A DNA stretch of 37,812 nucleotides from positions 1 through 37,812 of the forward strand of contig JAFIES010000075.1 of the NCBI GenBank assembly GCA_020832415.1. Reading direction: 5' to 3'. Every line of letters starts with the position of its first letter. The first letter of the stretch is position 1. Below the pieces are notes generated by a model that was not told the DNA's origin, ran no database searches, and was given only the letters and a program-made list of their open reading frames with translations. This stretch comes from Balneolaceae bacterium (lineage in GTDB: Bacteria > Bacteroidota > Rhodothermia > Balneolales > Balneolaceae). The translations under genes and the position numbers were made by a program. This document shows, in pieces, positions 1 to 37,812 of this stretch.

Positions 1-422
1 AGGAAGATCCACTGTGTCCATTTGTAGTAATTAGGATCGGTGGTGTCCACTTCCCGGTCCCAATCGTACGAAAAGCCGAGCATCTGAAGCTGCTCTCTGA
101 ACCGAATGATATTCTTCTCGGTAGTTATCTTTGGATGAGTCCCTGTTTTAACGGCGTACTGTTCAGCAGGCAGGCCAAATGCATCCCATCCAATCGGGTG
201 TAACACATTGTAGCCCTTCATTCTTTTGTATCGAGCTAAAATATCTGTAGCTGTATATCCCTCGGGGTGACCAACATGCAAACCGGAACCACTCGGGTAG
301 GGAAACATATCAAGTATGTAATATTTCGGCTTGTCGTGATTATCCGGTGTTTTAAAGGTTTTATTATCTAACCAATAGTTCTGCCACTTTTTCTCAATAG
401 TTGTGGGATCGTATGAGCTCAT
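1..422 (-). CDS. leuS: Leucine--tRNA ligase, N-terminal part (runs off left edge)
   Basis: Charges tRNA-Leu with leucine in the cytoplasm. I translated the reverse strand from the ATG at 422-420: the protein begins [17 protein letters not shown] and stays open to the window edge, giving about 140 residues. The class I signature is visible as [17 protein letters not shown] (the HIGH-type motif in its leucyl form), followed by [16 protein letters not shown], a stretch typical of LeuRS. The catalytic KMSKS loop, editing domain and anticodon-binding domain lie outside the window. The upstream sequence has only a weak GAAGA ribosome-binding site. The carbamoylputrescine amidase gene lies 107 nt upstream on the same strand, so the two may share a transcript, but nothing links them functionally. 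Confidence 0.95.
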
Positions 423-529
423 CTGTTATCTTCTAAATTATTCTGCTTATTAATTCGAATAGCTTTAAAAGATAACGAAATTTGACGTTGGAAAAAGCCG
501 CAAAAGAGATGGTTTAATCCACCCGGATA

Positions 530-1387
530 TCACAATGTTCTTTTTAAAATCCCCTTATAGGCATCAATACGTCTGTCCCTGAAGTATGGCCAGATTTGTC
601 TGTGATTTTCGATCGTTCCATAATCAACATCGGCCAGCTGAACTCCCTCCTCTTCATCCATTTCAATTAACATCTGTCCGAACGGACCACTGATGAAAGA
701 GTTACCCCAAAATTTGATTCCTCCTTCGGTTCCCACCCTGTTAATACTCGCAACAAAACAGCCGTTGGCAATGGCATGGCTTCTCTGAACCGTTTTCCAG
801 GCATCCAGAAATTCTACTTTCTCTGTATCACTCTCTTCAGGCAGGGTTCCGATGGCTGTAGGGTAAACAAGAATATCAGCCCCCTTTAACGCTGTAATAC
901 GTGCCGCCTCGGGAAACCACTGATCCCAGCAGATCAGCGTACCGATTTTACCGGCACTTGTATCGAACACTTTAAAACCGAGATCGCCCGGTGTGAAATA
1001 GTACTTTTCATAAAATCCGGGATCATCAGGAATGTGCATTTTCCGATAAATACCGGGGATGGTTCCATCTTTTTCAATCACAACCATGGTGTTGAAGTAG
1101 ACACCAGCAGCTTTTCGCTCAAAGAGCGGCAGCAGAATTACAACGTTCAGCTTTTTTGCCAGTTCACAAAAATGGTCAGTAGATGGACCCGGAATGGGTT
1201 CAGCCCAGTTAAAATATTGCTGATCAATTTCGCGGCAAAAATAAGTGGTATTGAAAAGTTCAGGAAGTGCCACAAGTTGTGCACCCTCCTTCGCAGCTTG
1301 CTCAATGAACGATTCGGCTTTCTGCCTGTTTATAGTTCTAGATTCTATACAAGAATATTGAAGCAGAGCAACGCGTGTTGACGTCAT
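530..1387 (-). CDS. aguB: N-carbamoylputrescine amidase (nitrilase superfamily)
   Basis: Predicted to hydrolyse N-carbamoylputrescine to putrescine, ammonia and CO2, the last step of the agmatine route to polyamines. The 285-residue protein is full length for the family. The nitrilase-fold triad is visible: E43 in ALPELFN, K116 in YRKMHIP, and nucleophile C153 in LICWDQWFPEAAR. The run FYEKYYFTPGD before the cysteine is characteristic of AguB rather than of beta-ureidopropionase or omega-amidase. The usual partner, agmatine deiminase (aguA), is not in the window, although it could lie beyond leuS. The 230 nt upstream separate this gene from the divergent pckA. The family is clear; the exact substrate is inferred from motif similarity. 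Confidence 0.88.
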   Translation of the reverse strand: MTSTRVALLQYSCIESRTINRQKAESFIEQAAKEGAQLVALPELFNTTYFCREIDQQYFNWAEPIPGPSTDHFCELAKKLNVVILLPLFERKAAGVYFNTMVVIEKDGTIPGIYRKMHIPDDPGFYEKYYFTPGDLGFKVFDTSAGKIGTLICWDQWFPEAARITALKGADILVYPTAIGTLPEESDTEKVEFLDAWKTVQRSHAIANGCFVASINRVGTEGGIKFWGNSFISGPFGQMLIEMDEEEGVQLADVDYGTIENHRQIWPYFRDRRIDAYKGILKRTL

Positions 1388-1501
1388 TTGATTAAGATTT
1401 TTTGATGGATACTATTAATTGATAAATGAATATGAAGGGTATTACAGAACCATTTAGGGTTATGTAAAAATCTTCGATAATAAGTTAAAAAAGCGCTTTT
1501 A

Positions 1502-1533
1502 TTTTATAAAAATTGATGAAAACCCTACCTTTA
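1502..1533 (+). promoter_or_regulatory. Candidate Bacteroidetes-type promoter of pckA
   Basis: TACCTTTA at 1526-1533 matches the -7 consensus TAnnTTTG at 7 of 8 positions. A TTTT at 1502-1505 lies 20 nt upstream in place of the -33 TTTG. A perfect 12-bp palindrome, AAAAGCGCTTTT, lies at 1489-1500 immediately upstream and could be a regulator site. The implied 5' leader is about 75 nt. The -33 match is weak. Confidence 0.35.
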
Positions 1534-1617
1534 CAGATCCAAAATTTTAACTATCTGTCCTGTCCTTGATAAGGCGACCTACCAATCAGAATAAATCACA
1601 AAATAAGAATATCATTC

Positions 1618-3222
1618 ATGAGTATTGATTATAAAAATCAGCCAAAAAGTTCTGTCGAACTCGATTACCTCGGCCTAAGAAACAACGGATCTGCACTCTG
1701 GAACCTCACCCCCGCACAACTTTATGAACAGGCTATTAAAAACAAAGAAGCCGTTCTTACCGATAAAATGGCGCTGCGGGTTCTTACAGGTAAATATACC
1801 GGCAGATCTCCTGAAGACCGTTTTATTGTTGATGAAGATAGTTCTCGCGATAAAATTGACTGGAACAATATTAACAAACCGGTTAGCGAAGAAGTTTTTG
1901 ATAATCTTCACAAAAAAGTGGTGGATTACCTCGATGGAAAAAGTCTGTACGTAAAAGATCTCTTCTGCGGAGCTGATCCCAAATACAGATTAAATGTGCG
2001 TGTTGTAAGTGAAGTGGCCTACCATGCCTTGTTTGCACATAATATGTTCATCAATCCATCAGATGATGAATTAAAAAACCATGAGCCCGGTTTTACGGTT
2101 CTTGCCGCACCGAATTTCCAGGCAGATCCCGAAGTGGATGGCACCCGCACAAACACGTTTATTTTGTGCAATCTCAAAAAGAAACTGATCCTGATTGGCG
2201 GCACTCTCTACTCCGGTGAAGTTAAAAAGGGCATTTTTGCCGTAATGAACTATCTCTTGCCGCAAATGAATGTAATGCCCATGCACTGTTCAGCAAATAT
2301 GGATAAAGACGGTAAAACTGCCGTCTATTTTGGGTTGTCCGGCACCGGTAAAACTACTCTTTCGGCTGATTCCGATAAAATTCTGATTGGCGATGATGAG
2401 CACGGCTGGAGTGACAATGGAATCTTCAATTTTGAAGGCGGTTGCTACGCAAAAACCATCAACCTAACCGCGGATAACGAACCCGAAATTTTTGAAACCA
2501 CTCAAATGCCAGGCACAATTCTGGAAAATGTGGTTCTGGATAAAGACCGTGTTCCCGATTTTGACGATGATTCACTCACACAAAATACCCGTTGCGCATA
2601 CCCAATCTCATTCATCCCGAATGCAAGTGATACCGGGCTTGGCAACCACCCCGAAAACATCATTTTTCTCACCGCAGATGCCTTTGGAGTACTCCCTCCT
2701 ATCTCAAAGCTTACTCCTGAGCAAGCCATGTACCACTTTATAAGTGGTTATACAGCTAAAGTTGCCGGTACCGAGCGTGGAGTTGATGAACCTCAGGCTA
2801 CATTTTCTGCCTGTTTTGGTTCGCCGTTTATGCCGCTTCACCCAACCGTATATGCCGAACTGCTGGCTGAAAAAATCAGAAAGCACAATTCAAATGTGTG
2901 GCTGGTTAATACCGGTTGGACCGGTGGTATGTACGGCACAGGCAATCGAATGAGTCTTCTCCATACAAGGAGATTGTTGACTGAAGCCATCGAAGGAAAC
3001 CTGAAAACCGGTGCTTTTACAAAAGAGCCGGTTTTTGGCCTTCAGATACCTGAAAACGTTGATGGCGTGCCTGTGGAAATTCTTAATCCACGAAATACGT
3101 GGAAAGACAAAGAAGCGTACGATAAAAAGGCAAAAGAGCTGGCAAATATGTTCAAAAAGAACTTTGAGCAGTTTGCCGACAAGGCCGGGGAAGATCTGCT
3201 GAAAGCAGGGCCATTGCTATAA
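1618..3222 (+). CDS. pckA: Phosphoenolpyruvate carboxykinase (ATP)
   Basis: Converts oxaloacetate plus ATP to phosphoenolpyruvate, CO2 and ADP, the entry step to gluconeogenesis. The 534-residue length is normal for the ATP-dependent family. Visible landmarks are RSPEDRF near residue 64, the kinase-1a P-loop GLSGTGKTT at 239-247, the kinase-2 metal-binding segment LIGDDEHGW at 256-264, and NTGWTGGMYGTG in the C-terminal half. The GTP-dependent family has a different P-loop context, so ATP use is well supported. The start at 1618 gives the expected N-terminus and no earlier in-frame start is needed. The gene is monocistronic and its stop codon lies 2 nt from the stop of the convergent RES toxin gene, leaving no room for a separate terminator. 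Confidence 0.97.
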   Translation: MSIDYKNQPKSSVELDYLGLRNNGSALWNLTPAQLYEQAIKNKEAVLTDKMALRVLTGKYTGRSPEDRFIVDEDSSRDKIDWNNINKPVSEEVFDNLHKKVVDYLDGKSLYVKDLFCGADPKYRLNVRVVSEVAYHALFAHNMFINPSDDELKNHEPGFTVLAAPNFQADPEVDGTRTNTFILCNLKKKLILIGGTLYSGEVKKGIFAVMNYLLPQMNVMPMHCSANMDKDGKTAVYFGLSGTGKTTLSADSDKILIGDDEHGWSDNGIFNFEGGCYAKTINLTADNEPEIFETTQMPGTILENVVLDKDRVPDFDDDSLTQNTRCAYPISFIPNASDTGLGNHPENIIFLTADAFGVLPPISKLTPEQAMYHFISGYTAKVAGTERGVDEPQATFSACFGSPFMPLHPTVYAELLAEKIRKHNSNVWLVNTGWTGGMYGTGNRMSLLHTRRLLTEAIEGNLKTGAFTKEPVFGLQIPENVDGVPVEILNPRNTWKDKEAYDKKAKELANMFKKNFEQFADKAGEDLLKAGPLL

Positions 3223-3224
3223 AT

Positions 3225-3692
3225 TCAGCTGAATAACCTGCTGTCGAAAGGAATACCTTCTGTTTCTGTAATTTTTATGTGTGGAAAATCGGGGTGCTGA
3301 GGGTTCAATACAACATTGTACTCAACAGGCACCACCACACTTGGCAAGCGCATGGCAAGGTGCAATCCGGAGGTGAGCCACTCATCTCCAAACTGTTGGG
3401 ATTTCATTCCGTGTGGCAGATCGTTCCAGCCTTCCGGCAGTTCATTCAAGCCGGGTTTGTAGATTGAATGCTCAGGAATTTCCGCTTTAAAAACTGCGCA
3501 TTCTTGAAAATAATCCCTGTTTTTGGTTCGTACCAACGTTTCAAGAAGGGCTAACGAATGTGACCCGGCTGTATACACTGCAGCTTTTCCTTCACTGTTG
3601 AATCTTCCCCCAAACAGCCGTGCTCCCTCACCAGAAAAAGCAGATTTGATAAATTTTTTATGGCAAATACGCCATAAGGTTGCTTGATCCAT
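3225..3692 (-). CDS. RES-domain toxin of a Xre/RES toxin-antitoxin pair
   Basis: RES toxins (ParT, MbcT and relatives) attack NAD+ metabolism: characterised members degrade NAD+ by phosphorolysis or hydrolysis, or ADP-ribosylate a metabolic enzyme. The protein has 155 residues, the usual size. The residues that give the family its name are visible: R30 in GGRFNSEG, E51 in SLALLETLVR, and a serine at 118 in RLPSVVVP. Y40 in AAVYTAG is another conserved position. The gene follows the antitoxin with a 3-nt gap, the usual order and spacing for this type II system. It looks intact, with no internal stop and no lost motif. Which chemistry this member performs cannot be told from sequence. Confidence 0.9.
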   Translation of the reverse strand: MDQATLWRICHKKFIKSAFSGEGARLFGGRFNSEGKAAVYTAGSHSLALLETLVRTKNRDYFQECAVFKAEIPEHSIYKPGLNELPEGWNDLPHGMKSQQFGDEWLTSGLHLAMRLPSVVVPVEYNVVLNPQHPDFPHIKITETEGIPFDSRLFS

Positions 3693-3695
3693 ATC

Positions 3696-4130
3696 TTAAG
3701 CTGAGATGCCATGCTCAATTTGGCGCAGAGTACGTTCTACCAGCCGTGCTCCGGGTTCCGTTTTCATGAGATCGAGCGGTGTTTGATTGCCTAATGCATA
3801 ATTGGGCTCTTTAAACCATACTGATGCTTTCTCCATACTGCCCAAAACATCGGCTCCCAAATCAGTGAGACGGGCTATTCGATAGGATCGCTCTGATTCA
3901 TCAGGCGGAAGTATGCTCTCCTTTCTTCTCCTGTCTAAGGTTCTCGGAGAGATCAGTAGCAATGATGATAGCTCCATGTTTGAAATATCCAGGCGAACCT
4001 GTAAAAGTTTTAAGATATTGGTACCTAAACCTTTATTAATTTGATCAAATGCATGAACCCAATCCCATGAAATATAGGGAACAGCAGGCTCTTCCGTTTT
4101 ATGTGCACTCTTTTTACGATCTTTTTCCAT
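3696..4130 (-). CDS. Xre/MbcA/ParS-family antitoxin (DUF2384)
   Basis: Partner and predicted neutraliser of the RES toxin encoded 3 nt downstream. Of its 144 residues, about 40-75 form a helix-turn-helix region of the Xre type (DISNMELSSLLLISPRTLDRR). The C-terminal 60 residues match the toxin-binding domain, with WFKEPNYALGNQTPLDLM and TEPGARLVERTL as the usual conserved blocks. The charged N-terminus (MEKDRKKSAHK) is probably disordered. In this family the antitoxin or the complex represses its own promoter; a perfect inverted repeat just upstream is a plausible operator. Confidence 0.9.
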   Translation of the reverse strand: MEKDRKKSAHKTEEPAVPYISWDWVHAFDQINKGLGTNILKLLQVRLDISNMELSSLLLISPRTLDRRRKESILPPDESERSYRIARLTDLGADVLGSMEKASVWFKEPNYALGNQTPLDLMKTEPGARLVERTLRQIEHGISA

Positions 4131-4138
4131 ATCACGCC

Positions 4139-4164
4139 ATTTGACTTATTGTTATACGTCAAAT
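4139..4164. promoter_or_regulatory. Inverted repeat, probable operator of the Xre/RES operon
   Basis: ATTTGAC (4139-4145) and GTCAAAT (4158-4164) are perfect 7-bp inverted arms separated by 12 nt. They lie 9-34 nt upstream of the antitoxin start, where an autoregulatory operator would be expected. The arms are about two helical turns apart centre to centre, which suits a dimeric HTH protein. Repressor binding is inferred. Confidence 0.5.
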
Positions 4165-4209
4165 TGCAAATAATTTTAAAGACTTTCAAGTTTCAGAATA
4201 TGAATCCAT

Positions 4210-4240
4210 TTTTTCAACGTGATGAATATCCGTACATTTA
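4210..4240 (+). promoter_or_regulatory. Candidate promoter of the deoC operon
   Basis: TACATTTA at 4233-4240 matches the Bacteroidetes -7 box TAnnTTTG at 7 of 8 positions. A TTTT at 4210-4213 is 19 nt upstream, at the -33 position. The leader to the deoC start would be about 40 nt. Confidence 0.42.
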
Positions 4241-4283
4241 GGCACTTAATTAGTTAGGAATATAGATCTATTAATTTATCTGA

Positions 4284-5192
4284 ATGAGTACTCTGTCAAT
4301 ACCTGATTTTAACAATACCATCCCCATCGATCAGATTGGTGTAGAAGAGCGTGTAAGTCGTCTCAATAAGAGAAGTATAAAAAAAGAGTCGAAGCTTCAG
4401 GCGCTTAAACTGGCTTTAAGCATGATCGATCACACCACCCTTGAAGGAAAAGATTCAGAAGGGAAAGTAATTCAGCTTTGCAGCAAAGCCCGTTTACCGT
4501 ACGCTCCCATGCCCGATCTTCCTCATGTTGCCGCAGTTTGTGTCTACCCCAACATGGTAGCCACTGCGAAAAAGGCGCTGCAGGGAACCGGCGTTAAAGT
4601 GGCCAGTGTGGCTACTGCATTTCCAAGCGGAATGGCCCAGCTTCACATCAAACTGGATGATACCCGTTTTGCGGTAGATCAGGGAGCTGACGAAATAGAC
4701 ATGGTTATTTCGCGCGGTGAGTTTTTAAAAGGAAACTACAGTTTTATTTTTGATGAGATTGCTGCCATTAAAGAAGCCTGCGGTGAAGCACATCTGAAAG
4801 TAATCCTCGAAACAGGTGAACTTGAAACCCTGGAAAATGTACGAAAAGCGAGCGATATCGCGATGTATGCAGGTGCCGATTTTATTAAAACATCTACAGG
4901 GAAAATATCACCCGCAGCCACACAGCCGGTAACGCTGGTAATGCTGGAGGCAATCCGCGATTTTTACCGCGAGACCGGAACCATGATTGGAATGAAACCG
5001 GCCGGTGGAATCAGAAAGGCAAAAGAGGCCCTTCAATATCTGGTTTTGGTAAAAGAGACACTCGGTTCTTCCTGGCTTACTCCGGATTGGTTCCGGTTTG
5101 GAGCAAGCTCACTTACCAACGACCTTCTTATGCAAATCGTAAAGCAAGAGACCGGCGTTTATCAGAGCATCAACTATTTTTCGAACGACTAA
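4284..5192 (+). CDS. deoC: Deoxyribose-phosphate aldolase
   Basis: Cleaves 2-deoxyribose-5-phosphate to glyceraldehyde-3-phosphate and acetaldehyde, letting the cell use deoxynucleosides as carbon. The class I aldolase residues are visible: D139 in DEIDMVIS, the Schiff-base lysine K202 in ADFIKTSTGK, and K238 in GMKPAGGIR. At 302 residues it is longer than the roughly 220-260 of short bacterial forms. The extra residues are mostly an N-terminal segment before the barrel, which makes it resemble the long DeoC class of eukaryotes and some bacteria. It heads an operon: the ALDH gene starts 17 nt after its stop. That pairing suggests removal of the toxic acetaldehyde product. Confidence 0.95.
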   Translation: MSTLSIPDFNNTIPIDQIGVEERVSRLNKRSIKKESKLQALKLALSMIDHTTLEGKDSEGKVIQLCSKARLPYAPMPDLPHVAAVCVYPNMVATAKKALQGTGVKVASVATAFPSGMAQLHIKLDDTRFAVDQGADEIDMVISRGEFLKGNYSFIFDEIAAIKEACGEAHLKVILETGELETLENVRKASDIAMYAGADFIKTSTGKISPAATQPVTLVMLEAIRDFYRETGTMIGMKPAGGIRKAKEALQYLVLVKETLGSSWLTPDWFRFGASSLTNDLLMQIVKQETGVYQSINYFSND

Positions 5193-5209
5193 GCTGAACC
5201 TGAACGATT

Positions 5210-6739
5210 ATGTCTGACATTAAAACAGAAGAAACCATTGACAAAACCAGCAACGGTTCTCCAAAGCCTACTTCGCCCAATTCGGATCTGAAGCTCGATT
5301 TTGCATCATTCTGGGAATACAGTCCTGCACCCGAGAGCAGTGATTTTGTAGAGATTGATGAAAAATACAACCACTTCATTAATGGCGAGTTTGTTGAGCC
5401 TGTAAAAGGCCGTTACATGAAATCGATCAACCCGGCCACAGAAGAGGTTCTTTGTGAATTTGCGGAAGGTACATCGGAAGATGTGGATAAAGCGGTAAAA
5501 GCGGCCAGAAAAGCGTATGAAAAAACCTGGTCGAAACTTTCCGGAAATGAACGCGGCAAATACATCTTTCGGATTGCACGGATGATCCAGGAGAGAGCCC
5601 GCGAACTCGCCATTATTGAGTCGATCGATGGCGGAAAACCTATTCGTGAATCCCGCGATGTAGATGTACCCCTTTCTGCCGCATACTTCTTTTATTATGC
5701 CGGCTGGGCCGATAAACTGAATTACGCTTTTCCCGGCCGCAAGCCAAAATCGCTCGGTGTTTGCGGACAGATCATCCCCTGGAATTTCCCGTTGCTTATG
5801 CTTGCATGGAAAATTGCCCCCGCCCTTGCAACCGGTAATACGGTAGTATTAAAACCGGCAGAATCTACCCCGGTAACTGCGCTGAAATTTGCCGAAATCT
5901 GCCGTGATGCGGGCCTGCCCGATGGTGTTGTAAACATCGTGACCGGTGCGGGACAAACCGGTTCAGAAATTGTAAATCATCCCGATGTAAACAAAATTGC
6001 ATTTACCGGCTCCACCAATGTTGGCAAGATTATCCAAAAATCACTTGCAGGAACCGACAAGAAATTTACCCTTGAACTGGGCGGAAAAGGCCCGAACATC
6101 GTTTTTGAAGATGCCCCGCTCGATCAAACCGTAGAGGGAATTGTTAACGCGATATTCTTTAATCAGGGCCATGTTTGCTGTGCGGGTTCACGGCTGCTGG
6201 TTCAGGAAGGCATTGCCGAACGCCTCATTCAAAAACTGAAAGACCGGATGGAAACCCTCATTGTGGGTGATCCTCTCGACAAAAATACCGACATTGGTGC
6301 CATCAACTCCAAGGCGCAGTTCGAACGCATTCAAAATTACCTGGAAATTGGAGTGAATGAAGGTGCCGAAATCCATCAGAGCTCTTGCCAAATTCCGGAA
6401 AACGGATATTTTTGCAGGCCAACCATTTTCACCAATGTGAGCCAAAGCAATCGTGTTGTTCAGGAAGAGATTTTTGGTCCGGTACTTACAATCCAGACGT
6501 TTCGCACACCTGATGAAGCGATCGAAAAAGCCAATAACACACCGTACGGCCTGGCAAGTGGTGTCTGGACGGATAAAGGCTCCAAGATCTTCAAAGTTGG
6601 GCAGAGTGTACGCTCCGGGGTGATGTGGTCGAACACTTACAACAAATTCGATCCTACCTCGCCGTTTGGCGGCTATAAAGAGAGCGGTATTGGCCGCGAA
6701 GGCGGATTGCACGGCCTCTACCCTTACATCAAGTTTTAA
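5210..6739 (+). CDS. Aldehyde dehydrogenase, catalytic subunit (ALDH16-like N-terminal half)
   Basis: NAD(P)-dependent oxidation of an aldehyde to the acid; acetaldehyde released by DeoC is the likely substrate from context. The 509-residue protein is a complete ALDH. It has N192 in IPWNFPLL, a FTGSTNVGK cofactor-binding stretch at 265-273, general base E289 in LELGGK, nucleophile C323 in FFNQGHVCCAGSR, and EEIFGPVL near residue 424. About 50 residues precede the ALDH fold (rich in S, P, D and E), so the protein is slightly longer than usual. It is followed after 28 nt, in a different frame, by a truncated ALDH. Together the two equal the length and order of ALDH16, a family with a catalytic ALDH domain fused to a shortened non-catalytic one. 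Confidence 0.93.
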   Translation: MSDIKTEETIDKTSNGSPKPTSPNSDLKLDFASFWEYSPAPESSDFVEIDEKYNHFINGEFVEPVKGRYMKSINPATEEVLCEFAEGTSEDVDKAVKAARKAYEKTWSKLSGNERGKYIFRIARMIQERARELAIIESIDGGKPIRESRDVDVPLSAAYFFYYAGWADKLNYAFPGRKPKSLGVCGQIIPWNFPLLMLAWKIAPALATGNTVVLKPAESTPVTALKFAEICRDAGLPDGVVNIVTGAGQTGSEIVNHPDVNKIAFTGSTNVGKIIQKSLAGTDKKFTLELGGKGPNIVFEDAPLDQTVEGIVNAIFFNQGHVCCAGSRLLVQEGIAERLIQKLKDRMETLIVGDPLDKNTDIGAINSKAQFERIQNYLEIGVNEGAEIHQSSCQIPENGYFCRPTIFTNVSQSNRVVQEEIFGPVLTIQTFRTPDEAIEKANNTPYGLASGVWTDKGSKIFKVGQSVRSGVMWSNTYNKFDPTSPFGGYKESGIGREGGLHGLYPYIKF

Positions 6740-6767
6740 ACCATTTTATTCAGCAAACGAAAAACCA

Positions 6768-7631
6768 ATGGCAGACCGATTAGAAGTCCTCAAAACGTAT
6801 AAAACATATGTAGGCGGAAAATTCCCCAGAAGTGAGTCCGACCGAACCTACCGCGTTACCGATGTAAAAGAGAAACATATTGCCAACGCTTGCCGCTGCT
6901 CTCGAAAAGATGTGAGAGATGCTGTGCTTGCTTCACGATCAGCTTTTGGCGGCTGGAGTGCCCGTTCGGCATACAATCGTGGCCAGGTTTTATACAGAAT
7001 TGCCGAGATGCTGGAAGGCAGAAAAGAGCAGTTTATCAAAGAGCTTGAACTTGCGGGTGTAAAAGAGAAAGATGCCCGGGCCGAAGTGCATACTACAATC
7101 GACAGGCTGATCTATTTTGCCGGATGGACGGATAAAATCAGCCAGGTGTTTGGTACAGTGAACCCAGTAGCTAGTGCTCACTTCAATTTCAGTTCGCCCG
7201 ATGCAACCGGAGTTGTGGGCATCATTGCACCTGATAAATCCCCCCTGCTCTCCGCAATATCACTGATTGCACCGGTTATCGCATCAGGTAACAGCTGTGT
7301 GCTGCTCGCATCCGAAACAAACCCGCTGCCCGCTGTTAGTTTTGGTGAAGTTCTGCACGCTTCGGATGTGCCCGGCGGTGTGGTAAATATCCTCACCGGC
7401 TACCGAAATGAAACCGTTGATACACTCAGCAGCCACAAAGATGTAAACGCTGTGTTCAATACAATAGCCGACAGAGAAACCCGGAAACTTATCGATGAAA
7501 ATGCATCTATAAGTGTTAAACGTGTAACTCACTACCCGGCTGAAGATTGGTTTTTGGATGATCATGAAAATCCCTATCTGATTCTTGAGTTCATGGAAAC
7601 CAAAACCACCTGGCATCCCGTTGGTATTTAA
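6768..7631 (+). CDS. Truncated non-catalytic ALDH-like subunit (ALDH16 C-terminal half)
   Basis: A 287-residue protein aligning with the first half of the preceding ALDH but missing the catalytic domain. The block IPWNFPLL becomes APDKSPLL, so the oxyanion Asn is lost. The cofactor-binding Lys in VVLKPAE is replaced in VLLASETN, and there is no LELGGK or Cys loop. It still keeps the fold landmarks DVPGGVVNILTG and AGWTDK. Its last residues, METKTTWHPVGI, resemble my recollection of the C-terminal tail of ALDH16 proteins. I chose the ATG at 6768 because an upstream in-frame start at 6666 would overlap the previous gene by 74 nt and add no ALDH sequence. Uninterrupted coding argues against simple decay. 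A structural or assembly role with the catalytic subunit is inferred. Confidence 0.82.
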   Translation: MADRLEVLKTYKTYVGGKFPRSESDRTYRVTDVKEKHIANACRCSRKDVRDAVLASRSAFGGWSARSAYNRGQVLYRIAEMLEGRKEQFIKELELAGVKEKDARAEVHTTIDRLIYFAGWTDKISQVFGTVNPVASAHFNFSSPDATGVVGIIAPDKSPLLSAISLIAPVIASGNSCVLLASETNPLPAVSFGEVLHASDVPGGVVNILTGYRNETVDTLSSHKDVNAVFNTIADRETRKLIDENASISVKRVTHYPAEDWFLDDHENPYLILEFMETKTTWHPVGI

Positions 7632-7646
7632 GTTTACAACGAAAGT

Positions 7647-8246
7647 ATGAGATATTTCCCCATTTTATTTGCAATTGCCCTGCTGATTTCATCCTGCGGA
7701 ACCACAGAATCGGTAACTGAAGCCGATCCCGACCGTCCTGTATTTGATATAGACGAAGAAATTGCAGAAGAGTACATCGCTGAAGAGATGGACGAATTTG
7801 ACCGCCTTCTTTACGAAAACCGCAGCCGGCTGAGTGACCGGTTTGCCACCATTGAGCACGATATTCCTGATCTGTTTTTACGTGAAGTGGTTCGTGAAGA
7901 GAGCGAAGCAGAACGATATGCAGGTTTCCGTGTTCAGATTATCTCCACCCGAAATGTAGCCGAGGCCGATTCACTTCAGGATGACTTTCGGGCGTGGGCA
8001 AACGAACGTTTTGATGGATATGATCCCGAAGTATATGTCTTTTTCAGGCAGCCTTACTACCGTGTGCGAACCGGTGACTTCAGAGACAGAAATCAGGCCA
8101 TAGAATTTTCGCGGCTGCTAAAAATTCGCTACCCCGAAGCATGGGTCGTTCACGACAGAATTGAACCAGACCGTGCTCCCGGTCAAAACAGAACCATCCG
8201 CTTTCAGGAGAGAAGCCCTTCATTGATAAATGTTGTGGATGAGTAA
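7647..8246 (+). CDS. SPOR-domain lipoprotein
   Basis: A 199-residue predicted envelope lipoprotein. A hydrophobic signal (residues 4-14) leads into the lipobox ISSC with the lipidated cysteine at 17. An acidic linker rich in D and E follows (about 24-90). Residues 92-170 look like a SPOR domain: AGFRVQIISTRNVAEADSL, then YYRVRTGDFRDRNQAIEF, then AWVVHDRI. SPOR domains bind denuded peptidoglycan glycan strands, often at division sites. The start is only 15 nt after the truncated ALDH stop, so it is probably co-transcribed with deoC and the ALDH genes. No functional reason for that linkage is visible. Confidence 0.85.
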   Translation: MRYFPILFAIALLISSCGTTESVTEADPDRPVFDIDEEIAEEYIAEEMDEFDRLLYENRSRLSDRFATIEHDIPDLFLREVVREESEAERYAGFRVQIISTRNVAEADSLQDDFRAWANERFDGYDPEVYVFFRQPYYRVRTGDFRDRNQAIEFSRLLKIRYPEAWVVHDRIEPDRAPGQNRTIRFQERSPSLINVVDE

Positions 8247-8250
8247 TAAT

Positions 8251-8268
8251 CTGTATGTAAACATACAG
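8251..8268. terminator. Short palindrome after the SPOR gene
   Basis: CTGTATGT and ACATACAG are perfect 8-bp arms with only AA between them, 4 nt after the stop of the lipoprotein gene. There is no following T-run, so a Rho-independent terminator is doubtful. It could stabilise the 3' end of the deoC-operon mRNA or bind a regulator. Confidence 0.3.
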
Positions 8269-8429
8269 AAGCATCACAAAGTATACATACTCTTTCCCTG
8301 GTTTTTGTTTGCTTATCAAAGTATATGCAGACCTTATACCTCAATGATCTGTTTTATTAACGCCAACAAGGTTTAAAAAAATATTCTGCGTTTTATTCGG
8401 ACATTCTGATTTTACCGATGCCTATTATC

Positions 8430-8487
8430 CGGACAAAACCTTGTGTCTATTTGCTTTGATGGCATGATTGGATTATTATCGGACATT
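8430..8487. repeat. Dispersed repeat, copy 1
   Basis: Aligns without gaps to 15514-15571 at roughly 70% identity by eye. It is anchored by CGGAC at the left end and by TTTGATGGCATGATTGGAT (TTTGATGACATGATTGGAT in the other copy), and the distance between the two anchors is 25 nt in both copies. The same anchor spacing argues for common descent rather than chance. Function unknown. Confidence 0.45.
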
Positions 8488-8626
8488 GCAATCGGCGGAA
8501 AGGCTGCCGATAAATACATGTTATTTGCCTACACTCTTCTAAGTTCCGAAATAAATTTTCAATTCATTCATCAGTTGCTAAATATACGCCATTGACGTAC
8601 TTTCCATAAAAACAGAACGTTCCCAA

Positions 8627-8944
8627 ATGGAGTTCTTTGAAACGCCCATATTTACGAAACTGATTCGAAAGCTGATTTCAGATGAGGAATATCACCTGCT
8701 TCAATTGCAGTTGTCTGTCCGACCAGAATCCGGAGACATTATCAAAGGAAGCGGTGGAATTCGAAAACTGAGATGGGCTGGATCGGGGCATGGAAAAAGA
8801 GGCGGTATCCGGGTGGTTTATTACTATATCACTGAGGATGAATAAATTTATATGCTCTATGCATATCCAAAGAGCAAAAAGGACGATCTCACTGCAGATC
8901 AATTGAAGCAACTAAAACAACTGATTGAGGACCAATTGTCATGA
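8627..8944 (+). pseudogene. higB: HigB-type (RelE superfamily) toxin with an in-frame stop
   Basis: Ribosome-dependent mRNA interferase family, resembling HigB2 of Vibrio cholerae as I recall it. The first 72 codons read MEFFETPIFTKLIRKLISDE and continue to GSGGIRKLRWAGSGHGKRGG and RVVYYYITEDE. Codon 73 is TAA (8843-8845). The same frame then continues for 32 more codons, IYMLYAYPKSKKDDLTADQL and onward, to a TGA at 8942-8944 that overlaps the antitoxin ATG by 4 nt. The region after the stop (YMLYAYPKSKKDDLT) is conserved family sequence, so the full gene of 105 residues was the ancestor. A single change to TAA has removed the last beta strand and helix. It is most likely inactive unless the stop is read through or is a sequencing error. 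Confidence 0.85.
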
Positions 8945-9228
8945 AAGATGAAATGTTTAATGAATTACTCGAAAGCGTCAAGCAGGCCGGAGAGATTCGA
9001 AAAGGCAAACGTAAACCATCCAGACACACTTTGATAGAAGAGCCTGATGTTGCAGCGATTCGGGAAAAGTACGACATGACCCAACAGGAGTTTTCTTCAT
9101 TGCTTGGTATCAGTGTGGGTACCCTTCGTAACTGGGAACAAGGAAGGCGTAAACCTCAAGGTCCGGCCAAAGTTCTTTTGAAAATTGCAGATAGGAGACC
9201 AAAAGCAATTTTGGAATCTTTAACGTAA
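8941..9228 (+). CDS. higA: HigA-type antitoxin, Xre-family HTH
   Basis: A 95-residue antitoxin and likely autorepressor. Residues 36-73 form the helix-turn-helix: VAAIREKYDMTQQEFSSLLG followed by ISVGTLRNWEQGRRKPQGPA. The arrangement with the toxin gene first and an ATGA overlap is the HigBA order. The frame is intact while the toxin upstream is interrupted, so this is effectively an orphan antitoxin. It could still bind DNA or neutralise related HigB toxins elsewhere in the genome (inference). After its stop, no gene is seen for 735 nt. Confidence 0.9.
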   Translation: MKDEMFNELLESVKQAGEIRKGKRKPSRHTLIEEPDVAAIREKYDMTQQEFSSLLGISVGTLRNWEQGRRKPQGPAKVLLKIADRRPKAILESLT

Positions 9229-9319
9229 TCTATCGTCAAATAACCAGCGATTCGTACGATCGGTATACGGTTAAGTGGTCGATGGATTTTACCCGGTTCC
9301 GCCGTACAACCGCAAACCT

Positions 9320-9426
9320 TTATGGAGCCAAACAAATTTCAAGTTTCTTTATCCATAATTGTGCAATCTTCTTTGATTCCCAATTTATCATTACAATTCA
9401 TAAATAAATATGTATTGGCTCCATAA
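9320..9426. repeat. 107-bp segment bounded by a 12-bp inverted repeat
   Basis: TTATGGAGCCAA at 9320-9331 and its exact complement TTGGCTCCATAA at 9415-9426 enclose an AT-rich, non-coding interior. The size and terminal arms resemble a very small MITE-like element, but I see no clean target-site duplication immediately outside the arms. A longer direct repeat, ATAACCAGCG, overlaps the right arm and recurs 183 nt to its left. Confidence 0.4.
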
Positions 9427-9554
9427 CCAGCGTTTTAACATGGATTTGGCCGATTATTGACTTTGTTGAGAATATTCAGAGTTGCAGTAATGTACTATTT
9501 CTTATTGCTTTAATAGATCGCATTGGTCACGGCGATTAAACGCCAACCCTTTCT

Positions 9555-9665
9555 CTTACCTTCTCGGTGCATTTTTCCGGCTTCTATGACCGCTTTCTCG
9601 GAATCGAGTGATGTATATTCGTCATATGCTATGGTTATCGCACGGATAAATACTCGCTCAAAATC
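9555..9665 (-). pseudogene. Remnant of the 3' end of ychF
   Basis: Read on the minus strand, 37 codons align without gaps to YchF residues 312-348 (encoded at 16857-16967), with 28 of 37 residues identical by eye. Shared blocks include DFER, FIRA, TIAYD, SEKA, EAGKM and EGK. Upstream of the match the frame diverges from YchF and meets a TAG at 9681-9683. Downstream it continues as RKGWRLIAVTNAIY to a TAA at 9510-9512 and lacks the true YchF C-terminus. It is therefore a fragment without the GTPase domain, and non-functional as YchF. Confidence 0.75.
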
Positions 9666-9963
9666 TGCCTCTAACCCTGTCTAAACTCGTAAATCTGTAA
9701 AAAATGTAACATTTACTCCAATAGGTGTAGCAACAGTTCCCATCAGTTTAATCATCTTAAACAGGTCTGAGAATCGGCTCAATAAGAACTGTTTTATGAA
9801 AATGAGCAATCTCAGGTAAGTATCGGGAATACATTCAAATTGCTTCCATTCTCTTTTTTAAGAGAAAATCATCAAACACATAATCTAAATTTTTCAATTT
9901 TGGTTTTGTTTAAAAGATGGAGATCACATAAACGGGGGATTCGTTTAAAAAGAGAGAACATTC

Positions 9964-11292
9964 ATGTATAAACTAACCAGGCAGAAAACAAACTACGACA
10001 TAGTTGCGGGCATACTATTAATTCTTCTTTTCTCTATTGGATCTTCCACATACATCAGCACATACCATGAAATCCAGGCAGAGGCTTCGTTCTGCGATGC
10101 CGGCAAATTCGAATATTCGGAGTCCTATAATTTTGATTTCGAAGAGATATTGAAAAGGGGTACAATTCGAATGATTACGAGATACACCTCCGGTACTTAT
10201 TTTTTATACGAAGGAAAAGACCGTGGTTTTGAATATGAACTTGTTTCCCGTTTTGCAAGAGAGCACGGTTTAAAAGTTGAAGTAGTGCTTATCAACCCCG
10301 GTGATGATGTTATTGAGATGTTAAATCGGGGTAAAGGAGATTTGATTGCTAAACATGTAGCTGTTACTTCAGACAGGGCTAAGCTGGTTGCATATTCCAG
10401 GCCTTATGATATGGTTTTTTCGCAAACAGAAATTGAGCGATCAAATCATCAGTATGCTCCAGATGATTATTATTACAATGAATCAGATAGAGCCTTTTTG
10501 GAAGAAGAGACTTTTGCCTGGGCTATGCGTGATAATTCCCCGCTTCTGAAACAGAAAGCAGATGATTTTTTGCAAAAACATTTTCAGCTTCGGGAAACAG
10601 ATGGCCGGATTCTGCGATCTGCATTTCTAAATCAACTTCGCCGCCTCTATTTTAATGATGATAACCTGGCAAGAAATTTCCAGAACCGTAATTATGATAC
10701 CATTCATACCGGCTATTTGTCTCCATACGATGAAATGATAAAACAGGTGGCTGAAGAGTCAGGGGTGGACTGGAAATTGGTAGTAGCTGTGATGGCGCAG
10801 GAATCCGCATTTAACCCATATGCCGAAAGTGATGCCGGTGCATTGGGTCTGATGCAAATCATTCCCCGATTTTCACTTGTTGAGAATGAAGAAATGCTTT
10901 ATGATCCCGAAACAAATATTCGTGAAGGTGTGCGATATCTCAAAAAGCACTTGGATAATAACGCCCATCTCGATTCCCTTAACAGGTATTCGATGGCATT
11001 AGCTACGTACAATGTTGGCAGCGGAAACATGGCCGATGCAAAACAACTGGTGGTTCAGCTGGGAAATAATCCTGATGAATGGAATCATGTTGCTGAGGCC
11101 TTACTTATGTTAATGCATCCGGAATATTATGAAGACGCCCGATACGGTTACAAGCGAGGCACCGAAACCGTTAACTATGTGAAAGATGTACTGATCCGGT
11201 ATAACAGATACCATACAGTTTTCAAATGGGCTGAACATACCGAAGATCTGGCCAGAGGAGATTTTATGGTTTTGCAACTCGCAATACCTTAA
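9964..11292 (+). CDS. MltF-like membrane-bound lytic transglycosylase with shortened solute-binding domain
   Basis: Predicted to cleave peptidoglycan glycan strands in the periplasm, forming 1,6-anhydro products. The 442-residue protein has an N-terminal membrane segment (about 12-33). A family-3 solute-binding region begins at about 64 (LKRGTIRMITRYTSGTY). An SLT/GH23 domain spans about 250-400, with catalytic E280 in VMAQESAFNPYAES followed by GALGLMQIIP and ALATYNVGSGN. In full MltF proteins about 100 residues separate the YSRPY-type strand from the closing LAWA-type strand. Here only about 38 residues lie between YSRPYDMVFSQTE and FAWAMRDNSPLL, so lobe 2 of the sensor domain is largely absent. 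A good purine-rich ribosome-binding site, AGAGAG, precedes the start. The next operon begins 190 nt downstream. Confidence 0.88.
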   Translation: MYKLTRQKTNYDIVAGILLILLFSIGSSTYISTYHEIQAEASFCDAGKFEYSESYNFDFEEILKRGTIRMITRYTSGTYFLYEGKDRGFEYELVSRFAREHGLKVEVVLINPGDDVIEMLNRGKGDLIAKHVAVTSDRAKLVAYSRPYDMVFSQTEIERSNHQYAPDDYYYNESDRAFLEEETFAWAMRDNSPLLKQKADDFLQKHFQLRETDGRILRSAFLNQLRRLYFNDDNLARNFQNRNYDTIHTGYLSPYDEMIKQVAEESGVDWKLVVAVMAQESAFNPYAESDAGALGLMQIIPRFSLVENEEMLYDPETNIREGVRYLKKHLDNNAHLDSLNRYSMALATYNVGSGNMADAKQLVVQLGNNPDEWNHVAEALLMLMHPEYYEDARYGYKRGTETVNYVKDVLIRYNRYHTVFKWAEHTEDLARGDFMVLQLAIP

Positions 11293-11482
11293 ACCGACTT
11301 GCCATGCCTCTCTAATAAAATATAATAGATGTAACAGTTATCGTGAAAGCTTTGATGATATTGGTACGGAGAACATAATATCAGAAAGATAAAAGTTTCT
11401 GCAGAGAGGTCTGTTAATAGAGGCTGACAGGTATTTTTTAAAGTTAAGAATTTCAGAGAGAATTTATTTTCAGGAGACAAAC

Positions 11483-12292
11483 ATGCCCAGTGGTTCATAC
11501 CGTTTTTATGCCGGAGAAGGTCCTGTTGTGGCTGTTGCACTTCATGACGGCCATGATGTACGCAGCGAACTCGACCCCCTTTATAATTTAAGTAGTTCGC
11601 AAAGGCTGCGTGAAGAGGATCCTCATACAGGGTTTCTTACTTCTATTGTACCGGTTCGTGTAGTTGTGAGGAAATCGCGGTTTGAAGTGGACCTGAATCG
11701 TGAACGCAGTATAGCCGTCTACCGTACCCCGGAAGATGCGTGGGGCCTCAACGTCTGGAAAGTAATTCCTGATGATGAGTTGATTGAGAAATCACTCGCC
11801 ATCTATGACAAATTTTATGCAGATTCAAAGGTGTTCCTCAGCGGCATCATCCTGAAGTATGGCTACGTTGTAGTTTATGACATTCACTCCTACAATCATA
11901 TGCGTGGAGGACTAACCGAAAAACCGGCCGATCCTGCAGCCAATCCCGATGTGAACCTGGGCACAGCAAATCTGAACAGGGATGTGTGGGGGAAGGCAGT
12001 TGACGGGCTGGCAGAAGATCTTCGCTCATTTAATTATCTGGACGGCCATCTTACGGTTGGTGAGAACATCCGATTCAAAGGAGGCCACTATTCAAAATGG
12101 ATTCAGCAGGAGTTTGGCGACCAGAGCTGTGCCATTGCTATTGAGTTTAAAAAAATCTTTATGGATGAATGGACTCATAAATATGACCCCGTGAAACTCA
12201 GTGCACTTTACAATGCTCTTAATTTTACCCTTCCGTCATTGTTGATTCATAGTAATAGTATAGCGGAAAAACGAATGGGAGTACTGAAATGA
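11483..12292 (+). CDS. N-formylglutamate amidohydrolase family protein
   Basis: A 269-residue metal-dependent amidase-like protein. Family landmarks are HDGHDV at 21-26, RFEVDLNRER at 66-75 (the conserved DLNR block), VVYDIHSYNH at 130-139 with a probable metal-binding His, GGHYS at 200-204, and AIEFKKIFMDEW with E221. The characterised founder, HutG, hydrolyses N-formylglutamate to formate and glutamate in histidine degradation. No other hut gene is nearby, so that role is doubtful here. AGGAG at 11471-11475 is one of the few strong Shine-Dalgarno sites in the window and supports this start. Its last 4 nt overlap the next gene (ATGA), implying translational coupling with the zinc peptidase. 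An amide or peptide-tail substrate shared with the two downstream enzymes is inferred. Confidence 0.85.
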   Translation: MPSGSYRFYAGEGPVVAVALHDGHDVRSELDPLYNLSSSQRLREEDPHTGFLTSIVPVRVVVRKSRFEVDLNRERSIAVYRTPEDAWGLNVWKVIPDDELIEKSLAIYDKFYADSKVFLSGIILKYGYVVVYDIHSYNHMRGGLTEKPADPAANPDVNLGTANLNRDVWGKAVDGLAEDLRSFNYLDGHLTVGENIRFKGGHYSKWIQQEFGDQSCAIAIEFKKIFMDEWTHKYDPVKLSALYNALNFTLPSLLIHSNSIAEKRMGVLK

Positions 12293-14220
12293 GTAAGATC
12301 CGGGATTTTGATGAACCATTCGAAGAGATAATAGTAGATGTTACTCAGAAGCTGAGTGAAGACAAGCAAGTACGAATGGAACTACCGGATGGTGGATTTC
12401 TATACTTTGATCGTCCTCTTCCTTTTCTGGTGGTTTTTCGCCAGCCGGCGGATGGTGATAAAAGACCGCTTAGCCTGTTGGCACGCTCTCAAACATCTTT
12501 CCTGTTAGCACCGGCCAATAGTAAACCGGAAAACCTGAAGGCACTCGTTCATGCTATTGCTAAAACAATTTCAAAAACAAGCGGTGCATTTCTGATCATT
12601 GAACTTTGGGCCGAACAACCCAAATCCAAAGCAGGTGACAACCCTCTGCAGAATGACAGAGGGACGGTGAAAAAGTCTGCCAAAGCCAATCCTGCTGCAG
12701 ATTTTCAGATCAGGGCCCCGGGCGAAGTACCCTACTCAAGTGTAAACTACCTGAAAAAAAACCTGGAGAAAATCAAAATCGGTTATCAGAATGCAACAGC
12801 AGAAATCGCATTGGAATACCGCCACCCTCCCGGCCTTCCTCAATTAATGGGATCAGATAACTTAAAAGAACTGGGAGCCCTGCTGATTGGACTTGAAATC
12901 CGCCCGTTTTACATCAATTCCGAGACAGGTGACCCATACCCTCTCCTGCTCAGAAAACTGGCCCGTGATCTCTCGAAAGCACTTAACCGGACATTCTTCG
13001 AGTTCGTCAGAATTCAAACAAACCTGAAAGTTTCACATTTTCATATGCTTGGACGCCGGATCATGACACGTTCGGCCCGTGAAATTGACGCTAAACTGGC
13101 CCGAATCGACGATAGTTTCAGGTTTCTGCTGCTGGTTACACCCATAAACATTCAAGAAGCATGGGAGTACTTCAATAAAAATCATTTTAAGAAAAAACCG
13201 GCATTCCATTACAGGCTGATGTCGGAAGATCCAGAGATACTCAAGCGCGAGCTCTACAATATCTCCATTGAACGCGTAGAAGACCCTACCCTGGAGTTTA
13301 TGTTTCGGGAAAAACGGAGTGAACTCGATAAAATGCTGACTCTGCTTACAGAACGCGGAAAACCCGAATTCATGCCGGGGAGTATGCAATACTACGGCCC
13401 GCTTGATGAATCGGTAACCAAACTTGCAGCAGATTTGCTGTCGGCCATCCCCCGGAATTCTGATAGCGGCGAGAGCAGCATTATAACACCGAATGAATTT
13501 GCCGTAATGGCCCGCAAAGAGATCAATTACTACCGTGAACAGCATGATCCTGTTAATGCAGAGGTGTGTGTGCAGGATGATATCGCCGGGCTGCTTGTCT
13601 CAAACGGAAATTTGTATATAGGTACAGATGCAAGGATCTCAGCTATTCGGGCAGAGGCATTGATTCAGCATGAAGTGGGCACCCATATCCTTACCTATTT
13701 TAATGGCAAAGCCCAGCCACTCAAACTGCTCTATTGCGGATTGCCCCGCTACGAAGAGCTGCAAGAAGGTCTCGCGGTTCTCAGTGAATATCTTGTAGGC
13801 GGACTGACAGCCAGTCGTCTTCGGCTTCTGGCGGCAAGGGTAATTACTGTTCAGGCCATTATGCGTGGCGCTGGTTTCGTCGAAACATTTCACATTCTGC
13901 ATGAGGATCATGGATTCGATGCCAGACAGGCTTTCACCATTACGATGCGAGTGTATCGCGGGGGAGGACTTACCAAAGATGCGATATACCTGAATGGGTT
14001 GGTGCGGGTTCTCAAATGGCTGGAAGATGGAAATGAACTTGAACCCCTTCTGATCGGAAAAATCCGTGAAGACTATGTACCACTTATTAATGAGCTGCTC
14101 TACCGGCGCATGCTGCATCCGGCGCCACTGAGTCCGCGTTACCTTGATTTTCCCGGAGTCAGGTCGAAACTTGAGCAACTAAAAACCGGATTATCCGTTT
14201 TAGATTTACTGCAAGTATAA
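12289..14220 (+). CDS. QEGLA-motif zinc peptidase (DUF1704/MATCAP-like)
   Basis: A 643-residue member of the family annotated as flavohemoglobin expression-modulating QEGLA motif protein. It carries HEVGTH at 461-466 (encoded from 13669), a gluzincin-type HExxxH site. The name motif QEGLAVLSEYL follows at 492-502 and its Glu is the likely third zinc ligand. Eukaryotic relatives (MATCAP/TMCP) are carboxypeptidases that remove the terminal Tyr of alpha-tubulin, so a bacterial carboxypeptidase activity is plausible but unproven. Residues 1-110 form a separate N-terminal module and about 111-145 look like a flexible linker. No signal peptide is seen, so it is probably cytoplasmic. It overlaps the upstream amidohydrolase gene by 4 nt and is followed after 44 nt by the ATP-grasp gene. 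Confidence 0.88.
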   Translation: MSKIRDFDEPFEEIIVDVTQKLSEDKQVRMELPDGGFLYFDRPLPFLVVFRQPADGDKRPLSLLARSQTSFLLAPANSKPENLKALVHAIAKTISKTSGAFLIIELWAEQPKSKAGDNPLQNDRGTVKKSAKANPAADFQIRAPGEVPYSSVNYLKKNLEKIKIGYQNATAEIALEYRHPPGLPQLMGSDNLKELGALLIGLEIRPFYINSETGDPYPLLLRKLARDLSKALNRTFFEFVRIQTNLKVSHFHMLGRRIMTRSAREIDAKLARIDDSFRFLLLVTPINIQEAWEYFNKNHFKKKPAFHYRLMSEDPEILKRELYNISIERVEDPTLEFMFREKRSELDKMLTLLTERGKPEFMPGSMQYYGPLDESVTKLAADLLSAIPRNSDSGESSIITPNEFAVMARKEINYYREQHDPVNAEVCVQDDIAGLLVSNGNLYIGTDARISAIRAEALIQHEVGTHILTYFNGKAQPLKLLYCGLPRYEELQEGLAVLSEYLVGGLTASRLRLLAARVITVQAIMRGAGFVETFHILHEDHGFDARQAFTITMRVYRGGGLTKDAIYLNGLVRVLKWLEDGNELEPLLIGKIREDYVPLINELLYRRMLHPAPLSPRYLDFPGVRSKLEQLKTGLSVLDLLQV

Positions 14221-14264
14221 ATATTTCAACAGATTACCAACTATATAAAAACAGAGAGAGAGAA

Positions 14265-15311
14265 ATGAGAATCGCGCTAATCATCAATGATATTGAAACC
14301 GAAAAATCGGGTTATACATCCGTCTATTTGGGGCTGAAAATGCACAATCAGGGTCACGAAGTCTATTTTACCGGAGTTGGAGACCTGGTGTACTATCCGG
14401 ATGGACATATGGGGGCAACGGCTAAAAGAGCACCGGGTAATAAATACAAAACCTCAAAGACCTACTTGCAGGCTATCAAAGGTGATAAGGCTATCGTGGA
14501 AAAGATAACAGCAACTGATCTGGATGTACTGCTGCTTCGAAACGACCCCGCCTCGGAATCCGTTGGCCGCGGATGGGCTAAAAACGCAGCTCTGATTTTT
14601 GGGCAGCTCGCCCTCAGACACGGTGTAATAGTCCTCAATGATCCAAATAGCCTGTCGGAAGCAGTCAACAAAATGTATTTCCAGCATTTTCCAGAATCCG
14701 TTCGGCCACGGACACTCATCACGCGCGACCCAAAAGAGATCCATAATTTTCATAAAGAACAGGGTGGCAGTATGATCGTGAAGCCGCTTCAGGGATCCGG
14801 CGGTGCCGGTGTTTTTCTTGTAAAAAAGGATGGTGCGGTAAATCTGAACCAAATGATTGAGGCGATAAGCCGCGATGGTTATGTAATTGCCCAGGAATAT
14901 TTACCTAAAGCCACCGAAGGCGATGTGCGGTTATTCGTGGTAAATGGTGAAGCACTTGAATGGAAGGGGAAATATGCTGCGCTTCGTCGTATCAATAAAA
15001 ATGAAGATATGCGCAGTAATATGTCAGTAGGTGGATCTGCGGAGAGGGTGAAAGTTGATGATACGATGCTCAAGATTGTCGATATAATCCGGCCGAAACT
15101 AGTCATGGACGGCATGTTCATGGTCGGGCTCGACATCGTAGGCGAAAAGCTGATGGAGATTAATGTATTTAGCCCCGGCGGGCTTCAGGGTGCAAGCAAA
15201 CTGGAAGGCGTGGATTTTTCTATTCCTGTAATCCGTGCCATCGAAAACAAGGTTCAGTATAGAATTGAGTACGCGGATCAAATCAATAACAAACTCCTGG
15301 CCACGATTTAA
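14265..15311 (+). CDS. ATP-grasp ligase, GshB/RimK-like
   Basis: A 348-residue ATP-dependent carboxylate-amine ligase homologue. The N-terminal substrate domain (MRIALIINDIETEKSGYTSV) precedes the ATP-grasp core. SMIVKPLQGSGGAGVFLV near 164-181 is the nucleotide-binding lysine and glycine loop. GDVRLFVVNGEALEWKGKYA follows, and MVGLDIVGEKLMEINVFSPG near 285-304 supplies the acidic and Asn metal ligands. The closing EINVFSPGG is the glutathione-synthetase-type signature. No gshA is adjacent, and the operon partners are hydrolases of amide or peptide bonds. It may therefore add an amino acid or peptide to a small molecule or a protein tail and not make glutathione. AGAGAGAGA precedes the ATG. 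It is the last gene of the three-gene operon. Confidence 0.88.
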   Translation: MRIALIINDIETEKSGYTSVYLGLKMHNQGHEVYFTGVGDLVYYPDGHMGATAKRAPGNKYKTSKTYLQAIKGDKAIVEKITATDLDVLLLRNDPASESVGRGWAKNAALIFGQLALRHGVIVLNDPNSLSEAVNKMYFQHFPESVRPRTLITRDPKEIHNFHKEQGGSMIVKPLQGSGGAGVFLVKKDGAVNLNQMIEAISRDGYVIAQEYLPKATEGDVRLFVVNGEALEWKGKYAALRRINKNEDMRSNMSVGGSAERVKVDDTMLKIVDIIRPKLVMDGMFMVGLDIVGEKLMEINVFSPGGLQGASKLEGVDFSIPVIRAIENKVQYRIEYADQINNKLLATI

Positions 15312-15727
15312 CGAATCAGTGTAGTTGCTTAAAGTCAATCTGCAGATAAGTGAGAGTAGATATTTTACGGATATCTATAAATAACCGGGACTGTACAAGT
15401 ATTCAACATACTGCTGATGGCCGGGATTATCATGATTCCCTCCCATCTGCGGTTATTCCTATCGATTTTTCTGATTCATCATTGATCTCGTCTTAAAGGA
15501 GAAAAATTCAATTCGGACTGCATCCTGAAATTGTTTGTTTTGATGACATGATTGGATGATTCTCTGACGGTCATCTGGTATAATAGATGACTATAGATAT
15601 ATTCTATCACACAATAATCTGATCCAGCAATTAAGTTCAAAATTGATATAAATGGCTTCTTCATAAATTTGAAACCTCACTTTATGAATCCCGTAATTCA
15701 TAACTATTTAATTAATCATATCATGTT
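15312..15727. other. 416-nt gene-free region
   Basis: No convincing gene was found. It contains the second copy of the dispersed repeat (15514-15571). Immediately after it comes a 6-bp inverted repeat GTCATC/GATGAC (15570-15591) enclosing TGGTATAAT, an extended -10-like sequence. A minus-strand stretch of 61 codons (15479-15664) spans the repeat but has no recognisable product. The region leads into the secreted hydrolase gene at 15728. Confidence 0.45.
15514..15571. repeat. Dispersed repeat, copy 2
   Basis: Gapless partner of 8430-8487, with the same CGGAC anchor and the same 25-nt distance to TTTGATGACATGATTGGAT. Both copies lie in gene-free DNA upstream of a forward gene (higB here-before and the hydrolase at 15728). 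Function unknown. Confidence 0.45.
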
Positions 15728-16744
15728 ATGAACTATATCAAGATCACTTTTTTACCACTTTTATTCATTATCCTTGTGAGTACTCTGAGTTTTGCCCAGT
15801 TCCTGCCTGAAAACTCAACAGATTGGTGGATGGAAACTGATGATGGGGTTATGCACTACGTTTTGGAAATTGGGAATAACCCTGATCCTGAAAACACAAT
15901 CGTAGTTCTTCATGGAGGGTACGGAGCCGAGCACTCCTATCTGCTGGATTTTCTGATACCACTGTCGGATGACTATAGGTTTGTATTGTACGACCATAGA
16001 GGATCTCTTCGAACTGAAGCTCCTGACAGTACAATAAGATTCGACAATTTTGTCAGTGATTTGGATCACCTCAGGCATCAGATGGGGCTCGAAAAGTTAC
16101 ATCTTATAGCTCACTCAAATGGCTCAAATATAGCCCTGGACTATTTAGGCACGAATCCTCAACATGTGAAAGTTCTGATTTTACTATCACCCCCATTGAG
16201 TTTCTTGCATTCAGACGCATTTTCAGAATCAACAAATAGTTTGCTTGCTGATTTAATAATAACTCATCGTTCTGAAGTAGAATCTTTGGAGGCAGAGATC
16301 AACTCTGAAATTGAGAGAAAATTACAAGATTTGAATCTCCATGATACCGACAATTTAACGGATCGGGAGAGATCGGTCAGAAACCGAATTGAGTATGCTG
16401 CCTGGCACACGGCCAGTGCCGATAACTGGCCATATGTACGAAATGCCTTCTATAATCCCGATGTGTTCAATCATCTTACAAATAATGTTGACTCGGAAAC
16501 ATGGCGGGCCAGAACACTTCGTAAGTCTGCCGCTTTTGTTGATGCAGATGTGCCTGTCCGGGTAATTATAGGTGAATCAGATTATGTGGATCCTAAAGCT
16601 ATCATATGGAAAAGTATCATTCATCAAACAGAAGATGGTGATCTGACTGTCCTGGAACATGCGGGGCATAATGCCTGGATCGACAAACCGGAAAAGTTCA
16701 AAGAAGCATTACAAATATATCTGAATGAAATTACAGGCTTTTAA
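15728..16744 (+). CDS. Secreted alpha/beta hydrolase (S33 peptidase-like)
   Basis: A 338-residue exported hydrolase. The signal peptide covers residues 1-23, with cleavage likely at FA-QF. The fold is marked by the oxyanion segment VVLHGGYG at 59-66, VLYDHRGS at 87-93, and the nucleophile elbow LIAHSNGS with S130. The elbow reads A-H-S-N-G, with Ala in place of the first Gly. Probable triad partners are D285 in GESDYVDP and H314 in EHAGHNAW. The cap region (about 190-260) is charged and helical. It resembles proline iminopeptidases and general esterases, but the substrate cannot be assigned. It is monocistronic, with 61 nt to the convergent ychF. Confidence 0.85.
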   Translation: MNYIKITFLPLLFIILVSTLSFAQFLPENSTDWWMETDDGVMHYVLEIGNNPDPENTIVVLHGGYGAEHSYLLDFLIPLSDDYRFVLYDHRGSLRTEAPDSTIRFDNFVSDLDHLRHQMGLEKLHLIAHSNGSNIALDYLGTNPQHVKVLILLSPPLSFLHSDAFSESTNSLLADLIITHRSEVESLEAEINSEIERKLQDLNLHDTDNLTDRERSVRNRIEYAAWHTASADNWPYVRNAFYNPDVFNHLTNNVDSETWRARTLRKSAAFVDADVPVRVIIGESDYVDPKAIIWKSIIHQTEDGDLTVLEHAGHNAWIDKPEKFKEALQIYLNEITGF

Positions 16745-16805
16745 TACGCATACATAGATAGTTAACTGCACAATTTTTGATTAATGCCCTAACATACCAT
16801 TGACC

Positions 16806-17900
16806 CTATACATTAAACCTGAATAGCATCACGTCGCCATCTTTTACAACGTACTCTTTGCCTTCCTGGCGCATTTTCCCGGCCTCTTTGGCCGCTTTTT
16901 CTGAACCGAGTGATGAATAATCGTCATATGCTATGGTTTCCGCGCGGATAAATCCCCGCTCAAAGTCGGTGTGGATCACCCCTGCGGCCTGTGGTGCTTT
17001 GGTCCCCTTTCGGATGGTCCATGCTCTCACCTCTTTTGGTCCGGCTGTAAAGTAGGTAATCAGCCCAAGATTTTCATAGGCAGCCTGGATAAGGCGATCA
17101 AGCCCGGAATTTTCCACTCCAAGCTCTTCAAGGAACATCTCTTTTTCTTCAGGTTCCAGTTCGGCGATCTCCGCCTCTATTTTAGCGCAAAAGGTTACCA
17201 GGTTATCATTGAACTGGTCCGCGATCTTCTGTACAAGTTTCACATACTCATTCCCGCTGTTTATATCCCCTTCTGCCACGTTACAGGCGTAGAGAACCGG
17301 CTTGGCAGATAACAAGAAAAGATCTTTGTAGAGCTCCTTATCGGCATCATCGGCCTGGAATGTACGGGCAGTATTTCCCTCTTCAAGGTGGTTTTTGAGT
17401 GCATCCACCACTTCAAACTGCTGTTTGATTTTTTTATCCCCTGTTTTAGCTTGTTTTCGCAGATTCTCAGCTCGTTTTTCAACGCTCTCAAGATCTTTCA
17501 GAATCAGTTCGTCCTCAATGATGCGGATATCCCGTTCCGGATCTACGGAACCTTCCACATGGATAATATCATCATCATCAAAACAGCGTACTACATGCAC
17601 AATAAGATCTACTTCCCGGATGTGTGAAAGAAACGCATTACCTTTCCCCTTCCCTTCGGAAGCCCCCTTTACAAGACCGGCAATATCCACAAATTCGATG
17701 GTAGCCGGCAAAACCTGACCGGGTTTAAGAAGATCTGCAAGTCGGTTCAGGCGCTCATCAGGTACTGGCACCAGGCCAATATTTGGGTCAATTGTACAAA
17801 ACGGGAAATTTGCTGATTCTGCTCCTGCATTACTCAGGGCATTAAAAAGTGTTGATTTTCCAACATTTGGAAGGCCTACTATGCCACATTTTAAACTCAT
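16806..17900 (-). CDS. ychF: Redox-regulated ATPase / GTP-binding protein YchF
   Basis: Obg-superfamily P-loop ATPase (OLA1 in eukaryotes) associated with ribosomes and stress responses. The 364-residue length is standard. G1 is GLPNVGKST at 9-17, G3 is [14 protein letters not shown], a coiled-coil insertion lies at about 130-170, and the C-terminal TGS-like domain contains [16 protein letters not shown] and ends [12 protein letters not shown]. The start at 17900 gives the usual [17 protein letters not shown] decayed copy of residues 312-348 is present 7 kb away at 9555-9665 in the same orientation, suggesting an old partial duplication. Confidence 0.96.
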
Positions 17901-18020
17901 ACTACGTGCTGTTTATATATTTAATAGTTTTTTTGCTCTGTGAGATAATTCTGAGCTGTATAATTTTTAATCAAGAGAAGCCTGCTGAACAAATTCCATG
18001 GATGGCAGTACCACGGCCGT

Positions 18021-18629
18021 TTATTTTACATAAACGAGTTCATAATATACGCAGCCTGTATCAATGCCAATCATCATCTTCTTTTTGATGGGATACGGAC
18101 GTGGTGTATGGCCGAATATCACTGTTTTTTCCCAGGGAACTTCAAATGCATTAAGATGCTCTCTGCCCCAGAGATAGAAATGGCTGGACTCACTATCGGC
18201 TTTACTTTCAGCAATGCTTTGGTGAGGTGGCGCTCCGGCGTGTACAAAAAAGTAGTTGTCGGTTTCGTAATAGAGTTTGGTCTCCTTATAAAAATTGAGA
18301 TGAGCCGGCGGCAGATCTTTCACAGATTTCGGGTTATGATACGATCTAAGTGTTGTATCACCGCCATTATAGAGCCAGTTTTCAACGTTGTTCGATTTGA
18401 GTGCATCCAGCAGCATCTGTTCGTGGTTTCCTCTCAGGAAAACGCACTCCCTGTCGTACCGCACATCCAGCAGAAATTCTACAACTTCGCGAGAAGCAGG
18501 ACCCCGATCAATATAATCACCCACAAAAACGTGTGTGGCGTCTTTATAAGGCTTTAATTTGTTCCAGAGCGTCTTCAGTGTGCGTACACAACCGTGAATA
18601 TCTCCAATCGCTACGATTTCTTTATTCAT
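18021..18629 (-). CDS. PPP-family metallophosphatase (Ser/Thr phosphatase or Ap4A hydrolase-like)
   Basis: A 202-residue calcineurin-like phosphoesterase. The metal-binding motifs are complete: GDIHGC at 9-14, GDYIDRGP at 37-44, RGNHE at 66-70, FFVHAG with H130, and IFGHTP with H174. The size matches bacterial lambda-phosphatase/PrpA-type enzymes, which act on phosphoproteins, though some hydrolyse dinucleoside polyphosphates. Its ATG overlaps the stop of the upstream nusB gene by one base (TAATG), so translation is probably coupled. That pairing does not reveal the substrate. Confidence 0.9.
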   Translation of the reverse strand: MNKEIVAIGDIHGCVRTLKTLWNKLKPYKDATHVFVGDYIDRGPASREVVEFLLDVRYDRECVFLRGNHEQMLLDALKSNNVENWLYNGGDTTLRSYHNPKSVKDLPPAHLNFYKETKLYYETDNYFFVHAGAPPHQSIAESKADSESSHFYLWGREHLNAFEVPWEKTVIFGHTPRPYPIKKKMMIGIDTGCVYYELVYVK

Positions 18630-19090
18630 TAACGACTTGAGGCTTCTATCAAGCCTCTACCTTTTTTATTGATTTTATTTTCTTTGATCAGGCTTTTGAG
18701 GATGGCATCGAGAATTCCATTTACAAAATTTCCGCTCTTTCTTGTTGAGTAGCGTTTTGCCAGCTCAATCGCCTCATTGATGGTTACCTTTGTTGGAATT
18801 TCATCAAAATTGAGCAGTTCAGATATTGCCATACGCAGTATCAGTTTGTCAATAACGGCAAGTCTGTCAACCTCCCAGTTATTGATATGTTTCTCAATCA
18901 TTTCATCATGATCTTTTGCAAAGTCAACAGTAACCAACAGCAGTTTTTCGGCAAATTTTATCGAATCGGTATCGTCTTTCAGTGTGTGTTTGATGATATG
19001 TTTGGTAGCATCAACGGTAGAATTTTTGCCTAAATCAACAGCATATAGGGCTTTTAATGCAGCTTCGCGTGCGGCTCTTCTGTTTTGCAT
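18629..19090 (-). CDS. nusB: Transcription antitermination factor NusB
   Basis: Binds boxA RNA with S10 (NusE) to promote antitermination of rRNA operons. From the ATG at 19090 the protein has 153 residues and begins MQNRRAAREAALKALYAVD, the usual NusB N-terminus. An in-frame TTG at 19111 would add seven residues (MKILKNS) without support from family length. The characteristic C-terminal segment is LLNFDEIPTKVTINEAIELA followed by KRYSTRKSGNFVNGILDAIL. It is coupled to the phosphatase gene through TAATG. It is transcribed divergently from tRNA-Val, whose start is 116 nt away. Confidence 0.93.
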   Translation of the reverse strand: MQNRRAAREAALKALYAVDLGKNSTVDATKHIIKHTLKDDTDSIKFAEKLLLVTVDFAKDHDEMIEKHINNWEVDRLAVIDKLILRMAISELLNFDEIPTKVTINEAIELAKRYSTRKSGNFVNGILDAILKSLIKENKINKKGRGLIEASSR

Positions 19091-19167
19091 GGAATTTTTC
19101 AAAATTTTCAAAGACCTGTAAAATACGATTCTTTATAAAGAGCTGAAAGAAGCATTCGTTATTTTCA

Positions 19168-19199
19168 TTGCATATCAATCAAAAGCATTGCTATATTTG
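19168..19199 (+). promoter_or_regulatory. Bacteroidetes-type promoter of tRNA-Val
   Basis: TTG at 19168-19170, a 21-nt spacer, then TATATTTG at 19192-19199, an exact TAnnTTTG -7 box. The box ends 6 nt before the mature 5' end of the tRNA, so transcription should begin at or within a few bases of tRNA position 1. This is the cleanest promoter in the window and the best evidence for the phylum-type sigma factor. Confidence 0.75.
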
Positions 19200-19205
19200 G
19201 TGAAT

Positions 19206-19279
19206 GGGTTCATAGCTCAGTTGGTTAGAGCGCCACGTTGACATCGTGGAGGTCGGCAGTTCGAATCTGCCTGAACCCA
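19206..19279 (+). tRNA. tRNA-Val (anticodon GAC)
   Basis: A complete 74-nt cloverleaf without an encoded CCA end. The acceptor stem GGGTTCA (19206-19212) pairs with TGAACCC (19272-19278), with discriminator A at 19279. The D-arm is GCTC/GAGC. The anticodon stem CCACG/CGTGG (19233-19237 and 19245-19249) encloses loop TTGACAT with anticodon GAC at 19240-19242. The T-arm is GGCAG TTCGAAT CTGCC. GAC reads GUC and GUU valine codons. It is a single tRNA gene between divergent nusB and forward thrS, and no other tRNA was found nearby. Confidence 0.95.
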
Positions 19280-19399
19280 CTCCCCTTCCAAATCGTTGCC
19301 TTTCAATTTTACTATCATCTTCCTGATATCAAAACGAATTTATCCGGTTAAAAGGCTCAAAAAGTTTCAAATAATTAACTCCTCAAAGAACATTTCACT

Positions 19400-19448
19400 A
19401 AATCCGGGACGAAAGCAGCTGAAAACTTTTTTCGGGAGCTGCGGATTT
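19400..19448 (+). promoter_or_regulatory. Structured leader hairpin upstream of thrS
   Basis: AAATCC (19400-19405) pairs with GGATTT (19443-19448), and GCAGCT (19415-19420) pairs with AGCTGC (19437-19442). The right arms are contiguous, while the left arms are separated by a 9-nt bulge (19406-19414). Inside, GAAAA and TTTTC can pair further. GTTATTTTTC follows directly, so the structure has the form of a terminator or attenuator ending 61 nt before the thrS ATG. No T-box consensus or peptide-leader Thr run was recognised. Confidence 0.5.
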
Positions 19449-19509
19449 GTTATTTTTCAGCTTACCTTTTAAACGAATAGAAATTCACAGAATTCACATA
19501 GAAAACCTG

Positions 19510-21462
19510 ATGTCAGAAGATCTTATTACGCTTACCTTTCCTGACGGCGCCCGAAAAACTTTTCCAAAACACAGCACAGGCCTTGAAGTTGCAGAGAGTA
19601 TCTCAAAAGGACTTGCCCGAAATGCTTTCAGCATTACACTTGATGAAGATGTCCTTGATTTAGATCGCCCGATTGATCGGGACGGAAAAATTTCGATCAA
19701 TACCTGGGGATCGGAAGACGGACAGTACACATTTTGGCACTCTTCCGCCCACTTGCTGGCAGAAGCTGTGCAAGAGCTCTACCCGGAAGCAAAGTTCGGA
19801 ATCGGTCCGCCCATTGAAAGCGGATTTTATTACGACATCGATTTTGGCGACAGATCATTCGGGCAGGATCAGCTCGCAGCCATTGAAAAGAAAATGCTCG
19901 AACTGGCAAGAACCAAATCGGAGTTCAAAAAAAGGGAAGTGAGCAAAGATGAGGCCCTGAACTTCTACAAAGAGAAGAACAACGAATATAAAGTTGACCT
20001 GATCAGCGAGCTTGAAGAAGGTACAATCACATTCTACGAGCAAGGTAATTTTACAGATCTCTGCCGCGGCCCTCATCTGCCCGATACATCACCAATTAAA
20101 GCCGTAAAACTGACAAAAGTAGCCGGTGCATACTGGAGGGGTGATGTGAACAGCAAGCAGCTTACCCGTATTTACGGTATCACCTTCCCCAAGCAGAAAA
20201 TGCTGGATGAGCACCTCGAACAGATTGAAGAGGCTCAGAAACGGGACCACAAAAAACTTGGCAAAGAACTGGGCATCTATATGATGGACAGCATGGTAGG
20301 CCCCGGCCTTCCGCTCTGGCTGCCCAACGGTACTGTTCTGAGGAGAACACTGGAGGCATTTCTGCGTGATGAGCAGAAACGGCGTGGTTACCAGGAGGTG
20401 ATAACCCCTCATATTGCAAACCTTGAGCTTTATAAAACCTCCGGACACTATCCCTATTACAAGGAGTCTCAGTACAACCCGATGGAGGTAGACGATGATG
20501 AGTATATGCTCAAACCGATGAACTGTCCGCATCACCACAGAATTTATGCAAACGATCTGAAAAGTTACCGCGATCTGCCGGTACGCCTAGCGGAGTTTGG
20601 CACTGTGTACAGGTATGAGCAATCCGGCGAACTGAACGGGCTATCACGGGTGCGTGGGTTCACACAGGATGATGCTCACATCTACTGCACACACGATCAG
20701 CTGAAAGATGAAATCAAACATGTGATCAACCTTACCCAATATGTATTTAACACATTTGGTATGCCGGTTGATATTCGCCTCTCCTTCCGTGATGATAACG
20801 AAAGCAAGTATGGCGGCGATTCCGAATACTGGGAACGCGCTCAGAAAGAGATCAACGAGGTAGCTGATGAGCTTGAGCTCGATTACAAAATTGTAGAAGG
20901 TGAAGCCAGCTTTTACGGCCCCAAGATCGATTTTATCATTCGTGATGCGATCGGACGTAAGTGGCAGCTTGGTACCGTTCAGGTTGATTATGTTATGCCT
21001 GAGCGATTTGATTTGACCTATGTAGGATCAGACAACGAAAAACACAGGCCTGTAATTATTCACCGTGCACCGTTTGGATCAATGGAGCGCTTTGTAAGTA
21101 TTTTGATTGAACATTTTGCAGGAGATTTCCCGCTGTGGCTTGCTCCTGTTCAGTTTGCAATCCTGCCTATATCGGATGATTTCAACGATTATGCCAATGT
21201 TTGTGCCGAAAAACTGAACTCTATTGGAGCCAGATATGAGGTAGATAGCCGCTCAGAAAAAATCGGGGCAAAAATCCGCGATGCTGAAAACCGAAAAATT
21301 CCGTATATGTTTATAGTTGGTGAACGCGAGCAGGAAGAGAGCACAGTTTCTGTACGCCGCCATAAACATGGAGATATCGGAACGTTTCCGTTCGATGAAT
21401 TTTTAGGTAAAGTAAAGGAGGAGATTGATTCCATGGAATTGCCTCCAAAACCTAAAAAGTGA
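19510..21462 (+). CDS. thrS: Threonine--tRNA ligase
   Basis: Charges tRNA-Thr and hydrolyses mischarged Ser-tRNA-Thr. The protein has 650 residues from the ATG at 19510. An in-frame TTG at 19447 would add 21 residues overlapping the leader hairpin and is rejected. Domains in order: TGS (about 1-62, ITLTFPDGARKTFP); editing domain with HSSAH at 77-81; class II core with catalytic-site zinc ligands C339 (MNCPHH), H390 (DDAHIYC) and H518 (IHRAPFGS); and an anticodon-binding domain from about 545 (LAPVQFAILPIS). It heads the conserved order thrS-infC-rpmI-rplT. The upstream structured leader suggests regulation by attenuation or autogenous control. Confidence 0.96.
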   Translation: MSEDLITLTFPDGARKTFPKHSTGLEVAESISKGLARNAFSITLDEDVLDLDRPIDRDGKISINTWGSEDGQYTFWHSSAHLLAEAVQELYPEAKFGIGPPIESGFYYDIDFGDRSFGQDQLAAIEKKMLELARTKSEFKKREVSKDEALNFYKEKNNEYKVDLISELEEGTITFYEQGNFTDLCRGPHLPDTSPIKAVKLTKVAGAYWRGDVNSKQLTRIYGITFPKQKMLDEHLEQIEEAQKRDHKKLGKELGIYMMDSMVGPGLPLWLPNGTVLRRTLEAFLRDEQKRRGYQEVITPHIANLELYKTSGHYPYYKESQYNPMEVDDDEYMLKPMNCPHHHRIYANDLKSYRDLPVRLAEFGTVYRYEQSGELNGLSRVRGFTQDDAHIYCTHDQLKDEIKHVINLTQYVFNTFGMPVDIRLSFRDDNESKYGGDSEYWERAQKEINEVADELELDYKIVEGEASFYGPKIDFIIRDAIGRKWQLGTVQVDYVMPERFDLTYVGSDNEKHRPVIIHRAPFGSMERFVSILIEHFAGDFPLWLAPVQFAILPISDDFNDYANVCAEKLNSIGARYEVDSRSEKIGAKIRDAENRKIPYMFIVGEREQEESTVSVRRHKHGDIGTFPFDEFLGKVKEEIDSMELPPKPKK

Positions 21463-21492
21463 ATCTGAATCATTTTTATTTACTCAGATTCA
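21460..21492 (+). promoter_or_regulatory. thrS-infC intergenic hairpin
   Basis: TGAATCTGA (21460-21468) and TCAGATTCA (21484-21492) are perfect 9-bp arms with a 15-nt loop. The first three bases of the left arm are the thrS stop codon. The downstream run is A and not T, so it is not a Rho-independent terminator for this strand. A role in thrS-infC mRNA stability or in L20 or IF3 feedback is possible but unproven. Confidence 0.4.
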
Positions 21493-21542
21493 AAAAAAAG
21501 ATTATTTTAAAACCAAACTACAACAAAACACAGAGGTAACTT

Positions 21543-22085
21543 ATCGCAAAACGACGCACACCCATTAGAAGAAGAAATGACGATCGTCCAAAAGTAAACG
21601 ACGAGATCAGGTCTTCAAAAGTACGGCTCATCCGCCCGGATGAAGAGCATGAAATAGTATCTATAGACAGAGCACTTGAAATTGCCGAACAGTTCCGAAT
21701 GGATCTTGTAGAAGTAGCCCCGGATGCAAGTCCGCCGGTTTGCAAGATTATTGATTTCGGTAAATTCATGTACGAAAAGAAGAAAAAAGAGAAAGAGGCC
21801 AAGAAGAAGCAGCACGTAATCCAGGTGAAAGAACTGCGATTCAGGCCAACAACAGACGATCATGATCTTGAATTCAAAACACGCCATGCCCGTGAGTTTC
21901 TCACAGGTGGCGATAAAGTGAAAGCAACCGTACAGTTCAGGGGACGTGATATGCTCTATACCGAGCAGGGTGAAAAACTTCTGAATGAGCTTGCTGAATC
22001 ACTGGATGATGTGAGTAAAATTGAATCCAAGCCAACAATGGAAGGCAGGCGAATGATCATGATTTTATCACCGGCCAAAAATTAA
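21543..22085 (+). CDS. infC: Translation initiation factor IF-3 (ATC start)
   Basis: Binds the 30S subunit, keeps subunits apart and proofreads initiator codon pairing. The frame reads AKRRTPIRRRNDDRPKVNDE from codon 2 on and ends ILSPAKN, giving 180 residues. The N-domain (to about 80), a lysine-rich linker (FMYEKKKKEKEAKKK) and a C-domain with KELRFRP are all present. An in-frame TAA at 21537-21539 blocks any upstream start and the first ATG (21699) would remove a third of the protein. ATC at 21543, preceded by AGAGG at 21532-21536, is therefore the start. Non-AUG starts at infC are a known autoregulatory feature (AUU in E. coli), because IF-3 rejects such codons. Confidence 0.92.
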   Translation: MAKRRTPIRRRNDDRPKVNDEIRSSKVRLIRPDEEHEIVSIDRALEIAEQFRMDLVEVAPDASPPVCKIIDFGKFMYEKKKKEKEAKKKQHVIQVKELRFRPTTDDHDLEFKTRHAREFLTGGDKVKATVQFRGRDMLYTEQGEKLLNELAESLDDVSKIESKPTMEGRRMIMILSPAKN

Positions 22086-22157
22086 AGATCTGCTTTTAAT
22101 ACATTGTTTTACTCCTTATCTTACTAGTCTTTAATTTTTCAGATAAAAGAGCGAATT

Positions 22158-22355
22158 ATGCCCAAAATGAAAACGAAGAGTGGTGCTAAAAAACGTTTTA
22201 GAGTTACCGGTTCAGGTAAAATAAAGCGTAAGAAAGCATTTAAAAGCCACATTCTTACTAAAAAATCCAGCAAACGGAAAAGAAATCTGACACAGACTAC
22301 ATTGGTTAACGATGCCGATGTAAAAGCAGTTAGAAAAATGCTTCCTAATAGCTGA
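22158..22355 (+). CDS. rpmI: 50S ribosomal protein L35
   Basis: A 65-residue basic ribosomal protein of the large subunit. It begins [20 protein letters not shown], the invariant start of the family, and contains [12 protein letters not shown]. It lies 72 nt after infC and 34 nt before rplT in the standard order. The length is normal. In some bacteria L20 represses rpmI and rplT translation through a leader structure; here only a weak 6-bp pairing TTATCT/AGATAA (22116-22121, 22141-22146) is visible upstream. Confidence 0.97.
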
Positions 22356-22389
22356 AAAATTTAATTATTAATCTCTAAACGTTAAAAAA

Positions 22390-22737
22390 ATGCCACGTTC
22401 AAGAAATCTGGTGGCTTCCCGTCGCCGTCGTCGCAAAATAATAAAGCAGGCGAAAGGCTACTGGGGCAGACGCAAAAACGTTTATACCGTTGCCAAAAAT
22501 GCGGTTGAAAAAGGTCTTCAGTACCAATACCGCGACCGGAAAGCACGAAAGCGCAATTTCCGAAGGCTATGGATTACACGAATCAACGCTGCTGCTCGCC
22601 TCAATGGAACCACCTACGCTAAGTTAATCCATGGTATGAAAGAAAACGAAATTGTAATTAACCGCAAGATGCTTGCAGAAATCGCTGTTCGGGATCCCGA
22701 AACATTCTCAGCAATTGTGAAAGAAGCAGTTAAGTAA
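22390..22737 (+). CDS. rplT: 50S ribosomal protein L20
   Basis: A 115-residue 23S-rRNA-binding protein needed early in large-subunit assembly and, in several bacteria, the autogenous repressor of its operon. The family blocks are present: [46 protein letters not shown] and [12 protein letters not shown]. It is the last gene of thrS-infC-rpmI-rplT and is followed 20 nt later by a strong intrinsic terminator. Confidence 0.97.
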
Positions 22738-22757
22738 CTTTCTTACAATGATATTTA

Positions 22758-22796
22758 AAACCGGCAGCCATTCAGTTGGCCTGCCGGTTTTTTTTT
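22758..22796 (+). terminator. Rho-independent terminator after rplT
   Basis: AAACCGGCAG (22758-22767) and CTGCCGGTTT (22781-22790) form a 10-bp stem with a 13-nt loop, followed by a continuous T-run to 22796. It closes the thrS-rplT operon. Confidence 0.9.
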
Positions 22797-22872
22797 AACA
22801 ACTATTTTGACCATCAGCAGAATTCGGTAAGAATTATTCAAATCTTCCATTCATGTTTAACAGCATGTACCG

Positions 22873-22880
22873 TATATTTG
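22873..22880 (+). promoter_or_regulatory. Candidate -7 box of the pheS promoter
   Basis: TATATTTG is an exact match to TAnnTTTG, in the gap between the rplT terminator and pheS. No good TTTG is found at the -33 position, so only the -7 element is claimed. The leader would be about 50 nt. Confidence 0.5.
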
Positions 22881-22938
22881 AAGCTTAGCAAATAAAGAAA
22901 AATCACTTTACATACCATCTATATCTACACATTTCACC

Positions 22939-23949
22939 ATGATTGAAAAAATCGACGAGATTAAGACCTCCATTCAAAACTTCTCTATTGAAAATGAATC
23001 CGATCTTGAGGCTTTTCGTCTTGAATTTCTCTCCCGAAACGGAAAAGTACAGTCGATGTTCGGGTTGATGGGCTCTGTTCCGAAAGAACAAAAAGCTGTT
23101 GTTGGTAAATCAATGAATGAGGTTAAAATCCTCGCTCAAAGCCGGTTTGATGAGGCAAAAGAGACATTATCCACTGCTACCGAAAAAGTTTTCGGTGCTC
23201 TTGATGATATTTCACTCCCCGTTGAACCAACATACACCGGCTCTTTTCATCCGTTAACCCAGGCACTCGACGAAATCAAACAGATATTTCTGCGACTGGG
23301 CTTTAACATTGCAGACGGCCCCGAGCTGGAGGATGACTTCCACAATTTTACTGCACTCAATTTCCCTGCCGATCATCCCGCCCGCGACATGCAGGATACC
23401 TTTTTTATCCGAAAAACAGATAATCCTGATGTAGATGACCTTGTTCTGAGAACTCACACATCACCCGTACAGATACGGCTGATGAAAGATCAAAAACCAC
23501 CGGTTCGATCCATTATGCCTGGGCGGGTTTACAGAAACGAAGCTGTTACGGCAAAATCTTACTTCCAGTTCAACCAGGTAGAAGGCCTCTATGTGGACGA
23601 AAAAGTGACCATGGGCGAACTGATAGAAACCCTGGTGATGTTCGCACGGCTGATGTATGGTAGTGATGTAAAATACAAAGTGCGTCCCTCCTTCTTCCCA
23701 TTTACCGAGCCGAGTATAGAGATGGATGTGTGGTGGGAAAATGAAAAAGGCGGCCAGTGGCTAGAAATTCTGGGGGCCGGCATGGTTGACCCCAATGTAT
23801 TTGATGCAGTAGGTGTAGATTCTGAAAAGTACACCGGATTTGCATTTGGAATGGGTGTGGATAGAATTGCCATGCTACGTTATGGAATTGATGATATCCG
23901 CCTGCTTTACGACAACGATATTCGCTTTCTCGAACAATTTAAATCCTAA
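22939..23949 (+). CDS. pheS: Phenylalanine--tRNA ligase alpha subunit
   Basis: The catalytic subunit of the alpha2-beta2 enzyme. The 336-residue protein has an N-terminal coiled-coil arm (about 1-90) and a class II core. PADHPARDMQDTFF, RTHTSPVQ and YRNEAVTAKSYFQFNQVEG carry the ATP- and substrate-binding positions, and GFAFGMGVDRIAMLRYGIDD is motif 3. The start is the first ATG after the rplT terminator and matches family length. It precedes pheT by 56 nt. Confidence 0.97.
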   Translation: MIEKIDEIKTSIQNFSIENESDLEAFRLEFLSRNGKVQSMFGLMGSVPKEQKAVVGKSMNEVKILAQSRFDEAKETLSTATEKVFGALDDISLPVEPTYTGSFHPLTQALDEIKQIFLRLGFNIADGPELEDDFHNFTALNFPADHPARDMQDTFFIRKTDNPDVDDLVLRTHTSPVQIRLMKDQKPPVRSIMPGRVYRNEAVTAKSYFQFNQVEGLYVDEKVTMGELIETLVMFARLMYGSDVKYKVRPSFFPFTEPSIEMDVWWENEKGGQWLEILGAGMVDPNVFDAVGVDSEKYTGFAFGMGVDRIAMLRYGIDDIRLLYDNDIRFLEQFKS

Positions 23950-24005
23950 CAACCTGACTTTTTGCAGTTTTTTGGTACTGCAGTTAACGATTCTCTATTT
24001 CTGAT

Positions 24006-26417
24006 ATGAAAATTTCGTACAACTGGTTAAAAGAATATACTGACGTAACCCTCACTCCCGCTGAAACAGCCGATAAGCTGACACTACTCGGCCTTGAAGT
24101 TGAGGATGTTGAAGAGATCGGTTCTGATTTTGAAAATTTTGTTGTGGGAGAAGTTCTCGAAGTACGCACGCATCCCAATGCCGATAAATTACAGATCTGC
24201 AATGTGAATACCGGTGAAGAAACCGTGCAGATCATTTGTGGTGCTAAGAATGTAGCTGCCGGACAAAAAGTGCCCGTAGCCAAAACCGGTGCTACCATCC
24301 CTGTTCCCATGAAAGATGGAAGCTATCTCACCATCAAAAAGGCGAAGTTACGAGGCGAAACTTCCAACGGCATGATCTGTTCGGAGTCAGAGCTTGGCCT
24401 GAGTGACGATCACTCAGGGATTATGGTGATGGATGCATCACTTGAAACCGGCACGCCACTCAAAAAAGTACTTCAAATGGAGAAAGATTCTGTATTTGAA
24501 ATAGGACTCACACCAAATCGCCCCGATGCAGCCTGCCATATTGGAGTAGCGAGAGATTTAACTGCAGTAACCGGAAAAGAACTGAATAATCCATATAAGG
24601 AAACCGGGGTTTCTGAGGGTTCGATTGAAGATGAGATCTCAATTGTAATTGAAGACAGTGACAAATGCCATCGCTATGTGGGTCTCATCGTTGATAATAT
24701 TAAGGTGGGTGAATCTCCGGCCTGGCTAAAAAACCGGCTGAAAGCAATCGGATTACGGCCAATCAACAACGTTGTGGATGTTACCAACTTTGTACTTCAT
24801 GAAATTGGGCAGCCCCTGCACGCCTTCGATTATAACCTGATTGCAGATAAAAAAATTATCGTAAAAAGTTTTGAGGAGGAGATCTCTTTTACTACTCTCG
24901 ATAGTGTTGAGAGAAAGGTTCCTGCGGGTTCACTTTTCATCTGTGATGGAAACGGACCGGTAGCCATCGCAGGAGTTATGGGTGGAGAAAATAGTGAGGT
25001 AACAGACAGTACCGACAAAATTCTGATTGAGAGTGCTTATTTTGAGCCTTCGTCCATAAGAAAAACATCCAAACAGCTGGCACTTCAAACTGATAGTTCT
25101 TACAGGTTTGAACGTGGAATTGATCCTGATGTACAACTTCGGGCAGCGTACCGGGCTGCAGAACTAATTGCTGAGTTAACCGGAGGAACCATACTGAAAG
25201 GATATGCAGATGTGCATCCGGTCAAAACTGAACCTAAAGAGGTTTCTCTTCGGGTTTCGAGGGTGAATCGCCTGTTAGGCACAACCCTTGATATGAATTT
25301 CATCACATCAACTCTCGGCAAGCTTGAAATTGAAACTTCCCGAATAGATGATGATACAGTTCTTTGTACCATTCCAACATTCAGGCCGGATATTTCTCGC
25401 GAGGTTGATCTGATTGAAGAAGTTGGTCGTGTATTTGATTACAATAATATTCCGCGACCTAAAACAGCTCCATTCTTTTCGCCGGAACGCTTGTCAGACT
25501 GGGAAGTTTTCAACCAAAAAGCGAGGAATATTGCTAAATCTCTTGGCTATAAAGAGATCACAACAAATTCGTTACTATCAAAGAAAGAGGCCTCTCTCCT
25601 ATCAGATAAGTCCCTGCACATCGATACCCTGAACCCGGTTTCTCTGGAGAACACAACGCTAAGAACAGATCTGATTGGTGGTTTTTTAAAAGTTGCTGCC
25701 TATAATTTTAACCGAAATGCCACACAGCTGAAGTTTTTTGAAGTGGGTCATATTTTCAGAAAGAGTGATAAAGGCACATGGATTGATGGTGTTGAAGAAC
25801 ACACCCGCCTCCTACTTGGCGTAAGTGGCAATAAATCACCGGAAAGCTGGCAGGGAAAAGAAGAGCCCTATTCTGTTTTTGATCTGAAAAAAGATGTAGA
25901 AGCACTCTTTACAGAGCTGAAGATTTCTGACGAACTGATTAGAAAAGCTGATGGGAACCTCGCACTTACATATAACTATAACAATACAGTAGTTGCGAAG
26001 CTTTCATCTGCCGATTCCAATCTTCTGAAAGGGTTCGATGTTGAACAGGAAGTTTTCACAGTTGAAATTGATGTAACCAAACTATTTGAACTTGGCATTG
26101 GCAGGCAGGATGTTACCTATAAGCCGGTACCAAAATTTCCAGTTTTCGAATTTGATGCAGCCTTCACAGTTGACAAACAAGTACGGGCAGGTGAACTGGC
26201 TGATCAGATTAAAAAAACAGCCGGAAATATACTCAAATCGGTACATGTATTTGATGTTTATGAAGGAGAAAACCTTGGAAATGAGAAAAAAAGTATTGCA
26301 TTTAGGCTTACTTTTTTAGATTCTAATAAGACGCTGAACATCAAAGATGTAGAGCCTGTAGTTAAAAAAATTGTGCAACAACTTGAAAAGAGTGCAGGCG
26401 CTAAACTCAGATCCTAA
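24006..26417 (+). CDS. pheT: Phenylalanine--tRNA ligase beta subunit
   Basis: The non-catalytic but editing and tRNA-binding subunit. Of its 803 residues, about 40-150 form the EMAP-like OB fold (VGEVLEVRTHPNADKLQICN and ICGAKNVAAGQKVPVA). The B3/B4 editing domain follows (about 210-380, with NVVDVTNFVLHEIGQPLHAF). Next come B5 (about 400-480), the catalytic-like module with SYRFERGIDPD nearby, and a C-terminal FDX-ACB domain from about 710 (KPVPKFPVFEFDAAFTVDK). All modules are present and the length is usual. Two small division-related genes follow immediately. Confidence 0.97.
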   Translation: MKISYNWLKEYTDVTLTPAETADKLTLLGLEVEDVEEIGSDFENFVVGEVLEVRTHPNADKLQICNVNTGEETVQIICGAKNVAAGQKVPVAKTGATIPVPMKDGSYLTIKKAKLRGETSNGMICSESELGLSDDHSGIMVMDASLETGTPLKKVLQMEKDSVFEIGLTPNRPDAACHIGVARDLTAVTGKELNNPYKETGVSEGSIEDEISIVIEDSDKCHRYVGLIVDNIKVGESPAWLKNRLKAIGLRPINNVVDVTNFVLHEIGQPLHAFDYNLIADKKIIVKSFEEEISFTTLDSVERKVPAGSLFICDGNGPVAIAGVMGGENSEVTDSTDKILIESAYFEPSSIRKTSKQLALQTDSSYRFERGIDPDVQLRAAYRAAELIAELTGGTILKGYADVHPVKTEPKEVSLRVSRVNRLLGTTLDMNFITSTLGKLEIETSRIDDDTVLCTIPTFRPDISREVDLIEEVGRVFDYNNIPRPKTAPFFSPERLSDWEVFNQKARNIAKSLGYKEITTNSLLSKKEASLLSDKSLHIDTLNPVSLENTTLRTDLIGGFLKVAAYNFNRNATQLKFFEVGHIFRKSDKGTWIDGVEEHTRLLLGVSGNKSPESWQGKEEPYSVFDLKKDVEALFTELKISDELIRKADGNLALTYNYNNTVVAKLSSADSNLLKGFDVEQEVFTVEIDVTKLFELGIGRQDVTYKPVPKFPVFEFDAAFTVDKQVRAGELADQIKKTAGNILKSVHVFDVYEGENLGNEKKSIAFRLTFLDSNKTLNIKDVEPVVKKIVQQLEKSAGAKLRS

Positions 26418-26432
26418 TAATCACATTTAACC

Positions 26433-26675
26433 ATGAACGAACTCCATAAAGAGACTTTCCAAAATCTTTTAGAGCAGATACGCGTTCAGGTACAACAGCT
26501 GAAGAAACAAAACAGAGATCTCAGTAAAGAAAATCAACGACTCAGATTAAAACTTAATGATGTTCACAAAAGCCAGACTGATATATTTTCCAGTATCAGT
26601 GAATCTGAGCGAATAGCTATGAAACATCATGTTACCGGTTTAATTGAGAAAATAGACAGGCATCTCGATGAGTAA
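26433..26675 (+). CDS. Small coiled-coil protein upstream of zapA
   Basis: An 80-residue protein of unknown function. Residues 8-50 form a heptad-rich coiled coil (LLEQIRVQVQQLKKQNRDLS and RLRLKLNDVHK). The C-terminal SERIAMKHHVTGLIEKIDRH looks like a second short helix. The gene lies 15 nt after pheT, and zapA begins inside its last codons. A coiled-coil neighbour co-translated with ZapA suggests a ZapB-like partner at the Z-ring, but this is inference from position and shape, as sequence similarity to ZapB was not established. Confidence 0.7.
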   Translation: MNELHKETFQNLLEQIRVQVQQLKKQNRDLSKENQRLRLKLNDVHKSQTDIFSSISESERIAMKHHVTGLIEKIDRHLDE

Positions 26676-26967
26676 TATGCAATCTATTAAAGTAACCATC
26701 CTCGGAAAACAGATACCTCTCAAAGTTCACGAAAGTGAAGTTGAGAATACCAAGCGCATTGCTCTGTACGTTGATGAGAAACTGAAGATCTTTCGAAATC
26801 AATTCTCGAATCAGCCCGATTCAACCATTATGATACTAACCTGCCTCAGCATAACAGAGGAACTATTTGAGTTACGTACAAGGTTGAATCAGACAGAGCA
26901 CAGAGAAGATGAAATCATGGAGCAGATCAACAAAGAGGTTTCAAAGCTTCTCAAAGAAATAAGCTGA
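26668..26967 (+). CDS. zapA: Cell division protein ZapA
   Basis: Binds and cross-links FtsZ filaments at the division site. The 99-residue protein has the N-terminal head SIKVTILGKQIPLKVHESEV, a short NTKRIALYVDEKL stretch, and a C-terminal coiled coil (about 60-97, EELFELRTRLNQTEHREDEI). The chosen ATG overlaps the preceding gene by 8 nt. A second ATG at 26677, just past that stop, would remove three residues and cannot be excluded. In many bacteria zapA is followed by rny or 6S RNA; here only 10 nt separate it from the HlyIII gene, so neither is present. Confidence 0.9.
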   Translation: MSNMQSIKVTILGKQIPLKVHESEVENTKRIALYVDEKLKIFRNQFSNQPDSTIMILTCLSITEELFELRTRLNQTEHREDEIMEQINKEVSKLLKEIS

Positions 26968-26977
26968 TATAAAATCT

Positions 26978-27592
26978 ATGTACAGAGGCGAGCGATTTAA
27001 TAGTTATACACATCTGATTGGTTGTGTTGGTTCCTTAGCCGGTTTGGCCGTGCTGGTTTATGTTGCTGTGGCTTCCGGCGATCCCTGGAAAATGGTGAGC
27101 TATACAATTTACGGACTGTCACTGCTCGCACTCTACACGTTCTCTACGCTTTACCACAGTTTTAAGGGAAAACTGAAGCAGATCTTTAAAAAGCTCGATC
27201 ACATTGCCATATACCTATTGATAGCAGGCACCTACACCCCATTTACTCTTGTTACGCTTCGGGGTGAAATCGGCTGGACCATCTTTGGAATTGTCTGGGG
27301 CCTCGCATTGATTGGCATTATACTCGACATTGCCCACAAACACGGCAATAGAACCATTCAGCTTGCTATCTATCTCATTATGGGCTGGATTGCCATATTT
27401 GCAGCTGAACCTCTACTGAACGAGATATCGGTGCATGGATTCACCTGGCTTATTACAGGCGGATTATTATACACAATGGGTGTAATTTTCTATGTTCTCA
27501 GTGAAAAACACAGGTACGCTCATGGAATCTGGCATCTTTTTGTTCTTGCCGGCAGTCTTAGCCATTTTGTAACCGTTGTTCAGTTTGTGTGA
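26978..27592 (+). CDS. HlyIII/PAQR-family membrane protein
   Basis: A 204-residue integral membrane protein with seven predicted hydrophobic segments. The family's conserved metal-site residues are present: H60 in TLYHSF, D74-H75 in KKLDHIAIY, and H182, H186 and H196 in the C-terminal HGIWHLFVLAGSLSH. Relatives include YqfA, hemolysin III and the eukaryotic PAQR receptors; the fold may support ceramidase-like hydrolysis or lipid homeostasis. The hemolysin label comes from one early heterologous assay and should not be taken as a role in virulence. The gene begins 10 nt after zapA. Confidence 0.9.
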   Translation: MYRGERFNSYTHLIGCVGSLAGLAVLVYVAVASGDPWKMVSYTIYGLSLLALYTFSTLYHSFKGKLKQIFKKLDHIAIYLLIAGTYTPFTLVTLRGEIGWTIFGIVWGLALIGIILDIAHKHGNRTIQLAIYLIMGWIAIFAAEPLLNEISVHGFTWLITGGLLYTMGVIFYVLSEKHRYAHGIWHLFVLAGSLSHFVTVVQFV

Positions 27593-27681
27593 TTACTCAG
27601 ATGCACAGTGGTATTCCATTACCTTCTCACTTCTCAAATTGATACCTTTCCACTCATTATTTTTTTGACCTAACAGTTTAT

Positions 27682-28494
27682 ATGCCAAATTCTGTACGTA
27701 TATTTTTTATAGCTGACATTGTGGGTGAACCGGGTTTATCGCTTCTTGAAACTATTTTCCCGGCCCTGAGAGATAAGTATAAACCCGATTTTATCATCGC
27801 AAATGGTGAAAATTCTCATGAAGGCAGAGGAATAAATCAGGAAATTGTAAAACGGCTCTATAAACTCGAAGTAGATGTAATTACTGGCGGTAACCACTCT
27901 TTTGATAAGTGGAAAATCTTCTCTTACATGAAAACGGACGAACGTTTGCTGAGGCCGCTCAACTACCCAAAAGGCAATGCAGGATATGGATATGGTATTT
28001 ACCCTTTGAAAGATCGGGATGAGAAAATTGCAGTACTGAATCTTCAGGGACGTACATTTATGCAACAAATTGATGATCCGTTTTCAACTTCAGACTGGGT
28101 ACTTGAACGAATAAAAGCAGAAACCAATCTCATCTTTGTTGATTTCCACGCTGAAGCCACAGCTGAAAAGATTGCATATGCCTGGCATGCCGATGGTGAT
28201 GTATCTGCAATAGTAGGAACACATACACATATTCCAACCAACGATGCCCGGATTTTCCCGAAAGGAACCGGGTATATTACAGATGCGGGTATGACCGGTC
28301 CGTTTGATTCCGTTATTGGAATGAACAAAAAAACATCCATCAACAGGTTTACACTCGGAACACCTCAACGTTATTCCATAGCGGACAAAGATAACAGACT
28401 TTGCGGCGTGGTTGTGGATCTCGAGACTGATAAAGGTACTTGTACAAATATTGAGCCGGTGATCTATCCTGAATTCCAAAACAAGAAACCGTAA
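27682..28494 (+). CDS. ymdB: YmdB-like metallophosphodiesterase
   Basis: A 270-residue phosphoesterase of the YmdB family, whose Bacillus member hydrolyses 2',3'-cyclic nucleotides and affects RNA processing and biofilm choice. Metal-site motifs: D12 in FIADIVGEPG, E43 and N44 in ANGENSHEGRG, N71-H72 in GGNHSFD, H156 in VDFHAEAT, and H181/H183 in GTHTHIPT. In several bacteria ymdB lies next to rny; here rny is absent but the zapA-ymdB proximity remains. Its stop is one base before the ATG of the ABC ATPase, so the two are likely co-translated. Confidence 0.9.
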   Translation: MPNSVRIFFIADIVGEPGLSLLETIFPALRDKYKPDFIIANGENSHEGRGINQEIVKRLYKLEVDVITGGNHSFDKWKIFSYMKTDERLLRPLNYPKGNAGYGYGIYPLKDRDEKIAVLNLQGRTFMQQIDDPFSTSDWVLERIKAETNLIFVDFHAEATAEKIAYAWHADGDVSAIVGTHTHIPTNDARIFPKGTGYITDAGMTGPFDSVIGMNKKTSINRFTLGTPQRYSIADKDNRLCGVVVDLETDKGTCTNIEPVIYPEFQNKKP

Positions 28495-28495
28495 C

Positions 28496-29197
28496 ATGGA
28501 GAAAGAAACCATTCTGCGTTGCTCTGCCGTTACCAAAAATTTTAAATCTGAAGCCGGTGACGGAGAATTGAAAATTCTTCAGGGTGTAAATTTAGATGTA
28601 AAACAGGCTGAAATTGCTGCTATTGTCGGCTCGAGTGGAAGCGGAAAGAGTACCCTGCTACATATACTTGGCGGCCTCGACCGGCCAACCTCCGGTGATG
28701 TCTTCTGGCATGGTGAATCAATTTATAAGCACAAACCCGACAGGCTTGCCGAGTTACGAAATCAAAATGTGGGTTTCGTTTTTCAGTTTCATCATCTGCT
28801 GCCAGAGTTTACAGCCATTGAGAACGTGATGATGCCTGCCCTCATTAAAGAGGTTAAATTTTCTGAGGCAGAAAACCGAGCAGAAGAGCTGCTTGAACGT
28901 TTTGGAATGAAAGAGCGGCTGCACCATCGCCCCTCTCAGCTTTCAGGTGGTGAACAGCAGCGTGTTAGTATGGCGCGTGCCCTAACCAATCATCCGTCCA
29001 TTATTCTTGCTGACGAACCTACCGGCAACCTGGATGAAAAAAACACTGATACGATACTCTCACTCCTTCTGCAGCTTCGCGAAATTGAGAATGTTGCCAT
29101 TGTTTTGATCACCCATGAAGAAGAAATTGCCGCTAAATGTGACACTCGCTACACTCTGCAAAACGGTGTACTGGAAGGCAGCGAAACTGTTCTCTGA
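28496..29197 (+). CDS. LolD/MacB-type ABC transporter ATP-binding protein
   Basis: A 233-residue ATPase. Walker A is GSSGSGKST at 45-53, the Q-loop is FQFHHLLPEFTAIENV, the signature is LSGGEQQRVSMARAL at 149-163, and Walker B is ILADEPTGNLDE at 170-181. The HHLLPEFTAIENVMMPAL stretch is the form seen in LolD, which powers lipoprotein release from the inner membrane. No LolC/E or FtsX-like permease is next to it, so the partner must be encoded elsewhere. It is coupled to ymdB by a 1-nt gap, an odd pairing functionally. Confidence 0.85.
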   Translation: MEKETILRCSAVTKNFKSEAGDGELKILQGVNLDVKQAEIAAIVGSSGSGKSTLLHILGGLDRPTSGDVFWHGESIYKHKPDRLAELRNQNVGFVFQFHHLLPEFTAIENVMMPALIKEVKFSEAENRAEELLERFGMKERLHHRPSQLSGGEQQRVSMARALTNHPSIILADEPTGNLDEKNTDTILSLLLQLREIENVAIVLITHEEEIAAKCDTRYTLQNGVLEGSETVL

Positions 29198-29212
29198 CCG
29201 GTCTGTTTTTAC

Positions 29213-29243
29213 TTGGTTATAAGACAAAGTAATTTTAACTTTA
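29213..29243 (+). promoter_or_regulatory. Candidate promoter of the TPR gene
   Basis: TTG at 29213-29215, a 20-nt spacer, then TAACTTTA at 29236-29243 (7 of 8 to TAnnTTTG). The leader would be about 50 nt. Confidence 0.5.
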
Positions 29244-29300
29244 CTGTTCTGTAAAAGAATTGTATTTCACACATTGACTAAGCGTTAACAACCATTTTTT

Positions 29301-29984
29301 ATGAGTAAAAAATTATCGAAAGAGGATCTGGAACAGGATATTCTGATTGAATACTCCTCAAGATTCATGTACTTCTACAATCAAAACAAGGCTACTGTGA
29401 TTGGCGGCGGCCTTGGAATTGTTCTTGTTATAGGTCTCATTATAGGCTACGTATTTTACTCCAATCAGCAATCACAACAGGCTCAGGTACTTTTGGGAGT
29501 TGCTGAACAAGCTCTAATGCAGGGTGATATTGAGAGAGCACTCTACGGTGATGAAGACGAATTTACTCTTGGCTTTGTACAGATTGCCCGGAATTATGGA
29601 CGTACAAGCTCCGGAAATCTTGCCAATTATTATGCAGCAATTGCAGAGTTTGAACTGGACAACTACGAAGAAGCACTTGAGTACATCAAACGTTTTTCTC
29701 CCCCAAGAGGAATACTTGGCGTTGCACCGATCTCGATGCACGCAAACATTTTGATGGAACTCGGCAGATATGAAGATGCTGCCCGCCAATTTGAACGAGC
29801 TGCAAACTGGGATGAAAACAGTTCAACAACTCCTTACAATTTGTTTGAAGCTGCCCAGGCTTATATGGAAGCTGGAAATAACCAGAGAGCCATTCAGCAT
29901 CTGGAAAATATACTTGCTGAGTATCCAAACAGCCCGCAAGCTACACGTGCTCAAAGAATGCTTGGGATGATTGCAGCCGGTTAA
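29301..29984 (+). CDS. Membrane-anchored tetratricopeptide-repeat protein
   Basis: A 227-residue protein with a basic, charged cytoplasmic N-terminus, a single transmembrane helix at about 32-53 (TVIGGGLGIVLVIGLIIGYV), and a periplasmic part built of TPR-like helices. Repeat-like units are LANYYAAIAEFELDNYEEAL, ILMELGRYEDAARQFERAAN and AQAYMEAGNNQRAIQHLENI. This layout resembles YfgM, an inner-membrane chaperone-like protein linked to outer-membrane protein folding, but the homology is not certain. It has its own promoter and a terminator downstream, so it is probably monocistronic. Confidence 0.8.
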   Translation: MSKKLSKEDLEQDILIEYSSRFMYFYNQNKATVIGGGLGIVLVIGLIIGYVFYSNQQSQQAQVLLGVAEQALMQGDIERALYGDEDEFTLGFVQIARNYGRTSSGNLANYYAAIAEFELDNYEEALEYIKRFSPPRGILGVAPISMHANILMELGRYEDAARQFERAANWDENSSTTPYNLFEAAQAYMEAGNNQRAIQHLENILAEYPNSPQATRAQRMLGMIAAG

Positions 29985-30009
29985 GAAGCTGTATTAATTG
30001 TTTTGAATA

Positions 30010-30045
30010 AAGTCAGTCTGATGAATAATCGAACTGGCTTTTTTT
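30010..30045 (+). terminator. Rho-independent terminator after the TPR gene
   Basis: AAGTCAGT (30010-30017) pairs with ACTGGCTT (30033-30040), including one T-G wobble, and is followed by a T-run to 30045. It lies between the TPR gene and the convergent icmF and ends one base before the icmF stop codon. Confidence 0.65.
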
Positions 30046-30046
30046 A

Positions 30047-33000
30047 TTACATATTCCGTCTGTACTGTCCGCCAACTTCGTAAAGTGCACGAGATATCTG
30101 GCCAAGTGAGGCAACTTTCACGGTCTCCATCAGCTCTTCAAATAGATTTCCGTTATTTCTGGCCACTCGTTTTAATTGGTTTAATGCTTTCTCTGCAACA
30201 GCTTCATTCGCTTTTTTGAATGCATTAAGATTCTCAATCTGCTGAAGTTTCTCTTCTTTGGTGGAGCGAATCAGTTCTACTTCTTTATCATTTTCCGATT
30301 GATCCTTATCACTCATGAATGTATTCACACCAATAATTGGCAGCTCACCGGAGTGCTTTAAGGATTCGTAGTGAAGGCTCTCTTCCTGAATTTTTCCTCG
30401 CTGATACATGCTTTCCATCGCGCCAAGCACACCCCCTCTTTCTGTGAGTCGGTCAAATTCCGTTAAGATTGCTTCTTCAACAAGATCAGTGAGCTCTTCA
30501 ATGATGAATGAGCCCTGCAGCGGATTCTCATTCTTTGCAAGCCCCATCTCTTTATTTATAATTAGCTGAATTGCCAGGGCACGGCGAACCGACGCTTCAG
30601 TTGGTGTGGTGATCGCCTCATCAAATGCGTTTGTGTGCAGCGAGTTACAATTATCATAAATTGCCATGAGAGCCTGCAGCGTTGTACGGATATCATTGAA
30701 TTGAATCTCCTGTGCATGCAACGATCGGCCGCTTGTTTGGATATGATATTTCAGTTTTTGCGACCTGCCGTTTGCTCCATACCTGTTCTTCATCGCGATC
30801 GCCCAGATTCTTCTGGCCACACGCCCAATTACAGCATATTCAGGATCGAGCCCATTACTGAAAAAGAATGAAAGATTATGAGCAAAATCATCAACACTCA
30901 AACCTCTGGACAGATAATACTCCACAAACGTAAACCCGTTCGAGAGAGTAAATGCTGCCTGCGTAATTGGGTTGGCTCCTGCTTCCGCAATGTGATAACC
31001 GGAAATTGAGACCGAATAGTAGTTTCGAACTTTATTCTCTGTGAAATAGCTTTGCACATCGCCCATCATCTTCAGGGCAAATTCAGTTGAAAAAATACAG
31101 GTATTCTGTGCCTGATCTTCCTTCAGAATATCGGCCTGAACAGTACCGCGCACTACCTGAATGGCATCAGCTCTAATTTTTTCGTAGATATCTTTGTCTA
31201 CAAGCTGATCCCCGCTTAAACCCAGCAAACCAAGTCCAAAGCCGTTATTGGTTGCGGGTAATTCGTTTGCATATTTTGGTGCGAGCTGTTCTTTTTCCTC
31301 AAAAATAGAATCAATTCTTTTTAGAGCACTCTCCCATTTTCCTTCACTCTTCAGATAGCGCTCCACTTCCTGATCGATAGCTGTATTCATAAACATGGCC
31401 AGAATCATCGGTGCGGGACCGTTGATTGTCATAGAAACAGACGTGGTTGGCGCTGTGAGTTCAAATCCTGAATAGAGTTTTTTCATATCATCAAGCGTGC
31501 AGATGCTTACACCTGAGTTACCGATTTTACCATAAATATCGGGCCTGTAATCGGGATCTTCACCGTAAAGCGTTACCGAATCAAATGCAGTGGAAAGACG
31601 TGCAGCAGGCATGCCTTCACTCACATAGTGAAAACGCCTGTTGGTTCTCTCAGGAGTGCCCTCACCGGCAAACATTCGTGTGGGATCTTCTCCCTCCCGC
31701 TTAAATGGAAATACACCGGCTGTGTATGGAAAATATCCGGGGAGATTCTCTTTGAGCGCAAACCGAAGTCTGTCGCCAAGATTTTTGGTTTTTGGAAGTG
31801 AAATACGCGGAATTTTAGTGCCGCTTAACGATTCCCTGTACAACTCGTTCTTAATTTCGCGATCACGAATTTTTACAATAAAATGTTCTGATCGATATTT
31901 CTCATAAAGTTCGTCCCATCCCTCGAGAATTTTTGTTGGCAGCGGATCAAGTTTAACTGCCCAGTGCTCTTCCATCTCGTCGAGTCGTGAAATAAGCAGT
32001 TCACCATCTTCCGGGCTCCAGTTTTTAATCTGCTCCATAGTTCCGCGAACCTGATCCAGTTTCGAGGCGATTTCAACCTGCTCCTCAGCCCATTGATGGT
32101 AACTGTGAATGGTTTCAGTAATTTCGGAAAGATATCGCTGCCGTTTTCCGGGAATAATAGCCTGTATGTGTAGATCTTCTGCCGGTGAATGATTTTTATA
32201 AAGTTCAGGCTGCCAATTAAATGGAAACTTTTCATTGATCTGTCTTACAATTGCAGCAAACAAGCGATGGACACCTTCATCATTGAATTGCGCTGCAATG
32301 GTGGGATAAACGGGCATTTTATCCGGTTTGATGTGCCAGTCTCCCCTGTTTCGCTGCATCTGTTTTCGCACATCCCGAAGGGCGTCGAGTGAACCTTTTT
32401 TATCAAATTTATTGAGAACAACAAGATCAGCCAGATCAAGCATATTGATCTTTTCGAGCTGAGTGGCAGCTCCATATTCATGAGTCATTACATAAATCGG
32501 TATATCACTCAATTCAATGATTTCGGCACCACTTTGCCCAATTCCGCTTGTTTCAACAATAATCAGATCAAATCCGGCTGATTTACACACTGCAATGGCT
32601 CCTTTCGCTGCATCACTGATCGATTTATTGGATGCACGCGTTGCCATACTACGCATAAATACCCTGTCGGTATCAATGCTGTTCATTCGTATACGGTCTC
32701 CAAGCAGGGCACCTCCCGTTCTTATTTTTGAAGGATCAATCGAGATAACGCCGATTTTCAATTCATTAAACTCAGTGAGAAAGCGGCGGATAATTTCATC
32801 GGTCAGTGAACTTTTCCCGGCACCACCGGTACCTGTGATCCCCAAGACTGGAATTAACTTTGTATTTTTTTCAACAGCTTCTCCTTTAAGTATCAGGTCA
32901 TTTCCATCATACCCTGCAATCTCACTAAATCCGTTTTCAAGAGCCGTAATGGTGCGTGATACCGAATTCAGGTCTCCTTCCAGAATTTTCAGTGGTTCTT

Positions 33001-33520
33001 CCGGTGCAATTTCTGTTGTGTTGAAATCACACTCCTTCATCATAAAGTTAATCATCCCCTGCAGCCCCATTTTGCTGCCATCCTCAACGGAAAAAATGCG
33101 GGTTACACCATATTCATGAAGCTCTTTGATCTCTCTTTCAACAATCACTCCGCCCCCGCCGCCAAACACTTTAATGTGAGATGCATTTTTTTCACGAAGC
33201 AGATCGATCATATACTTAAAATACTCAACATGCCCGCCCTGATACGAGCTAATAGCAATTCCCTGGGCATCTTCCTGAATGGCACAATTTACAATTTCAT
33301 TAACCGAACGGTTGTGCCCCAAATGGATAACTTCTGCACCGGTAGACTGTAAAATTCTGCGCATGATGTTAATGCTGGCATCATGGCCATCAAACAGACT
33401 TGCTGCTGTTACAAATCGAACTTTATTAACCGTAGAAACCTTCTCATACATAGGGTTTCTTACTGATCCTGTATTACTTTTTGCTGATTTCTTTTTACTG
33501 ATTTTTGTAGCGTCTGACAT
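30047..33520 (-). CDS. icmF: Fused isobutyryl-CoA mutase IcmF
   Basis: Adenosylcobalamin-dependent interconversion of isobutyryl-CoA and n-butyryl-CoA, in a single polypeptide with its own G-protein chaperone. Domains over 1157 residues: B12-binding (about 33-165), with axial H46 in [15 protein letters not shown] and the FGGGGGVI loop; MeaB-like GTPase (about 222-480), with P-loop [12 protein letters not shown] at 227-238 and LNKFDKKG; and the mutase barrel (about 560-1100), with [29 protein letters not shown] and [14 protein letters not shown]. The Phe in GVFPFK in place of the Tyr of methylmalonyl-CoA mutase fits the IcmF class. Some IcmF enzymes also act on isovaleryl- or pivalyl-CoA. It stands alone, with a 244-nt divergent region shared with the next gene. 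Confidence 0.95.
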
Positions 33521-33764
33521 AAATAAATTTTCGTGATAATAAATTCGGAAGCGTTTCCAAGATAACGATTATAGCTGATATTATTAACGATTAAACACCA
33601 CTGAATGATTCCCTTTACATTATTTAAACGTGTTTGTCGATTGTATCAGTCAGTGAATTAGCTATTAAGCAGTATAAAAGCCAGGGTATTCTGAATTTGT
33701 CAATAATCTTCATGTTTGATGGTACTTTACGTACCTTACAGCATCAAATAATCATCTCAACGCA

Positions 33765-35204
33765 TTGAATAAAACAGGCTTAACATCATACGATGCCATT
33801 GTGGTTGGTTCCGGGCCAAACGGACTTTCTGCAGCTATACGCCTTGCTCAAAAAGGGTTGCATGTAAAGATCTATGAAGCAGCAGAAACTGTTGGCGGCG
33901 GGATGAGAACCGGGGAAATTATCAGGCCGGGATATTACCATGATATCTGCTCGGCGATCCATCCAATGGGTGTTTCATCACCCTTTTTTAAGCAACTTCC
34001 TTTAGAAAAGTTTGGGCTTAAATGGATACATCCTGTTCATCCTGCAGCTCACCCTCTTGATGATGAACCCGCTGCAGTTCTCTACAATGATCTTCATGAA
34101 ACGGCATTTCATCTGAAAGAGGATGAAAAAACATATCGAGAAATTGTTGAACCAATAGCAGAAAACTGGGATCAGTTGACAAATGATTTTCTCGGGCCGC
34201 TCCGAATTCCATCAAACCCCTTTAAGCTAGCTTCCTTTGGCTTGAAGGGCCTTCAGCCTGCATCCATCTTTCAAACCCGGTTTAAAACTGAAAGAGCCAA
34301 AGCCCTTTTTGGAGGCATGGCCGCACACAGTTTGCTTCCACTCAATTCGATGGCTACCACAGCAATCGGCCTGGTATTCTTTGGAGCAGCACACACAAAC
34401 GGCTGGCCCATTGCAGCAGGCGGATCGCAATCCATTGCAGATGCTCTGTTTGCCTATTTTAAATCCCTTGGTGGCGAAATTGAAACCAATTTTACCGTTG
34501 AGAATTTGTCGCAATTGCCAAAATCAAAAGCAATTCTGTTCGATCTGACACCAAGACAGGTTGCAAGAATTGTTGGTGATACATTCAGCCCAGGATATAA
34601 GAAGAAGCTTCGAAAATTCCGCCTGGGGTCCGGTGTATTTAAAATTGATTACATCCTCAAAGAGCCGGTGCCCTGGAGTGACGCAGAGTGCAAACGGGCA
34701 GGAACTGTACATGTAGGCGGGACTTTTGATGAGATCGCTGAATCCGAAAAAGCAATGACAGAAGGCCATCATCCCGAAAAACCTTTTGTACTTGTAGCAC
34801 AGCAAAGTCTTTTCGACTCACAAAGAGCAACCAATAACGGGCATACTTTATGGGCGTACTGCCATGTTCCAAATGGCTCCACGAAAGATATGACTGAAGA
34901 AATTGAAAATCAGATAGAGCGATTTGCGCCCGGTTTTCGCGATGTAATCGATGAAAAACGAACCATGAATTGTGCCGATTTTGAATCCTACAATGCGAAT
35001 TATATCGGTGGCGACATAAATGGTGGCAGACAGGATATCAGGCAGCTATTTTCGCGTCCTGTGAGCTTTCGTAATCCATATGCAACTCCTGCAAAAGGAA
35101 TCTATTTTTGCTCATCATCTACTCCTCCCGGAGGCGGTGTTCACGGAATGTGCGGTTATCATGCGGCAAATCTGGCACTTAAAAAAGAGTTCGGGTACAA
35201 ATAG
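33765..35204 (+). CDS. FAD-dependent oxidoreductase, phytoene-desaturase/PYROXD2-like (TTG start)
   Basis: A 479-residue flavoprotein. The dinucleotide-binding motif DAIVVGSGPNGLSAAIRLAQ at 10-29 is followed by IYEAAETVGGGMRTGE, the arrangement of the amine-oxidase/phytoene-desaturase superfamily. The C-terminal YFCSSSTPPGGGVHGMCGYH is the second FAD-contact block typical of PYROXD2-like proteins. No carotenoid genes are nearby, so a role in pigment synthesis is not supported. The frame needs a TTG start at 33765: the upstream frame is closed by TGA at 33717-33719, and the first in-frame ATG comes after the FAD motif. An inverted repeat GGTAC/GTACC at 33721-33735 lies just upstream. Confidence 0.85.
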   Translation: MNKTGLTSYDAIVVGSGPNGLSAAIRLAQKGLHVKIYEAAETVGGGMRTGEIIRPGYYHDICSAIHPMGVSSPFFKQLPLEKFGLKWIHPVHPAAHPLDDEPAAVLYNDLHETAFHLKEDEKTYREIVEPIAENWDQLTNDFLGPLRIPSNPFKLASFGLKGLQPASIFQTRFKTERAKALFGGMAAHSLLPLNSMATTAIGLVFFGAAHTNGWPIAAGGSQSIADALFAYFKSLGGEIETNFTVENLSQLPKSKAILFDLTPRQVARIVGDTFSPGYKKKLRKFRLGSGVFKIDYILKEPVPWSDAECKRAGTVHVGGTFDEIAESEKAMTEGHHPEKPFVLVAQQSLFDSQRATNNGHTLWAYCHVPNGSTKDMTEEIENQIERFAPGFRDVIDEKRTMNCADFESYNANYIGGDINGGRQDIRQLFSRPVSFRNPYATPAKGIYFCSSSTPPGGGVHGMCGYHAANLALKKEFGYK

Positions 35205-35298
35205 AAATTATGAGAATTACCGGCTGTTTTTTTCTAATCCAGAAAATCTCTCCTTCCCTTGCTCATTCTTCATCTAAAAGCACTATTTTTGGGCTGAA

Positions 35299-36999
35299 AT
35301 GATTCGGAATTTCCTTCAAATATCAACTTTCAAGCCGTTAAAATATTCATCAAAAACTGCCAGGTCAGGTTCAGGATGGTGGACATTTTTAACCATAGTT
35401 GTAGCTCTCCTTGTAGGGGTTCCGGTTTTTACAGTTGCAGCTAATTTATTTGTTCCGAGTGGTGATGTTTGGCAGCATCTTGCATCAACTGTACTGCCCG
35501 ATTACGTTCGAAACTCAATCATCTTGATGCTTGGCGTTGGAACAGGTGTATTTATTCTGGGTGTTGGCACCGCATGGCTTGTTACCATGTGCAAATTCCC
35601 GGGGAGCAAATGGTTCAACTGGATGCTCATTCTGCCTATGGCCGTTCCTGCCTATTTGATGGCCTATACCTACACCGATTTCCTGGCCTATACAGGCCCG
35701 CTTCAATCGATGATTCGCGATCTTACCGGATGGGGTTTTGGTGATTACTGGTTCCCGAATGTGCGTTCAATAGGCGGAGCTATCCTGATGATGTCTTTCG
35801 TATTCTTTCCATATGTTTATCTTTTGACACGGGCTGCCTTTCTGGAGCAATCATCATCACTTCTTGAGGCAAGCCGAAGTCTTGGGGCTACGCCACTCCA
35901 GAGCTTCTACAAAATTGCACTTCCTCTTGCGCGCCCATCTATTGCAGCCGGCATGGCACTTGCGCTGATGGAAACCCTCAATGATTTTGGCACGGTTGAT
36001 TATTTCGGAGTTCAAACATTTACCACGGGCATCTACAGAACATGGTTTGGGTTGGGCGAACGCGCAGCAGCAGCACAACTTGCAGGATTTTTACTCATTT
36101 TTATTCTCTTTTTGATCCTGCTCGAGCGCTGGAGCCGAAACAAAATGAATATGAAGCAGAGCTCTTCAGCACGGTATAAGTATCTTCATATTTACAATCT
36201 TACCGGATGGAAAAAGTGGGCAAGCACCGTGTTTTGTTCCATTCCCGTATTGATTGGATTCATCATTCCAACTGCAATTCTGGTTGATATGATGATTGCT
36301 AATTTTGATGCCGCCGTAGATGCCCGGTTTTTACAGTTTAGCCTCAATACAATTTTTGTTGCCCTGATTGCCGGAGTCATAGCGCTGATTGTTGCGCTAA
36401 TTATGGCGTACGGAGTTCGTTTGAATCCCAACTTCATCACAAAAGCTTCCACTCGAATCGGTTCGATGGGTTACGCAATTCCGGGTTCTGTGATTGCCGT
36501 TGGTATTCTCATACCGTTTGGATGGATGGATAACACCATTGATGGCTGGCTGCGCAGTACGTTTGGAATATCCTCGGGTTTGCTTTTAAGCGGAACCATA
36601 TTTGCATTGATTTTTGCCTATGTAGTTCGGTTTCTTGCAGTAGCATTTAACACTGTCGAGGCAAGTCTTGGAAAAATCACTCCCAGTATGGACGAGGCTG
36701 CCGAAGGGATGGGATATGGGTTTGGCAAAACACTTGGAAAAGTTCACATTCCAATGATGTCGGGCAGTCTTTTCGCGGCAATTATGCTTGTAATTGTAGA
36801 TGTAATCAAAGAATTACCTGCAACCATTATCGTGCGGCCATTTAACTTTGACACACTTGCTGTACAGGTTTATCGGCTGGCATCGGATGAGCGGCTGGCT
36901 GAATCATCCGGAGCAGCACTTGCAATTATATTGGTAGGACTTGTACCCGTGTTTATTCTCAGTAAATCCATAGCGAGAACCCGGAAGAACAGACCTTGA
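35299..36999 (+). CDS. Ferric-iron-type ABC transporter permease (two fused modules)
   Basis: A 566-residue inner-membrane permease with about 12 hydrophobic segments, formed of two tandem permease modules as in FbpB/SfuB and ThiP. Each half carries an ATPase-docking EAA loop: EASRSLGATPLQSFYKIALP at about 190-209 and EAAEGMGYGFGKTLGKVHIP at about 466-485. The iron assignment comes from overall resemblance and from the FbpA-like binding protein that converges on it 84 nt downstream. The ATPase subunit is not in the window. The start is preceded by a weak ribosome-binding site and no Fur-like box was recognised. Confidence 0.88.
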   Translation: MIRNFLQISTFKPLKYSSKTARSGSGWWTFLTIVVALLVGVPVFTVAANLFVPSGDVWQHLASTVLPDYVRNSIILMLGVGTGVFILGVGTAWLVTMCKFPGSKWFNWMLILPMAVPAYLMAYTYTDFLAYTGPLQSMIRDLTGWGFGDYWFPNVRSIGGAILMMSFVFFPYVYLLTRAAFLEQSSSLLEASRSLGATPLQSFYKIALPLARPSIAAGMALALMETLNDFGTVDYFGVQTFTTGIYRTWFGLGERAAAAQLAGFLLIFILFLILLERWSRNKMNMKQSSSARYKYLHIYNLTGWKKWASTVFCSIPVLIGFIIPTAILVDMMIANFDAAVDARFLQFSLNTIFVALIAGVIALIVALIMAYGVRLNPNFITKASTRIGSMGYAIPGSVIAVGILIPFGWMDNTIDGWLRSTFGISSGLLLSGTIFALIFAYVVRFLAVAFNTVEASLGKITPSMDEAAEGMGYGFGKTLGKVHIPMMSGSLFAAIMLVIVDVIKELPATIIVRPFNFDTLAVQVYRLASDERLAESSGAALAIILVGLVPVFILSKSIARTRKNRP

Positions 37000-37015
37000 T
37001 TGGATGGAGATGAGC

Positions 37016-37032
37016 CCCCTTTTTGAAAGGGG
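37016..37032. terminator. Possible bidirectional hairpin between permease and binding protein
   Basis: CCCCTTT (37016-37022) and AAAGGGG (37026-37032) form a 7-bp stem with loop TTG in the gap between convergent genes. No proper T-run follows on either strand, so efficiency is uncertain. Confidence 0.4.
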
Positions 37033-37083
37033 ACTTTATCCTGTTTTCAGACCCACAGGGTTTGTAAATAGACTACTTGTGAA

Positions 37084-37812
37084 TTATCTCCAGCCAACTC
37101 TGTCCATGAGTCGAATCGAGGCAGGGTTATTAATTCCGTAGTAAGTTACATTCACAGTATCGCTGTCATACGTTCCGAAACTGCCAAGTGCCTCCGGCAA
37201 TTCAAGTCCGCTTAAAACCGGGAATTCATTATTCCCTACAGCAAACAGCAACTGTGCATTTTCTGTGGCTAAATATTCCAGAAACCGAACAGCATTTTCA
37301 CGATTGGGTGAGTTTGCTGCCAATCCTGCACCACTAATATTCACATGCGTGCCTCCTTGCTCAGCAGAGGGAAAATGTATACCAACCTGATTGGCAACTT
37401 CTCTGTCTTGCTCTGAATTTGATTGCATAAGCCTTGCAAGATAGTAGTGATTTGCAAGGGCTACATCGCATAAACCGGCAGCTACTGCTTTAATCTGATC
37501 TGTATCGCCTCCCTGAGGCGGACGGGCAAAATTTACAACCAGTGCTCGGGCCCACTCTTCTGTGGGCTCTTCTCCGTGTACTTCAATTAATGAAGCTACA
37601 AGTGATTGATTATAAATATTATTGGAAGAACGAACACAAATTCTGCCTGCCCATTTTTCATCAGACAATTCCCAATAACCTTGCAAATCAGCCGGATCTA
37701 CACTATTTCGGTTGTAAATAATTCCCCTGGTTCGCTCTGAAAGACCAACCCAGTAACCATCGATATCCTGCATTTGAACAGGTATGGTTTCGTTCAAGTA
37801 ATCAGAACCGTG
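37084..37812 (-). CDS. Fe(III) ABC transporter substrate-binding protein, C-terminal part (runs off right edge)
   Basis: Periplasmic binding protein of the FbpA family, delivering ferric iron to an FbpB-type permease. The frame stays open to the window edge and begins HGSDYLNETIPVQMQD, so the TTG at 37797 is internal and the N-terminal lobe with its signal peptide is missing. Visible family features are GLSERTRGIIYNRN in the hinge region and LANHYYLARL, containing the paired iron-coordinating tyrosines. GTHVNISGAGLAANSPNREN and the FLEYLATENAQLLFAVGNNE segment follow. The C-terminus (RLMDRVGW) is typical. It is transcribed toward the permease gene and so cannot share its transcript. Confidence 0.9.
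   Translation of the reverse strand, partial: HGSDYLNETIPVQMQDIDGYWVGLSERTRGIIYNRNSVDPADLQGYWELSDEKWAGRICVRSSNNIYNQSLVASLIEVHGEEPTEEWARALVVNFARPPQGGDTDQIKAVAAGLCDVALANHYYLARLMQSNSEQDREVANQVGIHFPSAEQGGTHVNISGAGLAANSPNRENAVRFLEYLATENAQLLFAVGNNEFPVLSGLELPEALGSFGTYDSDTVNVTYYGINNPASIRLMDRVGWR

Follow-up and report, generated by a model that had tools for sequence, protein, structure and literature searches.

The stretch of DNA analysed here (the window, 37,812 nucleotides) comes from a draft genome of 3.94 Mb in 152 contigs, whose nearest relatives are Balneolaceae. It contains three genes on the same strand, listed with their domains in Table 1. The FGase and peptidase reading frames overlap by 4 nt and the peptidase and ligase frames are 44 nt apart, exactly as an earlier note on this sequence had reported. 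An MltF-like gene ends 190 nt before the FGase frame, and an alpha/beta hydrolase gene starts 416 nt past the ligase frame; given these flanking gaps, the trio appears to form a single unit. Promoter and terminator scans at the locus gave scores no better than those of shuffled sequences. A phage or defence system was set aside as a reading: PADLOC found no defence systems and a PHROGs search gave only a weak ATP-grasp hit.

Table 1. Genes and domains of the locus, with positions in the window.
Feature	Position	Strand	Length	Evidence
FGase-family (PF05013) zinc amidohydrolase	11483..12292	+	269 aa	Pfam
MATCAP/QEGLA-family zinc peptidase with fused, predicted decayed FGase domain	12289..14220	+	643 aa	Pfam, NCBIfam, structure
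Predicted pseudo-FGase domain, peptidase residues ~11-245	12319..13023	+		structure match, hhalign, profile search, joint alignment
MATCAP-type zincin domain, peptidase residues 280-643	13126..14217	+		structure match, 28-relative alignment
GshB/RimK-type ATP-grasp carboxylate-amine ligase, PRK12458 subfamily	14265..15311	+	348 aa	NF009110, 25-relative alignment

The earlier note had assigned the proteins to the FGase, DUF1704/QEGLA and GshB/RimK-like ATP-grasp families, and all three assignments lie above the Pfam cut-offs: 60.9 bits for the FGase against PF05013 (cut-off 28.9), 298.8 bits for the peptidase against PF08014, MATCAP (cut-off 27), and for the ligase 175.7 bits against GSH-S_ATP (cut-off 23) and 66.7 bits against RimK (cut-off 21). 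The peptidase motifs that it had pointed out are present as HEVGTH at residues 461-466 and QEGLA at 492, and H461, E462, H466 and E493 are invariant in 28 relatives. HEVGTH together with E493 of QEGLA is predicted to supply the zinc ligands and the catalytic base. AlphaFold2 models were built from 28-29 related sequences, with a mean pLDDT of 85.4 for the peptidase, and the predicted zincin domain matches human MATCAP (7z5g) with a VIA-align Z of 24.5 (291 residues aligned, 3.0 Å), which bears out the expected structural likeness. The Pfam score, the HExxxH motif with its downstream Glu and the fold of the predicted model all place the protein in the MATCAP family. Against TIGR02421, the QEGLA equivalog model, it scores 332.2, a near miss of the cut-off of 338.65 (a fused relative described below, L068, scores 381.3). 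This model is the origin of the "flavohemoglobin expression-modulating" label, which nothing that we found supports and which had already been judged unfitting. Our search of the open literature found no function for this clade of bacterial relatives of tubulin carboxypeptidase.

Pfam gives no match for the N-terminal ~250 residues of the long peptidase. In the predicted model, residues 33-243 match the N-formylglutamate amidohydrolase 2q7s best (VIA-align Z 14.8, 185 residues aligned, 3.1 Å), followed by 2odf (Z 12.1) from the same PF05013-like group. The region also matches the FGases of these loci in hhalign (p 8e-7), and the peptidase profile picks up both a free FGase reading frame (E 1.5e-8) and the L068 fusion (profile positions 60-594). 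In a joint alignment, this N-terminal domain lacks HDGH and the SRFE/DLNR active-site insert, and DIHSYN is replaced by IELWAE, with loss of the His of DxHSYN; the final Glu is mostly kept. Since its metal-ligand residues are gone, the domain is predicted not to bind metal. By profile comparison, predicted fold and alignment, this region is a decayed FGase domain, newly recognised here. In a simple history, an FGase would have fused to the peptidase and then decayed, while a separate, active FGase was retained or acquired again.

The separate FGase of the window is predicted to be active, because it retains candidate metal and active-site residues: H21-D-G-H24, EEDP (44-47), SRFE (65-68), DLNR (70-73), DIHSYN (133-138) and E221, among which the candidate metal residues H21, E44, E45, D70, H135 and E221 are invariant across 19 aligned relatives. 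No match was found between the FGase profile and PDB sequences, and the fold assignment therefore rests on structure comparison, made for both the FGase and the ligase on the model of a Myxococcales fusion protein (L057), in which the FGase domain matches 2q7s with Z 24.9 over 240 residues. The FGase thus resembles N-formylglutamate amidohydrolases (2q7s, 2odf) in fold and candidate metal residues, but it has no NCBIfam match and occurs joined to a ligase and a peptidase, by fusion or by linkage. Going by the PF05013 family name, the enzyme could act in Hut-type histidine breakdown or serve some other catabolic purpose, its neighbours then being adjacent by chance. This is scarcely credible, given the conserved linkage and the fusions, and HutG N-formylglutamate deformylase membership finds no support, either from NCBIfam or from the annotated neighbours, which include no hut genes, as had been noted before. 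The hut pathway was accordingly set aside. A second FGase in the host genome lies in one operon with a RimK-type ATP-grasp enzyme and a GCS2 ligase, showing that the FGase family recurs beside amide ligases.

We then surveyed the occurrence of the three families, with patchy sampling of genomes. The trio is complete in 41 of 41 fetched loci, a set that was gathered using the peptidase as bait and is biased to close relatives (22 are from Pontibacter/Botryobacter); it covers Balneolaceae, Pontibacter, Botryobacter, Marivirga, Sphingobacterium, Verrucomicrobia, Acidobacteria and Myxococcales. In an independent set of 296 Bacteroidota genomes, chosen evenly, a high-scoring GSH-S_ATP ligase of this subfamily adjoins the MATCAP gene in 15 of the 16 genomes that have one, and the subfamily occurs in none of the 280 that do not (Fisher p 2.6e-24, or 3.5e-22 if two non-carriers with canonical GshB only are both counted against). 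One of these two canonical GshB genes (L082) clusters with a GCS2 gene. Of the 15 ligase-linked carriers, 13 also have the FGase, whereas G053 and G273 lack it. The rare co-occurrence that would have spoken against the grouping was therefore not what the survey showed, and the arrangement is much too frequent to be due to chance. Rhizobial plasmids also bear the trio, including pSymB of Sinorhizobium meliloti. MATCAP relatives outside this clade, in Pseudoalteromonas and Legionella and for most of the Myxococcota genes examined, are without both partners in the stretches read, which were short for Myxococcota. In a tree of the peptidase domain, the proteins from three-gene loci form one supported group, apart from the single-gene relatives, which splits into long and short or fused forms. 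No fourth gene is common across the groups, nor is any transporter, tailoring gene or regulator, and a loose motif scan upstream of three rhizobial loci found no EcfG-type stress promoter. We take the module to spread horizontally, as a unit, between distant bacteria. The open literature that we searched contained no treatment of the trio, or of DUF1704/QEGLA with ATP-grasp.

Fusions link the three proteins further. In three Myxococcales loci (L045, L052 and L057) the FGase and the ligase form one reading frame of 638-654 aa, with no stop between the domains and with the conserved residues of both; the L057 model has an FGase fold at 17-275 and a GshB fold at 291-621. In one Bacteroidota genome (G045, L068) the FGase and the peptidase form a single reading frame of 667 aa. 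The order of the genes varies, being FGase-peptidase-ligase, fused FGase-ligase then peptidase, or ligase-FGase-peptidase. Pairwise distances of the three proteins correlate across five or six phyla (r 0.82-0.88), a level reached in 0 of 5000 permutations. The three genes are probably one system, and the fusions and the decayed domain in the peptidase show that the FGase belongs to its core, which the earlier note had overlooked.

The ligase conserves the ATP-grasp core in an alignment of 25 relatives and exceeds the cut-off of NF009110, the PRK12458 subfamily model (437.2 bits against 408). The ligase domain of the L057 fusion resembles E. coli GshB (1gsa; Z 33.9) more than RimK (Z 26.1). The match to GshB, together with the name glutathione synthetase carried by NF009110, raises the question of whether the ligase is a glutathione synthetase, with the hydrolases degrading glutathione or a close analogue. 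The window ligase falls below the cut-offs of both glutathione synthase models (196.2 against 299.05 for TIGR01380, 210.6 against 272 for PRK05246), and also below that of the RimK family TIGR00768 (88.5 against 143.4). Its substrate loop, which follows the conserved EIN, is (N)VFSPGG and resembles RimK more than it does the (N)VTSPT of canonical GshB. Furthermore, the gamma-glutamylcysteine ligase families PF04107, PF04262 and PF08886 are all absent from nine of the 15 Bacteroidota carriers; GCS2 is present in the other six, and in the host genome its single weak match lies in the RimK-type/FGase operon described above. From the failed cut-offs and the frequent lack of a partner ligase, we consider glutathione metabolism improbable, and glutathione synthesis was dropped as the default reading. 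With the loop taken into account as well, the substrate is likely to be a carboxylate other than gamma-Glu-Cys. Glutathione synthesis, which had been raised as an alternative, is thus disfavoured, though less firmly for some carriers. Flavobacterial paralogues of the ligase score above the PRK05246 cut-off, and two flavobacterial clusters contain a rhodanese/3-mercaptopyruvate sulfurtransferase-like gene, a hint that this branch may involve thiols.

The association of a ligase with two hydrolases by linkage, co-variation and fusion suggests a self-contained, horizontally spreading module that makes and breaks an amide bond. We give this reading an even chance of being right, its functional side being drawn from homology. 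The ATP-grasp ligase would phosphorylate a carboxylate and couple it to an amino acid or amine, and the two zinc hydrolases would reverse or trim what the ligase has made: the MATCAP-type enzyme would take off a C-terminal residue as a carboxypeptidase, and the FGase-type enzyme would cut an acyl-amino-acid amide as an amidohydrolase. The decayed domain may have a docking or regulatory role and perhaps pairs with the active FGase, which would let the ligase and both hydrolases act as one complex. The carboxylate would probably sit at the end of a short, peptide-like metabolite, as its C-terminus, and less likely at that of a protein tail, given that the ligase comes nearest to GshB and that no shared tail-bearing gene was found. 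The two carriers without FGase and the thiol hints in flavobacteria count against the make-and-break reading.

Co-occurrence is also compatible with both hydrolases trimming a precursor before ligation rather than opposing the ligase. GshB-like ligases mostly have small-molecule substrates, and FGases take N-acyl amino acids; together with the fold matches of the fusion model to GshB and 2q7s and the self-contained nature of the set, this would allow one-way synthesis of a small peptide metabolite that the ligase finishes, with no cycle. We regard such a pathway as rather unlikely, since the groups share no transporter, tailoring gene or regulator, and since the fused FGase-ligase, keeping both sets of conserved residues, resembles synthetase-amidases that run in both directions, such as glutathionylspermidine synthetase/amidase, in which an ATP-grasp-type ligase carries a fused amidase that breaks its product down again. 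The fold of that amidase is unrelated to FGase.

The earlier note had suggested a reversible modification cycle or a peptide-like metabolite, by analogy with tubulin tails and TTL. The grouping and the pairing of activities fit this suggestion; a tail as the target is unsupported, no candidate having been found. The eukaryotic relatives of the peptidase, MATCAP/TMCP, trim tubulin tails by taking off C-terminal Tyr and Glu (PMC10499314), and RimK, which is structurally close to the ligase, extends a protein tail that RimB trims (PMC11957791). By extension, the ligase might add one or more residues to the C-terminal end of a specific protein, with the peptidase trimming it back, as in tubulin tyrosination/glutamylation or with RimK/RimB on ribosomal protein S6; we judge this unlikely. 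The ligase belongs to the GshB/RimK group, nearer GshB in the fusion model, and has no match to Pfam TTL at E 0.001, so that the TTL analogy is unsupported; spread across phyla would moreover need either a target of its own, for which no extra shared gene was found, or a universal one. Among protein tails, those of ribosomal S6 alone were compared: they vary with taxonomy and not with the module, being acidic in Balneolaceae and basic in flavobacteria whether or not it is present, and S6 was dropped as a target. A bacterial cycle of C-terminal addition and removal, in which the pseudo-amidohydrolase domain couples the MATCAP-type carboxypeptidase, the amidohydrolase and the ligase as a prokaryotic counterpart of the tubulin-tail cycle, is distinctly doubtful; if true, it might shed light on the origin of eukaryotic MATCAP.

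The closest precedent, and a tested one, is RimK/RimB of Pseudomonas: RimK adds glutamates, RimB takes them off again, and a fused RimBK hybrid is known (PMC11957791). Both systems have an ATP-grasp ligase with a dedicated protease that removes (in the module, would remove) what it adds, a fused form and a distribution suggesting horizontal transfer. RimB, however, is an aspartic retropepsin-like endoprotease, whereas the module has two zinc enzymes, a different ligase subfamily and a predicted pseudo-FGase domain. Human MATCAP/TMCP1 and TMCP2 (7z5g, 7z6s; PMC10499314) share the zincin fold and motif with the bacterial peptidase, at ~20% identity; the bacterial protein differs in its decayed N-terminal FGase domain and in lying beside a ligase. 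E. coli GshB shares the fold and catalytic core of the ligase, and differs in the equivalog scores, the loop and the frequent lack of a gamma-glutamylcysteine ligase in carriers.

What is new here is the decayed FGase domain, the fusions of FGase to ligase and peptidase, and the co-variation across phyla: a recurrent enzyme set defined by genomics alone, in which the fusions and the pseudoenzyme domain point to physical coupling. Working out what it does would give a function to this clade of tubulin carboxypeptidase relatives and put right three questionable names: flavohemoglobin modulator, glutathione synthase and N-formylglutamate amidohydrolase. The module is present in genetically tractable bacteria such as S. 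meliloti. Amidoligase operons with FGase beside amide-bond ligases were reportedly described by Iyer et al. in 2009, with other ligase families and without the MATCAP peptidase; the RLAN/RimK-GCS2-FGase operon of the host genome (G000:C47) is of this kind, likewise with other ligase families and no MATCAP.

In the flavobacterial variants of the module the ligase is more GshB-like and is placed ahead of the FGase and the peptidase. At locus L066, a glutamate/dicarboxylate symporter and chorismate synthase lie upstream of the ligase, and ORFs similar to these in size and position occur in L067, L069, L070 and L072. A rhodanese/3-mercaptopyruvate sulfurtransferase-like gene is found in L069 and L072. 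L069 and L070 each contain two ligase genes. At locus L039, in a Verrucomicrobia genome, a short ORF behind the ligase is similar to part of it, a putative partial duplication.

The window genome carries a second amide-ligase operon, consisting in order of a C39-type peptidase, an RLAN/RimK ATP-grasp, a GCS2 and an FGase; the gene order is identical in a genome of the same genus that lacks the window module (L081). Canonical GshB was found in two of the 296 Bacteroidota genomes sampled, one of them G076. The MltF-like protein upstream of the window module scores 203.8, far under the MltF equivalog cut-off of 354.

Features of the module variants, the neighbouring gene and related ligase loci
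Feature	Locus	Coordinates	Remarks
Flavobacterial module variants	L066, L067, L069, L070, L072		
MltF-like protein	window	9964-11292	solute-binding and SLT domains
Second amide-ligase operon, window genome	L080, contig C47	4054-8175	
Canonical GshB, DNase_II-like gene and GCS2 cluster	L082	4147-7536	genome G076
99-aa ORF, 3' of ligase	L039	7958-8254	similar to part of ligase
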